This document shows, one piece after another, positions 1-64,000 of a stretch of 64,000 nucleotides of DNA. The stretch spans positions 1-64,000 of the forward strand of contig NZ_JAMBPP010000008.1 of the NCBI RefSeq assembly GCF_023369855.1, read 5' to 3'. Origin of the DNA: Actinotalea alkalitolerans. Lineage in GTDB: Bacteria > Actinomycetota > Actinomycetes > Actinomycetales > Cellulomonadaceae. Position numbers and translations under genes: made by a program. The stretch's first letter is position 1; the number at the start of each line of letters is the position of its first letter. The notes under the pieces were generated by a model, which ran no database searches, was not told where the DNA came from, and saw only the letters and a list, made by a program, of their open reading frames with translations.

Positions 1-329
1 CGGCCTCTCCGGTGTCCCGGCTCTTTCGCAGGTCGCCATCGCCCACCGCTGTTCGGCCTCGCCCCCGCCAGCCGCCCCTCCCGACCTGACCAGCTTCTCG
101 GACGGATCTGTGCGGCAGGTGAGCGAGATCGTTCGAGAACCTGGTCGGTCAGGCCAGATGTGCGCGCAAGGGCCGACGCCGTCGGGCCGGGCGGCGGGCG
201 GTCGGGGGCCGGGCATCGGGCAGCGGAGTCGCCACCGGCTGATGTCGAGAACGGCGTGCGGGCTCCGTCCCTGGGGTGGTGGCGCCGACAATGGCGTCAC
301 GGACCTGAGCGAGCCGAACGGAGAGAGTC
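1..329. other. Leading non-coding stretch
   Basis: No convincing gene was found in this GC-rich stretch. Possible reading frames here have no family resemblance and overlap one another on both strands. It holds the hairpin repeat at 90-144 and the leader of the DGPF gene, with a GGAGAGAG Shine-Dalgarno sequence just before 330. Confidence 0.6.
90..144. repeat. 45-nt hairpin repeat, copy 1
   Basis: An imperfect inverted repeat whose inner stem is TTCTCG (95-100) with CGAGAA (134-139), extended outward by CCAG/CTGG across a C-C mismatch. The core from 95 to 139 is 45 nt long. It shares arms, length and the inner GATCTGT with the element at 2964-3008. It lies about 190 bp before the DGPF gene. 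It could be a mobile palindromic repeat or a regulatory hairpin; the sequence alone does not decide. Confidence 0.6.
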
Positions 330-743
330 ATGGCCAAGTACCTGATGCTCAAGCACTACCGCGGGGGGCCCGAGCCGATGCCGAACGCCCGCGCGCCGAT
401 GCAGGAGTGGACCCCCGAGGAGATCTCGGCGCACATCGCGTTCATGGACCACGTCGCGGACGTCCTGCGTGAGCGCGGGGAGTACGTGGACAGTCAGGCG
501 CTCTCACCTCAGGGCGCGTTCGTGCGGTTCGACGGCGAAGGCCGGCCGCCGGTGACCGACGGTCCGTTCGCCGAGACCAAGGACCTGATCGCGGGCTGGA
601 TGCTGATCGACGTCGAGTCGGTCGAACGGGCCCACGAGGCTGCGGCGTTCCTGTCCTCGGCGCCCGGACCAGGGGGCGAGCCGCTCCAGGAGTGGATCGA
701 GGTCCGACCGTTCCTCGAGCAGCCTCCGACCGTGGCCGACTGA
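330..743 (+). CDS. YCII/DGPF-family protein, ECF42 partner
   Basis: A 137-residue YCII-related protein carrying the DGPF signature (DGPFAETKD near residue 71) that gives the family its other name. Proteins of this family are the usual genomic partners of ECF42 sigma factors. They are small alpha/beta ferredoxin-like folds and their biochemical role is not established. The start has a good Shine-Dalgarno sequence (GGAGAGAG). The gene stops 4 bp before the sigma factor start, so the two are probably co-transcribed and translationally linked. The assignment rests on the motif, the size and this pairing; what the protein senses or does is unknown. Confidence 0.88.
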   Translation: MAKYLMLKHYRGGPEPMPNARAPMQEWTPEEISAHIAFMDHVADVLRERGEYVDSQALSPQGAFVRFDGEGRPPVTDGPFAETKDLIAGWMLIDVESVERAHEAAAFLSSAPGPGGEPLQEWIEVRPFLEQPPTVAD

Positions 744-747
744 CGCG

Positions 748-1974
748 ATGGGTGAGCTGCTCCGGGACCTGGTCCCGCAGGTGCTCGGGGTCCTCGTCCG
801 CCGCGGTGCCGACTTCGCGGCGGCCGAGGACGCCGTCCAGGAAGCGCTGGTCGAGGCGCTCCGGCGGTGGCCGAGCTGGATCCCGGACGCGGGGCGGGAC
901 GCGGGGCCGGACGGGATGTCGGACGGGGGACCCGACGCGTGGCCGGCCGGGACGTCGGACGCGAGACCGCACGACCCCAAGGGCTGGTTGGTGACCGTCG
1001 CGTGGCGCAAGCTCGTCGACGCGGGCCGTTCCGACGCGGCTCGACGGGCCCGCGAGGTGCGGGTCGCGGACGAGCCGCACCCGGGTCCTGCGGCTCAGCA
1101 CGACGACACGTTGCTGCTGCTGTTCCTGTGCTGCCACCCGTCCCTGACCCCCGCGTCGGCGGTGCCCCTGACCCTGCGCGCCGTCGGCGGCCTCACCACG
1201 CGGCAGATCGCCCGGGCGTACCTGGTTCCCGAGGCGACCATGGCGCAACGGATCAGCCGGGCCAAGCGGACCGTGGCGGCTCAGGGGCTGGGGCCGCCGG
1301 GTGACCTGCGCGACGTGCTGAGGGTCCTGTACCTGGTGTTCAACGAGGGCTACACGGGCGAGGTCGACCTGGCCGGGGAGGCGATCCGGCTGACGCGGGT
1401 GCTCGCGCGGGTCAGCGACGAGCCCGAGGTCGCCGGGTTGCTGGCCCTGATGCTGCTGCACGATGCGCGGCGCGGGGCACGCTGGTCGGCCGACGGTGCG
1501 ATCGTGCCGCTGGCTGACCAGGACCGTTCGCTGTGGGACACCGCCCTCATCGCCGAGGGGGTGACCGTCCTGCAGGGCGCCCTGGCCCGGGACCGGGTCG
1601 GCGAGTACCAGGCGCAGGCTGCGATCGCCGCTCTGCACTGCGACGCCGCGACGGCCGAGGAGACCGACTGGCCGCAGGTCCTCGAGTGGTACGACGAGCT
1701 GCTGGGGATCACCGGGTCGCCGGTGGTCGCCCTCAACAGGACTGTGGCGGTGGGTCAGGTCGACGGCCCGCTCGCGGGTCTCGCAGCCCTCGAGGCCGTG
1801 CCGGGCGACGTCCCGCGTCGAGCTGCGGTCGCCGCGTGGCTGCACGAGCGGGCTGGTGATCGCCCGACGGCGGCAGCGCTCTACGTCGAGGCTGCTGCAT
1901 CGGCCCACGATGTCGCCGAGCGGGACCACCTCGTGCTGCAGGCGGCCCGGCTCCGACAGGCCGAGGACACCTAG
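748..1974 (+). CDS. ECF42-type RNA polymerase sigma factor
   Basis: A 408-residue extracytoplasmic-function sigma factor. Region 2 lies near the N-terminus (AAEDAVQEALVEALRRWP), region 4 follows around residues 130-180 (GLTTRQIARAYLVPEATM), and a long helical C-terminal extension continues from about residue 190. That extension, the LLLLFLCCHPSL segment and the DGPF neighbour are hallmarks of ECF42, which has no classical anti-sigma factor. The C-terminal extension, rather than a separate protein, is thought to control these factors. Residues of about 48-75, between regions 2 and 4, are a Gly/Asp/Pro-rich insert of near-repeats that looks like a recent expansion. There is no obvious Shine-Dalgarno sequence, so translation probably depends on the upstream gene. 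The TAG stop lies inside the CTAG target of an IS element. Confidence 0.9.
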   Translation: MGELLRDLVPQVLGVLVRRGADFAAAEDAVQEALVEALRRWPSWIPDAGRDAGPDGMSDGGPDAWPAGTSDARPHDPKGWLVTVAWRKLVDAGRSDAARRAREVRVADEPHPGPAAQHDDTLLLLFLCCHPSLTPASAVPLTLRAVGGLTTRQIARAYLVPEATMAQRISRAKRTVAAQGLGPPGDLRDVLRVLYLVFNEGYTGEVDLAGEAIRLTRVLARVSDEPEVAGLLALMLLHDARRGARWSADGAIVPLADQDRSLWDTALIAEGVTVLQGALARDRVGEYQAQAAIAALHCDAATAEETDWPQVLEWYDELLGITGSPVVALNRTVAVGQVDGPLAGLAALEAVPGDVPRRAAVAAWLHERAGDRPTAAALYVEAAASAHDVAERDHLVLQAARLRQAEDT

Positions 1975-2022
1975 GGCGTGTTGATCAAGTCGGTTCGTGT
2001 TTGCGTGGGTGAGTCTTGAGTG

Positions 2023-2432
2023 GTGACGCGGCAGGAGATCTCTGACGAGGTGTGGTCTGTGATGGAGCCGTTGATGCCGGCGGTGTCGGGCAGGTCGAGG
2101 CCGTGGACTGATCATCGGCTCGCTGTCGAGGCTATGGCCTGGAAGTACCGGACCGGCGCACCGTGGCGGGATGTGCCGGAGCGGTTCGGGAAGTGAAACT
2201 CGATCTACAAGCGGTTCAACCGATGGGCTGAGGACGGCACCTGGGAGAAGCTGCTCGCTTCGGCGACCAGCAGAAGGAGCGCTACAAGGGCCGCAATGCT
2301 GTCGAGCGCTGCTTCAACAAGCTCAGACAATGGCGCGGCATCGCGATGCGGTCCGACAAGCTCCTCCGCACCTGCCGAGCTGCCGTTAGCCTCGCCGCCA
2401 CCCTGATCTGGATCAGATCAAGGTGGACCTAG
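2023..2432 (+). pseudogene. Broken IS5-type transposase
   Basis: The frame starting at GTG 2023 encodes the N-terminus of an IS5-type transposase (ISDEVWSVMEPLMP, then AWKYRTGAPWRDVPERFG). A nonsense codon TGA at 2194-2196 stands where relatives have Trp. Frame continues to about 2260 (YKRFNRWAEDGTWEKLL). The next recognisable part, in another frame from 2268, is the family C-terminus (RYKGRNAVERCFNKLRQWRG), ending at TAG 2430-2432. The catalytic middle of the DDE domain is therefore deleted and the ends joined out of frame. Not functional. Confidence 0.85.
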
Positions 2433-2867
2433 AACGCTCGGACAGGACCGAGGAGACCCACGTGTTCATCCGCGCCGCATAGCCCCGGGCCGGAAACGAT
2501 CCATCGACACTGAGATCCTCGATCGTGAAACGAGGAGGATGCATTCGGGCGGGAGCGCGCGTTGCATCATCCGGTTTGAAGAGACCGCGCCGGTTCTGAG
2601 CGACTCGGCGGCGCTCGATCTGATTCACTGCCTCCAACCCTCCCGTGCTGTAAGCCTCGATCATCGTCCACTGCCCGTCGGCGGTGTTGGCCGGCGCCGT
2701 CAATGGATGCTGTAGGTATAGCAGGCGACATTCACACCGTGATGCGGTCCCCAAGGAGCAAGTCGTTGATGATCCAGAGCGAGCAGCACGTGGAAGAGAT
2801 CTTCACAGCTTCCGAATCTCCCCATCGCATGGCAGTCCTCGCACATTGACATGAGTTCAGTCTATGA
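2433..2867. other. Unexplained filler inside the IS
   Basis: About 435 bp between the two transposase C-terminal fragments, visibly less GC-rich than its surroundings. An open frame of 113 codons runs on the minus strand (2413-2754), but I recognise no family, and it overlaps the transposase remnant, so I do not call it a gene. It is probably debris from a second insertion or from recombination between two elements. Confidence 0.5.
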
Positions 2868-2922
2868 ACCTCAGCCTCGCCGCCACACTGATCTGGACCA
2901 GATCGGACTTGATCAACACGGC
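2868..2922 (+). pseudogene. Second transposase C-terminal fragment
   Basis: The segment encodes SLAATLIWTRSDLINTA and runs into the right inverted repeat. It closely matches the fragment ending at 2432 (AVSLAATLIWIRSRW), so two related elements, or a duplicated end, contributed to this locus. Confidence 0.65.
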
Positions 2923-2957
2923 CTAGCCCGGGCATCGCCGGCGACCCACGGGCGTGC

Positions 2958-3014
2958 GCCGGCTTCTCGAACGGATCTGTCCATGAGACGCACAGAATCG
3001 TTCGAGAAGCCGGC
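2958..3014. repeat. 45-nt hairpin repeat, copy 2
   Basis: A perfect 16-bp inverted repeat, GCCGGCTTCTCGAACG (2958-2973) and CGTTCGAGAAGCCGGC (2999-3014). The 45-nt core (2964-3008) matches copy 1 at 95-139. It lies 34 bp beyond the stop of the minus-strand glycosidase gene, so it could also act as that operon's terminator, although no T-tract follows. Confidence 0.7.
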
Positions 3015-3047
3015 GACGCGCAGCCGGTGACACGCGCCCGGCCACGC

Positions 3048-3986
3048 CTACGGGACCAGGCGCAGCGTCCCGCCGTGGCTCTCGACGGGCATTGGGTCGG
3101 GGATCTCGCCGATGAACTCGCCGTCCTCGGTGTCGCGGAAGCCGAGCAGCACCCACGACCCGGGTGTCTGCTCGACCAGGCGGGCGGCGTAGATGCTCGG
3201 GTGGTCGAAGGCCGTCGCGGCGCCGATGTCCCACGGCCCCAGGAGGGTCTCCCCGGGGACCACCCACACCCCACCACCCGTCCACGTCGAGCGTCGTTCG
3301 GCGTCCATCCGGTCGGGCCAGCACGAGAAGACCAGCACCGGCTGACCGTCGACCACGGCGACCTGCGGCACCTCGAGCTGACCGAAGCCCGCGGGGGTGG
3401 TCAGCGGAGGCTGCACCTCCCAGTGCTCGAGGTCGGGGCTGGTCGCGTGCCCGATGACGCCCCGGCCCTCCGCGCTGCCCTCACGCACCCGGGCGGTCAG
3501 CAGCATGTGCCAGCCGTGGCCGTCGGGGTCGGCGAAGACCCAGGGGTCGCGCCACGCCTCGTCGATCCAGGCGTCCCGGTCGAGCTTCTCGTACCAGCGG
3601 GGGTCGGCCTCGAGCAGCGGGTCGTCGCCCACCCGGTGCCAGGTGATCAGGTCGTCCGACCGTGCGACCCCGACGCGCTGCACGAGGGGTTCGGCGCGGC
3701 TCACGCCGGTGTAGAACATCCGCCAGGTGCCGTCGGGCGCCTGGATCACCGACCCGGTCCAGGTCGCCTGGTCGTCCCAGGCGGGGGCGTCGGCGGTGAC
3801 CAGGGCGTCCGGCAGGAGCTCCCACGTGATCAGGTCGGTCGAGCGGGCGTGCCCGACGGAGGCGCGCAGGTGGCGGCGGTCGGGGTCCTGCAGGGCTCGG
3901 GAGGCCCGCAGGAAGAACAGGTGGTGGTGCTGACCGTCGTGGACGGTCCAGCTGTCCCACACCCAGTGGTCGGCGAGCTTGAGCAT
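3048..3986 (-). CDS. GH32-like (clan GH-J) glycoside hydrolase
   Basis: A 312-residue five-bladed beta-propeller glycosidase without a signal peptide, so it should act in the cytoplasm on imported sugar. The three clan-J acidic residues are recognisable: the nucleophile Asp11 in WVWDSW, the transition-state stabiliser Asp147 in an RDP motif, and the acid/base Glu205 in LEVP. The RDP and E-x-P motifs favour GH32/GH68 fructosidases over GH43. ATG 3986 is chosen because it lies 5 bp after the upstream permease stop; the frame extends further upstream but would run through the permease. It is the last gene of the lacI-ABC operon, which suggests hydrolysis of fructo-oligosaccharides or sucrose-like substrates. 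The exact linkage is not readable from sequence. It lacks the C-terminal beta-sandwich of full-length GH32 enzymes. Confidence 0.85.
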   Translation of the reverse strand: MLKLADHWVWDSWTVHDGQHHHLFFLRASRALQDPDRRHLRASVGHARSTDLITWELLPDALVTADAPAWDDQATWTGSVIQAPDGTWRMFYTGVSRAEPLVQRVGVARSDDLITWHRVGDDPLLEADPRWYEKLDRDAWIDEAWRDPWVFADPDGHGWHMLLTARVREGSAEGRGVIGHATSPDLEHWEVQPPLTTPAGFGQLEVPQVAVVDGQPVLVFSCWPDRMDAERRSTWTGGGVWVVPGETLLGPWDIGAATAFDHPSIYAARLVEQTPGSWVLLGFRDTEDGEFIGEIPDPMPVESHGGTLRLVP

Positions 3987-3991
3987 GTGGT

Positions 3992-4954
3992 CTACCCCTT
4001 CACGCCGCTGGAGGCGATGCTGCTGACGAAGGCCCGTTGGAAGGCCAGGAACATGACGAGCACGGGCAGCGTGATCAGCGACGTGTACGCCATGACCTCG
4101 CCCCAGGCGGTGTTGAGCTGGAAGAAGTACTGCATGCCGACCATGACGGGGCGCAGGGACTCCTGCTGGACCACCATGAGCGGCCACAGGTACTGGTTCC
4201 AGGCGGGCAGGAAGGTCAGGATCGCGACGGTCGCGAACGCCGGCCCTGCGAGCGGCACGATGATGCGCCGGTAGATGGTGAACCATCCGGCGCCGTCGAT
4301 GCGCGCGGCCTCGTCGAGGGACTTGGGGATGGTCGAGAAGTACTGCGTGAACAGGAAGATCGAGAATGCGTTCGCGATGAACGGGATGATCTGCACGTGG
4401 TAGGAGTTCAGCCACCCGAAGTCGTACATGGGGACGTTGTTCTCGAACACGAGCGTCGGCAGCTTCGAGACCCAGTAGACCATCGGGATCGCGATGGTCT
4501 CGAAGGGCACGATGAGGGTCGCGATGACGACCGTGAGCAGCACCTTGCGGCCACTCCACTCGAGGCGCGAGAGAGCGAACCCGCACATGGAGTTGACGAT
4601 CAGGCCGAGCCCCACGATGCAGGTGGTGACCAGCACCGAGTTGAACAGGAAGCGCCCCACGGGCACCCGGTCGAAGACGTCGCTGTAGTTCTGCAGGCTG
4701 ATGTCGCCGACCGGCAGGAAGGCCTGCGGGCTGCCGATGTCACCGAGGATCTGCGCGTCGGGCTTGAGGCTCGAGACGAACATGAAGATCACGGGGAACA
4801 GGAAGAACCCGGCGAGCAGCACCATCGGCAGGTAGCCGACCAGGAGCCGACGTCGGCGGCGCGTGGAGGCTTCGTCCTTGCTGCGGCGGGTCTCGGCGTC
4901 GCGGGCCGCGGAGTCGTGACCCGTCGAGCCGCGGGAGGGTGTCGTCGTGCTCAT
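3992..4954 (-). CDS. CUT1 sugar ABC permease (MalG type)
   Basis: A 320-residue inner-membrane permease with six predicted membrane segments after a charged N-terminal tail of about 40 residues. The cytoplasmic EAA loop that docks with the ATPase is clear (DEAARIDGAGWFTIYRRI, around residue 215). MalG-type permeases pair with a MalF-type partner, here the gene 3 bp upstream. No ATPase gene is present in the operon, so a shared MsiK-type ATPase encoded elsewhere probably powers it, as is common in actinomycetes. The product delivers a di- or oligosaccharide to the adjacent GH32-like enzyme. Confidence 0.93.
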   Translation of the reverse strand: MSTTTPSRGSTGHDSAARDAETRRSKDEASTRRRRRLLVGYLPMVLLAGFFLFPVIFMFVSSLKPDAQILGDIGSPQAFLPVGDISLQNYSDVFDRVPVGRFLFNSVLVTTCIVGLGLIVNSMCGFALSRLEWSGRKVLLTVVIATLIVPFETIAIPMVYWVSKLPTLVFENNVPMYDFGWLNSYHVQIIPFIANAFSIFLFTQYFSTIPKSLDEAARIDGAGWFTIYRRIIVPLAGPAFATVAILTFLPAWNQYLWPLMVVQQESLRPVMVGMQYFFQLNTAWGEVMAYTSLITLPVLVMFLAFQRAFVSSIASSGVKG

Positions 4955-4957
4955 GGG

Positions 4958-5917
4958 TCAGTCCTTCTCTCGGGTGAGGTAGCGCTGGATGAGCGCGACG
5001 ATGAGCACCAGGACGAAGAAGATGAGGGAGATCGCGGCGCCGTAGCCGGTCTCCTGCTGGCGGTAGCCCTGCCTGACGGCGTGGAACACGAGGGTGGTCG
5101 TGGAGTCCCGCGGGCCGCCCTGGGTCATCACGTCGATCTGCACGAACAGCCCGAGGGCCGCGATGGTGATGGTGACCAGGACGAACACCATGGTCGAGCG
5201 CAGGCCGGGCCAGGTGACGTCCTTGAACTGCTGCCACCCGTTGGCGCCGTCCATGCGGGCAGCCTCGTAGAGCTCCTCGGGGATGGTCTGCAACCCCGAC
5301 AGCCAGATGATCATGTGGAATCCCACGGCCTGCCAGATCGACAGCACGATGATCGCGCCCAGGGCCGTGTTGGTGTTGCTGAGCCAGGCGGTGCCCTGGA
5401 AGGCCCCGAAGGTGATGGTGTCGATCATCGAGTTGATCAGGCCGTCGCCCTGGTACATGAAGCGCCACAGGATGGAGACGACGACGATCGAGGTGACCAC
5501 GGGGATGAAGAAGATGACGCGGAACCAGGTGACACCGCGCAGCCGCTGGTTGACCAGGATCGCCATGACCAGCCCGAGCCCGGCCTGGACCGGCACGATG
5601 ACGGCTGCGAACAGGAACGTGTTGATCAGAGAGCGGATGAACGTCGGGTCGGAGGTGAAGGCGCGCAGGAAGTTGTCCATCCCGACGAACCTGGGTGGGT
5701 TCGGCGAGATGAGGCGCGCGTTGGTGAACGACAGCCCGAAGGCGAGCAGCACGGGGACGATGAGGAAGAGCACGAGCAGGACGACGGCGGGAGCGACCAT
5801 CGCGTAGGCGGCGCGGCGACCTTCCTTCGAGCCGGCGACCCTGCTGCGGGCCCGGCCGGTGCGCCCGCGACGGGAGCGGTCGCCCTGCGGGGTGATCTGC
5901 TGGGTGGGGACGGTCAT
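4958..5917 (-). CDS. CUT1 sugar ABC permease (MalF/UgpA type)
   Basis: A 319-residue permease with six membrane segments and the EAA loop (YEAARMDGANGWQQFKDV, around residue 215). ATG 5917 is preferred over ATG 5926 or GTG 5938 because GGAACGG lies 9 nt before it. It is followed by the MalG-type gene after 3 bp and preceded by the binding-protein gene, so the three form one importer. The substrate is inferred to be a fructoside from the downstream glycosidase and is not proven by the permease itself. Confidence 0.93.
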   Translation of the reverse strand: MTVPTQQITPQGDRSRRGRTGRARSRVAGSKEGRRAAYAMVAPAVVLLVLFLIVPVLLAFGLSFTNARLISPNPPRFVGMDNFLRAFTSDPTFIRSLINTFLFAAVIVPVQAGLGLVMAILVNQRLRGVTWFRVIFFIPVVTSIVVVSILWRFMYQGDGLINSMIDTITFGAFQGTAWLSNTNTALGAIIVLSIWQAVGFHMIIWLSGLQTIPEELYEAARMDGANGWQQFKDVTWPGLRSTMVFVLVTITIAALGLFVQIDVMTQGGPRDSTTTLVFHAVRQGYRQQETGYGAAISLIFFVLVLIVALIQRYLTREKD

Positions 5918-6043
5918 GGTGCACATCCGTTCCGGCACGGGGCGGGTCCCTCGGGGGTCACCCGCCGGACCGCACCCGGGCAGGGTGGGTCCGGCAGGTG
6001 ACCGTCCGAGGGGGCGCCGTCGGCGCCGTGAAGGACGGTCGGC

Positions 6044-7342
6044 TCAGAAGCCGTAGCCGTCGTTGGACTCGATGTTGGTGTCGATCTCCTGGACCGCCTG
6101 GTCCAGCGTGGACTGCACGGGGGCGCCGCTCATGATGTCCCGCGCGGCGCGCTCGAAGACGTTCGAGATCACGGCGTAGGCAGGTGTCGGCGGGCGCTCG
6201 AGGGCGAACCGCTCGGACAGCTCGACGAACGGGTACAGCGGGCCGCCCTCGGCGAAGTTCTCGGAGAGCTCCTGGGCCTCGGCGGTCGCCGGGATGACGA
6301 CCTGGCGGTCGGCGAACTCGGCGATGTACTCGTCCTGGAAGCTGAACTCGAGGTAGGCGCGAGCGCCCTCGACCTGGTTGCACCCGTCCGAGATGCCCCA
6401 CTGCCAGGACGCGCCGCCGATGACCGGCCCGTTGCCGAAGTCCGGCGGCGGGAGGATCAGCAGGTCGTCGCCCACGGTCTCCAGGGAGTCCATCGCGTTC
6501 CAGACCCCGGTGTAGCTCAGGGCGGCCTCGTCGGCGTTGAACTCGGTGTTGCCGATGGTCCCGGAGTCGCTGGCCAGGCCCCGCTCGAACGCGGACTGGA
6601 ACCAGGTGAAGAACTCCACGGCCTCGGGCCCGTTGAGGGCCCCGTCGGCGGTCAGGAACGTGTCGCGGTCGATGAGGTCACCGCCGGCGCTCTGCAGCAT
6701 GGGTGAGTAGGCGTACGACCACCACTCCCCGGCGTCCTCCGCGCCGATGTCCAGCGGGGTCGCGTAGCCGGCCTCCTGCAGGGTGACCAGGGCGGCGTCG
6801 AACTCCTCGATGGTCCAGGGGTCGTCCAGGTCGGGGATGCGGATGTCGTTGGCCTCGAGCACGGACTGGCGGGCGAAGACCGACAGGGCGGCGTCCCAGT
6901 AGCCCGCGGAGTAGATCTCGTCCTGGTAGCGCCCGACGGCGGTGGGCAGCAGGTTGTCGGTGATCGCCGGGTCGATGCCGAGGGGCTGGATGTAACCGGC
7001 CCAGGCCCAGTTGGGGACGATCGGGCCGTCCATGTCGAGCAGGCAGGGCAGGTCGCCCGCGGCGGCCGCGGCGACGATGGCGTCGTTGTAGGCGCCCTGC
7101 GGGAAGGACTCGGTGACGACCTGGTACTCGTCCTGGGAGCCGTTGAAGTCGGCGATGATCTGCTCGTAGACCGCGAGCTCGGCCTCGTTGCCGGCCGAGT
7201 GGGTCCACATGGTCAGCTGGGCGGGGCCGTCACCGCCGCCCCCGCCGTTGCTGTCGGACTGCCCGGCCTGGCCGCAGCCGGCCAGTGCTGTGGCTGAGGC
7301 AGCGGTGATCGCTACCATCGCCGTCAAGGACTTGCGACTCAT
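6044..7342 (-). CDS. Sugar-binding lipoprotein of CUT1 importer
   Basis: A 432-residue family 1 extracellular solute-binding protein. A lipoprotein signal with lipobox ALAGC places the acylated Cys at residue 23, followed by a Gly/Ser linker and the two-lobed binding domain. It captures the sugar outside the membrane and hands it to the two permeases encoded just downstream. The start has an AAAGGA Shine-Dalgarno sequence. The 126 bp before the first permease contain no separate operator that I can see, so expression probably depends on the lacI promoter, possibly with an internal one. Confidence 0.93.
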   Translation of the reverse strand: MSRKSLTAMVAITAASATALAGCGQAGQSDSNGGGGGDGPAQLTMWTHSAGNEAELAVYEQIIADFNGSQDEYQVVTESFPQGAYNDAIVAAAAAGDLPCLLDMDGPIVPNWAWAGYIQPLGIDPAITDNLLPTAVGRYQDEIYSAGYWDAALSVFARQSVLEANDIRIPDLDDPWTIEEFDAALVTLQEAGYATPLDIGAEDAGEWWSYAYSPMLQSAGGDLIDRDTFLTADGALNGPEAVEFFTWFQSAFERGLASDSGTIGNTEFNADEAALSYTGVWNAMDSLETVGDDLLILPPPDFGNGPVIGGASWQWGISDGCNQVEGARAYLEFSFQDEYIAEFADRQVVIPATAEAQELSENFAEGGPLYPFVELSERFALERPPTPAYAVISNVFERAARDIMSGAPVQSTLDQAVQEIDTNIESNDGYGF

Positions 7343-7420
7343 CGTGATTCCTTTCGTGGGGTCCGACTGGCAGGTCGGGCCCTGCGGTTGGTGGGCGTCG
7401 CGAGACGTCCATGTGTGGTG

Positions 7421-8479
7421 TCACTCCCCGTCGCCGGCCGGTGCTGGATGCTGGGCCGGCGGCGGGGCTACTGATTCACGGCGGATGAGCGGGCACGGCA
7501 TGAGGTGCACGCCGTCGTTCTCCGTCGGTGCGGCAAGGACGCCGAGCCGGACCTGCATGGCCCAGCGCCCCATCTCGTAGTGCGGCAGCGCCACCGTGGT
7601 GAGTGGGGGGTCGAGCTCGGCGGCGATGAACTGCTGGTCGTCGTAGCCGACGACCGACAGGTCTGTGGGGATCTCCAGCCCGCGGTGACGGGCTGCCCGG
7701 TAGGCACCCATCGCGACGCGGTCGTTGAAGCAGAAGATGGCCGTGGGGCGCTGGGCCGGTGGCCGGTCGAGCAGCTCGCCCGCGGCGGCGACCCCGCCTG
7801 CGGCGGTGGTGATCGAGGCCTCGACCCGCAGGCTCGGGTCGGGCTCGATGCCGGCGCGACGCAGCACCTCGAGGTACCCCTCGTGGCGCAGCCGGGAGGC
7901 GATCGGGACGGGTTCCTCGCCGGCGTCGATGTAGGCGATGCGGGTGTGCCCCTGGTCGACGAGCTCCTGGACGGCCGCCATCGCGCCGGCACGGTCGTCG
8001 GGCATGACGGCGGGGAAGCCGCCGCCGGCGGGTCGGCCGTCGAGGAAGACGGTGCCGGCGGGCAGACCGGCGGGGACGTCGACCACCTGGCTCCACATGC
8101 AGGCGTAGACCATGCCGTCGACCTGACGGCTGAGCAGGGCGTCGACGGCCTCGCGCTCGACGTCGTGGTCACCGTCGGTGTTGACCAGCAGGAGCAGGTA
8201 GCCGTGCTCGCGGGCGACGTCCTGGGCGGCCTGGACCATCTCGACGGCGAAGGGCGTGGTCGCGATCCGGTCGGAGATGAGCGCGATGGTGTGGGTGCGC
8301 TGGGTGCGCAGGCTCCGGGCGACCGAGTTGGGGGCGTAGCCGATCTCGGTGGCCACGCGCCGGACGCGGTCGCGGGTGGTGTCCGGGATGCGGGCGGACT
8401 GGCCGTTGAGGACGAGCGAGACCGTGGTCGGGGAGACGCCGGCCTCGCGGGCGACGTCCTTGATCCCGACACGCTTCAT
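7421..8479 (-). CDS. LacI-family repressor of the GH32-like operon
   Basis: A 352-residue LacI/GalR regulator. The N-terminal helix-turn-helix with hinge helix is clear (VAREAGVSPTTVSLVLNG, residues about 9-26), followed by a periplasmic-binding-protein-like effector domain. It precedes the binding-protein, permease and glycosidase genes on the same strand and most likely represses all of them until the transported sugar or its breakdown product binds. A palindrome of LacI type lies 83 bp upstream (8562-8577), so it probably also controls its own expression. Confidence 0.93.
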   Translation of the reverse strand: MKRVGIKDVAREAGVSPTTVSLVLNGQSARIPDTTRDRVRRVATEIGYAPNSVARSLRTQRTHTIALISDRIATTPFAVEMVQAAQDVAREHGYLLLLVNTDGDHDVEREAVDALLSRQVDGMVYACMWSQVVDVPAGLPAGTVFLDGRPAGGGFPAVMPDDRAGAMAAVQELVDQGHTRIAYIDAGEEPVPIASRLRHEGYLEVLRRAGIEPDPSLRVEASITTAAGGVAAAGELLDRPPAQRPTAIFCFNDRVAMGAYRAARHRGLEIPTDLSVVGYDDQQFIAAELDPPLTTVALPHYEMGRWAMQVRLGVLAAPTENDGVHLMPCPLIRRESVAPPPAQHPAPAGDGE

Positions 8480-8561
8480 CGCGCTCTCCTGACGATCGGT
8501 GCTCGTTGGCGTGTCTCTGGTCCGCGGTGGACGAGCCAGGTTCGCGACCTGCTGCTGTGGC

Positions 8562-8577
8562 GATAAACCGATTTATC
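8562..8577 (-). promoter_or_regulatory. LacI-type operator GATAAACCGATTTATC
   Basis: A 16-bp palindrome with a central CG and one mismatched pair, the usual architecture of LacI-family operators. It sits upstream of the lacI gene and is AT-rich in a very GC-rich context. I infer it is the binding site of the adjacent repressor. Confidence 0.7.
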
Positions 8578-8736
8578 AACTGGTCCGATCGTGACGCAGA
8601 GCACAGTGCGTCGTCAACCCTCGTTACCGAACCGTGACAGGGGGAGCCGGGGCCGGGGCTGGTCCGGGGCCGAACCGGGCTCCCGGCGTTGACACGCGCT
8701 GCCCGACGTCGACCGGGCGCATCGTCGGGCACGTGG

Positions 8737-8970
8737 TCAGTCGAGCGCCTGGGACTGCAGCACGACGGGCGCCCACTCCCCGGCGCACACGCTGCACCGC
8801 ACGCTCTCCCGGGGCGGTCCGACGGGGAAGAGGGTGAGCACCCAGAAGAGGTGGAACCAGGTGCGCTGCTCGAGGTGCTCGTAGCGGCGCGGCTCGAGGC
8901 AGAAGGGGCACCTGAACGAGCCGACGCCCAGGACCCGGCGGCGCACACGGGTGCCGAAGAAGAGGATCAC
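8737..8970 (-). CDS. Small zinc-ribbon protein
   Basis: A 77-residue protein with two CxxC pairs (CPFC near residue 22 and CSVC near residue 59) separated by a hydrophobic stretch (WFHLFWVLTLFPVG), the pattern of actinobacterial zinc-ribbon proteins with a short membrane-associated segment. GTG 8970 is preferred because the family usually begins with a short ILFFGTR-like segment; an upstream start would add 12 residues without support. The function is unknown. It stands alone between the lacI operon and the clpP pair. Confidence 0.72.
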   Translation of the reverse strand: MILFFGTRVRRRVLGVGSFRCPFCLEPRRYEHLEQRTWFHLFWVLTLFPVGPPRESVRCSVCAGEWAPVVLQSQALD

Positions 8971-9295
8971 CCGCCCAGGATCCCGTAGTGCGCCGTCGAC
9001 GGCCACCGTCGCCTGCCGCGGGCTCGAGCGTGCTGTCTGGCGGGTCGCTCGAGGCGGGGTGCAGCACGGCGGGGCGTTCGCGGGCGTCTTGCCGGTGGCG
9101 GCGCGGCCTGCTCGGTGTCGGTGCGCCGGTCGCTGGGTGCTGTCTGCTCGGCGTCGTTGCGCCGGTGGCGGGCGGTGTCTGCTCGCAGCAGATCCGCCAC
9201 GGGCAGAGTCGGTTCCGGTGGACCATCGGGCGGTGTCACGGTCGGGTGGAGCGGGCGGTCAGGTGCCCCCGCCGGACAGTTGACGGAGGCGCACC
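8971..9295. other. Regulatory region before the clpP pair
   Basis: No gene was recognised. The region contains three degenerate copies of a roughly 35-bp unit, each with CTGCTCG (9108, 9144 and 9179), and the perfect palindrome at 9178-9192. A GGAGG Shine-Dalgarno sequence lies before the ATG at 9296. Confidence 0.6.
9178..9192. promoter_or_regulatory. PopR-type palindrome TCTGCT-N3-AGCAGA
   Basis: A perfect inverted repeat with a 3-nt spacer, 104 bp before the first clpP gene. The Streptomyces activator PopR recognises TCTGCC-N3-GGCAGA at the clpP3-clpP4 promoter; this site differs only at the inner base of each arm. A PopR/ClgR-like regulator is encoded at 13725-14108. The role is inferred. 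Confidence 0.55.
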
Positions 9296-10051
9296 ATGAG
9301 CACCCCGACCCCCGCGGCCACGAGCGTGCCCTTCTCGGGCTCCGCGGGCCTGGCCCCCGCGGGCCCGTCCCCCTTCACCGGCCCGTCCCCCTTCACGGCG
9401 CCGGCCCTCTTGACCGGCCCGTCCCCAGCGGCAACCAGTACTCAGGCCCGGGGGGAGCCGGCGGCCGGGACCTTCGACGACCAGCTCGCTGCCCGGCTGC
9501 TGCACCAGCGCATCATCGTGCTGGGAACAGCGGTCGACGACTCGGTCGCGAACCGGATCAGCGCCCAGCTGCTGCTCCTCTCGGCCGAGGACCCGCGCAG
9601 CGACATCGCCCTGTACATCAACTCCCCGGGCGGCTCGGTCAGTGCCGGGATGGCGATCTACGACACCATGCGGCTGGTCCCCAACGACGTCTCGACCCTC
9701 GCGATGGGGCTGGCCGCGAGCGTCGGGCAGTTCCTGCTGTGCGCCGGGACGGAGGGCAAGCGGTACGCGATGGAGCACGCCCGGGTGCTCATGCACCAAC
9801 CCTCGGGGGGGCTCGGCGGAACGGCCGTGGACATCGCGATCCAGGCCGAGAACATGGCGCACGTCAAGCACACCATGCAGTCGCTGATCGCCCGGCACAC
9901 AGGTCAGCCCGTCGAGACCATCGAGCGCGACAGCGACCGTGACCGCTGGTTCACCGCGGTCCAGGCCCAGGAGTACGGCTTCGTGGACCGCGTGGTGCGC
10001 CAGATCGACGACGTCCGGCCCGACGGCGCGCTGCGGAAGGTGGGACTGTGA
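9296..10051 (+). CDS. ClpP-family protease subunit 1 (accessory)
   Basis: A 251-residue ClpP paralog. The first 55 or so residues are a Pro/Ser/Ala-rich low-complexity tail absent from standard ClpP. The serine protease fold then follows, with catalytic Ser142 (in AASVG), His167 (in MHQPSGG) and Asp212 (in ERDSDRD). All three catalytic residues are intact, so it should be active in a mixed tetradecamer with the next gene product and a Clp ATPase. Tig and clpX, the usual neighbours of the essential actinobacterial clpP1P2, are missing here, so this is probably an accessory clpP3P4-type pair. It has a GGAGG Shine-Dalgarno sequence and overlaps the next gene. Confidence 0.9.
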
Positions 10052-10746
10052 TGGCCGGCCAGTACACGATCCCGGTGGTCGTCGAGCAGCGGGCGACCGG
10101 GGAACGCAGCGCGGACGTCTTCAGCCGGCTCCTGTCGGACCGGATCATCTTCCTGGGCACGGAGATCGACGACGGCGTCGCGAACGTCGTCATCGCCCAG
10201 CTGCTGCACCTGCAGTCGCAGAGCCAGGACACCGACATCAGCCTCTACATCAACTCCCCCGGGGGTTCGCTGACGGCGCTGATGGCGATCTACGACACGA
10301 TGCAGTTCGTCCGACCGGACGTCTCGACCTTCTGCATGGGACAGGCGGCGTCGGCCGCGGCGGTCCTGCTGGCGGCCGGGACGCCGGGCAAGCGGTTCGC
10401 CCTCGAGCACTCCCGGGTGCTGCTGCACCAGCCCTCGGGCGGTGCCGAGGGCACCGCCGCCGACCTCGAGCTGCAGGCCCGCGAGGTGCTGCGGCTGCGC
10501 GCACAGGTCGAGGAGGTGCTCTCACGGCACACGGGTCACCCGCCCGAGAAGCTCCGCGCGGACACCGACCGCGACCGCATCTTCACCGCGCCCGAGGCGC
10601 TCGCCTACGGGCTGGTGGACGGCGTCGTCGGGAGTCTCAAGGATGCCGGGAGCCTCGCGCGTGCCGTGAGCCTCCAGGACGCCGGGAGCCTCGCGCGTGC
10701 CGGGAGCCTCAAGGACGGAGGGGCGGCGCCCACGTCGGCAGGGTGA
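10051..10746 (+). CDS. ClpP-family protease subunit 2 (accessory)
   Basis: A 231-residue ClpP paralog with catalytic Ser101 (in AASAA), His126 (in LHQPSGG) and Asp171 (in ADTDRD). It starts on a TGATG junction with the first clpP; GTG 10048 is an alternative start. The last 35 or so residues are imperfect repeats ([12 protein letters not shown], then [12 protein letters not shown]) encoded by tandem DNA repeats, replacing the usual short ClpP tail. Two differently tailed subunits encoded in tandem point to a heteromeric two-ring protease. The 3-prime end overlaps the convergent map gene by 38 bp. Confidence 0.9.
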
Positions 10747-11500
10747 GGATCTCTGCGCCGTCGTCGGTGATGGCGATCGTGTGCTCGCTGTGAGCCGTCC
10801 GGGAGCCTGTGGCGCTCCGGAGGGTCCATCCGTCGCGATCGGTGATGAGCTCAGCGGTGCCCGCCATGACCCACGGCTCGAGCGCCAGCAGCAGCCCCGG
10901 TCGCAGCGTGTACCCGCGTCCGGGGCGGCCGGTGTTGGAGACGTGCGGGTCCTGGTGCATCGTCGATCCGATGCCGTGACCGCCGTACTCGGTGTTGATC
11001 GGGTACCCCGCTGCGCGCAGGACCGAGCCGATGGCGTGGGAGATGTCGCCGATGCGTGCTCCGGGACGGGCGGCGGCGATCCCCGCGGACAGCGCGCGTT
11101 CTGTCGTGTCGATCATCGCGACGCTCTCGGGGTGCCTGGTGTCCCCCACGATGAAGCTGATCGCGGAGTCGGCGGCGAACCCGCCCGTGGAGACTGCGAG
11201 GTCGAGCGACAGCAGGTCGCCGTCGGCGAGCGTGTAGTCGTGGGGCAGCCCGTGGAGGACGGCGTCGTTGACGGAGGTGCAGATGTAGTGGCCGAACGGG
11301 CCGTGCCCGAAGGACGGTGCGTAGTCGACGTAGCAGGACTGGGCACGGGCCTCGACGATCATGTCCTTGGCCCACGTGTCGATGTCCAGGAGGTTGGTAC
11401 CCGGTGCGCTGCGGCTCCTGAGTGTCTGCAGGATGTTGCCGACGAGGGCGCCAGCCACCTTCGCCCGCTCCACCTCGGCCGGGTTCAGGATCTCGATCAC
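10709..11500 (-). CDS. map: Methionine aminopeptidase, type I
   Basis: A 263-residue metallopeptidase that removes initiator Met from nascent proteins. The metal ligands are visible: two Asp in [14 protein letters not shown], a His in GSTMHQDPH, a Glu in LALEPW and a Glu in AHSEHT. GTG 11500 is chosen because AGAGAGG lies 6 nt before it. The usual actinobacterial map lies in the ribosomal-protein region with secY and adk; this copy is elsewhere and divergent from an XRE regulator, so it is likely a second, specially regulated enzyme. It overlaps the clpP2-like gene tail-to-tail. Confidence 0.92.
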
Positions 11501-11528
11501 GATGCGCCTCTCTCTTGCGTCCAATAAC

Positions 11529-11566
11529 TATCCCGGGAATGTTATCCCGGTATTAGTATCGGCATC
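11529..11566. promoter_or_regulatory. 14-bp direct repeats over the XRE promoter
   Basis: TATCCCGG occurs at 11529 and 11543, and a partial third copy (TATCGG) at 11557, giving a strict 14-bp period across the map/XRE intergenic gap. A -10-like hexamer TAGTAT (11554-11559) lies 7 nt before the XRE ATG, typical of leaderless genes. The repeats therefore overlap the promoter and are likely the XRE protein's own operator. Confidence 0.6.
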
Positions 11567-11995
11567 ATGGTCCGGTTGCCGCTCACACCCGCAGAGGTCG
11601 AGCGCGGGCAGCGCCTCGGTGCCCTGCTGCGTCGGGCCAGAGGGGAGCGTTCGATGCTCCAGACCGCGCTCGACGCTCGTGTCTCACCGGAGACCCTTCG
11701 AAAGATCGAGTCAGGTCGTGTGGCGACCCCGGCGTTCCCGACCATCGCGGCGATCGCCGACGTCCTGGGTCTCTCCCTCGATGTGGTGTGGGCCGAGATC
11801 GTCCAGCCCGGAGCCGTGGCCGCCTCGAACGGCACCGCTGGCGACTCCACCGGCACCGCAGGCGACTCCACCGGCACCGCTGGCGACTTCACCGGCACCG
11901 CAGGCGACTCCACCGGCACCGCTGGCGACTCCACCGGCACCAGTGCCGACGTGACCCGCGCCGGTGACGACGCCCGTCAGCGGCTGGTCTCGTAG
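11567..11995 (+). CDS. XRE-family regulator with Gly-Thr repeat tail
   Basis: A 142-residue protein. Residues of about 15-75 form a Cro/cI-type helix-turn-helix (LGALLRRARGERSMLQTALD, then VSPETLRKIESGRVATP). The C-terminal third is low-complexity GTAGDST repeats. It is probably leaderless, with TAGTAT 7 nt before ATG and no Shine-Dalgarno sequence. It is divergent from map, and the 42-bp gap is filled by a 14-bp periodic repeat, so it probably controls itself and map. Its 3-prime end overlaps the convergent HNH gene by 19 bp. Confidence 0.85.
   Translation: MVRLPLTPAEVERGQRLGALLRRARGERSMLQTALDARVSPETLRKIESGRVATPAFPTIAAIADVLGLSLDVVWAEIVQPGAVAASNGTAGDSTGTAGDSTGTAGDFTGTAGDSTGTAGDSTGTSADVTRAGDDARQRLVS
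11831..11935 (+). repeat. Five 21-bp tandem repeats in the XRE gene
   Basis: Five units beginning GGCACCGC start at 11831, 11852, 11873, 11894 and 11915, with a partial sixth at 11936. Units alternate GCT and GCA at the Ala codon (T, A, T, A, T), so the array grew by duplication of a 42-bp pair. Each unit encodes GTAGDST, with one Ser-to-Phe change in unit 3. Confidence 0.9.
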
Positions 11996-13476
11996 GTCGC
12001 GACCTTCGGCCGCGGGCTCTCGGAGATCGCCGGCCCCGCTCTGCGCCCGGGTGGTCCGGTGGGGGCGGGTCGCGACGGAGCTGTGACGCGACCTTGTGGT
12101 GCGGTGCGACCGGGTGGGACTGCGGCGTGACCGGGTGGAACCGGGGCGTGACCGGGTGGGCCGGTCGTCTTGAGCATGCTCCCGTGTCGCTGGTCGGTGA
12201 GTACTGATCCGTCAACGCGCGCGAACTCCCACCCGCCGGTCGCCCGAGGGGCGATGCGCAGGTGTCGTTGGTGGACGAGGTCGTGGTGGTGCCAGCACAG
12301 CAGGATCCCGTTGGCCACCGACGTGGGTCCGGATCTGGACCAGGGCTGGACGTGGTGGATCTCGCCGAGTGCCGGTGGTGCGTGGCACCCCGGGAACTGG
12401 CAGCACCGGTCGCGCGCCACCACGGCCCGACGCAGCTGCCCGGTGTAGGTCCGCTGGGCGCGTCCCACGTCCAGGACCTGGCCGCTCGGCCCGAAGACGA
12501 TGCGGGTGATCTCGCTGTCGCACGCGATCCGCGCGAGCAACGTGGGGGCCAGGGGCTCGCCGGAATCGAGCTCGGCGGGGAGCAGGGACACCGGCGCTGC
12601 GGCGTTGGTCCCGTCGGCCGTTGTGCGGGCGTCGTCGGCGAGCGCCCGGAAGGTGTTCCACGGGACGTGGACCGACAGGTGGGGGCGGACCTGCGACCCT
12701 CCGCCGGCCAGGCCCCGGTCCAGGGTCAGGCGAGCCAGCCCGACCAGGGCTTCTGCCTGCCGTGCCTGCGGGGTCCGGTCGTCGTCGGCGGCGGGGACGC
12801 CTGTCACGGCGCGCAGGGCCGTGGTCAGTGCGGCCCCGTGCTCGACGGTCAGGAACCCGTTGACCGCGACACCGCCGTCGCGGGGGGTCAGGAACAGGTG
12901 CTCCCGGGCGGCGATGAGGGTGTGGTCCCGGTCGGCAGCCTCGGCGTCGACCTGGGTGGCCCACCGCGAGGCGGTCTTGCGGAACTGGTCCACCGTGGTG
13001 GTCCTGGCCTGCTCGACCAGTGCTGCCTCGTTGCGGTCCTCATGACCACCCGCCAGTGCCTCACGCCGGGCGGCAGAGGTCGGTGCGATCCTGGCCAGGA
13101 CGTGCGCGTGCTCGAGGGTGATCTCCCCGGCTGCCACGGCGGCCTGCGTCACCGGCAGGTCCGCACCGAGTGCCTTGCTGAGCTGGACCTCACGGCGCAC
13201 CGTTCCCACCGACACGCCCTCCTGCTGGGCGACGTGCTCGGCGACGGTCCGCGCCCCGGACAGGGCCCACCGACCGTCCTCCTCGACCACGGTGATCGCC
13301 CGCGCGGACACCAGTCCGACCATGTCTGCCACGACCCGCAGCTCGCGATGCACCAGAGCGGCGTCCCCGGCGTCGAGGGGGGTGCGATCTGCTACCAGCG
13401 CGACCGCCGCGGCCCGCAACGCGCGCACGCGCTCGACCAGCGAGCCCGCGCCCACGTGTGCTGCGCCAGACCCCAC
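11977..13476 (-). CDS. DUF222/HNH nuclease (13E12 family), SOS-controlled
   Basis: A 499-residue protein of the 13E12 repeat family: a long helical DUF222 domain (about residues 20-320), then an HNH nuclease domain near residues 385-435 with CQFPGCH, EIHHVQPW and LLCWHHH supplying zinc and catalytic residues. The tail is Pro-rich with short repeats (PPGHAPVPPGHAAVPPG). GTG 13476 is chosen because GGGAGG lies 6 nt upstream and the SOS box lies just beyond it; starts further upstream would place the box inside the gene. The family is abundant in actinobacteria, and several mycobacterial members are LexA-regulated. The cellular role is unresolved; DNA cleavage during the SOS response is inferred. 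Confidence 0.88.
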   Translation of the reverse strand: MGSGAAHVGAGSLVERVRALRAAAVALVADRTPLDAGDAALVHRELRVVADMVGLVSARAITVVEEDGRWALSGARTVAEHVAQQEGVSVGTVRREVQLSKALGADLPVTQAAVAAGEITLEHAHVLARIAPTSAARREALAGGHEDRNEAALVEQARTTTVDQFRKTASRWATQVDAEAADRDHTLIAAREHLFLTPRDGGVAVNGFLTVEHGAALTTALRAVTGVPAADDDRTPQARQAEALVGLARLTLDRGLAGGGSQVRPHLSVHVPWNTFRALADDARTTADGTNAAAPVSLLPAELDSGEPLAPTLLARIACDSEITRIVFGPSGQVLDVGRAQRTYTGQLRRAVVARDRCCQFPGCHAPPALGEIHHVQPWSRSGPTSVANGILLCWHHHDLVHQRHLRIAPRATGGWEFARVDGSVLTDQRHGSMLKTTGPPGHAPVPPGHAAVPPGRTAPQGRVTAPSRPAPTGPPGRRAGPAISESPRPKVATYETSR

Positions 13477-13500
13477 CTCACACCTCCCGGACCGAGCATG

Positions 13501-13516
13501 TCGAACACCTGTTCGA
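13501..13516 (-). promoter_or_regulatory. SOS (LexA) box
   Basis: TCGAACACCTGTTCGA fits the actinobacterial/mycobacterial SOS consensus TCGAAC-N4-GTTCGA at every fixed position. It ends 25 bp before the GTG start of the DUF222/HNH gene, in position to block its promoter. Confidence 0.9.
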
Positions 13517-13724
13517 ACAACTCTACGAGAGTGCGATGACATCCACCAGGGATGCGGGTCGATCTGTGGACAGCCGGCCCGTCCTGCGGCCTGCGCGGAT
13601 CAGCGTGCCGGGTCTCTCGGGGGGATGACTGATGTATCGGCTGTCCGCGGTGCACCTTGAGCCCGATTCGCCGGATTCACCCGGATGGAGCAGTGTGCGG
13701 TAGTTCGCGCCGAGTTCAGGGCGG

Positions 13725-14108
13725 TCAGGCGGCGCGGAGCAGGGCCGTGCCGGACGGCGTCTGGTCGACCTGCGGGGACACCGGCGGGAGGCGTGTGGTG
13801 AGGTCGACCAGCTCTCCCTGCCCGGGTGCGGTGCGGGCAGCCAGCGTGTCGTGCGCCGCAGCCACCAGGTCGACCAGGCGGAGGTCGAGCGACCGGCAGA
13901 CCGCGCCGAGCACCTCGGAGGAGACCTCCTTGCGTCCGCGCTCGATCTCGGAGAGGTAGGCGACCGAGACCTGCGCCCGTCCGGCGACCTCCCGCAGCGT
14001 GCGGCCCTGCGCGAGGCGGTGGTGACGCAGCACGGCTCCGAGCAGCGAGCGCAGCAGAGGTTCGTGGCGTCGGGGCGTCGGTGCGCCACCTGCCTGCAGG
14101 ATCGTCAT
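13725..14108 (-). CDS. ClgR/PopR-like XRE regulator
   Basis: A 127-residue regulator whose helix-turn-helix (QGRTLREVAGRAQVSVAYLS followed by EIERGRKEVSSEVLGAVC) matches the ClgR/PopR group, the activators of clp genes in actinomycetes. These proteins are short-lived Clp substrates recognised by C-terminal Ala; this one also ends in Ala-Ala (LLRAA). An accessory clpP pair with a PopR-type palindrome lies only 3 kb away. GGAGG sits 5 nt before ATG 14108. It may be the main ClgR or a PopR-like specialist; the proximity favours the latter, but that is inference. Confidence 0.82.
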   Translation of the reverse strand: MTILQAGGAPTPRRHEPLLRSLLGAVLRHHRLAQGRTLREVAGRAQVSVAYLSEIERGRKEVSSEVLGAVCRSLDLRLVDLVAAAHDTLAARTAPGQGELVDLTTRLPPVSPQVDQTPSGTALLRAA

Positions 14109-14330
14109 GGCATCCTCCGTCGCGCAGGCCCTCGCAGGCCTTCCCGGCGACCGTAGCAGCGCAGTCCTGGACCGTTCCCGAGGTGGCGCTCAGCCGTCCG
14201 CGAACACCCGGGAGGACGTCGTCCGACGACGACGGCGTGCCCGGCCCGACCGGGTCGCCGAGTGCCGTACCGGGCCGCCCGCGGGGTGGAAGGATGGCGA
14301 CGCCCGGCACCGTCCCGAGAGGTCCCCGTG

Positions 14331-14639
14331 ATGACCCGCACCCTGCTGACCCGCGTCGCCATCGCCGGCCTTGCCGTCGTCGCCCTCGGGGTGATCACCC
14401 TCTTCGTCGAGGTCGCCGCGACGTACGGCGAGGGCTTCATGTCGCTGTGCGGGTCGGCGGCGTCGCCGTTCCCCGCAGACGCGGAGTGCTCCGACCTCCT
14501 CGCGCGCCGACGGCTGCTCGCGGTCGTCGTGATCGTGGTCGGCGCTCTCGCGACGGCGGTCGCGTTGCTGCTGCGCAGCGACCTCTCCCGCAGCGACCTC
14601 TCCCGCAGCGACCTGCCGGTCACGCCGCCAGCGCCCTGA
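14331..14639 (+). CDS. Small two-helix membrane protein
   Basis: A 102-residue protein with two membrane segments (about residues 8-28 and 64-83) flanking an extracytoplasmic loop that contains two Cys. The C-terminus carries three RSDLS/RSDLP repeats from a 15-bp tandem repeat at 14575-14619. ATG 14331 follows GAGAGG with an 8-nt gap; the open frame extends upstream but has no homology-like content. No family recognised. Confidence 0.6.
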   Translation: MTRTLLTRVAIAGLAVVALGVITLFVEVAATYGEGFMSLCGSAASPFPADAECSDLLARRRLLAVVVIVVGALATAVALLLRSDLSRSDLSRSDLPVTPPAP

Positions 14640-14654
14640 GCCCCACGCCGCCCG

Positions 14655-14700
14655 CACCCTGAGTCCCACGCACCCTGAGTCCCACGCACCCTGAGTCCCC
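14655..14700. repeat. 16-bp tandem repeat
   Basis: Nearly three head-to-tail copies of CACCCTGAGTCCCACG, starting at 14655, 14671 and 14687, between the small membrane protein gene and the chemoreceptor. A related degenerate unit precedes them at the gene's stop. No coding or regulatory role is evident. Confidence 0.8.
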
Positions 14701-14775
14701 CCGGTGCACCACTCAACGCCGGGCGGCGTCGGCCGATGAGAACCAGGTAGGGCTCAGCTCACCTGGAGGGCAACC

Positions 14776-16737
14776 GTGCACGGAATCAGGGGACGACTCG
14801 TCACGAGCGTCCTGGCGATGATCGTCCTGACCCTCACCCTGGTCACGGCCGTGGTGGCGTTCCGCAGCGACCAGCTGGGGCAGCAGCAGGCCCGGGACTA
14901 CACCGCGGCGCTGGCGGCGCAGCACGCCGCGACCGTGGGCCAGCAGCTGACCAGCGCGGTCACCACGACGACCGATCTCGCGGGCACCCTGGCCTCGCTG
15001 CACAGCGGCGGGGAGATCTCCCGGGCCGAGGCCTCGGCCGTGGTCGGCGCGGTGCTGGCCGCCCACCCCGAGTTCGTCGGCATGTCCACCGCCTGGGAGC
15101 CGGACGCGTTCGACGGTGCCGATGAGGACTTCGTCGGCACCGACCAGAGCGACGCGACCGGCCGGTTCATCCCGTACTGGTACCGCGACGGCGCCACGAT
15201 CGGTGTCGAGGCGCTCGTCGACTACGACGACCCGACGGTCGCCGACTGGTACTTCACGCCCCGCGACACCCTCGCGCCCACGGTGACCGAGCCGTACGTG
15301 TACCCCGTCTCCGGGGTGGACGTCCTGATGACCACCGCCGCTGCGCCGATCATCGTGGACGGGACCTTCCTCGGGGTGGTGACCTCGGACCTGCAGCTGA
15401 CCGCCCTGACCGGGTCGCTCGCGGAGATCCGCCCGTACGGCACGGGCTACGTGTCGCTGCTGACGGACAGTGCCACGGTGGTGACCCACCCCGACGCCGA
15501 GCAGCTCGGGACCACCCTCCAGGGCGACCAGGGCGCACAGTCCCTCGCGGTGATCAGCTCTGAGGCCGCGTCGGTGGCCGTCCTGGACGACCCGGTTCTC
15601 GAGGCCACCGCGATCACCGCGGTCGCCCCGGTGCCGGTGACCGACACCCAGACCTGGACCCTGCTCGTGGCCGCCCCCGAGAGCGTGGCGATGGCGGCCA
15701 GCACCGGCCTGCGCAACTCCACCGTCCTGCTGGGCCTGGGCGCGCTGGTCGTGGCCGGTATCGCGACCTGGGTGATCGGCTCCCGGCTGACCCAGCCCAT
15801 CACGCGCCTCCGGGACCGCCTGGTGGCGATCGCCGACGGCGACGGCGACCTCACCCAGCGTGTCGACGACAGCCGGCGTGACGAGCTCGGCGAGCTGGGT
15901 GGTGCCTTCAACCGCTTCGTCGGGACCATCGCGGACACCGTCTCGGCGATCGGGACGCAGGCACAGCTCCTGCACGCGGCCTCAGGGCGGCTGCACACCG
16001 CGAGCGACCAGCTCAACGGCCACGCGGTGGACACCGCTGCCCGGGCCGACGACGTGGCCACCACCGCCTCGGGCGTCAGCGACGAGGTCGCCGGGGTGGC
16101 TGCCGCCACCGAGGAGATGGGGGCGAGCATCTCCGACATCGCCCGCAGCGTGGGGGAGGCCTCCCGCATCGCCCACGACGCCGTGGCGGCCTCGCAGTCG
16201 ACCGAGGGTGTCATCGCGGACCTGTCGGTCAGCTCGACAGCGATCGGTGAGGTGGTGCGGACGATCACCTCGATCGCCGAGCAGACCAACCTCCTCGCGC
16301 TCAACGCCACCATCGAGGCGGCGCGTGCGGGCGAGGCCGGGAAGGGCTTCGCCGTCGTCGCAGGAGAGGTCCAGCAGCTCAGCCTGCAGACCCGGACGGC
16401 GACCGAGGAGATCGAGCAGCGCATCGGGGCCCTGCGCCGCGACGTCGAGCAGGCGGCCACGTCGGTGAGCCACATCGGCTCCGTGGTGGACCGTCTCGAC
16501 GAGATCCAGGTCGTCATCGCCTCGGCCATCGAGGAGCAGGACGCGACCACCAAGGAGATGTCCCGCGGCGTGGCTCGGGCCGCCACCGCCACCGGTGACA
16601 TCGCCGCGACGATCGGCAACGTCGCCCACATCGCCGGGCAGACGACTCAGAGCGCGTCGGACACCGGCACCTCGGCGGGCGACGTGGCCAGCGCCGCGAC
16701 CGAGCTGCGCGCGCTGGTCGGTCGGTTCCGCATCTGA
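14776..16737 (+). CDS. Methyl-accepting chemotaxis protein
   Basis: A 653-residue transmembrane chemoreceptor. TM1 is at about residues 9-28, an extracellular double-Cache-like sensor follows to about 305, TM2 is at about 310-335, a HAMP domain follows, and the cytoplasmic signalling helices run from about 400 to the end. The conserved hairpin tip is present ([20 protein letters not shown]). It would sense a small molecule outside the cell and steer CheA/CheW, but no che or flagellar genes are in the window. GTG 14776 has TGGAGG 6 nt upstream. The ligand cannot be predicted. Confidence 0.94.
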
Positions 16738-16754
16738 CTGGCAGGCTCGGGCCC

Positions 16755-17297
16755 ATGACCTCCTGGCGTACCCGCTCGTCCGACGTCGTCTTCGACAACC
16801 CGTGGATCCGGGTGCGGCAGGACGCCGTCGACCGGCCGGACGGGACGCCGGGTACCTACGGGGTGGTCGAGCTGCGCCACCCGGCGGTGTTCGTCGTGCC
16901 GGTCACCGACGACGACGAGGTCGTGATGGTCGAGGTGGACCGGTACACCGTGGGCTCCTCGCTCGAGGTCCCCGCCGGCGGGTCGGACGGCGAGGACCTG
17001 CTCGAGGCCGCACGTCGGGAGCTGCGCGAGGAGACCGGTCTGGTCGCGGACTCCTGGCAGCGGGTCGGCAGCATGATGGCCCTCAACGGGGTGTGCCGTG
17101 CCCCTGAGCACGTCTTCCTGGCCCGGGGCCTGCGCACCGACCCGCGTCCGGTCGAGCAGGCCGAGGAGGGCATCACCGCGGTGCGGCGCGTGCCCTGGTC
17201 GCAGGTCGTGGCCATGGTGGCCGACGGGACCATCACCGACGGCGAGACCGTCGCCGCGCTGATGTACGCCGCGATCGCGCTGGGACGGGTGACCTGA
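16755..17297 (+). CDS. NUDIX hydrolase (ADP-sugar pyrophosphatase-like)
   Basis: A 180-residue NUDIX protein with a complete box in the form GxxxxxExxxxxxxREL-x-EE-x-G (from GSDGEDLLEAARRELREE, near residues 75-95). Length and architecture resemble ADP-ribose/ADP-sugar pyrophosphatases, which cleave nucleotide-linked sugars using Mg2+. There is no Shine-Dalgarno sequence; CAGGCT lies 7 nt before ATG, so it may be leaderless. It begins 17 bp after the chemoreceptor. The substrate is not assignable. Confidence 0.88.
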   Translation: MTSWRTRSSDVVFDNPWIRVRQDAVDRPDGTPGTYGVVELRHPAVFVVPVTDDDEVVMVEVDRYTVGSSLEVPAGGSDGEDLLEAARRELREETGLVADSWQRVGSMMALNGVCRAPEHVFLARGLRTDPRPVEQAEEGITAVRRVPWSQVVAMVADGTITDGETVAALMYAAIALGRVT

Positions 17298-17334
17298 GCG
17301 GAATGGCGCACGTGCCCGCCGGGTTGCCCCTGGG

Positions 17335-18471
17335 GTGAGCACCCCGACACCTGACCTGCCCGGCACCACCCCCGCCGCGTCCGCCACCGCCACCGCCGCC
17401 GCCGCCGCCGCCCCGCCCGTCGACGAGACCCTGCCGCTCGCGGTGCTGGACTTCGTCGGCATCGAGCATGGCGAGTCCGCCCACCACGCCCTCGCCGGTG
17501 CGATCGGGATCGCACAGGCCGTCGAGCGGGCCGGGTTCCGCCGGTACTGGGTCTCCGAGCACCACAACATGCGCAGCCTGGCGTGCAGCGCCCCCGAGAT
17601 CCTCATCGCGGCGATCGCCGGGCGCACCGAACGCATCCGGGTGGGTGCTGCGGGGATCATGCTGCCCAACCATGCGCCGTTCAAGGTCGCCGAGATCTTC
17701 CGCACCCTGCTGGCCCTGCACCCCGGACGCATCGACCTGGGCCTGGGACGCGCCCCCGGCACCGACCCGCTCACCGCCCACGTGCTGCGTCGCGGCGCCT
17801 CGGTCGACGCCGGCGCGGACTTCCCCGGGCAGGTCGGCGAGCTGCTCGGCCACCTGGGGGAGGGTTTCCCCGCGGGCCACCCCTACGCACCCCTGGTCGC
17901 CGCACCCGTCGTCGACGAGCGACCCCAGCTCTTCATGCTCGGCTCGAGCCCCTACGGCCCGCAGTTCGCCGCGGCCAACGGGATGACCGCGGTCTTCGCC
18001 CACCACCAGAGCCCCGAGATCGCCGTGGACGTGCTGCGCGAGTACCGCCGAGCGTTCGTCCCGGGCGTCCAGGACGAGCCCCGGTCGGCGATGTCGGTGC
18101 TGACCTTCGCGAGCGACGACCCCGGTGCGGTGGCCGAGTTCGAGGCCGCGTGGGCACTGACGATGCAGAACCTCGCCCGCGGGATCCGTGAGCCCCTGCG
18201 CCCCGAGGAGGTGCGCGAGCACGCCCGGTCGGAGGCGTTCCAGCGCTCGCGGACCGCCCGCGGGGCGGGCGACGGCACGGCCACCGAGCCGGACGGCCGC
18301 ATGGTCACCGGACCCGCGGACGCCGTCGTGCGGCGGTTGCGCGAGCTCAAGGAGCAGGCGCAGGTCGACGAGATCGTGGTGGTCACCCCGTCGTTGGACC
18401 GCGCCCAGCGGACGGCGAGCTTCGAGGCGATCGCGACGCAGTGGCGGCGCACCGAGGCCGCGGGCGGTTGA
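17335..18471 (+). CDS. LLM-class flavin-dependent oxidoreductase
   Basis: A 378-residue luciferase-like monooxygenase of the type often annotated as an alkanal-monooxygenase-like MsnO8 family enzyme. Conserved blocks include RYWVSEHHNM near residue 62 and LGLGRAPGTD near 140. Such enzymes use reduced flavin supplied by a reductase. The N-terminal 30 residues are a Thr/Ala-rich low-complexity tail, so the start GTG 17335 may be too far upstream, although no better start with a Shine-Dalgarno sequence is visible. No partner flavin reductase is nearby. Confidence 0.86.
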   Translation: MSTPTPDLPGTTPAASATATAAAAAAPPVDETLPLAVLDFVGIEHGESAHHALAGAIGIAQAVERAGFRRYWVSEHHNMRSLACSAPEILIAAIAGRTERIRVGAAGIMLPNHAPFKVAEIFRTLLALHPGRIDLGLGRAPGTDPLTAHVLRRGASVDAGADFPGQVGELLGHLGEGFPAGHPYAPLVAAPVVDERPQLFMLGSSPYGPQFAAANGMTAVFAHHQSPEIAVDVLREYRRAFVPGVQDEPRSAMSVLTFASDDPGAVAEFEAAWALTMQNLARGIREPLRPEEVREHARSEAFQRSRTARGAGDGTATEPDGRMVTGPADAVVRRLRELKEQAQVDEIVVVTPSLDRAQRTASFEAIATQWRRTEAAGG

Positions 18472-18496
18472 GGGGGCCGGTGCCCTGACCCAGCGC

Positions 18497-18538
18497 GGTC
18501 GCGCCTCAGACCTGGGAGCGTCTGACCTGGGCGCGACC
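18497..18538. terminator. Bidirectional hairpin between convergent genes
   Basis: GGTCGCGCC (18497-18505) pairs perfectly with GGCGCGACC (18530-18538), and inside it TCAGAC pairs with GTCTGA. It lies exactly between the monooxygenase and the oppositely oriented membrane-protein gene. There is no T-tract, as is common in GC-rich actinomycetes. Confidence 0.7.
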
Positions 18539-18546
18539 CGGGCGCG

Positions 18547-20184
18547 TCAGACCCGCGCGTCCTCGCGTCGTCCGCTGAAGGCGACCAGCCCGGCGACCCC
18601 GAGGGCCGAGAACCCCCACTGGACGACCACCAGCGACGGGGTGAACGTCCCGAGGAACAGGGCGAGTGCTGTCGGCAGGGTGCACACCAGTGCGAGGTCC
18701 AGCCCGCGCAGCAGACCGCCGGTGGGCGGCATGCCTCCCATCGGGGTCGAGATCGGGACCTTGCCCCAGTTGGGTGGGGGCCGGTAGGCGCTGCGCAGGG
18801 CGGCAGCCGCGAGGACAGCGGCCCAGGCGGGGACCAGCGCGAACCACCACAGCGACTCCTCGCTGCTGATCGACCCGCCACCGCCGAGCCCCTCGACGGC
18901 CAGGGAGCCCATCACCACCAGCCCCCAGGTGGCTGCGGTGATCAGCGGGACGCTCCCGCGCACCAGGCGGGCGTCGCGGGCCGAGAGCGGCATCAGACGG
19001 TCCAGCACGGGTGCCATCTCGGCGTGACGTGCCCCGGCCGCCGCGGCGTTGACGGCCCAGAACCCGGTGAGCAGCAGGGTTCCGTACAGGGCCAGGCTGC
19101 CGTCGAGCACCGGCACGCGGACCAGCGCCACCCCGAGCAGCAGCGCGACGGCGAGCTGGGCGATCTGCCGGGGGGTGCGCGCCAGCAGGACGACGTCGGC
19201 GGTGAGGATCGCGCGGCGAGGCCCGCCGGGTGACAGCGCGAGGGAGCGTGCCCGCCGGGGTCGCAGCGAGCTGGTGGTCAGGGCACGGCTCAGCTCGCGC
19301 AGGTCCAGGGACAGCACCGCGGACAGGGCGCGCGTCCCCACCGACCCGTGCGAGCGCAGCTGGGTCCCGGTGAGCTGGTCGCTGCGTCGCTCGGCGTACC
19401 AGGTGCCCACCACGGCCGCCACGGCCAACGGCCCGGCGAGCCACCAGGCGGAGCCCAGCCCCCAGGTGAGCGTCGCGAGCGGGCTCGTGGGCGACCCGGT
19501 GGTCAGGGCCAGCGCGGCGACGCCGACGGTCGAGACCAGCATGGTGACCTCGCCGACGACGGCGACCGTGCGGCTCGTGGACGCCTCGGGCCGGGTCGAC
19601 GGCGTGGGCCGGCTCGCGCTGCGGGTGGGGTGCCACGACTGCAGCAGCAGCGCTGCTGCGGCGAGCGCCCCGAAGGTCGCCCCTCCCACGGCCGCCCACC
19701 CCAGCAGCCGCTGCGCGGTGATCGGGGAGCCGAACCCGACCACGACGAGCGGGGCGATGACGGTCCCTGCCAGGGCGGCGCTGAGCGGCCAGCGCAGCAC
19801 GGTGGGTCGCAGCAGCCCGCGTCGGTCGACGGGCATCGGCAGCCACCAGGACGCGCCGCCCCCGCCGACCCCGACGGGTCCGAGGCGTCCGGCGAGGCTG
19901 AGCAGCCCGCCCGCGGCGGCCAGCACGACCAGGGCGGCCGGGAGTTCGCTGTCGACCAGCCGCGCGGGCCCTCCGGCGTCGGGCACCGAGCCGCCGATCG
20001 CGGAGGCGATACCCAGCACGAACGTCGCGCACAGCCCGACGGTGACGATGACGTACCAGACCTCGGAGACCACGTGGCCGAGGCCGCGGCCCTCACGGGC
20101 GGCCTCGATCTGGGAGGTGAGCTGGCGGACGCGTCGCCCGGTCGGGACCCGCTCGGGGTCGGCGGTGACGGTGGGGTGGCTCAC
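18547..20184 (-). CDS. Large membrane partner of ABC ATPase (DUF6297-like)
   Basis: A 545-residue integral membrane protein with about ten hydrophobic segments. GTG 20184 is chosen because it overlaps the ATPase stop (GTGA); upstream frame would be inside the ATPase gene. Size, position behind a stand-alone ATPase and hydrophobicity resemble actinobacterial DUF6297 proteins, presumed permeases of an ABC exporter, but I cannot align it here. A substrate is not predictable. Confidence 0.7.
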   Translation of the reverse strand: MSHPTVTADPERVPTGRRVRQLTSQIEAAREGRGLGHVVSEVWYVIVTVGLCATFVLGIASAIGGSVPDAGGPARLVDSELPAALVVLAAAGGLLSLAGRLGPVGVGGGGASWWLPMPVDRRGLLRPTVLRWPLSAALAGTVIAPLVVVGFGSPITAQRLLGWAAVGGATFGALAAAALLLQSWHPTRSASRPTPSTRPEASTSRTVAVVGEVTMLVSTVGVAALALTTGSPTSPLATLTWGLGSAWWLAGPLAVAAVVGTWYAERRSDQLTGTQLRSHGSVGTRALSAVLSLDLRELSRALTTSSLRPRRARSLALSPGGPRRAILTADVVLLARTPRQIAQLAVALLLGVALVRVPVLDGSLALYGTLLLTGFWAVNAAAAGARHAEMAPVLDRLMPLSARDARLVRGSVPLITAATWGLVVMGSLAVEGLGGGGSISSEESLWWFALVPAWAAVLAAAALRSAYRPPPNWGKVPISTPMGGMPPTGGLLRGLDLALVCTLPTALALFLGTFTPSLVVVQWGFSALGVAGLVAFSGRREDARV

Positions 20185-20879
20185 CGCGCCTCGGCGTTCA
20201 TCGCGGCGACGGCCGCCTGGGTGCGCAGGCGACGGCACCTCACCTCGTCCACCAGGACGGCGTCGGCCCCCAGGGCGGTCAGCAGGTACGGGTCGTGGGT
20301 GGCCAGGAGGACGCCCCGGCCCGCCTCGGCCTCGGCGCGCAGCAGACCCGCGAGGGAGGTGCGCATCGCCGAGTCGAGACGCTGCTCGGGCTCGTCGAGG
20401 ACCAGCAGGTCCCGCGGGCGCACGAACGCCGCGGCGAGCAGCAGGCGCCGACGCTGACCCGACGACAGCGCCGACGGGACGACCTGGGACTGGCTGGTCA
20501 GCCCGAAGGTGGTCATGATCCGGTCCACCGTGGAGGAGGTGCCGACCACGCCGTGCCCGGCCGCGGTGAGCAGCAGGTGCTCGCGGGTGGTCAGCCCCGG
20601 GAACCAGGCGTCGTCGTCGAGCACCCCGGCGACGCGGCCGCGGAAGTCGGCGGACCGTTCGTCGACGTCACGGTTCAGCACCTTGAGGGTGCCGGCGAGG
20701 GGTTCGAGCAGTCCCAGCACGGCGCGCAGAACGGTGGACTTCCCGGAGCCGTTCGGGCCGATGAGCGCGAGCACCTGGCCGGGGCGCAGGGTCAGGTCGA
20801 CCGGCGCGCAGACCGCCTCCCCGCTGTACCCGACCCGCAGCCCGGTCGCACGGATGAGGGGCGGGGCCTGGGTGCTCAC
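20181..20879 (-). CDS. ABC transporter ATP-binding protein
   Basis: A 232-residue ATPase subunit with Walker A GPNGSGKST (near residue 41), signature LSSGQRRRL (near 138) and Walker B LLVLDEP (near 158). It couples ATP hydrolysis to the membrane protein encoded immediately downstream, with a 4-bp overlap. The GTG start is preceded by TAGGGT at 7 nt, a leaderless arrangement. Exporter rather than importer is likely because no binding protein accompanies it. Confidence 0.93.
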   Translation of the reverse strand: MSTQAPPLIRATGLRVGYSGEAVCAPVDLTLRPGQVLALIGPNGSGKSTVLRAVLGLLEPLAGTLKVLNRDVDERSADFRGRVAGVLDDDAWFPGLTTREHLLLTAAGHGVVGTSSTVDRIMTTFGLTSQSQVVPSALSSGQRRRLLLAAAFVRPRDLLVLDEPEQRLDSAMRTSLAGLLRAEAEAGRGVLLATHDPYLLTALGADAVLVDEVRCRRLRTQAAVAAMNAEAR

Positions 20880-20925
20880 CCGCTGAACCCTACGGCTCAG
20901 GCCTTGCCGGGCGTGGTGCCCCTCG

Positions 20926-22368
20926 TCACGGACGCGGGATCTCCAGGCCCCGGAGCGCCTCGGCGGGCAGCGCGCGAGGCGGGATGGGTTCGACCCGGAC
21001 CGGCAGCAGCAGGACCAGGCCGACCGCGAGGACCAGGACGATGCCGAGGATGCCCCAGTACTGCGCCTGCGCGACGGCGATGAACGTCGAGAACGCGAGC
21101 GGTGTCACGAAGCTGGCCGCCCGGCCCGTGGTCGCGTAGAGGCCGAAGATCTCGCTCTCGCGGCCCGGTGGGATCACGCGGCAGAGCAGGGAGCGGCTCG
21201 CGGACTGCGCGGGCCCGACGAAGACGCACAGCAGGAGGCCGAACACCCAGAACACGCCCTGCCCGCCGTCGTGCCACACGAACACCGCCAGGCCGGCCGC
21301 GATCAGCCCGACGAGCGATCCGACGATCACCCGCTTGGGGCCGAGAGCGTCGTCCAGCAGGCCGGCGAGGAACGTCGAGATGCCCGCCACGACGTTGGCG
21401 ACGATCGCGAAGACCACGACCTCGCTCGCGCTGAACCCGAAGGTCACCGAGGCGATGACGGCACCGAAGGTGAACACCCCGGCCAACCCGTCGCGGTACA
21501 CGGCGCTGGCGATGAGGAACCGGAGCGTGGGTCGCGAGTGGCGCCACAGCCCCACGACGTCCCGGCCCAGGCGCCGGTAGGACTCGACCACGCTCACGGG
21601 CGGGCGGCTGCTGCTCTGCGGGACCTCGGGCACCGCGAGCAGCACCGGGACCGCGAAGGCCCCGAACCAGAGGGCCGCCACGAGCACCGAGATGCGGATG
21701 TCCATCCCGTCCTCGCCGGTCACGCCGAACCAACCGACCTCGGGGTTGATGAACCCGACGAACAGGATGAGCAGCAGCACGATGCCGCCGATGTAGCCGG
21801 CGCCCCAGCCGACCGCGCTGACCCGTCCCATCGAGCTGGGGGAGCTGATCTGCGCGAGCATCGCGTTGTAGTTGACCGACGCGAGCTCGAACGCGATGTT
21901 GGCGAGCGCGAGCAGGGTGATGCCGAGCAGCAGGTTGAAGGTCAACGACTCCGGGTCGGGGCGGACCAGCACCATCGCTGCGCTCAGGGCGACCGTGACC
22001 CCGGTGTGGATGCCGAGCCACCGCTTGCGCCGACCGGCGTCATCGGCCCGCGCACCCAGGACGGGGGCGAGCACCGCGATGACCAGTCCGCCGATGGCCA
22101 GGCCCCAGCCGAGCCACGCCGAGTGCTCGGCGAGCGTGACCGACAGGGCCGCGGACGCGGGACCGCCCGCGGTGCCCTCCGCCTGCGCGGCCGTGACGAG
22201 CACGGGGTCGACGAAGGCCTCGCTGGTGATCCAGCGGGTGAAGACGAACGTCGTGATGACGGCGTTGAAGGCCGCCGACCCCCAGTCCCACAGCGACCAG
22301 GCGACGATCCGCCGACGCGGGTACCTCGCACGCAGGCTTGCGGGGGACACGGCCGCGTCGGTGGTCAC
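20926..22368 (-). CDS. UMF1-type MFS transporter (Atg22-like)
   Basis: A 480-residue transporter with twelve predicted membrane helices. The N-terminus contains AWSLWDWGSAAFNAVITTFV, a hallmark of the UMF1/Atg22-like branch of the major facilitator superfamily. GTG 22368 is chosen: TACGAT lies 6 nt before it, fitting a leaderless gene, and the upstream extension is Pro-rich and unlike the family. The substrate is unknown; eukaryotic relatives export amino acids from vacuoles. Confidence 0.88.
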   Translation of the reverse strand: MTTDAAVSPASLRARYPRRRIVAWSLWDWGSAAFNAVITTFVFTRWITSEAFVDPVLVTAAQAEGTAGGPASAALSVTLAEHSAWLGWGLAIGGLVIAVLAPVLGARADDAGRRKRWLGIHTGVTVALSAAMVLVRPDPESLTFNLLLGITLLALANIAFELASVNYNAMLAQISSPSSMGRVSAVGWGAGYIGGIVLLLILFVGFINPEVGWFGVTGEDGMDIRISVLVAALWFGAFAVPVLLAVPEVPQSSSRPPVSVVESYRRLGRDVVGLWRHSRPTLRFLIASAVYRDGLAGVFTFGAVIASVTFGFSASEVVVFAIVANVVAGISTFLAGLLDDALGPKRVIVGSLVGLIAAGLAVFVWHDGGQGVFWVFGLLLCVFVGPAQSASRSLLCRVIPPGRESEIFGLYATTGRAASFVTPLAFSTFIAVAQAQYWGILGIVLVLAVGLVLLLPVRVEPIPPRALPAEALRGLEIPRP

Positions 22369-22465
22369 GCGCGCATCGTACGGTCGCGGTGACGTCGGTG
22401 GCAGACCCGTGGGCGGGTGGAACGCACTCGACACCGCGAGTTCGCCCGCCGGCCACCGAAGCCGT

Positions 22466-22981
22466 TCAGCCCCGGTCGGTAGCCCCGGTGGTCGGGGCGG
22501 GTCGGGTGAGCTCGACGAGTGCGGGGTCGGGGGTGCGGCCCAGAGCGGTGGACGCGCGGACGGCGAGGGTCGCTGCGCGAGTCTGGCGCGGGGAGGGCGA
22601 AGCCGAGGGCGCCGCGGCTGACGGACGCACCGGTGCGGGCTCGCGGGTGGGTGCGTGCGCGGGCTCGGGCGCGCGCGCTACCGCCGACGTCGCGGCGAGC
22701 ACCACCTCGGCGACGGTGCCGACCATGGGGGCGTCGGCCGGTTGGAGGATCTCCGCGTCGAGCAGCTCCCCGAGCGTCGCCAGGCCGGCCTCGGCCCGCA
22801 CCGGGTGGTCGGAGGTGGCGGTCTCGACCGCCCAGCGCAGCGTCCGCAGCGTCTCCTCACGGCGGCGCCACACGTCACGCTCCTCGTCACCGCGCCGCAC
22901 CACCCAGTGCCCGAGCATCACCGCCACGAAGGACAGCAGCGGTGTGCCCACCACGACGAAGATCGCCAGCTCGGTCGACAT
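22466..22981 (-). CDS. Single-pass membrane protein, unknown
   Basis: A 171-residue protein with one N-terminal membrane segment (about residues 5-25), a charged helical segment (RRGDEERDVWRRREETLRTL) and a Pro/Ala-rich disordered tail from about residue 95. ATG 22981 follows GGAGGGG by 6 nt. No family recognised; the layout resembles small membrane-anchored scaffold proteins of actinomycetes. Confidence 0.68.
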   Translation of the reverse strand: MSTELAIFVVVGTPLLSFVAVMLGHWVVRRGDEERDVWRRREETLRTLRWAVETATSDHPVRAEAGLATLGELLDAEILQPADAPMVGTVAEVVLAATSAVARAPEPAHAPTREPAPVRPSAAAPSASPSPRQTRAATLAVRASTALGRTPDPALVELTRPAPTTGATDRG

Positions 22982-23071
22982 GGTGCGCCCCTCCGCGTCC
23001 TGCACGCGCCGTCCTGTGCCGGACGACGTCGTGCTCCCGACCCTAGGCGCGACCGCCGACGACGCGAGCGC

Positions 23072-23203
23072 TCACGCTGGGGTGAGCGAGGGTTCCTCGC
23101 TGCTCTGCACGATGACCACGACCATGGCGAGCTCGGCGACCCAGGTCATGTCCACCCCACCCTCGGGGTCGATGCGTCGCTGCCTCAGCTCGACGATGCG
23201 CAT
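23072..23203 (-). CDS. Small 43-residue protein
   Basis: A short gene beginning MRIVELRQRR with an excellent AAGGAGG Shine-Dalgarno sequence 7 nt before ATG 23203. It has a hydrophobic stretch (WVAELAMVVVIVQ) and ends before the next minus-strand gene. No family recognised. The strong ribosome-binding site is the main support; codon preference is compatible with coding. Confidence 0.5.
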   Translation of the reverse strand: MRIVELRQRRIDPEGGVDMTWVAELAMVVVIVQSSEEPSLTPA

Positions 23204-23250
23204 GGGATGGCCTCCTTCGCGGGGACAGGTCAGGCGGGACTACCAGGGCC

Positions 23251-23349
23251 TCAGGCGGGGGCCACCAGGCACCACTCGTTGCCCTCGGGGTCGAGCAGCA
23301 CCTGGAAGGACCCGGCCTGGCTGAGGCGGTGTGGGTTCGTGGGGTCCAC
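23251..23349 (-). pseudogene. C-terminal remnant of a VOC/glyoxalase-like protein
   Basis: Thirty-two residues including SFQVLLDPEGNEWCLV, the typical last strand of vicinal-oxygen-chelate (glyoxalase-like) proteins, with its metal-ligand-type Glu. Nothing upstream supplies the rest of the fold: the flavodoxin gene begins its 3-prime end 5 bp away. The upstream part was probably lost when the neighbouring genes arrived or rearranged. Confidence 0.65.
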
Positions 23350-23353
23350 CGGT

Positions 23354-23893
23354 TCAGGAGGAGTCACTCAGGAGGTGGGTCGCGATCTCTTCGGCCCACG
23401 CGGTGATGCTGTCCCACTCGCGGAAGTCGCCGACGGGAAAGCTGTCGCGGGCGGCGGGCAGGTGTCGGGTCAGTCGTTCGCCGATGCCGATCGGGGGTGC
23501 CTGCGGGTCGTAGGCCCCGAAGAAGACCTGCTCACCGCGGGTGTTCAGCAAGGCGGTGAGCTCGTCGAACTCCTTGGGGCGGGTAGCGGCGAGGACGTCA
23601 TTGCCTTCGTCGTCCACGCGGTCGGTACCCAGGGGCCCGCTGCTGAACAGCCAGACCGGCCGAGCAGCGAGCTCGGCGTGGTTCCGCTTGGCGAAGCGCA
23701 CCGCGGGCTTGAGCCAGTGGAACATGTAGGCCGCTCCGCCGAGGACGACCGCGTCGTAGTCGTCGAGGTTCTTCACGTCGTCGACAGCCTTGGCTTCGGC
23801 AGAGAGGCCCTGGTCGGTGAGGGTGGAGGCGATGCGTTCAGCGATCCCGGCCGTGGCCCCGTGCCGGGTGGCGTAGGCGACCAAGACGTTCAT
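23354..23893 (-). CDS. Flavodoxin-domain protein (HemG-like)
   Basis: A 179-residue FMN-binding protein with the phosphate-loop YATRHGATAGIAE near the N-terminus. It resembles the flavodoxin family that includes menaquinone-dependent protoporphyrinogen oxidase HemG, but actinomycetes usually carry several paralogs with unknown roles, so HemG function is not claimed. It overlaps the upstream membrane-protein gene by 4 bp (ATGA), so the two are translationally coupled. Confidence 0.85.
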   Translation of the reverse strand: MNVLVAYATRHGATAGIAERIASTLTDQGLSAEAKAVDDVKNLDDYDAVVLGGAAYMFHWLKPAVRFAKRNHAELAARPVWLFSSGPLGTDRVDDEGNDVLAATRPKEFDELTALLNTRGEQVFFGAYDPQAPPIGIGERLTRHLPAARDSFPVGDFREWDSITAWAEEIATHLLSDSS

Positions 23894-24717
23894 GAGCTTG
23901 TCCCTTCTGGTGTGTCAGCGTGTCGGTGCATGCGGTCGAGCTCCCCCTGGCCGACGAAGAGGACGCCCCAGGCGATGGCGGCGACCCCGCCGTAGATGCC
24001 GAGAGAGCCGGTGGCTCGAGGCAGGAGCACTGATGAGGCACCGACGATGACGGCACTCGTACCGGCACTCCACAGCGGCAGCCGCCAGCCGTCGATCCTC
24101 CAAGCAGCCAGTGTCGCGAGAGCCGGTACCGCCAGGCCGGTGGCCGCGAGCTCTGCGATCCGGTCTCCGTGAGCGCACTGTCCCAGGAAGCATGAAGGGC
24201 CGGACTCCAAGGCGGCGGCGAGCATCGTGGCTGCGTAGCCGACGCCCCCGGCTGCAGCGAGCAGGGCCAGCCCTGCACCGGTTCTGCTCGGGTTCCGCGT
24301 GTGGATCAGTCCCCGTCTCTGCGGGTGCAGCAGCAGGAGCGCGACCGCCGCGGCTGTCAGGACCACACCCCCGAGCAGGGGTTCGACCCGGCCCCCCAAC
24401 AGTCCGCACAGCGCCAGGGCCGTGGCGGCGAGCAGGCTCTGCCCGACCCCTGCAGCGGGAGGTTGTCGCCGAAGCTGGCTAGCGAACCCGGCCCCGATCA
24501 TCGCGCCCAGGGCGAAGAAGCCCAGATCACCCACCGGCGTCGTCTCGGTGTAGTCGGGATCCACGACCCACAGCCTCACCGTGAGCACGGTCACCGCCAC
24601 GAAGAGGGGCACGACGAGGATCGTCCACAGTGCCGCCCACGCCACGCGGGCCCGGCGCGCCCAGAGATGTCGGCTCGCGCGAGTCTGCCCACTGTCGAGC
24701 GCTGCAGGGGCCCGCAT
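23890..24717 (-). CDS. Multipass membrane protein, unknown
   Basis: A 275-residue protein with about seven hydrophobic segments and an extracytoplasmic loop with two Cys (PSCFLGQC). ATG 24717 is chosen because GAGG lies 8 nt upstream; the frame is open further upstream but without a ribosome-binding site. Coupled to the flavodoxin gene, which may hint at a redox role. No family recognised. Confidence 0.65.
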   Translation of the reverse strand: MRAPAALDSGQTRASRHLWARRARVAWAALWTILVVPLFVAVTVLTVRLWVVDPDYTETTPVGDLGFFALGAMIGAGFASQLRRQPPAAGVGQSLLAATALALCGLLGGRVEPLLGGVVLTAAAVALLLLHPQRRGLIHTRNPSRTGAGLALLAAAGGVGYAATMLAAALESGPSCFLGQCAHGDRIAELAATGLAVPALATLAAWRIDGWRLPLWSAGTSAVIVGASSVLLPRATGSLGIYGGVAAIAWGVLFVGQGELDRMHRHADTPEGTSS

Positions 24718-24935
24718 GTGCGCATCCTCATGGGTCCGGAGGGACCGGTAATCCCATTCGATCACGACGGCGATGGGCTGTCGAGGGCCACTTCCAGCCC
24801 GGGATCGAGCCTCCACGGTGGCGGCCGACTGGGGGTCGACTGGTGGATGCGGGTGGGCTTGATGACGGCGGCCACAAGTGATCCCGAGCTGCTACGGCGC
24901 ACGACGGCCTCTCTGGGGTCTCGCGGGGTGACTGC

Positions 24936-24965
24936 TTGACCGCCCCCGACATCCCCTCGTACGGT
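24936..24965 (+). promoter_or_regulatory. Predicted promoter of the lyase gene
   Basis: The -35 TTGACC and -10 TACGGT are separated by 18 bp, 67 bp before the ATG. The palindrome at 24981-24994 lies just downstream, where a bound repressor would block elongation or initiation. Confidence 0.6.
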
Positions 24966-24980
24966 GACGATGCTCAAGCC

Positions 24981-24994
24981 GGTAACCGCTTTCC
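24981..24994 (+). promoter_or_regulatory. LacI-type operator GGTAACCGCTTTCC
   Basis: An imperfect palindrome with a central CG flanked by AA/TT, as in LacI-family operators. It lies about 15 bp after the predicted -10 of the lyase. The cognate regulator is not adjacent and may be any LacI protein of the genome. Confidence 0.5.
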
Positions 24995-25031
24995 CGATCC
25001 GGCTCATGACCACGACGAAGTGAGAAGAGCA

Positions 25032-27434
25032 ATGGTGACCATCAGTCCACCCCTGCCCCGACGCGCCCTCGCGGCAGTCATGTCCACCGCCCTCGCCGCC
25101 ACCGGAGTCGCCCTCGCGGCCGCGCCAGCGGTCGCCGAGGAGCACCTCACCTGGCAGGCCATCACCTTCGGCCAGTCCACCGACCTGAGCTTCGCCTCGA
25201 ACGTGCTCCCCGAGAAGGTCGGCACCAACGTCGCGATCCCCGAGAACCCCGGCAGCATCGAGGGGGAGATCTTCCTCGAGAGCCGCGGCGGCAAGCTCGC
25301 CCCCGGCCACGACGGCCTGACGTTCTACTACGTCGACATCGACCCGCGCGAGCACAACTTCGTGCTCGAGGCCGACGTCATCGTCGACCAGCTCGGCCCG
25401 GAGACCGGCGCGAACCCCAACGGCCAGGAGGGCGCTGGGCTCATGGTGCGCGACCTCAACGGCGGACCCCGTCAGGACCCGATGCTGCCCGGCTTCGAGG
25501 AGGTCCCCGCGGCCTCCAACCTCGCCGGCGTCTCGATGATGCGCCACGGCGTCAGCCCGATCATCCGCACCGGTGTCGAGGTGCCGTGGGGCAACGCCGG
25601 CTCCTCCTGGACGGCGGCAGGCTTCACCAGCGGCTCGCAGTACACCGTGCCGCGCGGCACCCCGGTCACGATGCGCCTCGAGCGCACCGACACCTCGTTC
25701 GTCATGTCCACCACGTTCACCCACCTGCCCGAGCCGGAGACCTTCGAGCGGGTCCTCCAGGGAGCGGACTGGGTCCAGGACATCGACCCCGAGAACATGA
25801 CGGTGGGCTTCTTCGCCGCACGCAACGCCGCGGTGCGCATCACGAACGCGAGCCTGACCCTCAGTGCGGCCGACACCCAGCCGCGCGTCGTCACGCCGCC
25901 ACCCGCACCGGCAGCCTCGTTGACCCTCCTGTCACCCCCGCACTCGGGGAGCACCGCCTACGACGTGCGCACCCGCACCAACGACGACGGGCACCTGTCG
26001 GTCACCGTCGGCGGGCAGCCGGTCGTGCTCGACCAGCCGGTCGAGGCCGGCACGATCGACGTGCACCCGGTGACCCTCGAGGTCGGGCAGACGGCGGTCA
26101 GTGCCACCTTCACCCCGACGGGTGCCCCGGACGTCACGCCGATCACGCGTGAGCAGAGCGTGACCGTTCGCGAGCTCGCCGACGGTGACCTCCACGTCAC
26201 CACGGACGGCACCGCCGAGGGCGACGGCTCTGCCGAAGCACCGCTCGACCTGCACACCGCGGTCCAGTACGTCCTGCCGGGTCAGCGCGTCGTCCTGGGC
26301 GGCGGCACCTACACACCGACCTCCACGCTGAACATCTCGGCCCCCTACTCCGGGCTCGAGGACGCGCCCAAGACGCTCATCGCGGCCGAGGGCGAGGACG
26401 TGGTCATCGACGGCCGGGGCAGCCTCCCACAGGTGGTGCGGCTCGATGCCGACCACTGGCACGTGCAGGGCTTCCGCATCACCGCCGCGGCCAGCAACGC
26501 GCTGCGCATGTCCGGCTCGCACAACGTGGTCGAGCAGATGCTCTTCAACCACAACGGCGACTCAGGCTTCCAGATGACCGGCTCGGGCAGCGACCCGGCG
26601 CTGTGGCCCTCGCACAACCTCATCCTGAACTCCGAGTCCCACGACAACCGCGACGCGGGCAACATCAACGCCGACGGCTTCGCGGCCAAGCTCGGTGTGG
26701 GCGAGGGGAACGTCTTCCGCGGGAACGTCGCGCACCACAACATCGACGACGGCTGGGACCTGTACAACCGCACCAACGAGGGCGCGAACATGCCCATCGT
26801 GCTCGACGGGAACATCGCCTACTCCAACGGCAAGCTGTCCGACGGGTTCAACGAGGACTCCGCCATCGGCGTGGGCTTCAAGCTCGGTGGGGAGGGCCTC
26901 CCGGTGGATCACGTGGTGATCAACAACCTGGCCTTCGACAACAACATGGACGGGTTCTCGGACAACTTCAACCCCGGTCGGCTCGAGGTCCGCAACAACA
27001 CGTCGGTCGACAACAAGCGGTTCAACTACATCTTCCGGATCAACCCGTACGTCACCTCCGACGAGCAAGGCGTGTTCCGGAACAACCTGTCCGTGCGCAC
27101 CGACGGGCAGGGGGCGGCCGACTTCGTCTCGGGCGACGTGGACGCCAGCAACTTCTTCTACGACGGCTCGGTGACCACCAACGGCGCGATCACAGCGACC
27201 AGCCGCGACTTCGTCAGCCTGACCGCGCCCGCCACCTACCTGCGGGACGCCGAGGGCTCCATCGAGTGGGGCGACTACACCCGCCTGCACAAGCGCTCCC
27301 AGCTCAACCGCGCCGGGGACGACGGCGGCCATGTCGGGGTCCTGGAAGCAGGGCACCCCGGCAAGCGACCACCGCATGCCGGGAAGCCGCCGCACGCGGG
27401 GCCGCCTCCGCACGCCGGGCGCCCTGACCTCTGA
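25032..27434 (+). CDS. Secreted PL9-like pectate lyase
   Basis: An 800-residue secreted protein. A signal peptide (RRALAAVMSTALAATG, cleavage predicted after AVA at residue 35) precedes an N-terminal beta-sandwich-like region (to about 285), a linker domain (about 290-400) and a right-handed parallel beta-helix (about 405-760) with HNIDDGWDLY, a signature of PL9 and related pectate lyases that supplies Ca2+ and catalytic residues. The C-terminal 30 residues are PPHAG repeats. It should cleave plant pectin or pectate outside the cell. GAGAAG precedes ATG 25032; starts further upstream would lie on the operator. Confidence 0.88.
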   Translation: MVTISPPLPRRALAAVMSTALAATGVALAAAPAVAEEHLTWQAITFGQSTDLSFASNVLPEKVGTNVAIPENPGSIEGEIFLESRGGKLAPGHDGLTFYYVDIDPREHNFVLEADVIVDQLGPETGANPNGQEGAGLMVRDLNGGPRQDPMLPGFEEVPAASNLAGVSMMRHGVSPIIRTGVEVPWGNAGSSWTAAGFTSGSQYTVPRGTPVTMRLERTDTSFVMSTTFTHLPEPETFERVLQGADWVQDIDPENMTVGFFAARNAAVRITNASLTLSAADTQPRVVTPPPAPAASLTLLSPPHSGSTAYDVRTRTNDDGHLSVTVGGQPVVLDQPVEAGTIDVHPVTLEVGQTAVSATFTPTGAPDVTPITREQSVTVRELADGDLHVTTDGTAEGDGSAEAPLDLHTAVQYVLPGQRVVLGGGTYTPTSTLNISAPYSGLEDAPKTLIAAEGEDVVIDGRGSLPQVVRLDADHWHVQGFRITAAASNALRMSGSHNVVEQMLFNHNGDSGFQMTGSGSDPALWPSHNLILNSESHDNRDAGNINADGFAAKLGVGEGNVFRGNVAHHNIDDGWDLYNRTNEGANMPIVLDGNIAYSNGKLSDGFNEDSAIGVGFKLGGEGLPVDHVVINNLAFDNNMDGFSDNFNPGRLEVRNNTSVDNKRFNYIFRINPYVTSDEQGVFRNNLSVRTDGQGAADFVSGDVDASNFFYDGSVTTNGAITATSRDFVSLTAPATYLRDAEGSIEWGDYTRLHKRSQLNRAGDDGGHVGVLEAGHPGKRPPHAGKPPHAGPPPHAGRPDL

Positions 27435-27457
27435 CGCCCTCCAGGGCACCTGACGGA

Positions 27458-27496
27458 CCCCGCGCCCGCCACGCTCACCGCGTGCCGCGCGCGGGG
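27458..27496 (+). terminator. Hairpin after the lyase gene
   Basis: CCCCGCGC (27458-27465) can pair with GCGCGGGG (27489-27496) 24 bp after the stop codon. No T-tract follows. A plausible GC-rich intrinsic-type terminator. Confidence 0.5.
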
Positions 27497-27636
27497 CCCG
27501 TCGTCGTCGGCTCCGGGACGCCGACGTCCTGGCCCTGGTCCTGGTGAGTGCACCTCCGCGCACGACCAGAGACCGCCGTGCTCTCAAGAGGACGTGACAG
27601 CGGTCGATCAGAGGAGAGGTGCCGAGGAGGGATCAC

Positions 27637-29202
27637 ATGACGCACACGATCGAGCTGATCTCGATCGCCACCGCTGTGATCGCGCTCGGGACCGGGCTGG
27701 TGCAGCTGCGCCGCCGGAAGGAGTCCGACCTCGCGGCGCCGCTGGCGATGGTCATGTTCGGGGGCGGGATCTGGGCGGCGACCCACTCCGTCGCCGTGCT
27801 CGCCGACGTCGAGGTCGTCAAGGTCGTGGCGACGTACCTGCGCTTCCCCGGGGTCGTCGCACTCGTGGTTGCCGGGCTCTGGTACTGCGCCGTCCTCGCC
27901 GGTCAGCGCGCCGTGCCGACCCGTCGCGTCGTCGGCCTGCTCTCCATCCAGCCCGCCCTGATGGTCGTCGCCGTCCTCACCGACGGCCTGCACCGCCAGA
28001 TCTTCAGCAGGATCGGATACGCCGACGGCATGTTCGTCATCGACTACGGCATCGGCTTCTGGGTCCACACCGCCTACAGCTACTCGATCCTGGCGCTGGG
28101 ACTGCTGCTGCTCGTCCGTGGCCTCTGGTACTCCGTGGCCGGGCACCGCAAGGTGCTGGTGCTGGCTCTGCTGTCCATGCTCGTGCCGATCTTCGGCAAC
28201 GCCATCTCGATCAGTCGCCCGGAGGGCACCGAGGCGTTCGACCTGACGCCGGTCCTGTTCCTCGTCACAGCCGGGTTCTGGTCCTGGATCGAGCGGTACC
28301 GGACCGAGTACCGGTCCGTGCCGGTCTCCACGAACGACGTCCTGACCGCACTGGGTGACGCGGTCACCGTCCTGGACGCCCGAGGGCGGATCCTGCAGGT
28401 CAACCCGGCTGCCCTGGCGCTCCTGACGCGATCGGGCGCCCCTCGCGTCATCGGTCTGCCGTGGCAGGACGTCGTCCCGCACGACATCGCCCGGGCCCTC
28501 GACGGGGTGGACCGGCGCACCGTGACCACCCCGACCGGCGAGGTCCTGGACATCCGGATCACCCGCCTCGCCGTGGACAGCGGACGCTCCCGAGGCTCGG
28601 TGGTCGTCATCCGCGACGTGACGGAGCTGGAGCAGCTGCGGGCCGAGCTCGCCGAGCTCGCCATCCGGGACGCCCTCACCGGCCTCTACAACCGGCGCCA
28701 CCTGGAGGCGGGGCTGCGACGCGCCGTCGACGAGGCGGCCGACGCCGGGGAGCCGCTCGCGGTGGTGCTGCTCGACATCGACCGCTTCAAGCTGGTCAAC
28801 GACACCTACGGGCACGCTGTCGGGGACGAGGTGCTGATCGACGTCGCGCACGGGCTGCAGCGGGCGGTCCGCCCGCAGGACGTGGTTGCCCGCCTCGGTG
28901 GTGAGGAGTTCGTCGTCCTGCTCCCGCGGACGTCCGCGGAGATGGCCCGGAACCGCGCCGAGCGCTGGCGCACGACGTGCGCGACCCGGCAGGTGCGCAC
29001 GCAGGCCGGGGAGCTCCAGGTCACGGTGAGCGCAGGTGTCGCCGAGCTGTGGCCGGGGGCTACGGCGGCCGAGCTCCTCGACCACGCCGACCGTGCCCTC
29101 TACGCGGCCAAGGCCGGTGGGCGCAACCGGGTCGAGATGCCCGAGCAGAGCGTCGCGGGGGCGCAGGCACCGGACGCGGGGTCCGTAGCGCAGGTGCCGT
29201 GA
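27637..29202 (+). CDS. 7TM-PAS-GGDEF diguanylate cyclase
   Basis: A 521-residue membrane-bound cyclase making the second messenger c-di-GMP. About seven membrane segments fill residues 5-215 in the pattern of histidine-kinase N-terminal 7TM sensors. A PAS domain follows (about 225-330, ending IRDVTELEQL), then a GGDEF domain with active-site GGEEF and the RPQD inhibitory I-site five residues before it. Product feedback inhibition is therefore expected. GAGGAGG precedes ATG 27637. No EAL partner is adjacent. Confidence 0.94.
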   Translation: MTHTIELISIATAVIALGTGLVQLRRRKESDLAAPLAMVMFGGGIWAATHSVAVLADVEVVKVVATYLRFPGVVALVVAGLWYCAVLAGQRAVPTRRVVGLLSIQPALMVVAVLTDGLHRQIFSRIGYADGMFVIDYGIGFWVHTAYSYSILALGLLLLVRGLWYSVAGHRKVLVLALLSMLVPIFGNAISISRPEGTEAFDLTPVLFLVTAGFWSWIERYRTEYRSVPVSTNDVLTALGDAVTVLDARGRILQVNPAALALLTRSGAPRVIGLPWQDVVPHDIARALDGVDRRTVTTPTGEVLDIRITRLAVDSGRSRGSVVVIRDVTELEQLRAELAELAIRDALTGLYNRRHLEAGLRRAVDEAADAGEPLAVVLLDIDRFKLVNDTYGHAVGDEVLIDVAHGLQRAVRPQDVVARLGGEEFVVLLPRTSAEMARNRAERWRTTCATRQVRTQAGELQVTVSAGVAELWPGATAAELLDHADRALYAAKAGGRNRVEMPEQSVAGAQAPDAGSVAQVP

Positions 29203-29252
29203 GAGGCGTGACGTCGACGGGCAACGTGGCACTGACGGGCAGACGGGCAGGG

Positions 29253-29258
29253 CATGCT
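29253..29258 (+). promoter_or_regulatory. Possible leaderless promoter of a short leader ORF
   Basis: CATGCT lies 7 nt before ATG 29266, the same geometry as several TANNNT hexamers of leaderless genes here. It would start a transcript at the ATG of an 11-codon leader. Confidence 0.4.
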
Positions 29259-29265
29259 TGCCCGC

Positions 29266-29301
29266 ATGGGTGAGGAGCCGCAGCGAGGGCTGGTCTCGTG
29301 A
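29266..29301 (+). CDS. 11-codon leader peptide MGEEPQRGLVS
   Basis: A minimal reading frame whose TGA overlaps the GTG start of the following transporter (GTGA), so its translation would feed ribosomes directly to that gene, which otherwise lacks a clear Shine-Dalgarno sequence. It may simply allow coupled translation, or serve as a sensor. Too short for statistics; support is geometric. Confidence 0.35.
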   Translation: MGEEPQRGLVS

Positions 29302-30281
29302 GCGGGCAGCTGGACCGGCTGACGGTGGAGCGCCGGCAGGTGTGGGTCTACGCCGGTGCCATCGCGGTGGGCCTGGCGTTGGGCAGTGTGGCGCCGGGCC
29401 TGGGCGCTGTCGCCGAGGTGCTGCTGTGGCCGGTGCTGGCCGTGCTGCTGTACTCCACGTTCGTCCAGGTGCCCCTGCTGCACCTGCTGGCTGCCGCGCG
29501 CGACCTCCGGTTCACCGGCGCCACCGTGCTCGGGAACTTCGTGATCCTGCCGCTGGTCGTGTGGGCGGTGGTGTCGTTCCTGCCCGCCGACCCTGCGATC
29601 CGGCTGGGCGTGCTCCTGGTGCTGCTGGTGCCGTGCACGGACTGGTTCATCAGCTTCACCCAGATCGCCCGGGGTGACGTCTCCCGGGCCATCGCGGTGA
29701 CCCCCGTGAACCTCGTGCTGCAGCTGCTGCTGCTTCCCGCGTACCTGCTGCTCATGGCACGCGAGGAGGTCAGCGGCCTGGTGTCGGTCGAGGTGGTCGC
29801 CCCTGCGCTGCTCATCGTGGTGGTCCCCCTGATCGCCGCTGCGGTCACCGAGCGCTGGGTCGAGGCCCGACCCGAGCGTCAGGTGGTGCGTGACCGGTTG
29901 TCCTGGGCGCCGGTCCCGCTGCTCGCCTGTGTGGTCTTCCTGATCGCCACCGCTCAGGTCGAGACGGTGCGCGGCTCGCTGGACGTGCTGCCCGTCGTCG
30001 TCCCCGTCTTCGTCGCCTTCCTCGTGGCCGCAGTGATCACCGCGAAGCTGCTCGCGGTGACCCTGTCCCTTCCTCCCGACCAGGGGCGGACGCTCGCCTT
30101 CGGGCTGGGTACCCGGAACTCGTTCGTCGTGCTGCCGTTCGCGCTCGCACTGCCCGAGGGGTTCGAGGTGGTCGCCGTCGTCATCGTCGTGCAGTCCCTC
30201 GTGGAGCTGCTCGGCATGACCTTCTTCGTGTGGTGGATCCCCCGCGTCTTCAGGACCGACCGGCGCGGGCGTCGACCGTGA
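29298..30281 (+). CDS. BASS-family transporter (arsenite/bile acid type)
   Basis: A 327-residue membrane protein with about ten helices. It belongs to the bile acid:sodium symporter superfamily, and resembles the branch annotated as arsenic resistance proteins (ACR3-like); the sequence LVPCTDWFISFTQIARGD holds the Cys-containing helix typical of that branch. No arsenate reductase or ArsR regulator is next to it, so arsenite efflux is only a possibility. Confidence 0.82.
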   Translation: MSGQLDRLTVERRQVWVYAGAIAVGLALGSVAPGLGAVAEVLLWPVLAVLLYSTFVQVPLLHLLAAARDLRFTGATVLGNFVILPLVVWAVVSFLPADPAIRLGVLLVLLVPCTDWFISFTQIARGDVSRAIAVTPVNLVLQLLLLPAYLLLMAREEVSGLVSVEVVAPALLIVVVPLIAAAVTERWVEARPERQVVRDRLSWAPVPLLACVVFLIATAQVETVRGSLDVLPVVVPVFVAFLVAAVITAKLLAVTLSLPPDQGRTLAFGLGTRNSFVVLPFALALPEGFEVVAVVIVVQSLVELLGMTFFVWWIPRVFRTDRRGRRP

Positions 30282-30472
30282 CGCGCTGACCGCAGGCCGG
30301 TTCGAGGTGCGACCGGTCGGTCACCGAGCCGTGCAGCGTGAACTGCACCTCGGACCGCACCTGGGGCCGTTGTCGAGCGGGTCCGGAGCGGGGAGGCTCG
30401 TGCGGACCGAGCGGTGCAGGACGGCGGCGCGGGTCGTCGCGGTCCGCTGCGGGCGGCCGAGGGGAGCGCAGG

Positions 30473-31351
30473 ATGTCCACGGTGAAGCAGGGGTCCAAGG
30501 GTCCGCAGGTGCGGGCGGTGCAGACCCGTCTCCATGAGCTCGGGTTGCTGACCGACGCGCCGGACGGGATCTTCGGCCCACGGACCGCTGCTGCGGTCAG
30601 GGCGTTCCAGCAGCAGCAGGGCCTCGGTGTCGACGGCATCGTCGGCCCGCAGACGCGCGCCGCTCTGGGCCTGGCGGCCGGAGGTTCGGGCGGCGGCTCG
30701 TCAGGCTCGGGTGGCGGCTCGTCACCCGCGAGCACCGGACGAGCGCCCGGCCTGCCCGACTGGGTGCGGGACGCCGGGCCGCGGCGCGGCGCGTTCGACG
30801 ACGTCACCCGGCGGGCGGAGAGCGCGCACCTGGGGGCCACCTTCGTCAGGGTCTGCCAGCAGATGGCCCTGACCGAGAGCGGTGCGACGTACGGCCTGCC
30901 CGCCCACACGTTCAACAACCTCCCGCCCGATCAGCGGCCCCCGGGCAAGGGGCTCATCACTGCCTGGGGCGTGTTCCAGTACAACCGTGACGCCTGGACG
31001 GGGCGCGTCCCCGGTGCTGAGCGCCGGGCGAAGCGCTCCTGGGTGCCGCGGGGATCCGCGGGATGCGAGGCGGCCGACGGTTGCGTGTACCCGTGGGACG
31101 TCACCGAGCACGAGGAGATCGCGATCCCGATCGAGCACTTCGCGCGCACGTTCCGGGAGATCCGCGACGCCGGGGGCGACGACGAGGCCGCCGCGATGGG
31201 GATCAGGATCCGCCACAAGAGCCCGGGTGTCGCGTACAGGCAGTACCTCGACGTGGGCAGGGAACGAGGGTTCGAGGCGGCGTTCGCGGGGCTGGACCAG
31301 AAGATGCAGGCGTCGATCCGGCGGTTCGTCGAGCAGATGAACAGCTTGTAG
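30473..31351 (+). CDS. Peptidoglycan-binding protein with lysozyme-like domain
   Basis: A 292-residue protein. Residues 1-65 form a PG_binding_1 domain (GPQVRAVQTRLHELGLL; IFGPRTAAAVRAFQ), followed by a Gly/Ser linker and a 190-residue domain in which MALTESGATYGLP then WGVFQYN resembles a lytic-transglycosylase fold with a catalytic Glu. It has no signal peptide, which is unusual for a wall enzyme; export may use another route or lysis. GAGGGGAGC precedes ATG 30473. The catalytic assignment is inferred. Confidence 0.7.
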   Translation: MSTVKQGSKGPQVRAVQTRLHELGLLTDAPDGIFGPRTAAAVRAFQQQQGLGVDGIVGPQTRAALGLAAGGSGGGSSGSGGGSSPASTGRAPGLPDWVRDAGPRRGAFDDVTRRAESAHLGATFVRVCQQMALTESGATYGLPAHTFNNLPPDQRPPGKGLITAWGVFQYNRDAWTGRVPGAERRAKRSWVPRGSAGCEAADGCVYPWDVTEHEEIAIPIEHFARTFREIRDAGGDDEAAAMGIRIRHKSPGVAYRQYLDVGRERGFEAAFAGLDQKMQASIRRFVEQMNSL

Positions 31352-31556
31352 GAGTGGTGGCGAGTTGCGTCGAGGGCGCTCAGCGGGTGCGACCGGGCCC
31401 GGTGTTGTGGGTGTGGTCGCGGCGACCAGCACCCCGAGCCGACCCGCGCCGAGTACTACTGCTGGTTGTGCGTGGTGATTCTGACGCTCGTGCTGCCGGA
31501 GCGGCGTTTGCGGCCCCTCGGGTTCTGGTGACCTACGAGACCGTCGTCGCGCTGCC

Positions 31557-32570
31557 TCACCTCGTGCCTTCCGAACCATGCCCCGGCGCATTCTTCCAGA
31601 ACTCCTCCTTCGGCGTCTCAGGGCGAGAGCCAGCCCTCGTCGCTTCGTGCCGTGGGCTATCGCGCTCACGTCCCTCGCGGGAGGTGCGCTTCGAGCGGTA
31701 CATCGCCGCATCCGCACGGCGCAGCGCGTCGTCGAGATCCTCGTCTGGACCCACCATGACAGAGCCGACGCTCGCGCTCACCGTGACTGGCTTGTCGTCG
31801 ACCAGGGTCATCACCGGCGGCATGGACGCCAAGCGGGTTTCCAGAGCTCGCAAGGCCTGCGCCCCCTGGACCGGGGTGCAGAGCACCACGAACTCGTCAC
31901 CCCCGATGCGGCACACCGTGTCCGAGCCTCGCATCTGGCCCCGCAGTCGACGACCGGCCTCGATCAGGACGCGATCGCCGACGTCATGGCCGTAGGTGTC
32001 GTTGACCGCCTTGAAATCGTCGAGGTCGACGTACAGCAGGCCCACCCCGTCGCCATCGCGGGCCTGGCGGCGCTGCGAGTCCCTGAGGTGCTCGCTCAGC
32101 GCCCGGCGGTTCCCCAGTCCCGTCAGTGGGTCCTCCACCGCGGCCATGCGCAGCTCCTGCTCCAGGGCATGCCGTGCCGTGAGGTCCACCACCTGAACGA
32201 TGAGGTGCAGGGGCGTGCCGTCGTTGTCGCGGACCAGCACCACGGACAGCTGACAGGAGAGCCAGTACCCCGACACGTGCGACAACCGGCGATCGATCAG
32301 TCGCCGCTCGTCCGTTCCTGGCAACCAGCCGGCGAGCAGGTCGCCGTCGCGGTCGCGCTCGTCGGGATGCATCACCCCCTGCAGGCGCGCCGCCATCAGG
32401 TGCGCCTTGGTGACACCGAGCAGGTCGCAGAGAGCGGCGTTGACCTCGAGCAGGCCGCCGTCAGGCCGAAGGATGGCGATGCCGATCGGGGCGTTGTCAA
32501 AGGTCAGGCGCAGGGACCGCTCGGTCACCGCTAGCCGGTGGCGTGCCTCGTCTGCTCTGATCCGGCACAT
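31557..32570 (-). CDS. PAS-GGDEF diguanylate cyclase
   Basis: A 337-residue soluble protein with a PAS domain (about residues 20-140, NAPIGIAILRPDGGLLEVNA) and a GGDEF domain with active-site GGDEF and the RGSD I-site five residues earlier. It should make c-di-GMP under PAS control with product inhibition. The start is uncertain: ATG 32570 is used, but TTG 32606 preceded by GAGCGG is possible. Divergent from the acetyltransferase. Confidence 0.88.
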   Translation of the reverse strand: MCRIRADEARHRLAVTERSLRLTFDNAPIGIAILRPDGGLLEVNAALCDLLGVTKAHLMAARLQGVMHPDERDRDGDLLAGWLPGTDERRLIDRRLSHVSGYWLSCQLSVVLVRDNDGTPLHLIVQVVDLTARHALEQELRMAAVEDPLTGLGNRRALSEHLRDSQRRQARDGDGVGLLYVDLDDFKAVNDTYGHDVGDRVLIEAGRRLRGQMRGSDTVCRIGGDEFVVLCTPVQGAQALRALETRLASMPPVMTLVDDKPVTVSASVGSVMVGPDEDLDDALRRADAAMYRSKRTSREGRERDSPRHEATRAGSRPETPKEEFWKNAPGHGSEGTR

Positions 32571-32693
32571 GCTCGCAGGGAACTGTGCGGCGCTGGCAAT
32601 CAACCGCTCGGTATGGGGAGCCCTGAGGGACGTGTCGGCCTGCCGACCAAGGTCGCCCCCACGCCCCGCCGCCCCGCCTGCAACACTTCCCCG

Positions 32694-33236
32694 ATGCCGC
32701 CCGACACCGGCCCCACCCCGGACCTCCTCCTCCGCCCCCTCACCGTCGCGGACGAGCACGATGCCCTTGCCGCGCATCGTGAGCTCGAGGCTGAGGACTT
32801 CCCGTTCCTGCTGGTCGCCGTCCCCGGTGAGCCCTGGGATCGCTTCGTCCGGCGGGTCGAGGACGAGCGTGCGGGCCGTGACCTCCCAGACGGTTGGGTG
32901 CCCGCAACCTTCCTGGTCGCCGAGGTCGACGGGGTGATCGTCGGGCGGGTATCCATCCGGCACCGCCTCAACGATCACCTGGAGCAGGTCGGTGGGCACA
33001 TCGGGTACGCGGTGCTCCCGGGCTGCCGGGGTCGGGGGTACGCCACCGCGATGCTGCGTCACGCGCTGACGGTGGCCCGTGATGTAGGCGTCGACCGGGT
33101 GCTGCTGACCTGTGACGACGACAACCTCGGCTCGGCACGTGTGATCGAGCGTTGCGGCGGGGTCCTGGAGGACACGGTCGCCGTCCCGGGGTCGGACGTC
33201 CCCAAGCGGCGCTACTGGGCGCCGACGTCGCCCTGA
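32694..33236 (+). CDS. GNAT-family N-acetyltransferase
   Basis: A 180-residue GNAT enzyme that transfers an acetyl group from acetyl-CoA. The acetyl-CoA-binding loop is GCRGRGYATAML (near residue 112), preceded by the beta-bulge strand IGYAVLP. Its length and internal motifs resemble ribosomal-protein or small-molecule acetyltransferases, but the acceptor is unknown. There is no strong Shine-Dalgarno sequence. Divergent from the PAS-GGDEF gene. Confidence 0.86.
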   Translation: MPPDTGPTPDLLLRPLTVADEHDALAAHRELEAEDFPFLLVAVPGEPWDRFVRRVEDERAGRDLPDGWVPATFLVAEVDGVIVGRVSIRHRLNDHLEQVGGHIGYAVLPGCRGRGYATAMLRHALTVARDVGVDRVLLTCDDDNLGSARVIERCGGVLEDTVAVPGSDVPKRRYWAPTSP

Positions 33237-33339
33237 CAGGACGTGAACGTCCGATCATGGTTCCCGGAGTCGGCGTGCCGATGCCCGATTCCGCGTACCT
33301 TGGGCCGGTCCGTCCCGCGACCTCGAGGAGAACTCCCGC

Positions 33340-34164
33340 ATGTCGGTGGCCACCCGTACCGCAGCGTCCCGTGCACGACGACGTGCCGTGCTCACCCCCG
33401 CGCTCGGGGCGGTCGTGGTCCTCCTCCCGATCCTCGCGGGATGCACCGAGTCCGCGACGGACAGCACGGCGTCGGTCGAGCAACCGCTGGTCGAGGACGT
33501 GCGACCCGAGCCCACCGCCGACTCGCTCGAGGACGAGCCCACCGCCACCGACGACCCGGCAGAGACCGACGAGGCCGCCGAGACAGCCGAGGGCGAGGAG
33601 GGGGCCGACACCGCGGACGCCGGTGACACCCCGCCTGCGGCCGACCCCGCACCCCAGCCCCCGGCCGAGGCCGCTCCGCCCGCCGAGCCGGCACCCGTGC
33701 CCGCCCCGGCACCCGCCCCCGCCCCGGCACCAGAACCCCCGCCCGCACCCGCGCCGTCGGCCATCGTGTCGGCCGAGTCGCAGGTCGAGGCACGCCTGGT
33801 CGAGCTCGCGAACGCCGCCCGGGCCGCCGAGGGCCTCGGGGCACTGACCCGCGACTCGCGCATCGACACCGTGGCGCGCACCTGGTCCCAGCACCTCGCC
33901 GCCGGCGGTCTCTCGCTCGCGCACAACCCCTCGTTCGCGGACGAGTACCCGGCGGGGTGGCGGGCGGCCGGGGAGAACGTCGCCTGGATCAAGGACGGCG
34001 GCACGCTGTCCCCCGGGGAGGTCGCGCAGCGGATGCACGACGGCTGGATGGCCTCGAGCGGCCACCGCGCCAACATCCTCGGGCAGTACACGACCCTCGG
34101 CATCGGGGTGGCCCACCACCCCGACCACGGCTGGTACCTCACCCAGAACTTCGCGACCTACTGA
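33340..34164 (+). CDS. CAP/SCP-domain lipoprotein
   Basis: A 274-residue secreted protein. A lipoprotein signal ends in LAGC with the lipidated Cys at residue 35, a long Glu/Asp/Thr then Pro/Ala-rich spacer (about 40-145) reaches through the wall, and a CAP (SCP/PR-1) domain fills the C-terminus with AGENVAW and SGHRANIL motifs. Bacterial CAP proteins are widespread but their activity is generally undefined. GAGGAG precedes the start. Monocistronic. Confidence 0.88.
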   Translation: MSVATRTAASRARRRAVLTPALGAVVVLLPILAGCTESATDSTASVEQPLVEDVRPEPTADSLEDEPTATDDPAETDEAAETAEGEEGADTADAGDTPPAADPAPQPPAEAAPPAEPAPVPAPAPAPAPAPEPPPAPAPSAIVSAESQVEARLVELANAARAAEGLGALTRDSRIDTVARTWSQHLAAGGLSLAHNPSFADEYPAGWRAAGENVAWIKDGGTLSPGEVAQRMHDGWMASSGHRANILGQYTTLGIGVAHHPDHGWYLTQNFATY

Positions 34165-34234
34165 CGCCGGGCTGCGCTGGCCCACCCGGCAGAGGACGCT
34201 GGCCAACCCGGCAGACGACGCAGGGCTGTGCGGC

Positions 34235-34438
34235 CTACAGGCCGAGCCGGTGCTCGGTGCCCGGGCGGTGGCGCCACGCGGCGCCCACCATCGTGACGGC
34301 GGTGATCCCCGCGACGATCGTGAGCGCGACCCCGTCGACGGCCGTGCCCTGGGCCAGCGCCATCAGGTAGACGGCTGCCAGGCACGCCACCGCTGTCACT
34401 CCACCGGTCACGAGCACCGCACGCAAGGTCCTGGTCAT
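34235..34438 (-). CDS. Small membrane protein, two helices
   Basis: A 67-residue protein with two membrane segments (about 8-30 and 37-52). TACGGT lies 6 nt before the ATG, fitting a leaderless gene. No family recognised. Downstream, between it and the CAP gene, imperfect direct repeats (ACCCGGCAGA twice) occur at about 34180-34215. Confidence 0.55.
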   Translation of the reverse strand: MTRTLRAVLVTGGVTAVACLAAVYLMALAQGTAVDGVALTIVAGITAVTMVGAAWRHRPGTEHRLGL

Positions 34439-34459
34439 GGCAGCACCGTAGACCGCCTC

Positions 34460-36124
34460 TCAGTCCGCCTCGTCGTAGGCGTCGACCACCGACACGTCGA
34501 GGGTGAACTCCACGGCCGTGTCCCCGAACAGCAGCCGACCGGCCTCGGTCGCTGCCTCCCGCACCGCCTCGGCGACCTGGGGCGCGACGTCGGCCGGGGT
34601 GTGGACCATCACCTCGTCGTGCAGGAAGAACACCAGGTGCGGCCGGCCCTCGATCTCCAGGAGCCGGCGACGCAGCGCGGCCATCCAGCACAGGGCCCAC
34701 TCCGCGGCAGTGCCCTGGACCACGAAGTTGCGGGTGAAGCGACCCCAGTCGCGGCGACGTCGTCGGGCGACACGGACGTCCTCGGCGTCGGCGCCCTCGC
34801 TCACGGCGGCCTGCACCGCGGTGTCCCACACGGGCCCGGGCAGCGGGGACGAGCGACCCAGCCAGGTCGAGACGACGGCGCCGCGCTCACCGTCGCGGGC
34901 GGCCGCCTCGACCAGCCCCACGGCGCGGGGGTACGCGCGGGTCAGCTGCGGCATCAGCACCGCGCTGGGACCGGTGGTCGCGCCGTAGATGGCGCCGAGC
35001 ATCGCGTACTTGGCCTGCTCGCGGGTCTCCACGATCCCGGCGTCCACGACGCCCTGGTACAGATCGGCCTGACGGCCCGCCGCAGCCATCGCCCGGTCCC
35101 CCGACATCGCCGCGAGCACCCGGGGCTCGAGCTGGGCGGCGTCGGCGACCACGAGCCGCCAGCCCGGGTCGGCGCGGACCGCCGCGCGGATGCTCGCCGG
35201 GAGCTGGAGCGCGCCCCCACCGCTGGTCGCCCACCGTCCGGTGACCACCCCGCCGGGAACGTAGTCGGGACGGTAACGACCGTCGTGCACCCAGGCCTCC
35301 ATCCAGGCCCAGCCGTTCGCGCTGAGCAGCCGCGCGAGCTTCTTGTACTCCAGCAACGGGGCGACCGCCGGGTGGGTCAGCGCGCGGATCTCGTGGGTGC
35401 GGGTCGTGGCGACGTCCAGGCCCGCGGAGCGCAGCCCGCGCAGCAGGTCGGGCTGGGAGTCCAGGTTCAGCGTCGGCTGGTCCAGGGCCGCACGGACCTC
35501 CTCGGCGAGGGCCGCGAGCCGCGGGGGGTGGCCCCCGTGGCGCGGGCGCTCGCCCAGCAGGCGGGTCAGCAGCTCGTCGTGGACGCGGGTGCTCCACGGC
35601 ATGCCGTCGTGCCGCATCTCGGCGGCGATCAGCGCACCGGTGGACTCGGCCGCGAGCAGCAGGCGCAGGCGTCCCGGTTCGGCCGAGCCGTTCACCGCGG
35701 CGAGCTGGAGCCGCAGCTCGGTGAGCGCGTCGTGCGCCGGGTCGTCGTCGGCGGGGGGAGCGTCGTCGAAGAGGGTCGCGGCCAGGGGCCGGTGCTCGCC
35801 GGGCCGGGGAGCGTCCCAGGGGCCGGGTGCCGCGCGGGCCAGGGTCGAGTCCTGGCAGCGCGCGCTGCGTCGCAGCACCGCGTGGCACAGGCGCAGGTCG
35901 TGGCAGCGGGCCACCCTGACCCCCGCGGCCAGCAGCGGCGGGTACCAGCGGGCGGTGTCGTCCCAGACCCAGCGCGGACGCTCGGCCTCACGCGCGGCCA
36001 CGAGGTCGGGCAGGTCGGCCTGGCGCACGCTCAGCGTGGAGAGGGAGTCACCCGCGTCGGTGATCTCGTGCACCGCGACGGCGCCCGGCCGTGCGGGGTC
36101 GTCGAGCAGCACCAGGAAGGACAC
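34460..36124 (-). CDS. Family A DNA polymerase lacking nuclease domains
   Basis: A 554-residue PolA-like protein, about 60 percent the length of Pol I, in the family called bifunctional 3-5 exonuclease/DNA polymerase in actinobacteria. Palm and finger motifs are present: motif A VVADAAQLEPRVLA (with the metal Asp), motif B REQAKYAMLGAIYG and motif C FLHDEV. There is no 5-nuclease domain, and the N-terminal 180 residues show no DxE exonuclease motif, so proofreading is doubtful. Possible roles are repair synthesis or lesion bypass. The genome should also carry the full polA. Confidence 0.9.
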   Translation of the reverse strand: MSFLVLLDDPARPGAVAVHEITDAGDSLSTLSVRQADLPDLVAAREAERPRWVWDDTARWYPPLLAAGVRVARCHDLRLCHAVLRRSARCQDSTLARAAPGPWDAPRPGEHRPLAATLFDDAPPADDDPAHDALTELRLQLAAVNGSAEPGRLRLLLAAESTGALIAAEMRHDGMPWSTRVHDELLTRLLGERPRHGGHPPRLAALAEEVRAALDQPTLNLDSQPDLLRGLRSAGLDVATTRTHEIRALTHPAVAPLLEYKKLARLLSANGWAWMEAWVHDGRYRPDYVPGGVVTGRWATSGGGALQLPASIRAAVRADPGWRLVVADAAQLEPRVLAAMSGDRAMAAAGRQADLYQGVVDAGIVETREQAKYAMLGAIYGATTGPSAVLMPQLTRAYPRAVGLVEAAARDGERGAVVSTWLGRSSPLPGPVWDTAVQAAVSEGADAEDVRVARRRRRDWGRFTRNFVVQGTAAEWALCWMAALRRRLLEIEGRPHLVFFLHDEVMVHTPADVAPQVAEAVREAATEAGRLLFGDTAVEFTLDVSVVDAYDEAD

Positions 36125-36176
36125 GCCTCATTGTCGCGGTGACCACCGACTCCGGGCGCCACGCCCGACCGGGGGC

Positions 36177-36452
36177 TCACGCCTCGGTGAGCAGCGCCTC
36201 GGCCTCGGCGACCAGCGACGCGGCGAGCTCGCGCAGCAGACGCTGGCACGTGGCCCAGGCCTGGATCTCCATGTCCCGGCGGCCCTCCGCGTACGCCATC
36301 AGGCCACGTTCGAAGGCCACGCACATGGCGCCCTCGGGGTCGTCGATCATCAGGGGTGCGGTCAGGACGAAGCGCTTGGCCCACTCGGCCCCGAAGGACC
36401 GCTGGATGCAGTCGAAGGTCTCGACGAACTCCGGGTGCTGGTTCACGTCCAT
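36177..36452 (-). CDS. Small conserved-looking protein, unknown
   Basis: A 91-residue mostly helical protein beginning MDVNQHPEFVETF. ATG 36452 is chosen because the longer frame upstream lacks coding character. Acidic and soluble, without recognised domain or membrane segment. Possible Shine-Dalgarno AGGA lies close to the start. Confidence 0.55.
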   Translation of the reverse strand: MDVNQHPEFVETFDCIQRSFGAEWAKRFVLTAPLMIDDPEGAMCVAFERGLMAYAEGRRDMEIQAWATCQRLLRELAASLVAEAEALLTEA

Positions 36453-36529
36453 ACAGGTCCTATCGGCCGCCGCACAGCCACGTGCAGGCTTTTCACCCGG
36501 TGCACGTGGTGACGTGACCGCCCGATGCG

Positions 36530-36991
36530 CTACAGGGTCGCGCGGACGGTGCGGGCAGCCGCGAACAGGTACACCCCGGCGAGCAGCGGCCCGACGACGT
36601 CGAGGACGCTGCGCAGGGTGAGCAGCCCAGCGACGACCTCGATGGTGCCCAGCAGGCACGCGACGATCGCCAACCCGTGCAGGGTGCGCGTCGAGCCCCG
36701 GTCGGCCTGCCGTCGGCCGCGCACGGTGAACCAGGCGAGGGGGGCGTAGACGGCCGCGAGGATCACCCCGAACAGCAGGAAGAAGGCGTTGCCGACGGCG
36801 TCGGGGCTCCCCAGGTCGCCCGGGAGGACGCCTGTCCCGGCGACCAGGGCGAGCAGCAGCAGGCCGGCTGCGACGGACACGCCGAGCATGTGGAAGGCCA
36901 GCAGGACGGTCGACCAGGGGCGATGGGCGCGAGGTGCGGCCCCCGCGTCGTCGCGCACCGGCTCGGGCGGGCGGGTGCTGTCCTCGCTCAC
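36530..36991 (-). CDS. Four-helix membrane protein, unknown
   Basis: A 153-residue protein with a short charged N-terminal tail and four membrane segments (about 28-50, 66-90, 104-122 and 126-148). It starts with GTG 36991, preceded by GAGGAG. No family recognised. It lies divergent from the ribose operon. Confidence 0.65.
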   Translation of the reverse strand: MSEDSTRPPEPVRDDAGAAPRAHRPWSTVLLAFHMLGVSVAAGLLLLALVAGTGVLPGDLGSPDAVGNAFFLLFGVILAAVYAPLAWFTVRGRRQADRGSTRTLHGLAIVACLLGTIEVVAGLLTLRSVLDVVGPLLAGVYLFAAARTVRATL

Positions 36992-37091
36992 AGGACTCCT
37001 CGGGTGCTCCTCGGTGACACAGGGTCGCGGCGCAGCCTAGCTGGCGTCCACCCGTCGCTCATCGAGGAGCACGGGTCGGTTCCGGTCCCCT

Positions 37092-37121
37092 TGACGGGCT
37101 CGGGTCGACCTGGGCATACTC
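37092..37121 (+). promoter_or_regulatory. Promoter of the ribose operon
   Basis: The -35 TTGACG (37092-37097) and -10 CATACT (37116-37121) are separated by 18 bp. The RbsR operator begins 3 bp downstream, covering the transcription start region. Confidence 0.7.
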
Positions 37122-37123
37122 GT

Positions 37124-37151
37124 GTAATCGATCCCATGAAATCGATTACAT
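37124..37151 (+). promoter_or_regulatory. RbsR operator, TGTAATCGAT-N8-ATCGATTACA
   Basis: A perfect 10-bp inverted repeat with an 8-nt spacer. Each arm holds an AATCGAT(T) core like that of actinobacterial RbsR sites, so two repressor dimers may bind side by side. It lies just after the -10 and about 78 bp before rbsR, in position to repress the whole operon. Confidence 0.8.
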
Positions 37152-37228
37152 GGCGACCGACACAGCTCGACCCAGCTCGACCCAGCTCGACCCTCACCCG
37201 CAACGAAGCGACCAGGAGCACAGCGTCG

Positions 37229-38239
37229 ATGGCGACCATCAAGGACGTGGCACAGGCGGCGAACGTCTCGACCGCCTCCGTCTCCCGGGTGATGACCGGC
37301 CACCCCAGCGTCTCGCCTGCGATGCGCGACAAGGTCATGGCGATCGCCCACGAGCTGAACTTCCGGCCCAACGCGGTGGCCCGCTCGCTGCGAACCACCG
37401 GCACCCGCACCCTCGGGCTGGTCGTCTCCGACCTGCTCAACCCGTTCTTCACCGAGCTCGCCCGCGCCGTCGAGGACACCGCCCGCCAGGCCGGGTACTC
37501 GGTGATCGTGGGCAACGCCGACGAGGACCCGGACCAGCAGGACCACTACGTGCGGATCCTGCTCGAACGGCAGGTCGACGGGCTGATCGTGGTCCCCACC
37601 GCCGTCACCTCGCCCCTGCTCCACGAGGCCGCCGAGCACGCCCACAACCTCGTGCTGGTGGACCGGCCCGCGGCGGACGTCTACGCCCCGATGGTCCTCG
37701 CGGACGGGACCCGCGCGATCGACGAGCTCGTGGACCACCTGGTGGCCACCGGACGTCGCGACCTCGCGGTGATCGCCGGCCCCGACCAGGCAGGCACCTC
37801 ACGCCAGCGCCTCGCCGCGTTCCAGGCCGCGACCGCCCGGCACGGCATGCCGCTCACCGAGCGTCGCATCTGGCGCGGTGACTTCCGCCGGGCCTCGGGA
37901 CGCGCGGCCATGGCCGACCTGGTCGCCTCGCCCGACCGGCCCGACGCCGTCTTCGTGGCGAACGGGTCGATGGCCCTGGGTGTGCTCGAGCTGCTCGCCG
38001 AGCTGGACACCCCGCTGGTGCCCCACGACATCGCCCTGGCCGTCTTCGACGACATGCCGTGGTTCTCCCTGCTGCGCCCCACCCTCACCGCGATCGAGCA
38101 GCCCACCGCACGCCTCGGCGAGCGCGCCGTGCACATGCTGCTGGCCCGCATCGCCGGCGAGGACGTGCCCGACGAGACGCTCGACTGCCGGCTGCTGCTG
38201 CGCGGGTCGACCCTTCCCCGAGAGGCGGCCCAGCCGTGA
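37229..38239 (+). CDS. rbsR: LacI-family ribose repressor
   Basis: A 336-residue LacI/GalR protein with the N-terminal helix-turn-helix (IKDVAQAANVSTASVSRVMT) and a sugar-binding domain. First gene of a complete rbs operon, overlapping rbsA by 4 bp, so its role as ribose repressor is well supported by context. It starts after AGGAG, at a slightly long 11-nt gap. Ribose or ribose-5-phosphate-type inducer is inferred from the family. Confidence 0.93.
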   Translation: MATIKDVAQAANVSTASVSRVMTGHPSVSPAMRDKVMAIAHELNFRPNAVARSLRTTGTRTLGLVVSDLLNPFFTELARAVEDTARQAGYSVIVGNADEDPDQQDHYVRILLERQVDGLIVVPTAVTSPLLHEAAEHAHNLVLVDRPAADVYAPMVLADGTRAIDELVDHLVATGRRDLAVIAGPDQAGTSRQRLAAFQAATARHGMPLTERRIWRGDFRRASGRAAMADLVASPDRPDAVFVANGSMALGVLELLAELDTPLVPHDIALAVFDDMPWFSLLRPTLTAIEQPTARLGERAVHMLLARIAGEDVPDETLDCRLLLRGSTLPREAAQP

Positions 38240-39783
38240 CCACCCCCCACGCACCCGCGACCGGCAGCCCTGCGACCGGCTCCCCGGTCGAGCTGCTCAG
38301 GGTCGACTCGCTGGTCAAGCGCTTCCCCGGGGTCGTTGCCCTGGACGGCGTCTCGTTCGACCTGCACGCCGGCGAGGTCCACGTGCTCCTCGGTGAGAAC
38401 GGGGCCGGGAAGTCCACCCTGATCAAGTGCCTCGCCGGGGTCTACCAGCCCGACGGCGGCACCATCCACGTCGACGGCGCCCCCGTCCACCTGAGCACCA
38501 CCGCGCAGGCCGAGGCCCTGGGGATCGCCACGATCCACCAGGAGTTCAACCTCGTGCCCGGCCTGAGCATCGCCGAGAACGTCATGCTCGGTCGACAGCC
38601 ACGACGCTTCGGCCTCATCGACCCCCGCCGGACGCGCGAGGCCGCCGAGGCAGCGCTCGCCCGCGTCGGGCTCACCATCGACCCGCGCACCCCGGTGAGC
38701 ACCCTGGGTGTGGCCCGCCAGCAGCTGGTTGAGATCGCCAAGGCCCTGAGCCTGGACGCCCGCATCCTCATCCTCGACGAACCCACCGCGGCACTGTCCG
38801 ACGAGGAGGTCGACCGCCTGCTGACCCTCATGGCCGACCTGCGCTCAAGCGGCGTCGGCCAGGTCTTCATCTCCCACCACCTCGACGAGATCCGGCGCAT
38901 CGGCGACCGGGTCACGGTGCTGCGGGACGGCGCCGCGGTCGGCACCGTCCCGGCGAGCACCCCCACCGACGAGCTGGTCCGGATGATGGTCGGACGGTCG
39001 ATCACCGCGCAGTACCCGCGCGAACGCACCGCGCCACGCGCCGAGCTGCTGCGCGTCGAGGGGCTGACCACCCGCGGCTCGTTCGAGGACGTCTCGCTCA
39101 CGGTGCACGAGGGCGAGGTCGTCGGGCTGGCCGGGCTCGTGGGCGCAGGGCGCACCGAGGTGCTGCGCGCCGTGTTCGGCGCCGACCGCTACGACTCCGG
39201 GACGGTCCACGTCCGCGGACGACGGGTCGCCCGGCACGACGTCCGCTCGGCCATCGCCGCGGGCCTGGGCCTGGTCCCCGAGGACCGCAAGGCGCAGGGC
39301 CTGGTGCTCGGGGCGAGCGTCGCAGAGAACCTCGGCCTGGTCGCCCTGCGCGCGGCCAGCCGCGGGGGACTGGTCGACCGGCGCCGCCTGCGGGCCATGG
39401 CCACCAGGATCGTGACCGACCTGAGGATCCGCACCCCCGGGATCGGAGCGACCGTCCGCAACCTCTCGGGCGGCAACCAGCAGAAGGTCGTCATGGGCAA
39501 GTGGTTCTCGGCCGACCCGGCCGTCCTGCTGCTCGACGAACCGACCCGCGGCGTCGACGTCGGCGCGAAGGTCGAGATCTACCAGCTGATCAACCAGCTC
39601 ACCGCAGCCGGCCGGGGGGTCCTGCTGGTCTCCTCGGACCTCCCCGAGGTGCTCGGCATGGCCGACCGGGTGCTGGTCATGGCCCAGGGCCGCATCGTCG
39701 GCGAGCTCACGCATGAGGAAGCCACCCAGGACGCCGTCATGGCCCTGGCCGTCAAGGAAGTGGAGTCGAGCCGTGCCCACTGA
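38236..39783 (+). CDS. rbsA: Ribose ABC transporter, double ATPase
   Basis: A 515-residue CUT2 ATPase with two fused nucleotide-binding domains. The first has a canonical Walker A (GENGAGKST) and Walker B (ILILDEPTAA); the second has the usual degenerate Walker A (GLVGAGRTE) but intact signature (NLSGGNQQKV) and Walker B. It powers ribose uptake with RbsC and RbsB. GTG 38236 overlaps the rbsR stop; its own 3-prime end overlaps rbsC by 11 bp. Confidence 0.96.
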   Translation: MTTPHAPATGSPATGSPVELLRVDSLVKRFPGVVALDGVSFDLHAGEVHVLLGENGAGKSTLIKCLAGVYQPDGGTIHVDGAPVHLSTTAQAEALGIATIHQEFNLVPGLSIAENVMLGRQPRRFGLIDPRRTREAAEAALARVGLTIDPRTPVSTLGVARQQLVEIAKALSLDARILILDEPTAALSDEEVDRLLTLMADLRSSGVGQVFISHHLDEIRRIGDRVTVLRDGAAVGTVPASTPTDELVRMMVGRSITAQYPRERTAPRAELLRVEGLTTRGSFEDVSLTVHEGEVVGLAGLVGAGRTEVLRAVFGADRYDSGTVHVRGRRVARHDVRSAIAAGLGLVPEDRKAQGLVLGASVAENLGLVALRAASRGGLVDRRRLRAMATRIVTDLRIRTPGIGATVRNLSGGNQQKVVMGKWFSADPAVLLLDEPTRGVDVGAKVEIYQLINQLTAAGRGVLLVSSDLPEVLGMADRVLVMAQGRIVGELTHEEATQDAVMALAVKEVESSRAH

Positions 39784-40786
39784 GTCCACCGCACCGCCGT
39801 CGTCCGCGACCCGGACCACGCCGTCGGGCGCCGACCGCCTGGGGTCGCTCACCTACCAGGCCCGCACCCTGGCCGGGCAGAACGGTGCGCTCGTCGCCCT
39901 GCTGCTGCTCGGCGTGGTGATGGCCCTGATGAGCCCCGTGTTCCTGTCCACGCAGAACCTGCTCAACGTCGGGGTGCAGGCGGCCGTCGTCGCGATCCTG
40001 GCCTTCGGCCAGACCTTCGTCATCATCTCGGGCGGCATCGACCTGTCCGTCGGGTCGGTCGCGGCCCTGACCGGCATCGTCACGGGGTTCATGGCCGGGA
40101 CCTACGGCGTCAACCCGGTGCTCGCGATCGTCCTGGGGATCGGCGCAGGCCTGGCCTGCGGGCTGGTCAACGGGGTGCTCGTGGCCTACGGCCGGCTCCC
40201 GGCGTTCATCGCGACCCTCGCGATGCTGTCGGTCGCGCGGGGCCTGGCCCTGGTGCTGTCCGACGGCGTCCCGGTGCCGCAGTCCTCGGCGGTCGCCTGG
40301 TTCGGCAGCACCGTGTGGGGCTGGCTCCCCATCCCCGTGGTGATCATGGTCGCGCTGGGGGCGCTCGCGGCGTTCATCCTCAACCGGACCTACACCGGGC
40401 GGGCGATCTACGCGATCGGCGGCAACGAGGAGGCGGCCCGCCTCTCGGGGATCAACGTGCGCCGCCAGAAGCTGGTGATCTACGGCCTGGCCAGCAGCTT
40501 CGCGGCCGTCGCCGGTCTGGTTCTGGCGGGTCGCCTCGCCTCGGGGCAGCCGCAGGCAGCCGCGGGCTACGAGCTCGACGCGATCGCCGCCGTCGTCATC
40601 GGCGGGGCGTCCCTCGCGGGCGGCCAGGGTCGGGCCTTCGGCACCCTGGTCGGCGCCCTCGTGCTGGCCGTGATCCGCAACGGCCTCAACCTGCTCAACG
40701 TCTCCTCGTTCTGGCAGCAGGTCGTCATCGGGGCGGTCATCGCCCTCGCCGTGCTGAGCGACACCTTGCGCCGCCGCCGCAGCTGA
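39773..40786 (+). CDS. rbsC: Ribose ABC transporter permease
   Basis: A 337-residue CUT2 permease with eight to ten membrane segments and the conserved stretch TFVIISGGIDLSVGSVAALT. GTG 39773 is chosen because GGAG lies 7 nt upstream; the reading frame is open earlier but inside rbsA. It forms the ribose channel with RbsA. Confidence 0.95.
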   Translation: MPTESTAPPSSATRTTPSGADRLGSLTYQARTLAGQNGALVALLLLGVVMALMSPVFLSTQNLLNVGVQAAVVAILAFGQTFVIISGGIDLSVGSVAALTGIVTGFMAGTYGVNPVLAIVLGIGAGLACGLVNGVLVAYGRLPAFIATLAMLSVARGLALVLSDGVPVPQSSAVAWFGSTVWGWLPIPVVIMVALGALAAFILNRTYTGRAIYAIGGNEEAARLSGINVRRQKLVIYGLASSFAAVAGLVLAGRLASGQPQAAAGYELDAIAAVVIGGASLAGGQGRAFGTLVGALVLAVIRNGLNLLNVSSFWQQVVIGAVIALAVLSDTLRRRRS

Positions 40787-40837
40787 CCCGCCGAGCACCA
40801 CCGCCCGCACCCTCCGTCCCTCCACGCACCCACCCCA

Positions 40838-40860
40838 CCCCGGGAGCACCGCCCCCGGGG
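40838..40860 (+). promoter_or_regulatory. Hairpin between rbsC and rbsB
   Basis: CCCCGGG (40838-40844) pairs with CCCGGGG (40854-40860). It lies ahead of rbsB and may stabilise or process the mRNA so that the binding protein is made in excess. Confidence 0.5.
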
Positions 40861-40885
40861 ACCGTCCCTGAAGGAAGTGGTTCCG

Positions 40886-41836
40886 ATGAAGAAGCCCACG
40901 ACCCGCCTCGCCGCCCTCACCCTGGCGGCCGCCCTGGCGCTGACCGCCTGCTCGGCCGACGACGCCGACTCACCCGAGACCGGCGACACCGGCGGCACCG
41001 AGACCACCGGTGACGTCTCGATCGGGCTGGCCCTGTCGACCCTGAACAACCCGTTCTTCGTCTCCCTGCGCGACGGCGCCCAGGCGGCCGCCGACGAGGC
41101 CGGTGTCGAGCTCGTCGTGACCGACGCCCGCGACGACGCCACGCAGCAGGCCGACCAGGTGCAGAACTTCCTCACCCAGCAGCTCGACGCCGTGCTGATC
41201 AACCCGGTCGACTCCGACGCGGCCGGCCCGATCGTCGCACCGCTCGTCACCGGGGACGTCCCCGTGGTCGCCGTGGACCGTGGTGTCAACGGCGCCGAGG
41301 TCGACGCCTTCGTGGCCTCCGACAACGTGCTGGGTGGCACCCTCGCCGCCGACGCGCTCGCCGAGGCGATCGGTGAGGAGGGCCAGGTCATCGTCCTGCA
41401 GGGCGTGGCCGGGACCTCGGCCTCCCGCGAGCGTGGCCAGGGCTTCACCGAGGGCATCTCCGCCTACCCGGGCATCGAGGTCGTGGCCATGCAGCCGGCC
41501 GACTTCGACCGCGCGCAGGGCCTGGACGTGGCCACCAACCTGCTCCAGGCCAACCCCGACGTGGTGGGCATCTTCGCCGAGAACGACGAGATGGCCCTCG
41601 GAGCGGTCCAGGCCCTCGGGGCCCGGGCCGGGCAGGACGTCTTCGTGGTCGGCTTCGACGGCACCGACGACGGCATGACGGCGATCGAGGCGGGCACCAT
41701 GCACGCGTCCGTCGCGCAGCAGCCCGAGGAGCTCGGCCGGGCGGCGGTCGAGGCAGCCCTCGCGCTGATCGCCGGCGACGACGTCGAGGAGACCGTCTCG
41801 GTCGAGGTCGTCGCGGTGACCCGCGACAGCATGTGA
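40886..41836 (+). CDS. rbsB: Ribose-binding lipoprotein
   Basis: A 316-residue periplasmic-binding-fold lipoprotein with a signal ending LTAC (lipidated Cys22) and an N-terminal domain motif (LNNPFFVSLRDGAQAAADEA) typical of RbsB-like proteins. It binds ribose outside the membrane and delivers it to RbsAC. ATG 40886 follows AAGGAAG. Hairpins lie on both sides of the gene. Confidence 0.95.
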   Translation: MKKPTTRLAALTLAAALALTACSADDADSPETGDTGGTETTGDVSIGLALSTLNNPFFVSLRDGAQAAADEAGVELVVTDARDDATQQADQVQNFLTQQLDAVLINPVDSDAAGPIVAPLVTGDVPVVAVDRGVNGAEVDAFVASDNVLGGTLAADALAEAIGEEGQVIVLQGVAGTSASRERGQGFTEGISAYPGIEVVAMQPADFDRAQGLDVATNLLQANPDVVGIFAENDEMALGAVQALGARAGQDVFVVGFDGTDDGMTAIEAGTMHASVAQQPEELGRAAVEAALALIAGDDVEETVSVEVVAVTRDSM

Positions 41837-41870
41837 CCCACGGCAGCACCTGACCTGCACCACCACCGGA

Positions 41871-41905
41871 CGGGCGGCCTGCCGCGAGCAGCGGCGGGCC
41901 GCCCG
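41871..41905 (+). promoter_or_regulatory. Hairpin between rbsB and rbsK
   Basis: CGGGCGGCC (41871-41879) pairs with GGCCGCCCG (41897-41905). A strong stem in this position likely causes partial termination or protects the rbsB message from 3-prime decay, lowering rbsKD relative to rbsB. Confidence 0.6.
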
Positions 41906-41931
41906 CACCCCGCACCACCCAGGAGATCAGC

Positions 41932-42852
41932 ATGAGCACAGCGAGGGTCGTCGTGGTCGGCTCGGCCAACGCCGACGTCGTGGTGGACGTCGACCACCGA
42001 CCCGCCGACGGCGAGACGGTGCTCGGCTCGGACGCCGTGGTCAGCCCCGGCGGCAAGGGAGCCAACCAGGCGGTCGCCGCCGGCCGGCTCGGTGGGCGGG
42101 TGGCCTTCGTCGGCTGCGTCGGCGACGACGCGAACGGCCAGATGCTGCGCGCCTCGATCAGCGGGGCGGGGGTCGACGTGACCGCCCTGCGGACGGTGGA
42201 CGTCCCCACCGGCACCGCGATCATCCTGATCACCCCCGACGGGGAGAACTCGATCGTGGTGGCCCCGGGGGCCAACCGTCGGGTCGACGAGGCCATGGTC
42301 GAGGACCTCGAGTGGGAACGGGGTGACGTGCTGGTGGTCCAGCTCGAGATCCCGCTGCCCACGGTCACCCACCTCGTGCCGCGGGCCCACCGGGCGGGGG
42401 CACGGGTGGTCGTCAACGCCGCCCCTGCCGCCCCGCTGCCCCGCGACGTGCTGCAGGCCGCCGACCCGCTCGTGGTCAACGAGTCCGAGGCCGATCTGCT
42501 CCTGGGGCGCACCGCGGGGCTGCAGGGCGAGGACGGCGTGGTCCGTGAGCTGCTCGACCTCGGTCCCCGGTCGGTCGTGCTCACCCTCGGCGCGCGAGGG
42601 GCCGTCCTCGCCGAGCGTGACCGGAACGGAGCGGTCCGCACGGTGCACGTAGCCGCGCACCGCGTCACCGCGGTCGACACCACCGGGGCCGGGGATGCCT
42701 TCGTCGGGGCGCTGTCCCTGGGCCTGGCGCAGGGCGAACCGCTCGACCAGGCCGTCACCCGGGCGACCGCCGTGGCGGCCCACGCCGTCGGACGCCGGGG
42801 TGCGCAGGACTCCTACCCGACCGCCGACGAGCTCTCGGGGTCGACCCCATGA
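41932..42852 (+). CDS. rbsK: Ribokinase
   Basis: A 306-residue PfkB-family kinase that phosphorylates ribose at O5. Motifs: GGKGANQAVAAGRLG near residue 40 and the catalytic VDTTGAGDAFVGAL near residue 250, whose Asp is the base. CACCCAGGAG precedes the start. It overlaps rbsD by 4 bp. Confidence 0.95.
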   Translation: MSTARVVVVGSANADVVVDVDHRPADGETVLGSDAVVSPGGKGANQAVAAGRLGGRVAFVGCVGDDANGQMLRASISGAGVDVTALRTVDVPTGTAIILITPDGENSIVVAPGANRRVDEAMVEDLEWERGDVLVVQLEIPLPTVTHLVPRAHRAGARVVVNAAPAAPLPRDVLQAADPLVVNESEADLLLGRTAGLQGEDGVVRELLDLGPRSVVLTLGARGAVLAERDRNGAVRTVHVAAHRVTAVDTTGAGDAFVGALSLGLAQGEPLDQAVTRATAVAAHAVGRRGAQDSYPTADELSGSTP

Positions 42853-43238
42853 AGCGCGACGGCGTCCTCAACGAGGCGCTCGCGGGGGCGCTGGCCCGGC
42901 TGGGGCACACCGACCTCGTCGTCGTGGGCGACTGCGGCCTCCCACGGCCGCACGGGGTCCCGGTGGTCGACCTCGCGCTGACCTTCGGGGTGCCGACCTT
43001 CGCCCAGGTGATCGATGCCCTGCACCAGGAGATCGTCGTCGAGGGGATCGTCGTCGCGCGGGAGACCTCGACCCACAACCCGGCGGTCGACGACCTGCTG
43101 CGGGCGCGGTTCGGCGAGCCCGTCCTGGTCTCGCACGACGAGCTCAAGGAACGGTCCGCCACGGCCCGGCTCTTCGTGCGCACCGGCGAGGCGACCCCGT
43201 ACGCGAACGTCCTGCTGCGCTGCGGCGTGCCCTTCTGA
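42849..43238 (+). CDS. rbsD: D-ribose pyranase
   Basis: A 129-residue RbsD mutarotase that converts the pyranose form of ribose to furanose, the form used by ribokinase. Conserved residues include the catalytic His (GHTDLVVVGDCGLP) and the C-terminal TPYANVLLRCGVPF. Last gene of the operon. Confidence 0.95.
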   Translation: MKRDGVLNEALAGALARLGHTDLVVVGDCGLPRPHGVPVVDLALTFGVPTFAQVIDALHQEIVVEGIVVARETSTHNPAVDDLLRARFGEPVLVSHDELKERSATARLFVRTGEATPYANVLLRCGVPF

Positions 43239-43242
43239 GGGC

Positions 43243-43278
43243 GGCCGACCCCTCGCGCCGGCGTCGGACGCGTCGGCC
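43243..43278. terminator. Hairpin between convergent rbsD and AAA gene
   Basis: GGCCGAC (43243-43249) pairs with GTCGGCC (43272-43278), with further GC pairing possible inside. It lies in the 44-bp gap between the convergent genes and could end both transcripts. Confidence 0.5.
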
Positions 43279-43282
43279 CGGC

Positions 43283-44806
43283 TCAGCCCTCCGGGACCGA
43301 CGGTCCTGAGCCGGGAGCGCCACCACCGAGCAGCGTCCGGGTCATCGCGTTGCGCGTCTCGAGCAGCTCGTCCAGGGCGGTGGTCAGGTCGTCCGCGCTC
43401 ACGGTCGGCAGACGGTCCCCGGCGACCAGGGCCGCCCGCCGCAGCAGCTCCTTGAGGAACGAGGCGGTCACCCCCTCGGTGCGCCGCACGACGTCGTCCG
43501 CGGCGCCGTCGGGCAGGGCCAGGCCCCCGCGGTAGAGCTCGACCAGGGCGCGGCGCCCCTCGGCGTCCGGCAGGTGCAGCTCGATGGCCTGGTCGACCCG
43601 GCCGGGCCGCGCCGCCAGGGCCGGCTCGAGCAGGTCCGCCCGGTTGGTGGTCAGCACGAAGACGACGTCGGCGTCCTCGGCGAGGCCGTCCATCTCGTTG
43701 AGCAGCTGGAACAGCAGCGGGTGCTGACCGGGGTGCATGCCGCGGTCCTCGGCGATGAGGTCGACGTCCTCGATGATCACCATCGACGGGGCCAGGGTGC
43801 GCGCCACCGAGCAGGCCTCACCGATCAGGTGCAGGGCGTCGCCCGAGAGCTGGAGCACCGTGGTGCCGTGCAGGCTCGCGGTCAGGTAGCGCACGGTGTG
43901 GGTCTTGCCGACGCCGGGCGGCCCGTAGAGCAGCAGCCCGCGCTTGAGGTGCTGGCCCGCGGCCAGGAGTGCCGCCTTGTGCTCGGCCACGCCCACCACC
44001 TGGCGCTCGACGGCCGCGATCGTCTGCGTCGGGAGGATGAGCTGCTCGGCGGTGAGGGTCGGGCGCCGGTGGAAGTGCAGCGCGGTCTGCCCGTGGCCGA
44101 ACATCTCCTGCGCGAAGGACAGCACGTGGCCACGGAAGACGTTGCGCTCGATGGTCGCCGCCCGGATCTCGCGGGCGGCCTCGGGGCCCCGGGTCGGGTC
44201 GGTGCTGACGACCTGCACGGTCACCTGGCCGATGCCCGACTCGGGCTCGGCGCCGCGCAGCAGCAGGACGGTCCGGGTCGGGCCGTCGGTGACCAGGTAC
44301 AGCGCGCACCGGACGCAGGCGCGCACCTCGCCGTCGGGTCCGCAGGGCAGGTTCAGACGGGCGACGTTGCCCGGGCGGGGGCCGTACGGGTCACGCGCCT
44401 CCTGCGCGAGCAGGTCACCCAGGCCGAAGGGCCGGTGCTGGAAGCCGACGATCCCCACGACCTTCACCTCGGCGCCGGTCGCGGCGAGCCAGGCGTCCAC
44501 GCCGGCCTGCACGTTGACGTGCTCGTACGCGGGCCACGACTCCTCGACCACGGGCATCCCGGCGCTGTCCGTCCCGAGGTGCTCCCGCAGGATCGACGTC
44601 AGGGTCGTGACCTCACCGGCGCGTGCCGCAGCGACCACACCGCGCACCCCGCGCCGGACGAGACGGCCGACGTCGGCCAGCTCGGGCCGGTCCTGCGGTC
44701 CCGTGGCCTGCGGGTCGGACGGTGTGCCCTCTCCCTCGACCGCCGTCGTCGTCGCGAACGACACCCCCGACCTCGGTGCGTGCGCCACCCACGCCTGGTC
44801 CTGCAT
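43283..44806 (-). CDS. AAA-family ATPase
   Basis: A 507-residue protein with an N-terminal domain of about 250 residues of no recognised family, followed by an AAA module: Walker A GPPGVGKT (295-302), Walker B VIIEDVDLI (343-351), sensor-1 TTNRA (386-390) and a likely arginine finger in RPGR (400-403). The module is close to the FtsH/proteasomal type. Such proteins unfold or remodel other proteins; the target is unknown. ATG 44806 follows AGGGGGC; longer starts are not supported. Confidence 0.86.
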   Translation of the reverse strand: MQDQAWVAHAPRSGVSFATTTAVEGEGTPSDPQATGPQDRPELADVGRLVRRGVRGVVAAARAGEVTTLTSILREHLGTDSAGMPVVEESWPAYEHVNVQAGVDAWLAATGAEVKVVGIVGFQHRPFGLGDLLAQEARDPYGPRPGNVARLNLPCGPDGEVRACVRCALYLVTDGPTRTVLLLRGAEPESGIGQVTVQVVSTDPTRGPEAAREIRAATIERNVFRGHVLSFAQEMFGHGQTALHFHRRPTLTAEQLILPTQTIAAVERQVVGVAEHKAALLAAGQHLKRGLLLYGPPGVGKTHTVRYLTASLHGTTVLQLSGDALHLIGEACSVARTLAPSMVIIEDVDLIAEDRGMHPGQHPLLFQLLNEMDGLAEDADVVFVLTTNRADLLEPALAARPGRVDQAIELHLPDAEGRRALVELYRGGLALPDGAADDVVRRTEGVTASFLKELLRRAALVAGDRLPTVSADDLTTALDELLETRNAMTRTLLGGGAPGSGPSVPEG

Positions 44807-44979
44807 GAAGCCCCCTCGATCGCGTCCTGCGGGCCCGGCGGGGCCCTTCGGGCACGCTACCGGCACCGTGCACGACACCGATGGTGTTTTCCGGAGCGGG
44901 CATGGTGGAGCAGTCCGACCGTCAGATCCCGGGACCTCGGGGGTCCACCCGGGGCGCTGCGAGCCGTAGGCTCCCCACC

Positions 44980-45681
44980 ATGCTCGTCTCGCGCGACGTC
45001 GACCTCCGGGCGACCCTGGCCGATCTGCGTTCCAGCCTGCGGGCAGACCGGGGGGACCCGTCCCCGTGGTCCGAGTCCGGCTTCGACACCCCCGTGGAGG
45101 AGGTGGCGCGCTGGCTCGGTGAGGCCGCGGCGAAGTGCGCGTCCAAGGACTTCCTGCTCGAGGCCTCCGACGACGACGTCGTGGACACCCTGTACGTGGA
45201 GGTCGGCTCTGCACCGCAGACCGCCGGTGCGTGGAGCGTCAGCGCGTACGGGTTCGGCCGCCCGCCACGTCGGTTCACCGAGGTGCCGGTGAGCGAGTTC
45301 CTCGACGAGGCCCTGGGCTGCGAGATCGGTGACGTGCGCCTGGCCCCGCTGGTGCTGGGTGGGACGGTCCCCGACGCGGCGGCCGGCTCCGAACCGCTCC
45401 GTGCGACGAACGGCCAGACCCTGGCCCCGGACGGCGACGAGAGGGTCGAGCACCTCGCGCTGCTCACCGCTGCGGACCTGGTCGACCGGGCGCTGCATGG
45501 CGCTGACCTCGACCTGCGGGTCGCCCTGGCCCACCGCGGGCACGACCGTGTGCTGATGTGGCAGCGCCCCGGCAGCGAGGCGGCGTGGTCCCGTCAGGAG
45601 CTGCTGCCGGGGGTCGAGGCGGACCCCGTCGCGGTCAGCCCTGGGCGGCCTGCTGGTGACCCTCCCGCATCGACCGGATGA
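44980..45681 (+). CDS. Unknown 233-residue protein
   Basis: A soluble, acidic protein without recognised domain. ATG 44980 is chosen because TAGGCT lies 7 nt upstream, a leaderless arrangement, and the upstream frame lacks a ribosome-binding site. A mixed alpha/beta composition is suggested by hydrophobic periodicity. Its 3-prime end overlaps the convergent TetR gene by 47 bp, which makes the final residues of one or both proteins a by-product of overlap. Confidence 0.6.
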   Translation: MLVSRDVDLRATLADLRSSLRADRGDPSPWSESGFDTPVEEVARWLGEAAAKCASKDFLLEASDDDVVDTLYVEVGSAPQTAGAWSVSAYGFGRPPRRFTEVPVSEFLDEALGCEIGDVRLAPLVLGGTVPDAAAGSEPLRATNGQTLAPDGDERVEHLALLTAADLVDRALHGADLDLRVALAHRGHDRVLMWQRPGSEAAWSRQELLPGVEADPVAVSPGRPAGDPPASTG

Positions 45682-46405
45682 TCCTGCGACGCAGCTCTTC
45701 GTCGTGCAGCGCGGGGGCGCCCGGCGACGCGTCCTCGTGACCCTCGGCCGCCCGACCCGGTGACGCGAGCCGACGCAGCCCGGCGCGGAGCACCCGCTGG
45801 TCGATCGTCGCGACGCCCCCGAGGGTGAGCAGGGCGGCACCCTGGTCCAGGGCCGTGAGCAGCGCACCGAGCTCGGCCGAGCCGAGAGGGTCCTGCTCGG
45901 AGCGGGCGGTGTCGGCCACACCGGTGTAGAGGTCCAGGAGGAGCTGGATCCGCGCCGAGAGCTGTGCGGTCAGGCCGGGGTCGCGTCCCGCTGTCGCGAT
46001 GAACTCCAGCGTCGCCAGGGCGAACCCCCGCATCGCCTCGGAGGTCTCGGCATCCTCGGAGGCCTCAGCGCTCTCGATGTCGTCGGTGTCGCCGGCGGCG
46101 CAGGTCGGGGAACCGACCTCGGCCTCGCCGAACGGGTCCCAGGGCTCGTGCCCCACGGTGGCGAGGTTGGCGTCCATCACGGCAAGGAAGAGGTCGGCCT
46201 TGCTCGCGAAGTTCGAGTAGACGGCCCCCTTGGAGAACCCTGCCTCGCGGGCGATCAGGTCCAACCTGGCGGCGTGGAAGCCGTCCCGAGCGAAGACCTC
46301 ACGAGCCGCATCCACCAGTGCGGCGCGGGTCTGCTGCTGCCGCTCGGCGCGGGTGGGTGGCGACGTCGATTCGTCGGTCGCGGTCGGTCCGGGGCGCGGG
46401 GTCAT
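45635..46405 (-). CDS. TetR-family regulator of the ABC exporter
   Basis: A 256-residue TetR/AcrR protein. The N-terminal helix-turn-helix (LDLIAREAGFSKGAVYSNFA) is clear; the C-terminal ligand domain is long and includes a low-complexity Glu/Ser stretch. Divergent from the ABC operon across 92 bp, so it probably represses it and itself. TAGGAT lies 6 nt before ATG, suggesting a leaderless gene. Confidence 0.92.
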   Translation of the reverse strand: MTPRPGPTATDESTSPPTRAERQQQTRAALVDAAREVFARDGFHAARLDLIAREAGFSKGAVYSNFASKADLFLAVMDANLATVGHEPWDPFGEAEVGSPTCAAGDTDDIESAEASEDAETSEAMRGFALATLEFIATAGRDPGLTAQLSARIQLLLDLYTGVADTARSEQDPLGSAELGALLTALDQGAALLTLGGVATIDQRVLRAGLRRLASPGRAAEGHEDASPGAPALHDEELRRRIIRSMREGHQQAAQG

Positions 46406-46417
46406 GACGCCATCCTA

Positions 46418-46444
46418 ATCCGGACTACCGTCGGTATCCGGATA
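46418..46444. promoter_or_regulatory. Candidate TetR operator
   Basis: ATCCGGA occurs at 46418-46424 and again at 46436-46442, 18 bp apart; the second lies in the perfect palindrome TATCCGGATA (46435-46444). They are in the divergent promoter region between tetR and the ABC genes, where an auto-regulating TetR protein would bind. Confidence 0.6.
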
Positions 46445-46497
46445 CTGCTAGTCTCCAGAAACCGGGAGAATCTGAGAGTGCGAGCAGGAGGACAGCG

Positions 46498-47475
46498 ATG
46501 AACCAGGACGTGCTGACGGTGCGGGACCTGACCCGCCGGTTCGGCAGCGTGACCGCGAACGACGGCGTGACGCTGCGGGTCCGGCCGGGCGAGGTGGTCG
46601 GACTGCTCGGCCACAACGGGGCCGGCAAGACCACCCTGGTCTCGCAGATCGTCGGGCTGCTCAAGCCCGACGCCGGGAGCATCGAGGTCGCCGGCATCGA
46701 CGCGGTCGCCGACCCTGCGGCCGCGCGCCGTCGGGTCGCGCTCCAGGCCCAGGCCCAGGCCCCGCTCGACGGGCTGACGCCGCGCACCGCGATCGAGATC
46801 GCCGGCCGGATCCGCGGCCTGTCGGCCCTGCGGGCACGGACGGTGGCCGGCGAGCTCGGGGAGGAGCTCGACATCGGGGACTGGATGGACCGTCGCGCGC
46901 TCCCTGAGGGAGGAGGGCTGTCCGGCGGCGTCCGACGCATCACGGCCTTCGCGATGGCCATCGCGGCCCCCACGCCCCTGGTGGTGCTCGACGAGCCGAC
47001 CAACGACATCGACGCCTCGCGCCGCCGCCGCCTGTGGGCCGCGGTGCGCCGCCTGGGCGACCAGGGCTCCGGGGTGCTGCTGGTGACGCACAACGTGGTC
47101 GAGGCCGAGCGGGTGGTCGACGAGCTCGTGGTGATGGACCGCGGACGGGTCGTCGCCGCCGGGACGCCGAGCACCTTGCGCGGAAGCCACGACACCGACG
47201 TCCGTCTCGAGCTCGTGCTCGCCCCAGGGACGCAGGACCCCTCCGACCCGCTCGACCGGGTCCCGCTGCCGGTGACCCGTCGGGTACGGGCGGGCCGGCG
47301 CGTGCTGCTGACCCTTCCCGCCGCGCAGGCCGCGTCCGCCGTCGCCTGGGCCACCGGGCGGCGTGAGCAGGGCGACCTGGACAGCTACTCGCTCGCCCCG
47401 GCGACCCTCGAGGACGCCTACCTCGCCGTGACCGAGACCACCCCCCTCGCCGCACCGGAGCCGACCCATGTCTGA
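46498..47475 (+). CDS. ABC exporter ATP-binding protein (DrrA-like)
   Basis: A 325-residue ATPase subunit with Walker A GHNGAGKTT, signature LSGGVRR and Walker B PLVVLDEPT. The C-terminal 90-residue extension is typical of DrrA-type exporters of drugs or lipids. AGGAGG precedes the start, and the gene overlaps its permease by 8 bp. Controlled by the divergent TetR regulator, probably by the exported compound. Confidence 0.93.
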   Translation: MNQDVLTVRDLTRRFGSVTANDGVTLRVRPGEVVGLLGHNGAGKTTLVSQIVGLLKPDAGSIEVAGIDAVADPAAARRRVALQAQAQAPLDGLTPRTAIEIAGRIRGLSALRARTVAGELGEELDIGDWMDRRALPEGGGLSGGVRRITAFAMAIAAPTPLVVLDEPTNDIDASRRRRLWAAVRRLGDQGSGVLLVTHNVVEAERVVDELVVMDRGRVVAAGTPSTLRGSHDTDVRLELVLAPGTQDPSDPLDRVPLPVTRRVRAGRRVLLTLPAAQAASAVAWATGRREQGDLDSYSLAPATLEDAYLAVTETTPLAAPEPTHV

Positions 47476-48262
47476 GACCACGCTCACCACCGACCGCCGA
47501 CCCCTGACCTTCGAGCCCGTGCGGGTGGGGCCGGGGACCACCTACCTGACCCTGCTGCGCTGGCAGCTGGCCCAGATCGGCGGGATGCTCCCGCTGCTCG
47601 TCGTGGTCCAGGCCCTGATGGCCGCGGGCATCATCGTGGGCTTCGGCTTCCTGATCCCCGACATCGACGCACCCACGGCCCTGTTCCTGTCCACCGGTGC
47701 GCCGACCGTGCTGCTCATGACCGTGGGTCTGGTGATGGTGCCGCAGGGCGTGGCCCGCGCGCGCACCGACGGGACCTTCACCTACATGCGCGCGCTGCCC
47801 GTGGCCAGGCCGCTGGTGCTCCTGGCCGACCTGACCGTGTGGATGATCGTGTCCGTGCCGAGCGTGGCCGTCGCTGTCCTGGTCGCCCAGCTCCGCTACG
47901 ACCTGAGCCTCTCGCTGCACTGGCCGCTGCTCGTGGGTGCCTCGCTGCTCGTGGTGCTCACCGCGACCTCGGTCGGGTACGCCATCGCGGTGACCCTGCC
48001 GCCGATGCTTGCCCAGCTCATCAGCCAGGTGCTGGTGTTCTTCGTGCTGCTCTTCTCACCCATCACCTTCCCCACCACCCAGCTGCCCGGGTGGTTCCAG
48101 GGTGTGCACGACGTGCTGCCCGTGCGCCCCGCCGCGGACCTGCTGCGCGCCGGGCTCGCGAGCGGGACGTACGACGTCGTCCTGCGCGACCTGGTCGTGC
48201 TGCTCGTGTGGTGCGCCGTGGGTCTGACGCTGAGCACCCGGGCACTCGTGCGGCGGGGGTAA
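47468..48262 (+). CDS. ABC-2 type permease
   Basis: A 264-residue permease with six membrane segments (FIRST near residue 40, the last near 245), of the ABC-2 type that pairs with DrrA-like ATPases. It exports an unknown substrate with the preceding ATPase. Confidence 0.9.
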   Translation: MSETTLTTDRRPLTFEPVRVGPGTTYLTLLRWQLAQIGGMLPLLVVVQALMAAGIIVGFGFLIPDIDAPTALFLSTGAPTVLLMTVGLVMVPQGVARARTDGTFTYMRALPVARPLVLLADLTVWMIVSVPSVAVAVLVAQLRYDLSLSLHWPLLVGASLLVVLTATSVGYAIAVTLPPMLAQLISQVLVFFVLLFSPITFPTTQLPGWFQGVHDVLPVRPAADLLRAGLASGTYDVVLRDLVVLLVWCAVGLTLSTRALVRRG

Positions 48263-48304
48263 GGGGCGACCGACTGCCTCCACGGTGAGAGCCGGGTCAA
48301 ATTC

Positions 48305-48333
48305 TTGACAGGCTTGTACAACATCGTCATAGT
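48305..48333 (+). promoter_or_regulatory. Consensus promoter of the sugar-acid operon
   Basis: TTGACA (48305-48310), a 17-bp spacer and CATAGT (48328-48333). Perfect -35 and near-consensus -10 are rare in this window and indicate a strong promoter that needs repression. Confidence 0.8.
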
Positions 48334-48346
48334 GGTTTTCACCACT
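48331..48346 (+). promoter_or_regulatory. Operator AGTGGT-N4-ACCACT
   Basis: A 16-bp inverted repeat overlapping the -10 and the start of transcription, 27 bp before the lacI-type gene. It fits auto-repression by the adjacent regulator. Confidence 0.7.
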
Positions 48347-48372
48347 TGGCGATGATGCACCTGGAGGAGCGG

Positions 48373-49365
48373 ATGGCTGCCACCCTGACCGACGTCGCGC
48401 AGGCAGCCGGCGTGTCGCTGGCCACCGCCTCGCGGGCGTTCAAAGAGCCCGACCGCCTCGCAGCGAGCACCCGGGCCCGGGTCCAGGAGGCAGCCGCCGA
48501 CCTCGGCTACGGCGTCACGGCACCGCAGCGCTCGCTGACCTTCGCGGTCGTGGTCCCGGACGCCGCCAACCCCGTGTTCGCGGCTCTCATCGCCGCCATC
48601 CAGGAGCAGGCCTGGAACGGTCGGCACAAGATGATCCTGGCCAACACGGCCGAGCACCCGGCCCGGGAGCAGGAGATCCTGACCACGATCGGTCTCGGCG
48701 TCAGCGGCGTGATCCTCGCCTCGCCCCGCTTGCCCAGCGACGTCATCAAGTCGGCGATCGGCCTGACCCCGCTGGTCGTCATCAACGCGGCGGTCGACTT
48801 CTGCCCCTCCGTCCTGATGGGTGCGGACGCCGGCATCAGCCAGGCGTTCGAGCACCTCCACGCCCTCGGCCACCGCCACGTCGCCTACGTCCCGGGCCCG
48901 GCCAACGCGTGGGCGAACCAGCGACGGCACGAGGTCGCGACCGAGGTCGCCACCCAGTGGGGCATGAGGCTGACGGTCGTGGGCAACCAGTCCGCGACGG
49001 TCGAGGGTGGACTCGCCGCTGCCGCGCCCGTCGTCTCAAGCGGCGCAACGGCGGTGCTCGCCTACAACGACCTCGTCGCGCTGGGCCTGCAGTCCGGCGC
49101 CCGCAGCCTCGGGCTCCACTGCCCTCGGGACCTCAGCATCATCGGCATCGACGACCTCAACATCGCCGCGGTGGCGGTGCCCGGCCTGACGTCGATCCGG
49201 GTCGACATCGCCCAGGGCGGCACCCAGGCGTTCACCCTGCTGACCGACCTGATCGGCGGCAAGGGCCCGGCTCCTCGGGAGGACCACCGCACGTCCCAGC
49301 TGATCGTCCGGGGATCGACAGACGCCCCGCCCGTGCGCGCCGCCGCGGATCGGGACCTGACATGA
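48373..49365 (+). CDS. LacI-family regulator of the sugar-acid operon
   Basis: A 330-residue LacI/GalR protein with the helix-turn-helix TDVAQAAGVSLATASRAFKE and a ligand-binding domain. It is the first gene of a nine-gene cluster with overlapping stop/start signals, and binds presumably to the operator at 48331-48346. The inducer is probably the transported sugar acid or its first product. GGAGGAG precedes ATG 48373; an earlier ATG 48352 or 48355 lies in the operator region and is less likely. Confidence 0.92.
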   Translation: MAATLTDVAQAAGVSLATASRAFKEPDRLAASTRARVQEAAADLGYGVTAPQRSLTFAVVVPDAANPVFAALIAAIQEQAWNGRHKMILANTAEHPAREQEILTTIGLGVSGVILASPRLPSDVIKSAIGLTPLVVINAAVDFCPSVLMGADAGISQAFEHLHALGHRHVAYVPGPANAWANQRRHEVATEVATQWGMRLTVVGNQSATVEGGLAAAAPVVSSGATAVLAYNDLVALGLQSGARSLGLHCPRDLSIIGIDDLNIAAVAVPGLTSIRVDIAQGGTQAFTLLTDLIGGKGPAPREDHRTSQLIVRGSTDAPPVRAAADRDLT

Positions 49366-50342
49366 AGGTGATCATCGCCGACGCGAACCTCCGGCCGCAC
49401 CGCGACCTCATGGAGGCGCACCTGCCGCCCGGCGTCGGTGCCCTGTGGTTCGACGGCGTGACCGACCCCGAGATCGCCCGGGAGATCACCGACGCCGAGG
49501 TCTTCGTCGGCTCGGTCCTACCCCGCGCCCTCGCGGACGGAGCCACGGCCCTGCGCCTGGTGCACGCGGCCGGCGCCGGCACCGACGGGATCGACCGGAC
49601 GGGTCTGCGTGCCGGGGTGCGGTGCGCCAACACCTACCACCACGAGGCCTCGATCGCCGAGTACGTCGCGGCGTCCCTGGTGGTGCTGCGACGGCGAACC
49701 CTGCTCCAGGACGCAGCCCTGCGCGCCGGGGTGTGGTCCTCACCCGTCTACGACCGGCGCCTGAGCCAGCCCGCCACGCTCCGAGGGGCGGTGGCCACCT
49801 TCCTCGGTTTCGGCCACATCGGTCAGCACGCGTGGAACCTGCTGCGCTGCTTCGGGGTCGAGGGCATCGCCATCACCGCGTCCGGCTCGGCCGACCCCGC
49901 CGAGCACGGCCTGCGGTGGGTCGGCACGAACACCCGGCTCCACGACGCCCTCGCGGAGAGCGAGGTCCTGGTCATCAGCATCCCGCTGGTGGCCGAGACC
50001 GAGCACCTGGTGCGCAGGCAGGAGCTCGACCTGCTCGGCACCGGCGGGCTGCTCGTCAACGTCGCCCGGGGCCGCGTGGTCCACGAGGGCGACCTCTACG
50101 AGGCGCTGCGCGACAGGCGCATCGCGGGGGCGGCGCTCGACGTCTGGTACCAGTACCCCACCGACGGCGCACCGACCGCCCCGAGCACCTTGCCGTTCAG
50201 CTCCCTCGAGAACGTGGTGATGACACCGCACTCCTCGGGGATCACCACCGACACGTTCCGGGGTCGGGTCCTGGACATCGCGGACAACATCACCCGCCTC
50301 CACGACGACCGGCCGCTCCAGAACGAGGTGCGACCGCGATGA
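49362..50342 (+). CDS. D-2-hydroxyacid dehydrogenase-family protein
   Basis: A 326-residue NAD(P)-dependent dehydrogenase of the D-isomer-specific type. The dinucleotide motif GFGHIG (around residue 150), VNVARGRVV and the catalytic His in TPHSSG are present. In place of the usual DVFxxEP, with its catalytic Glu, it has DVWYQYP, a recognised divergent variant. The general acid partner of the His is therefore altered and its chemistry needs testing. It overlaps both neighbours by 4 bp (ATGA), tying it firmly to the sugar-acid operon. Confidence 0.84.
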   Translation: MKVIIADANLRPHRDLMEAHLPPGVGALWFDGVTDPEIAREITDAEVFVGSVLPRALADGATALRLVHAAGAGTDGIDRTGLRAGVRCANTYHHEASIAEYVAASLVVLRRRTLLQDAALRAGVWSSPVYDRRLSQPATLRGAVATFLGFGHIGQHAWNLLRCFGVEGIAITASGSADPAEHGLRWVGTNTRLHDALAESEVLVISIPLVAETEHLVRRQELDLLGTGGLLVNVARGRVVHEGDLYEALRDRRIAGAALDVWYQYPTDGAPTAPSTLPFSSLENVVMTPHSSGITTDTFRGRVLDIADNITRLHDDRPLQNEVRPR

Positions 50343-51556
50343 GTCAGCTCATCGACGCCGTCGACGTGATCGTCACGAGCCCGTCGCGCAACTACGTCGT
50401 GCTGAAGATCACCACCTCCGACGGGGTGGTCGGGTGGGGTGACGCCACCCTCAACGGACGGGAGCTGGCGGTCGCCAGCTACCTGCGCGACCACGTGGGG
50501 CCCACGCTGGTCGGGAAGGCCGCCGATCGTATCGAGGACATCTGGCAGTACCTGTACCGCGGGGTCTACTGGCGCCGCGGACCGGTCACCATGGCCGCGA
50601 TCGGTGCCGTCGACCTCGCACTGTGGGACATCCTCGGCAAGACGCTGGGCGTCCCGGTCCACCGGCTCCTGGGAGGAGCGGTCCGTGACCGGATACTGAG
50701 CTACACCCATGCGACCGGCTGGGACCTGCCCGAGCTCATCGACTCGGTCGAGGCGCGACGCGACCAGGGATTCCGCGCCGTCCGCGCGCAGTTCGGCGTG
50801 CCCGGGCTGGACAAGGTCTACGGGGTCACGAGGGGCGCGGCCAGCTACGAGCCCGCCGGCCGAGGGGTGGGGCCCGCCGAGGAGACCTGGGACACACCGG
50901 CCTACCTGCGCCAGGCGCCGACGATCCTCACCGGCCTGCGCGAGCACGTCGGGCCCGATCTGCACCTGCTCCACGACGCCCACCACCGGCTCAACCCCAC
51001 CGAGGCCGGACGCCTGGCCAGGTCGCTCGAGCCCGTCGACCTCTACTGGCTCGAGGACGTCATCCCGGCGGAGAACCAGCACCTCCTGCGCGCGGTGCGG
51101 GACAAGACGACCACCCCGCTGGCCATCGGTGAGGTGTTCAACACGATCTGGGACTGCCACGAGCTGATCTCCGAACGTCTCGTCGACTACATCCGCACCG
51201 CCGTCTCGCACGTCGGTGGGATCTCGCACCTGCGCAAGATCCTCGCGTTCGCCGAGGTGTACCAGGTCAAGGGCGGACCGCACGGACCCTCGGACGTCTC
51301 CCCGATCAGCATCGCCGCGTCGCTGCACGTCGGCCTCGCGACCACCAACTTCGCCATCCAGGAGCTCATGGGGTACGGCCCGCTCGTGAGCGAGGTGTTC
51401 CAGGCGAGCTACCGCTTCGACGACGGCTACCTGCACCCCGGCGACGCCCCCGGGCTGGGTGTCACGGTCGACGAGCAGGCAGCCGCCCGCTTCCCGTACG
51501 AGCAGGCCTACCTCCCGATCGCGCGAGACCGCGACGGCACGATGAAGGACTGGTGA
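50339..51556 (+). CDS. ManD-type sugar-acid dehydratase (enolase superfamily)
   Basis: A 405-residue member of the D-mannonate dehydratase branch of the enolase superfamily. Mg2+ ligands are Asp213, Glu239 and Glu265 (in LLHDAH, LED and IGEVFN); Tyr161 and His215 fit the catalytic pair of ManD. It should dehydrate D-mannonate, D-gluconate or a related aldonate to 2-keto-3-deoxygluconate. Neighbouring dehydrogenases suggest it is in an L-gulonate or L-idonate route. Coupled to the upstream gene (ATGA). Confidence 0.9.
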   Translation: MSQLIDAVDVIVTSPSRNYVVLKITTSDGVVGWGDATLNGRELAVASYLRDHVGPTLVGKAADRIEDIWQYLYRGVYWRRGPVTMAAIGAVDLALWDILGKTLGVPVHRLLGGAVRDRILSYTHATGWDLPELIDSVEARRDQGFRAVRAQFGVPGLDKVYGVTRGAASYEPAGRGVGPAEETWDTPAYLRQAPTILTGLREHVGPDLHLLHDAHHRLNPTEAGRLARSLEPVDLYWLEDVIPAENQHLLRAVRDKTTTPLAIGEVFNTIWDCHELISERLVDYIRTAVSHVGGISHLRKILAFAEVYQVKGGPHGPSDVSPISIAASLHVGLATTNFAIQELMGYGPLVSEVFQASYRFDDGYLHPGDAPGLGVTVDEQAAARFPYEQAYLPIARDRDGTMKDW

Positions 51557-51559
51557 CCC

Positions 51560-53113
51560 ATGTCTCGACCCTCCACGAACCGTCTCAGCCGGGCGACCGC
51601 GCCGACCTCGCTCCTGCGCCGTCAGGGCCAGATGCCCCAGGCGGGAATCGTCCACCTCGGCCTCGGTAGCTTCCACCGGGCGCACCAGGCCGTCTACACC
51701 GACGCGGCCATCGCCGAGCGTGGGGGTGACTGGGGGATCATCGGTGTCGCGAGCCGCTCGCGCCAGGTGGTCGACGCCATGCGGGAGCAGGACCTGCTCT
51801 ACACGGTCGCGACCATCGAACCGTCCAGCAGCCGGTACTCCGTCCCGCGGGTGCACACCGACGTCCTCGTCGGCCGGGACGAGCCCGGCCGGGTGGTGCG
51901 GTCGATCGCCGAACCCGGTGTCCGCATCGTCTCGCTCACCGTGACCGAGCACGGCTACACCTTCTCGCCCGAGACCGGGCGGCTCGACCTCGACGACGCC
52001 ACCATCCGCCACGACCTCGAGGACGCCGCCGGTCCGCTCTCCACGATCGGGCAGATCACCCGAGGTCTTCAGCAGCGCATGCTGGGGTGCGGCGAGCCGA
52101 TCACCGTGCTCAGCTGCGACAACCTCGCCCACAACGGCCGGCGGACCGGGCAACTGGTGCTCGACTTCATCGAAGCCCTCGACGGGGCCCAGGCCGCGGA
52201 GCTCGCCGCCTGGGTCGAGAGCCATGTGCGCTTCCCGAGCTCGATGGTGGACAGGATCGTCCCGGCGACCCTGGACTCCCACCGCACCGCCGTGACCTCG
52301 GCGCTCGGGTACGTCGACGCCGTCCCGGTCCCCGCCGAGCCGTTCAGCATGTGGGTCATCGAGGACGAGTTCGCGGGCGGTCGCCCGCACTGGGAGTCCG
52401 GCGGCGCCGTCTTCTCCCCGGAGGTGGACCGGTACGAGGAGATGAAGCTCAGGCTGCTCAACGGCACCCACTCGCTCATCGCCTACCTCGGTGCCCTCAA
52501 CGGCCACGCAACCATCCCGGAGTCGATCGCCGACGAGTCCATCCGCGGGGCGGCCCGGTCCGTGCTCAGGGACGAGTACCTGCCGAGCGTCAGGATCCCC
52601 AGCGGCGTCGATGCGGGCGAGTACGAGGAGGCGCTGTTCGTCCGCTGGCAGAACTCGGCCCTGGGCCACCGCACGAGCCAGGTGGGTTCCGACGGATCGG
52701 TCAAGCTGCCGCAACGCGTCTGCGTCCCCGCGCTCGCCCTGCTCGACGCGGGAACCATGCCCCACCACCTGGCGTTGACGGTCGCGGCCTATCTCGCTTG
52801 CGTCGCCCCACCCTCAGGATTCGACCCGGGACAGCACGCCCGTGCCATCCAGGACCCTGCCGCGCAGCGGCTCGCGGCCCTGTCCGCCCGTGCCCGGTCG
52901 GGGGTCGAGCTGGCACACCTGGTGTTCGACGGCGGACGCATCTTCCCGGCCGAGCTCGCCGCCCGCGGCGACTTCATCGACCGGGTGGGAGAGCTGCTCG
53001 ACACGATCACCCGTTCCGGGCCGCGAGCGGCCGCCCGCGAGGCGGCGTCGGCATCCGACGCCGGTCGCGAGCCGACGGCGCAGGACCCGACCGGGGCGGT
53101 GGGCGCACCGTGA
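51560..53113 (+). CDS. Mannitol/fructuronate dehydrogenase-family protein
   Basis: A 517-residue long-chain polyol dehydrogenase, of the mannitol dehydrogenase/UxuB family. The N-terminal Rossmann fold begins VHLGLGSFHRAHQA; the catalytic Lys-Asn-His group lies in MKLRLLNGTHSLIAYLG. In this operon it most likely interconverts D-fructuronate and D-mannonate, feeding the ManD enzyme. It starts 3 bp after the dehydratase gene and overlaps the next dehydrogenase by 4 bp. Confidence 0.9.
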   Translation: MSRPSTNRLSRATAPTSLLRRQGQMPQAGIVHLGLGSFHRAHQAVYTDAAIAERGGDWGIIGVASRSRQVVDAMREQDLLYTVATIEPSSSRYSVPRVHTDVLVGRDEPGRVVRSIAEPGVRIVSLTVTEHGYTFSPETGRLDLDDATIRHDLEDAAGPLSTIGQITRGLQQRMLGCGEPITVLSCDNLAHNGRRTGQLVLDFIEALDGAQAAELAAWVESHVRFPSSMVDRIVPATLDSHRTAVTSALGYVDAVPVPAEPFSMWVIEDEFAGGRPHWESGGAVFSPEVDRYEEMKLRLLNGTHSLIAYLGALNGHATIPESIADESIRGAARSVLRDEYLPSVRIPSGVDAGEYEEALFVRWQNSALGHRTSQVGSDGSVKLPQRVCVPALALLDAGTMPHHLALTVAAYLACVAPPSGFDPGQHARAIQDPAAQRLAALSARARSGVELAHLVFDGGRIFPAELAARGDFIDRVGELLDTITRSGPRAAAREAASASDAGREPTAQDPTGAVGAP

Positions 53114-54153
53114 CCCACGCGACCGCGCAGGGCGTCCGAGACCCCGAACGCACCACCGCCGCCGTGCTGCACGCGCCAGGAGACGTCCGGCTCGAGGAGC
53201 TCGACCTCCCCCCGATGACGCCGACCGACGTCCTGGTCGAGATGCGTTCGGGCGGGATCTGCGGCTCGGACGTGCACTACTTCGCCTCGGGTCGCAACGG
53301 CACCAACGAGCTCCGGCAGCCCACCGTCCTCGGGCACGAGGCCGCCGGAGTCGTGGTCGTCGCCGGGAGCGAGGCGCGGACGGATCCGGGGACCCCGGTC
53401 GCCATCGAGCCGAGCCTGCCCTGCGGGCGGTGCCCGACGTGTCGGTCGGGGCGCCACAACGTGTGCCCCGACGGCCGCTGCTTCGGCTCGCCCCCCACGA
53501 ACGGGCTGTTCGCCCGGTACGCGGTCGTGCCGGACACCAACGTGCACGCCCTGCCCGACAACCTCGCACCCGAGAGCGGGGCGATCATCGAACCGCTCGC
53601 GGTCGCGGTATGGGCCGTCGAGCGGGCCGAGGTGCAGCCGGGTGACCGCGTCCTGATCAGCGGGGCGGGCCCCATCGGGCTCCTCGTGGCCCGGGTCGCG
53701 CTCGCCCGCGGAGCCGGTGCGGTGACCCTCGCCGACATCGACGACGCCCGCCTGGGCGCCGCACGGGACCGCGGGATCCGCGACGTGATCGCTCCCACGG
53801 CCGACGGCTACCCGCTCACCGACCAGGACCGGTTCATCGAGTGCTCGGGTGCCCCGGGCGCGCTCGTTGACGGGTTGCGGACGGTGCGACCGGCAGGTCG
53901 GGTCACCGTGGTCGGGCAGGCCCGGCCGACAGTCGACGGCGTCCCCCTGGGCCTGATGCAGCGGTACGAGATCGACCTCGTGACGGCCTTCCGCTACGCG
54001 GGTGCTTTCCCGACGGCGATCGGCCTGGTCAGGGACGGGCTCGTCGACGTCGACGACGTCGTGACCGCGCGCTACCCCCTGGAGCACGTGGCGGAGGCAC
54101 TGCAGGCACCCACCCGCGACACCACGAACCTCAAGGTCCTCATCAGCTACTAG
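53110..54153 (+). CDS. Zn-dependent alcohol dehydrogenase (L-gulonate/L-idonate type)
   Basis: A 347-residue medium-chain dehydrogenase. The catalytic zinc site includes Cys in GICGSD and GHEAAG, a structural zinc is held by four Cys in CGRCPTCRSGRHNVCPD, and NAD binds at GAGPIG. It resembles the RspB/L-idonate 5-dehydrogenase group, which oxidises L-gulonate or L-idonate at C5. GTG 53110 overlaps the preceding stop. Confidence 0.9.
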   Translation: MTHATAQGVRDPERTTAAVLHAPGDVRLEELDLPPMTPTDVLVEMRSGGICGSDVHYFASGRNGTNELRQPTVLGHEAAGVVVVAGSEARTDPGTPVAIEPSLPCGRCPTCRSGRHNVCPDGRCFGSPPTNGLFARYAVVPDTNVHALPDNLAPESGAIIEPLAVAVWAVERAEVQPGDRVLISGAGPIGLLVARVALARGAGAVTLADIDDARLGAARDRGIRDVIAPTADGYPLTDQDRFIECSGAPGALVDGLRTVRPAGRVTVVGQARPTVDGVPLGLMQRYEIDLVTAFRYAGAFPTAIGLVRDGLVDVDDVVTARYPLEHVAEALQAPTRDTTNLKVLISY

Positions 54154-54210
54154 GACCCCACATCGCACGGTTCAGCAGTTCATCCCCATGAAGAGAGAGA
54201 GGACCGGACC

Positions 54211-55452
54211 ATGGTAAGGAAGAACGCCCCAAAGACGTTGGCGCTCGCTACCGCTGTGACCCTCATTGCGGCAGGTTGCTCGAGCAACGGAGGCGGGGCC
54301 GACGAAGGGCCGGTCACGCTGACGTTCGCAGCCGTCACCTTCACCGAGACGGGCCGCGGCGAGGCGCTCGAAGCCTGGCTGGACGGCTTCAACACCAGCC
54401 AGGACGCCGTCCGGGTCGAACCGGCGGGGATCCCCTTCGCGACCTTCTCGCAGACCGTCCTGACCCAGATCGGTGGCGGGGAAGGACCCGACCTCATCCG
54501 GTTCGACCAGGCGGACTTCGTGCAGGCGGCCTCCGCCGGCCTGCTGGAGCCCCTCGAGGACCACATCGACTTCGGCCAGTACGACCTGATCGAGGGTCCC
54601 GACGCGTACGCCTTCGTCGATGACACCCGCTACGGCGTGATGTTCGACGTCGCCAGCTACTCGCTCATCTACAACACCGATCTCGTCGAGACACCGCCGA
54701 CGACCTTCGAGGACTTCCTGGCGATGTCCGAGGAGCTGACGGGAGACGGCACCTACGGCATGGCGTTCCGCCAGACCAAGGAGCAGGAGCCCGGCATGAT
54801 GCAGGACCTGTACAACTACGTCTACGGCTTCGGCGGGGCGTTCTCTGACGGGACCGAGCTCACGCTGAACTCCCCCGAGGTCGTCGAAGGGCTGACCGCC
54901 TACCAGACCCTGTACGACGCCGAGGTCATCCCCCGGGGTGCGGACGCTGCGACCTACCGTCGGATGTTCGCCGAGGGGCTCGTCGCCATGACGATCGACA
55001 ACGGCGGCGTCCCGGGCATCCTCCTGGGCGCCAACCCTGACCTGAACATCGCTGCGGCCCCGAACCCGTTCCCCGTCGAGAGCCAGGGCGGCATCATCGT
55101 GCCGATCACCATCAACGCGGGCAGCGAGCACAAGGAGGCCGCGGCGTCGTTCATCGAGTGGATGCTCGAGCCCGAGAACCAGGTCAGCCTGCAGGAGGTG
55201 ATGGGCGCCGGAAGTGTGGCCACCCACACCGAGCGGAGCGCCGAGCAGCTCGCCGCCGCGCCCTACCTGCAGGTGTTCGACGACCTCACGGACTCCACCC
55301 AGCCCCAGATCATCGAGGGGTTCGAGGCGCAGACCCCTGAGCTGCGGATCATCATCGTCGACCAGGTGCTGAGCGCCCTGCACGGCGAGAAGACGATGCA
55401 GGCCGCCATGGACGAGGCCCAGGAGATGGCCGTCGCCCGGTTCGGCGGCTGA
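54211..55452 (+). CDS. Solute-binding lipoprotein, CUT1
   Basis: A 413-residue family 1 binding protein with lipobox AAGC (lipidated Cys23). It belongs to the same importer as the two permeases downstream. CUT1 importers usually take oligosaccharides or polyols, so the ligand may be a sugar acid or a glycoside containing it. AGAGAGAGG precedes ATG. Confidence 0.93.
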   Translation: MVRKNAPKTLALATAVTLIAAGCSSNGGGADEGPVTLTFAAVTFTETGRGEALEAWLDGFNTSQDAVRVEPAGIPFATFSQTVLTQIGGGEGPDLIRFDQADFVQAASAGLLEPLEDHIDFGQYDLIEGPDAYAFVDDTRYGVMFDVASYSLIYNTDLVETPPTTFEDFLAMSEELTGDGTYGMAFRQTKEQEPGMMQDLYNYVYGFGGAFSDGTELTLNSPEVVEGLTAYQTLYDAEVIPRGADAATYRRMFAEGLVAMTIDNGGVPGILLGANPDLNIAAAPNPFPVESQGGIIVPITINAGSEHKEAAASFIEWMLEPENQVSLQEVMGAGSVATHTERSAEQLAAAPYLQVFDDLTDSTQPQIIEGFEAQTPELRIIIVDQVLSALHGEKTMQAAMDEAQEMAVARFGG

Positions 55453-55490
55453 CGCCACAGCACGGACCGACACCACAGCCGGGCATGTGC

Positions 55491-55529
55491 ACCGGTGCAC
55501 GAGGGATCAGCACGTCCTCGTGCACCGGT
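55491..55529 (+). promoter_or_regulatory. 14-bp hairpin between binding protein and permease
   Basis: ACCGGTGCACGAGG (55491-55504) and CCTCGTGCACCGGT (55516-55529) form a perfect stem with an 11-nt loop. Such hairpins behind binding-protein genes usually stop part of the transcripts or protect the upstream mRNA so that the binding protein is made in excess. Confidence 0.75.
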
Positions 55530-55566
55530 CGCACCGCCCACCCCTGACGCACCGAGAGGAAAGCCG

Positions 55567-56520
55567 ATGGCAACCGTCCTCAGTTCCCAGGCACAGAGAT
55601 CGGCGACGCCCCGGAGCAGGTCGCAGCGGCGCAAGAGCATCCAGGGCAGCCGCTGGGTCCCGTTCGCGTTCCTCGCACCGGGCGCCGTCTACCTGCTGCT
55701 GTTCCAAGGGTTCCCGTTGCTCGAGGAGCTGCGGATGAGCTTCACCCGCACCTCGCTGCTCAACCCGAGCGTGAGCGAGTGGGTCGGCCTCGACAACTAC
55801 GTGGCCATCTTCACGAGCCCGGCGTTCCAGCAGACTCTCCGCACGACGCTGGTGTACGTGATCGTGTGCGTCGTCGGGGCGATCAGCGTGGGCCTGGGCT
55901 CGGCGTTGATGCTCAACAGCGCGTTCCGTGGGCGCGGTCTCGCCCGTGCCCTCATCGCGGTCCCCTGGGCCGCGCCCTCCGTGGCCGTCGCCGTGATCGC
56001 CACCTGGATGATGAACGCGCAGTACGGGATCGTGAACCGCTGGCTCGACACCGTCGGGCTCGGTGTGCCCGGGGGATCGATCCTGGACAACCAGACCTAC
56101 GCTCTGCCGGCCGTGCTGGCCACGACGATCTGGCAGCTCTTCCCCTTCTGCTCCGTGGTGCTCCTGGCAGCCCTGCAGGCGGTGCCCCAGGAGGTCAGGG
56201 AGGCCGCGATGATGGACGGCGCCGGACGCATGTGGACCTTCCGGGTCGTGACCTGGCCCGTGATCAAGCCCACCGTCGCGCTGCTCGCCCTGCTGATGAC
56301 GATCTGGTCGATCCGACGCTTCGAGCTGATCTGGATCATGACCAAGGGCGGCCCGATCGGTGCGACGAGAACCCTCGTGATCGACCTCTACTCGAGCGCC
56401 TTCGAGGTCAAGGAGCTCGGCACCGCTGCCGCGATCGGGATGGTCGGCGTCGTGATCTCCCTCGGCGTCGTCATCGCGAGCCAGCTGCTTACCCGCCGCG
56501 CCGAACGGAAGGACCTCTGA
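55567..56520 (+). CDS. CUT1 ABC permease 1
   Basis: A 317-residue MalF/UgpA-type permease with six membrane segments after a basic N-terminal tail of about 35 residues. The EAA loop (EVREAAMMDGAGRMWTFRV) is present. ATG 55567 follows GAGGAAAG. It overlaps the next permease by 1 base. Confidence 0.93.
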   Translation: MATVLSSQAQRSATPRSRSQRRKSIQGSRWVPFAFLAPGAVYLLLFQGFPLLEELRMSFTRTSLLNPSVSEWVGLDNYVAIFTSPAFQQTLRTTLVYVIVCVVGAISVGLGSALMLNSAFRGRGLARALIAVPWAAPSVAVAVIATWMMNAQYGIVNRWLDTVGLGVPGGSILDNQTYALPAVLATTIWQLFPFCSVVLLAALQAVPQEVREAAMMDGAGRMWTFRVVTWPVIKPTVALLALLMTIWSIRRFELIWIMTKGGPIGATRTLVIDLYSSAFEVKELGTAAAIGMVGVVISLGVVIASQLLTRRAERKDL

Positions 56521-57347
56521 TGAGAAGGCTCCACATCGGGACCTCGGCCCGGATCATCGGGGTGCTGGTCATCCTGGGGATCGCCGTCTTCCCGCTCTAC
56601 TGGATGTTCGTCACGTCCCTGACCAGCAACCAGGCGCTGTTCGGCAGCTCGGCCCAGATGTTCCCGGACCTCACCCGCCTCGGCACCTACGGGGAGGCCC
56701 TGAGCGGCAACGTCCTGCGGTGGCTGATGAACAGCACCATCATCGCGGCCGGGACGTGCCTCCTCACGGCCGTGCTCGCGCTGCCGTTCGCCTACGCCCT
56801 GTCACGCTTCAGGTTCAGGTGGAAGAGCATCATCGTGATCGGGCTCTTCCTCACCCAGATGCTGCCCGAGGCGCTGCTGGTCGTCCCGCTGTTCGCCCTC
56901 TTCCGGATCCTCGACCTGCTCAACTCGCTGGTCGGGCTCATCCTGGTGTGCACGGCCTTCGTCCTGCCCATCGTGGTGTTCATCCTCAAGGGCGCGATCG
57001 ACGGCATCCCGCGCGAGCTGGAGGAGTCCGCACGGATCGACGGGTGCCGACCGTTCGGGATCCTGACCAGGATCTACCTGCCGCTGATCGCGCCGACGAT
57101 CGCTGCGACAGCCGTCATCTCGTTCTTCAGCGGATGGAACGAGTACGTCTTCGCGGTGACCTTCGCGTTCGACCCGGCGATGCAGCCGATGTCCGTCGGG
57201 CTCGCGAGCTTCATCGGCGAGCTGAGCACCCCGGTGCAGACGGTCATGGCGGTCGCCGTCATGTACACCCTCCCCGCGGTGGCGTTCTACCTGTTCGCGC
57301 AGAAGTACGTCGTCTCCGGGATGACGGCAGGGGCCGTCAAGGGGTGA
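56520..57347 (+). CDS. CUT1 ABC permease 2
   Basis: A 275-residue MalG-type permease with six membrane segments and an EAA loop (EESARIDGCRPFGILTRI). It starts on the TGATG overlap with the first permease. No ATPase gene accompanies the three transport genes, so a shared ATPase elsewhere is expected. Last gene of the operon. Confidence 0.93.
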   Translation: MRRLHIGTSARIIGVLVILGIAVFPLYWMFVTSLTSNQALFGSSAQMFPDLTRLGTYGEALSGNVLRWLMNSTIIAAGTCLLTAVLALPFAYALSRFRFRWKSIIVIGLFLTQMLPEALLVVPLFALFRILDLLNSLVGLILVCTAFVLPIVVFILKGAIDGIPRELEESARIDGCRPFGILTRIYLPLIAPTIAATAVISFFSGWNEYVFAVTFAFDPAMQPMSVGLASFIGELSTPVQTVMAVAVMYTLPAVAFYLFAQKYVVSGMTAGAVKG

Positions 57348-57403
57348 CCAGGGCGAGTCGCCCGTGAGGCCCTGCTGGCCCGGGGACGGCAGAGGTCCGG
57401 CGT

Positions 57404-57637
57404 CTAGCGCCCCGACCCCCGCCGCCCCCGGTTGCGGGGGTGCTCGCGGGCCTGGCGCTCGTTGCCGAACCGGTAGCTGCCGGTCCACCGCGCCATGACC
57501 TGCTGGTCGTCGTCCGCGGTGACCTCCTCGAGGAACTGCGCCGCCCGCCCGCCCCGCAGCACCGTGACCACAGCTCCCGCACGCTGGATGACGACGTCAC
57601 CACCCTTGCGCCGGAGCCACGAGAAGCCCAGTGACAC
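57404..57637 (-). CDS. Small conserved-looking protein, unknown
   Basis: A 77-residue basic protein beginning SLGFSWLRRKGGD with an RAGAVVTVLRGGRAA segment and a polar basic C-terminus (RNRGRRGSGR). GTG 57637 has GAGGGGG upstream. It lies 9 bp after the large membrane protein gene on the same strand, so they may be co-transcribed. No family recognised. Confidence 0.6.
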   Translation of the reverse strand: MSLGFSWLRRKGGDVVIQRAGAVVTVLRGGRAAQFLEEVTADDDQQVMARWTGSYRFGNERQAREHPRNRGRRGSGR

Positions 57638-57646
57638 GCGGCCCCC

Positions 57647-60223
57647 TCAGAGCTCTCCGCGGCGCTGCAGCGAGCGCATCGCGAGCCAGCCGAACGGGAT
57701 GCGGGCCCAGTAGGTCAGGGCACGGAACAGCACCACCACGGACAGGGCGATCGGCGCCGGGACCCCACCGGCCGAGACCAGCGCACCCGAGAGGGCCAGC
57801 TCGATGGCACCGAGCCCGCCCGGGGTGGGGACCAGGGCACCCGCGGCGTTGCCGAGCAGGTAGATCAGCGCGAGGTCGATCAGCGAGAGCTCCCGACCGA
57901 ACGCCGCGAGGCACGCGTAGAAGGCCCCCAGGTAGCTGAGCGTCATCAGCAGGTTCCCGGCGACCGCCAGCGCGAGGCGTCCCGGCTGGGAGAGCATGCG
58001 GATCAGCCGGGGCCAGGTCTGGCGCCACACCGGAACGGTGCGGGCCACGACCCACGAGCGCACCGGTGGCACGAGCATCGCCGCGCCCAGGGCGACCGCG
58101 ACGACCGCCGCCACGACGATGACGGTGCGCGAGGGCAGGGTCAGCGGCGCGCCGGTGCCGCTGATCAGGGACAGCACGAGCAGCAGCGCGAGCGTCGTGA
58201 TGAGCTGGGAGACCTGGACGAGCCCGACCGAGGCCACCGCCAGGGCGTTGTGCACCCCGCGGCGGTTGAGCATCCGCAGGTTCAGGGCGGCGGGCCCGAC
58301 GCCGGCCGGGGCCACCAGTGCGACGAAGGCCCCCGCGACCTGGACCAGGGTGGTGCGCCACAGCGGCAGCCGGATCGGGGCGAACGCGACCAGGGAGATC
58401 GCCGAGCCGACGAAGGTGACCAGACCCAGGGCGAAGGCGACGGCCGCCCACCAGGGTTGTGCCTGGCTGAAGGCCGCAGCGATCTGGTCGTAGTTGAAGG
58501 TGGTGAAGACCACGACGACGGCCGCGACGGTCAGGACGATCGTGAGCACCGTACGGACGCCGAAGCGCACCAGGCGCTCGGGCTCCGGGTCGGCCTCGGG
58601 GAGCAGGGCGAGCAGGGCCTCGCGGACCTCGGCGAGGACGCCCGGGTTGCGACGGGCCTCCTCACGGGTGGTGCGGGGCAGCGCGATGGTCTGCAGCAGC
58701 GGCCCGATGCGGACGAGGTCGGCGTCGGGCAGCACCCGGCTCGCCGACGCGACCGCGCGCTCGGCGCCGACCCGCAGCGCGAGCACCGCGATGAGCTGGC
58801 TCAGGTCCATCCGCCGCGCGAGCTCTGAGGAGGCCACGTCACCGGACTCCCACCCGGTGAGCCACGCGGTCGGGCCGTCCTGGTCCGTGGTGCGGACCAG
58901 CACGGAGTCGCACGTCAGCGCACGGTGGGCGAGGCCGGCCGAGTGGGCCAGGCCCAGCTGCTCCCACACGGCGTCGAGCACCTCGTCGGTCAGGGCGTCG
59001 GTGGGGACGTCGCGCAGCGGGACGGCGCCCTCGGCGTGCTGCTGGATGAGCAGCATCGAGTCCTCCGACTCGGCCAGGCCGAGCAGCCGCGGGGTGACCA
59101 CCCCCGCCGACCAGGCCGCGTAGGAGAGCAGCGCCGCGCGCTCGGTGGCCTGCCGCAGGGAGACCACGGCGCGCCCGTCGATGCCCCGCAGCCGCAGCGA
59201 CCGCCAGAAGCGGGTCAGCATGCCCACCACCTGCCGGTCACCGTCGAGCACGACGACGTCCAGCCGGTCGCCGTCGGTGGTGGTCATCGCGTAGACACGG
59301 TTGTCGCCGTAGCGGGTGATGGCCACCGCGGCGGGGTCCAGCGCCGCGTCGTCGGTCGGTTCGGGGTCGCCCTGCCGGGGCGGTGCGCCGGTGTGCCCGT
59401 CGCCGGTCGCGGGCCGGGCCTCGTCGGGGTGGTCCTGCGAGACGTCCCGGACCCGCACCAGGCGGCTCGGCTGGAAGCCTGCCCGGCGGACGCCGTCGAC
59501 CAGGGCGGCGCCGTAGGCCCGCTCGCTCTGGACCCCGGAGACGTACCGGGTGGCCAGGCCGACGGCGCGCCCGACCAGCACGGTGACCAGGGCGCCGGGC
59601 AGCGTGACCAGGCCGGTGATCACCGCGACACCCAGCGCGAGCCAGAGCAGGTTCCACGACCACGCGACGGTGCGCCGGCGGTTGCGGGCCCCGGCGGCGG
59701 TCAGCAGGGCTGCCATGCCCGAGAGCAGCGCGGGGATGGTGACCATCCACTCCTGGTTGATCCGCACGCTGAACGACCAGACCATGTCCGAGACGCCCAG
59801 GTTCGTGATGAGCCAGGCGGTCAGCAGGGCCACCAGGATGCCGATCACCCCGGCCACCACGGCCTCGAGGGCGTGCCGGACGAGTCGCCGCAGCACCAGC
59901 TCGGTGAGCACCGCGATCGGCGCCAGGATGGTGATCAGGGCCTCGAGCACCGCGATCGGCAGGAAGAGGATGCGCCGCAGGGCCACCGCGAAGCCCTGGA
60001 CGTCCTCGGTGACACCCGTCGTGGTTCCGGTGGCGTAGGCGGCCAGCAGCACGACCACGGCGATGCCGACGCAGGCCAGGACCAGACCCATGAGGTCCGC
60101 CGGATGGTGCACACGCATGGCCGGGGTGTCGATGATCTGCACCCCGTGGTCGGCTGGCGCGCGGCCCGGGCGTCGCCCCAGCCCGGACAGGTCAGGCCTG
60201 TTCCGAGGTGCGAGGACGGACAT
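57647..60223 (-). CDS. Pseudokinase-flippase fusion (LPG synthase TM-like)
   Basis: An 858-residue membrane protein. The N-terminal part (to about 215) has several membrane segments. The middle (about 270-520) resembles a protein-kinase-like fold in which the catalytic loop is HRALTCDSVLV; the catalytic Asp of HRD is replaced by Ala. The C-terminal half (about 540-850) is an UPF0104/lysylphosphatidylglycerol-synthase-type flippase domain with eight or so helices. Such proteins probably move a lipid or glycolipid across the membrane. ATG 60223 has TAGACT 7 nt upstream, typical of leaderless genes. Confidence 0.84.
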   Translation of the reverse strand: MSVLAPRNRPDLSGLGRRPGRAPADHGVQIIDTPAMRVHHPADLMGLVLACVGIAVVVLLAAYATGTTTGVTEDVQGFAVALRRILFLPIAVLEALITILAPIAVLTELVLRRLVRHALEAVVAGVIGILVALLTAWLITNLGVSDMVWSFSVRINQEWMVTIPALLSGMAALLTAAGARNRRRTVAWSWNLLWLALGVAVITGLVTLPGALVTVLVGRAVGLATRYVSGVQSERAYGAALVDGVRRAGFQPSRLVRVRDVSQDHPDEARPATGDGHTGAPPRQGDPEPTDDAALDPAAVAITRYGDNRVYAMTTTDGDRLDVVVLDGDRQVVGMLTRFWRSLRLRGIDGRAVVSLRQATERAALLSYAAWSAGVVTPRLLGLAESEDSMLLIQQHAEGAVPLRDVPTDALTDEVLDAVWEQLGLAHSAGLAHRALTCDSVLVRTTDQDGPTAWLTGWESGDVASSELARRMDLSQLIAVLALRVGAERAVASASRVLPDADLVRIGPLLQTIALPRTTREEARRNPGVLAEVREALLALLPEADPEPERLVRFGVRTVLTIVLTVAAVVVVFTTFNYDQIAAAFSQAQPWWAAVAFALGLVTFVGSAISLVAFAPIRLPLWRTTLVQVAGAFVALVAPAGVGPAALNLRMLNRRGVHNALAVASVGLVQVSQLITTLALLLVLSLISGTGAPLTLPSRTVIVVAAVVAVALGAAMLVPPVRSWVVARTVPVWRQTWPRLIRMLSQPGRLALAVAGNLLMTLSYLGAFYACLAAFGRELSLIDLALIYLLGNAAGALVPTPGGLGAIELALSGALVSAGGVPAPIALSVVVLFRALTYWARIPFGWLAMRSLQRRGEL

Positions 60224-60387
60224 GATCCGGAGTCTAGAGCGGGGGGTGCGTCCCGGTCCGCACCTTTGCGCCGGTCGGACGCGCTGCTGGTCGGGCGATC
60301 CCCGTCGGCCCTGGGCCCATCCGCGGGGCGTCCCGTCACGAACCACACCCGTCACCCCTGTCCCCGCGCGCCCGGGAGGTCCGCCGC

Positions 60388-60654
60388 ATGTCCACGACCG
60401 AGATGCTCCGCCCTCGCCGCGCTGGTCCCGCGGGGGCGTCCCGGCTCACCCGTCGCGAGGTCGTGGTGCTCAGGCACCTGGCCGAGGACGCGACCCTGCA
60501 GCAGATCGCCGCCCGCCTGTTCGTGTCCCGGAACACGGTGAAGTCCCAGGTGCGCAGCCTGTACCGCAAGCTCGGGGTGTCTCGCCGTACGGAGGCCGTC
60601 GCCTGGGCGCGGAGCTCGGGTGCGGTCCCGGTCCGGACGGTGCCCGACCGGTAG
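60388..60654 (+). CDS. Stand-alone LuxR-type HTH protein
   Basis: An 88-residue protein consisting almost only of a GerE/LuxR helix-turn-helix (LTRREVVVLRHLAEDATLQQ, then IAARLFVSRNTVKSQVRSLY). There is no receiver or sensor domain. It lies before nirB with a divergent membrane protein behind it. GGAGG precedes the start. A role in controlling nitrite reductase is possible but not shown. Confidence 0.8.
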   Translation: MSTTEMLRPRRAGPAGASRLTRREVVVLRHLAEDATLQQIAARLFVSRNTVKSQVRSLYRKLGVSRRTEAVAWARSSGAVPVRTVPDR

Positions 60655-60662
60655 CCGGCGCC

Positions 60663-60698
60663 GTTCTCACACCACCCGACGGACCGGTGTGCGAGAAC
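60663..60698. promoter_or_regulatory. Hairpin after the LuxR-type gene
   Basis: GTTCTCACACC (60663-60673) pairs with GGTGT (60686-60690) and GAGAAC (60693-60698) with a 2-nt bulge. It may end the luxR-type transcript before the nirB promoters. Confidence 0.45.
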
Positions 60699-60699
60699 T

Positions 60700-60754
60700 G
60701 TTGCCCAGGGGTAACTCCCGGGTACCGCCGTGGGAAACACGGGCTCCCTAGCGT
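60700..60754 (+). promoter_or_regulatory. GlnR-like box 1 and -10 of nirB
   Basis: Half-sites GTTGC (60700), GTAAC (60711), GTACC (60722) and GGAAA(C) (60733) follow at 11-bp steps, as in GlnR targets (GTNAC-n6-GAAAC). GAAAC (60734) lies 15 bp before a -10-like TAGCGT (60749-60754), the same as in box 2. A transcript from here could use the Shine-Dalgarno GGAGG before ATG 60805. Confidence 0.55.
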
Positions 60755-60885
60755 CGAGGTGTACGGCCCGCCCGGGGTCGGCTGCACCTGGAGGACGACG
60801 ATCCATGGACACCAGCCCGCGCGAGGACTCCCCTGACGAGCTCGCCCCGCCGACCACAGGCCCCGTCGACGGGGTGATCGGGGAG

Positions 60886-60939
60886 TTGACAGAGCCGAAA
60901 CACCCCGGCCCCGCCACGGAAACTCCCGGCACCTACCGT
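60886..60939 (+). promoter_or_regulatory. GlnR-like box 2 and -10 of nirB
   Basis: TTGAC (60886), GAAAC (60897), a weak third site (60908) and GAAAC (60919) are spaced at exactly 11 bp. TACCGT (60934-60939) lies 15 bp after the start of the last GAAAC and 6 nt before ATG 60946. The box centre is about 41 bp upstream of that ATG, the position of a class II activator. Nitrogen-limitation activation of nirBD by GlnR is known in several actinomycetes. Confidence 0.75.
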
Positions 60940-60945
60940 GCTGGG

Positions 60946-63576
60946 ATGGGGGCGAGCAGGCATCTGGTGGTGGTCGGTGGCGGCATGGTCGCCCACCGCC
61001 TCGTCGAGGCGCTCCGCGACCGTGACGACGCCGGCACCTGGCGGGTCACCCTCTACGCCGAGGAGCCCCGCGCGCCCTACGACCGTGTCGCCCTGACCAG
61101 CTACTTCTCGGGCCGCGACGCGAGCGACCTCGCCCTGGGCACCCCCGACCTGTGGGACGACCCCCTGGTCCACCTGGTCCGCGACACCCGGGTCACCGAG
61201 ATCGACCGTGCGGCCCGCACCGTCACCACCGTCCGCAACGGCGGCTCGGGACCCACCGCGGTCGAGCCCTACGACGCGCTCGTGCTGGCCACCGGCTCGT
61301 ACGCGGCCGTCCCGCCGATCGAGGGCAGCGACCTGCCGGGCGTCTTCGTCTACCGCACGATCGACGACGTCGCCGCGCTGCGCGGCTGGGTCGAGGAGGC
61401 CGCCGCCCGCTGGAAGCGACCCGTACGCGGCGCCGTCGTGGGCGGCGGGCTGCTGGGGCTCGAGGCCGCGGGGGCGCTCCAGGCCCTCGGCGCGCAGAGC
61501 ACCGTCATCCAGTTCGGCCCCCGGCTCATGCCGCTCCAGGTCGACGAGGGCGGTGGCGAGGCGCTGCGCCGGCTGATCAACGGCAAGGGCGTGGCCGTCC
61601 GCCTCAACACCTCGACCACCCGCATGCGCCCGGGGCGCGACGGCAAGGTCCGGCGGATGGACTTCGCCGACGGCGGGCGGCTCGACGCCGACGTCGTGGT
61701 CCTGGCCACCGGGGTGCGCCCGCGGGACGAGCTCGCCCGGGCCGCGGGCCTGGACGTCGGGGAGCGCGGCGGCGTCGTGGTCGACGCCGGCTGCCGCACC
61801 GCCGACCCGCACGTCTACGCGGCCGGTGAGGTCGCCTGCATCGACGGCGCGGTGCACGGCATCGTCGCCCCCGGCTACGCCATGGCCGAGGTGGTCGTGG
61901 ACCGCCTGCTCGGTGGCCAGGCCGTGTTCCCCGGGGCCGACACCGCGACCAAGCTCAAGCTCTCCGGGGTCGACGTCGCGAGCTTCGGTGACGCCTTCGC
62001 GACCACCGAGGGTGCCCTCGAGCTGGTGCACGCCGACCCGGTCGCCGGGATCTACACCAAGCTCGTGCTCTCCGACGACGCCAAGACCCTGCTCGGCGGG
62101 GTGCTCGTCGGTGACGCCTCGGCCTACGCGTCGCTGCGGCCCATGCTCGGCCGCGCGCTGGACGGTGACCCGGGTGCCTACCTGCTGCCCGAGGGCGCGG
62201 GCTCGGCCGGACGCCCCGCCACCACGCTGCCCGACGACGCCACGGTCTGCTCGTGCAACAACGTCACCGCCGCGACCGTGCGCGGGGCCGTCACCGAGCA
62301 CGGCTGCACCGACCTCGCCGCGGTCAAGGCCTGCACCAAGGCCGGCACGAGCTGCGGGTCCTGCCTGCCGCTGGTTAAGAAGCTCGTCACCACCGAGCTC
62401 GAGAGCGCGGGCATCACGGTCAGCAAGGCCCTGTGCGAGCACTTCGACCTGTCCCGTGCGCAGCTCTTCGACGTGGTGCGGGTCACCGGGCTGACCACCT
62501 TCAGCGAGATCCTGACCAAGCACGGCCGGGACGGGCTGCCGCAAGGCGCTCGCGGGTGCGACATCTGCAAGCCCGTCGTCGCCTCGATCCTGGGGTCCCT
62601 GGACACCGGGCACGTGCTCGAGGGCGAGACCGCGACCTTGCAGGACACCAACGACCACGTCATGGCCAACCTCCAGAAGGACGGCTCGTACTCGGTGGTC
62701 CCGCGCATCCCGGGAGGTGAGGTCACCCCCGAAGGGCTGATGGTCATCGGGCAGGTCGCCAAGGACTACGGGCTCTACACCAAGATCACCGGCGGTCAGC
62801 GGATCGACATGTTCGGCGCCCGCCTCGAGCAGCTCCCCGAGATCTGGGGCCGGCTGGTCGACGCCGGCTTCGAGTCGGGCCACGCCTACGGCAAGTCCCT
62901 GCGCACCGTGAAGTCGTGCGTCGGGTCCACCTGGTGCCGCTTCGGCGTGCAGGACTCGGTGGCCCTGGCCGTCGAGCTCGAGCTGCGCTACCGGGGGCTG
63001 CGCTCGCCGCACAAGTTCAAGCTGGGGGTCTCGGGCTGCGCCCGCGAGTGCGCCGAGGCCCGTGGCAAGGACGTCGGCGTGATCGCGACCGACAAGGGCT
63101 GGAACGTCTACGTGGGCGGCAACGGCGGCTTCACCCCGCGTCACGCGCAGCTGCTCGCCGAGGACCTCGACACGCAGACCCTGGTGCGCACCATCGACCG
63201 GTTCCTCATGTACTACATCCGCACCGCCGACCGCCTGCAGCGCACCGCCCCGTGGGTCGAGGAGGTCGAGGGCGGGCTCGAGGGCGTCCGGGCCGTGGTC
63301 ATGGACGACAGCCTGGGCATCGCCGCGGACCTCGACGCCGCCATGGCCCGTCACGTCGACCTCTACCAGGACGAGTGGAAGGCCACCCTGGAGGACCCCG
63401 AGAAGCTGCGGCGCTTCGCGTCCTTCATCAACGCACCGACCACCCCCGACCCGTCGCTGGCCTACGTCGCCGAGCGCGGGCAGGTACGCCCCGCCACACC
63501 CGAGGAGCGGCTCGCCTCGAGCGACGGCTCCGGCCCCGTGCTCGTCGCGGGCACGACGTTGGAGGTCCGGCGATGA
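60946..63576 (+). CDS. nirB: Assimilatory nitrite reductase, large subunit
   Basis: An 876-residue NAD(P)H-dependent nitrite reductase that makes ammonium. Domains: FAD-dependent oxidoreductase (residues 1-400, with FAD motif VVVGGGMVAHR and NAD motif VVGGGLLGLEAAG), a BFD-like [2Fe-2S] part (CSCNN near 435 and CGSC near 468), then a siroheme/[4Fe-4S] domain with CVGSTWC (658-664) and CARECAEA. ATG 60946 is chosen because GlnR-like box 2 and a -10 lie just before it; the frame opens further upstream, and ATG 60805 with GGAGG would add 47 low-complexity residues. It overlaps nirD by 4 bp. Confidence 0.93.
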   Translation: MGASRHLVVVGGGMVAHRLVEALRDRDDAGTWRVTLYAEEPRAPYDRVALTSYFSGRDASDLALGTPDLWDDPLVHLVRDTRVTEIDRAARTVTTVRNGGSGPTAVEPYDALVLATGSYAAVPPIEGSDLPGVFVYRTIDDVAALRGWVEEAAARWKRPVRGAVVGGGLLGLEAAGALQALGAQSTVIQFGPRLMPLQVDEGGGEALRRLINGKGVAVRLNTSTTRMRPGRDGKVRRMDFADGGRLDADVVVLATGVRPRDELARAAGLDVGERGGVVVDAGCRTADPHVYAAGEVACIDGAVHGIVAPGYAMAEVVVDRLLGGQAVFPGADTATKLKLSGVDVASFGDAFATTEGALELVHADPVAGIYTKLVLSDDAKTLLGGVLVGDASAYASLRPMLGRALDGDPGAYLLPEGAGSAGRPATTLPDDATVCSCNNVTAATVRGAVTEHGCTDLAAVKACTKAGTSCGSCLPLVKKLVTTELESAGITVSKALCEHFDLSRAQLFDVVRVTGLTTFSEILTKHGRDGLPQGARGCDICKPVVASILGSLDTGHVLEGETATLQDTNDHVMANLQKDGSYSVVPRIPGGEVTPEGLMVIGQVAKDYGLYTKITGGQRIDMFGARLEQLPEIWGRLVDAGFESGHAYGKSLRTVKSCVGSTWCRFGVQDSVALAVELELRYRGLRSPHKFKLGVSGCARECAEARGKDVGVIATDKGWNVYVGGNGGFTPRHAQLLAEDLDTQTLVRTIDRFLMYYIRTADRLQRTAPWVEEVEGGLEGVRAVVMDDSLGIAADLDAAMARHVDLYQDEWKATLEDPEKLRRFASFINAPTTPDPSLAYVAERGQVRPATPEERLASSDGSGPVLVAGTTLEVRR

Positions 63577-64000
63577 CCACGACAACCACCACCCCGAGCA
63601 GCACCACCCCGAGCGTGCCCGTCGTGCTGGGCACCTCGAGCGACGCCGTCGGCTGGACCACGGTCTGCCACGTCGCCGACCTCGTGCCCGAGCGGGGGGC
63701 CGCGGCCCTGGTCGACGGCCAGCAGGTCGCCCTGTTCCGCCTCGCCGACGGCACCGTGCGCGCCGTGCAGCAGCTCGACCCGTTCAGCGGGGCGCACGTG
63801 ATGTCCCGGGGCATCGTGGGCAGCCGGGGCGACGCCCCCACGGTCGCCTCACCCATGTACAAGCAGGTCTTCGACCTGCGCACCGGGCGGTGCCTCGAGG
63901 CCGTGGGCCGTGAGCCGGTCGACCTGCGCACCTGGCCGGTGCGGGTCGAGGGCGGGCTGGTCATGGTCGCCGTGCCGGTCACCCCGAGCGCACCGGTCGC
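63573..64000 (+). CDS. nirD: Nitrite reductase small subunit, truncated by window
   Basis: At least 142 residues of a Rieske-fold NirD subunit, without iron-sulfur ligands, as usual for NirD. It begins with a Thr/Ser-rich tail, then GWTTVCHVADLVPERG and ASPMYKQVFDLRTGRCLE. ATG 63573 overlaps nirB (ATGA). The window ends before the stop codon. Confidence 0.92.
   Translation, partial: MTTTTTTPSSTTPSVPVVLGTSSDAVGWTTVCHVADLVPERGAAALVDGQQVALFRLADGTVRAVQQLDPFSGAHVMSRGIVGSRGDAPTVASPMYKQVFDLRTGRCLEAVGREPVDLRTWPVRVEGGLVMVAVPVTPSAPV

Follow-up and report, generated by a model that had tools for sequence, protein, structure and literature searches.

Two predicted nitrogen-limitation promoters of different class at the nirB operon of Actinotalea alkalitolerans

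The nirB gene of Actinotalea alkalitolerans is preceded by two putative GlnR boxes and has two possible starts, which raises the question of whether one promoter or two serve the gene, and whether one or two forms of the nitrite reductase are made. The window analysed is a 64,000-nucleotide part of contig 34, in a genome of 4.37 Mb and 35 contigs (assembly GCF_023369855.1). An earlier note on this DNA had proposed two boxes of identical geometry, each ahead of its own start. We predict that tandem nitrogen-limitation promoters of different class, P1 and P2, drive the operon nirB-nirD-cysG-nnaR-sirB, with P1 giving a long NirB and P2 a short NirB from a leaderless message, and consider this reading probable. 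The features are listed in Table 1.

Table 1. Features of the nirB region in window coordinates; the promoter -10 elements are predicted.
Feature	Position	Strand	Remarks
NnaR-type palindrome CTCAC-n18-GTGCG	60666..60693	+	At P1 only; matches the NnaR motif save for one base of the right arm
GlnR box 1	60700..60738	+	From sequence: GTTGC 60700, GTAAC 60711, GTACC 60722 (weak), GAAAC 60734
-10 of P1, TAGCGT	60749..60754	+	Predicted; 10 bp after GAAAC; TASCGT conserved in relatives
Shine-Dalgarno GGAGG of long NirB	60790..60794	+	From sequence; Shine-Dalgarno-led in-frame start after P1 in 6/6 genomes with P2
47-codon N-terminal extension of long NirB	60805..60945	+	Open in 6/6 genomes with P2; coding periodicity
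GlnR box 2	60886..60923	+	Strict a-b-x-b: TTGAC 60886, GAAAC 60897, GCCCC 60908 (degenerate), GAAAC 60919
-10 of P2, TACCGT	60934..60939	+	Predicted; 10 bp after GAAAC; TACCGT or TACGGT at equal spacing in 6/6 genomes with P2
nirB, short form from ATG 60946	60946..63576	+	876 aa; leaderless candidate; TIGR02374 nitrite reductase NirB, 1032 bits against a cut-off of 578
nirD	63573..64000	+	Continues beyond the window end; Rieske_2, 3.8e-37; first gene after nirB in the operon

The nearest named relatives of this NirB are those of Cellulomonas sp. APG4, Actinotalea subterranea and A. solisilvae. Past the window end, nirD is followed by a cysG-like gene, by nnaR (identified by its HemD and Trans_reg_C domains in Pfam) and by a CbiX/sirB-like gene; the operon was followed on locus L123 (3574-7094, corresponding to contig 34, 63573-67093). 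Every relative examined keeps this gene order over the length that its contig covers. A GlnR gene is encoded in the genome, its N-terminal domain matching Pfam PF21695 (GlnR_1st, 2e-42) and the protein matching PDB entries 8hih (best, 3.7e-86) and 8hig, as well as 4o1h, which is named GlnR. Directly upstream of P1 lies an open reading frame of 87 residues (60390-60653, forward strand) whose product resembles a solitary LuxR-type helix-turn-helix protein, and a Pfam search of it gave no match at E 0.001.

In both boxes the last GAAAC begins exactly 15 bp ahead of the -10 element (60734-60738 to TAGCGT at 60749, and 60919-60923 to TACCGT at 60934), as the earlier note had read them. The pattern GAAACN10TASSNT occurs four times in the whole 4.37-Mb genome, against one match for the reversed control, and the four sites are nirB P1, nirB P2, the glnA promoter and a promoter in a nitrate-assimilation region of contig 9. 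The stricter a-b-x-b box, KTNACN6GAAACN17GAAAC, has 17 matches in 19 genomes of the genus (12 ahead of glnA and five at nirB box 2) and none in the reversed control; in the source genome it matches twice, at P2 and glnA. These whole-genome counts and reversed controls rule out a chance origin of the boxes. The contig 9 promoter (locus L119, G000 contig 9, 33813-33833, reverse strand) is itself of the NnaR and GlnR type, with the same 28-bp palindrome, GTTCC-n6-GTAAC and GAAAC-n10-TACCGT; its region also holds a second NirB-like flavoprotein and is likely involved in nitrate assimilation.

GlnR-like boxes can be bound by MtrA and PhoP. The genome encodes MtrA (NF040689, 387 bits), and MtrA motifs are nearly identical to those of GlnR (PMC6277429), so that the boxes might mainly serve MtrA, or PhoP, with its GlnR-like half-sites. 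We consider this improbable: in the 19 genomes all matches to the strict pattern belong to nirB or glnA, and the GlnR b-site reads GAAAC. MtrA may nevertheless compete for the boxes.

The two promoters differ in what stands beside the GlnR box. At P1, just outside the interval considered in the earlier note, we identified a palindrome of the form CTCACACC-...-GGTGTGCG. The published NnaR motif is CTCAC(A/C), 13 to 16 bp, then GTGAG, with small variations (PMC11162112). The one-base right-arm variant seen here, GTGCG, also occurs in many relatives, and others have GTGAG at the same 28-bp span. Because the palindrome starts 67-68 bp ahead of the last P1 GAAAC both here and in most related nirB promoters, we conclude from this layout that P1 is the ordinary, ancestral NnaR and GlnR promoter of nirB in the wider family. 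At the nirB promoter of Streptomyces coelicolor, the binding of NnaR and GlnR is cooperative (PMC10704036). Within box 1 the positions of GTT-n6-(G)GTAAC/GAAAC and of the last GAAAC are conserved in relatives, with an exception in L010, where the last half-site is GTAAC. The distance from the inner GTAAC/GAAAC to the last GAAAC is 22 or 23 bp depending on lineage (examples are L014 and L009, with the palindrome 67 and 68 bp ahead of the last GAAAC); a shift of 1 bp at this promoter is apparently tolerated by GlnR, alone or together with NnaR.

Thus only part of the proposed common geometry stands. The spacing from the last half-site to the -10 is shared; the ladder of 11-bp steps describes box 2 (with its third unit degenerate) but not box 1, where the steps are 11, 11 and 12 bp, and by its final step P1 agrees only in part with the GlnR-activated promoter pattern gTnAC-n6-GaAAC. 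Likewise, the designation GlnR-like agrees with the GlnR gene and with the conservation of both boxes in relatives, but the NnaR-type palindrome indicates that box 1 is not a site for GlnR alone. The view of box 1 as the weak, dispensable one was rejected, as it is a conserved ancestral element.

Box 2 does follow the GlnR half-site pattern (TTGAC-n6-GAAAC, with the next GAAAC 22 bp on). A single match to the NnaR palindrome was found upstream of nirB, the site at P1, and none at P2, so P2 is not classed with the NnaR and GlnR promoters of nirB. Since strict-pattern matches in the genus genomes are confined to glnA and nirB P2, box 2 is assigned by its sequence to the strictest class of GlnR box in the genus, the glnA type, predicted to respond to GlnR only. 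There is precedent for its degenerate third half-site: a2 is dispensable in amtB (PMC5826061). P2 is present in six of the 19 genus genomes. All six fall into a single clade of the NirB tree (support 100/99), so that their agreement does not amount to six independent observations. In L010 the last P2 half-site is GAAAT. Among approximately 50 further nirB upstream regions inspected, none showed a second element of the box 2 type. An explanation of P2 by the nnaR gene of the operon is not supported, as relatives lacking P2 have the identical gene order; P2 is thus an addition rather than a necessity.

The way in which box 2 is encoded indicates what selection has preserved. The box lies within the reading frame of the longer NirB, as the earlier note had pointed out, and specifies (V/L)T(E/Q)PKH (TEPKH here). 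In all six genomes it is written with ACA and AAA codons, and the Glu of its last half-site with GAA. In the bodies of the same six nirB genes, AAA is used for 0 of 118 Lys, ACA for 1 of 346 Thr and GAA for 2 of 246 Glu codons. Because the bases of the box persist by means of codons nearly absent from nirB, we conclude that the DNA of box 2, not the encoded peptide, is what selection preserves. The rare codons at synonymous sites rule out protein-level selection as the cause of the conserved TEPKH peptide. P2 is thus best described as a clade-specific addition under DNA-level selection inside a coding sequence.

A box preserved in this way could serve as a GlnR site with no promoter attached, acting for instance as a roadblock to transcripts from P1 or within a looped complex at P1. 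Its position downstream of P1, inside the transcribed region, would suit such a role, and intragenic GlnR binding is reported in Mycobacterium tuberculosis (PMC4950008). We consider this unlikely, given that in 6/6 genomes a TACSGT -10 follows at exactly 10 bp, a spacing shared with P1 and glnA, and that a start codon lies at leaderless distance in three of them. The three are the window (L009), L010 and L014, in which an ATG, a candidate leaderless start, is found 6 nt past the P2 -10 (ATG 60946 here, where it had been placed before). In L011, L012 and L013, P2 is instead followed by a purine-rich Shine-Dalgarno-like sequence and, 57-72 nt downstream, a GTG. In related families, P1 of nirB commonly lies 6-7 nt ahead of an in-frame ATG (L029, L030, L075, L084, L087, L102 and others). 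Leaderless nirB messages from the NnaR and GlnR promoter therefore appear common in those families, and the position of ATG 60946 is not odd.

The long form requires that the extension be translated. GGAGG and ATG 60805 stand as proposed, 47 codons ahead of ATG 60946, in frame and without a stop. The extension frame is stop-free in 6/6 genomes with P2, in which the other frames are mostly closed, and in-frame starts follow both promoters in all six. With box 2 masked and the six genomes pooled, the extension has GC fractions of 0.84/0.51/0.87 at the three codon positions, near the values of the NirB core (0.79/0.53/0.97). The periodicity is significant by chi-square (p=1.6e-12), and the P1 leader used as control is flat (p=0.56); these values are optimistic due to the shared descent of the six genomes, although the extension is otherwise very divergent. 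Given this periodicity, the Shine-Dalgarno-led start and the open frame in 6/6 genomes, the long NirB is very probably made.

These observations also bear on the proposal that P2 alone drives nirB, with P1 inactive or serving a leader and ATG 60805 unused. In its favour, box 1 has the weaker half-sites and a final step of 12 bp, and the product of ATG 60946 starts near the beginning of the NirB family model. The weak half-sites tell less against P1 than they would otherwise, because relatives keep similarly weak ones beside the NnaR site. Against it, P1 with its NnaR site is an element conserved across related families, genomes without P2 have P1 as the sole nirB promoter of such type found, and the extension carries a coding signature; we regard it as very improbable.

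The reading of two promoters and two NirB isoforms is well supported at the level of sequence, and in this bacterium and five close relatives a single nirB gene probably gives rise to both a long and a short NirB. We predict that P1 would integrate nitrogen limitation, through GlnR, with NnaR, through the palindrome beside box 1, and that its message, with a Shine-Dalgarno leader, would be translated from ATG 60805 into a NirB with the 47-residue extension. P2, with its glnA-type box inside the coding sequence of that extension, would respond to GlnR alone. Transcription from P2 would begin at ATG 60946, or no more than one or two bases away from it, and give a leaderless message for the 876-residue NirB. 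P2 could thus provide short NirB and nnaR transcripts without a need for NnaR. Identical control of P1 and P2 is unlikely, as the promoters belong to different classes. Re-initiation at the second start could occur on P1 messages.

Whether the two forms differ in function is a separate matter. Both promoters may work and the long form still be no distinct functional isoform, P2 being extra GlnR-driven output and the extension a tolerated disordered tail. This overlaps the preferred reading of two promoters and two proteins, denying only a functional difference, and we give it about even chances. Outside box 2 the extension shows poor conservation, its length ranging from 22 to 48 codons, and relatives lacking P2 likewise have variable NirB tails of 11-37 residues; on the other side, the frame is kept open with coding periodicity, which points to translation. 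The long and short NirB may be functionally identical. Tentatively, we suggest a further possibility, that an Actinotalea/Cellulomonas-like clade gained a glnA-class GlnR promoter inside the nirB extension, so that a short NirB from a leaderless message, together with nnaR transcription, became independent of NnaR and uncoupled from the ancestral long form made under NnaR and GlnR. Regulation or stability would then distinguish the isoforms, and a positive feedback of NnaR on P1 would be primed by P2.

If the two-promoter reading is right, the locus offers a small, naturally occurring example of a global nitrogen regulator able to pick between two forms of one enzyme via promoter choice, and of a regulatory box kept inside a coding sequence through rare codons. 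Because an NnaR site is present at P1 but not at P2, the relation between GlnR and NnaR is testable within one operon. Caution is needed with annotations, as automatic start calling yields just one of the two NirB N-termini.

Several parts of this arrangement have counterparts in known systems. As here, an NnaR palindrome stands beside a GlnR box upstream of nirB at the NnaR-GlnR co-activated promoter of S. coelicolor (Amin et al. 2012, as cited in PMC10704036) and in the mycobacterial NnaR regulon; in M. abscessus nnaR also lies within the operon (PMC11162112). Unlike those systems, the locus has a second, putative GlnR-only promoter, located inside coding sequence. The glnA promoter of the same genus shares with P2 the a-b-x-b box, GAAAC about 10 bp ahead of TANNNT and the lack of an NnaR site, but P2 sits in the coding extension of nirB and can yield a leaderless message. 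Tandem promoters that give two proteins differing by an N-terminal extension are known from sigR p1/p2 of S. coelicolor (sigma-R and sigma-R', 55 residues, the longer form being unstable; PMC4921905). The coding extension upstream of a predicted internal promoter is found at nirB too, as judged from pooled periodicity and from the Shine-Dalgarno sequence and open frame in 6/6 genomes, whereas sigR encodes a sigma factor and its promoters have other regulators. In M. tuberculosis, GlnR site positions at glnA1 and glnA2 suggest that the downstream of two starts is used under starvation (distal to proximal for glnA1; PMC4950008); unlike nirB, these are other genes, and the switch is treated there as altering the 5' untranslated region rather than as producing protein isoforms. 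Our search of the open-access literature turned up neither tandem promoters at nirB nor isoforms of NirB. Thus, the NnaR and GlnR promoter of nirB and isoforms from dual promoters are known parts, and what appears new here is a predicted GlnR-only promoter inside the coding extension of nirB.
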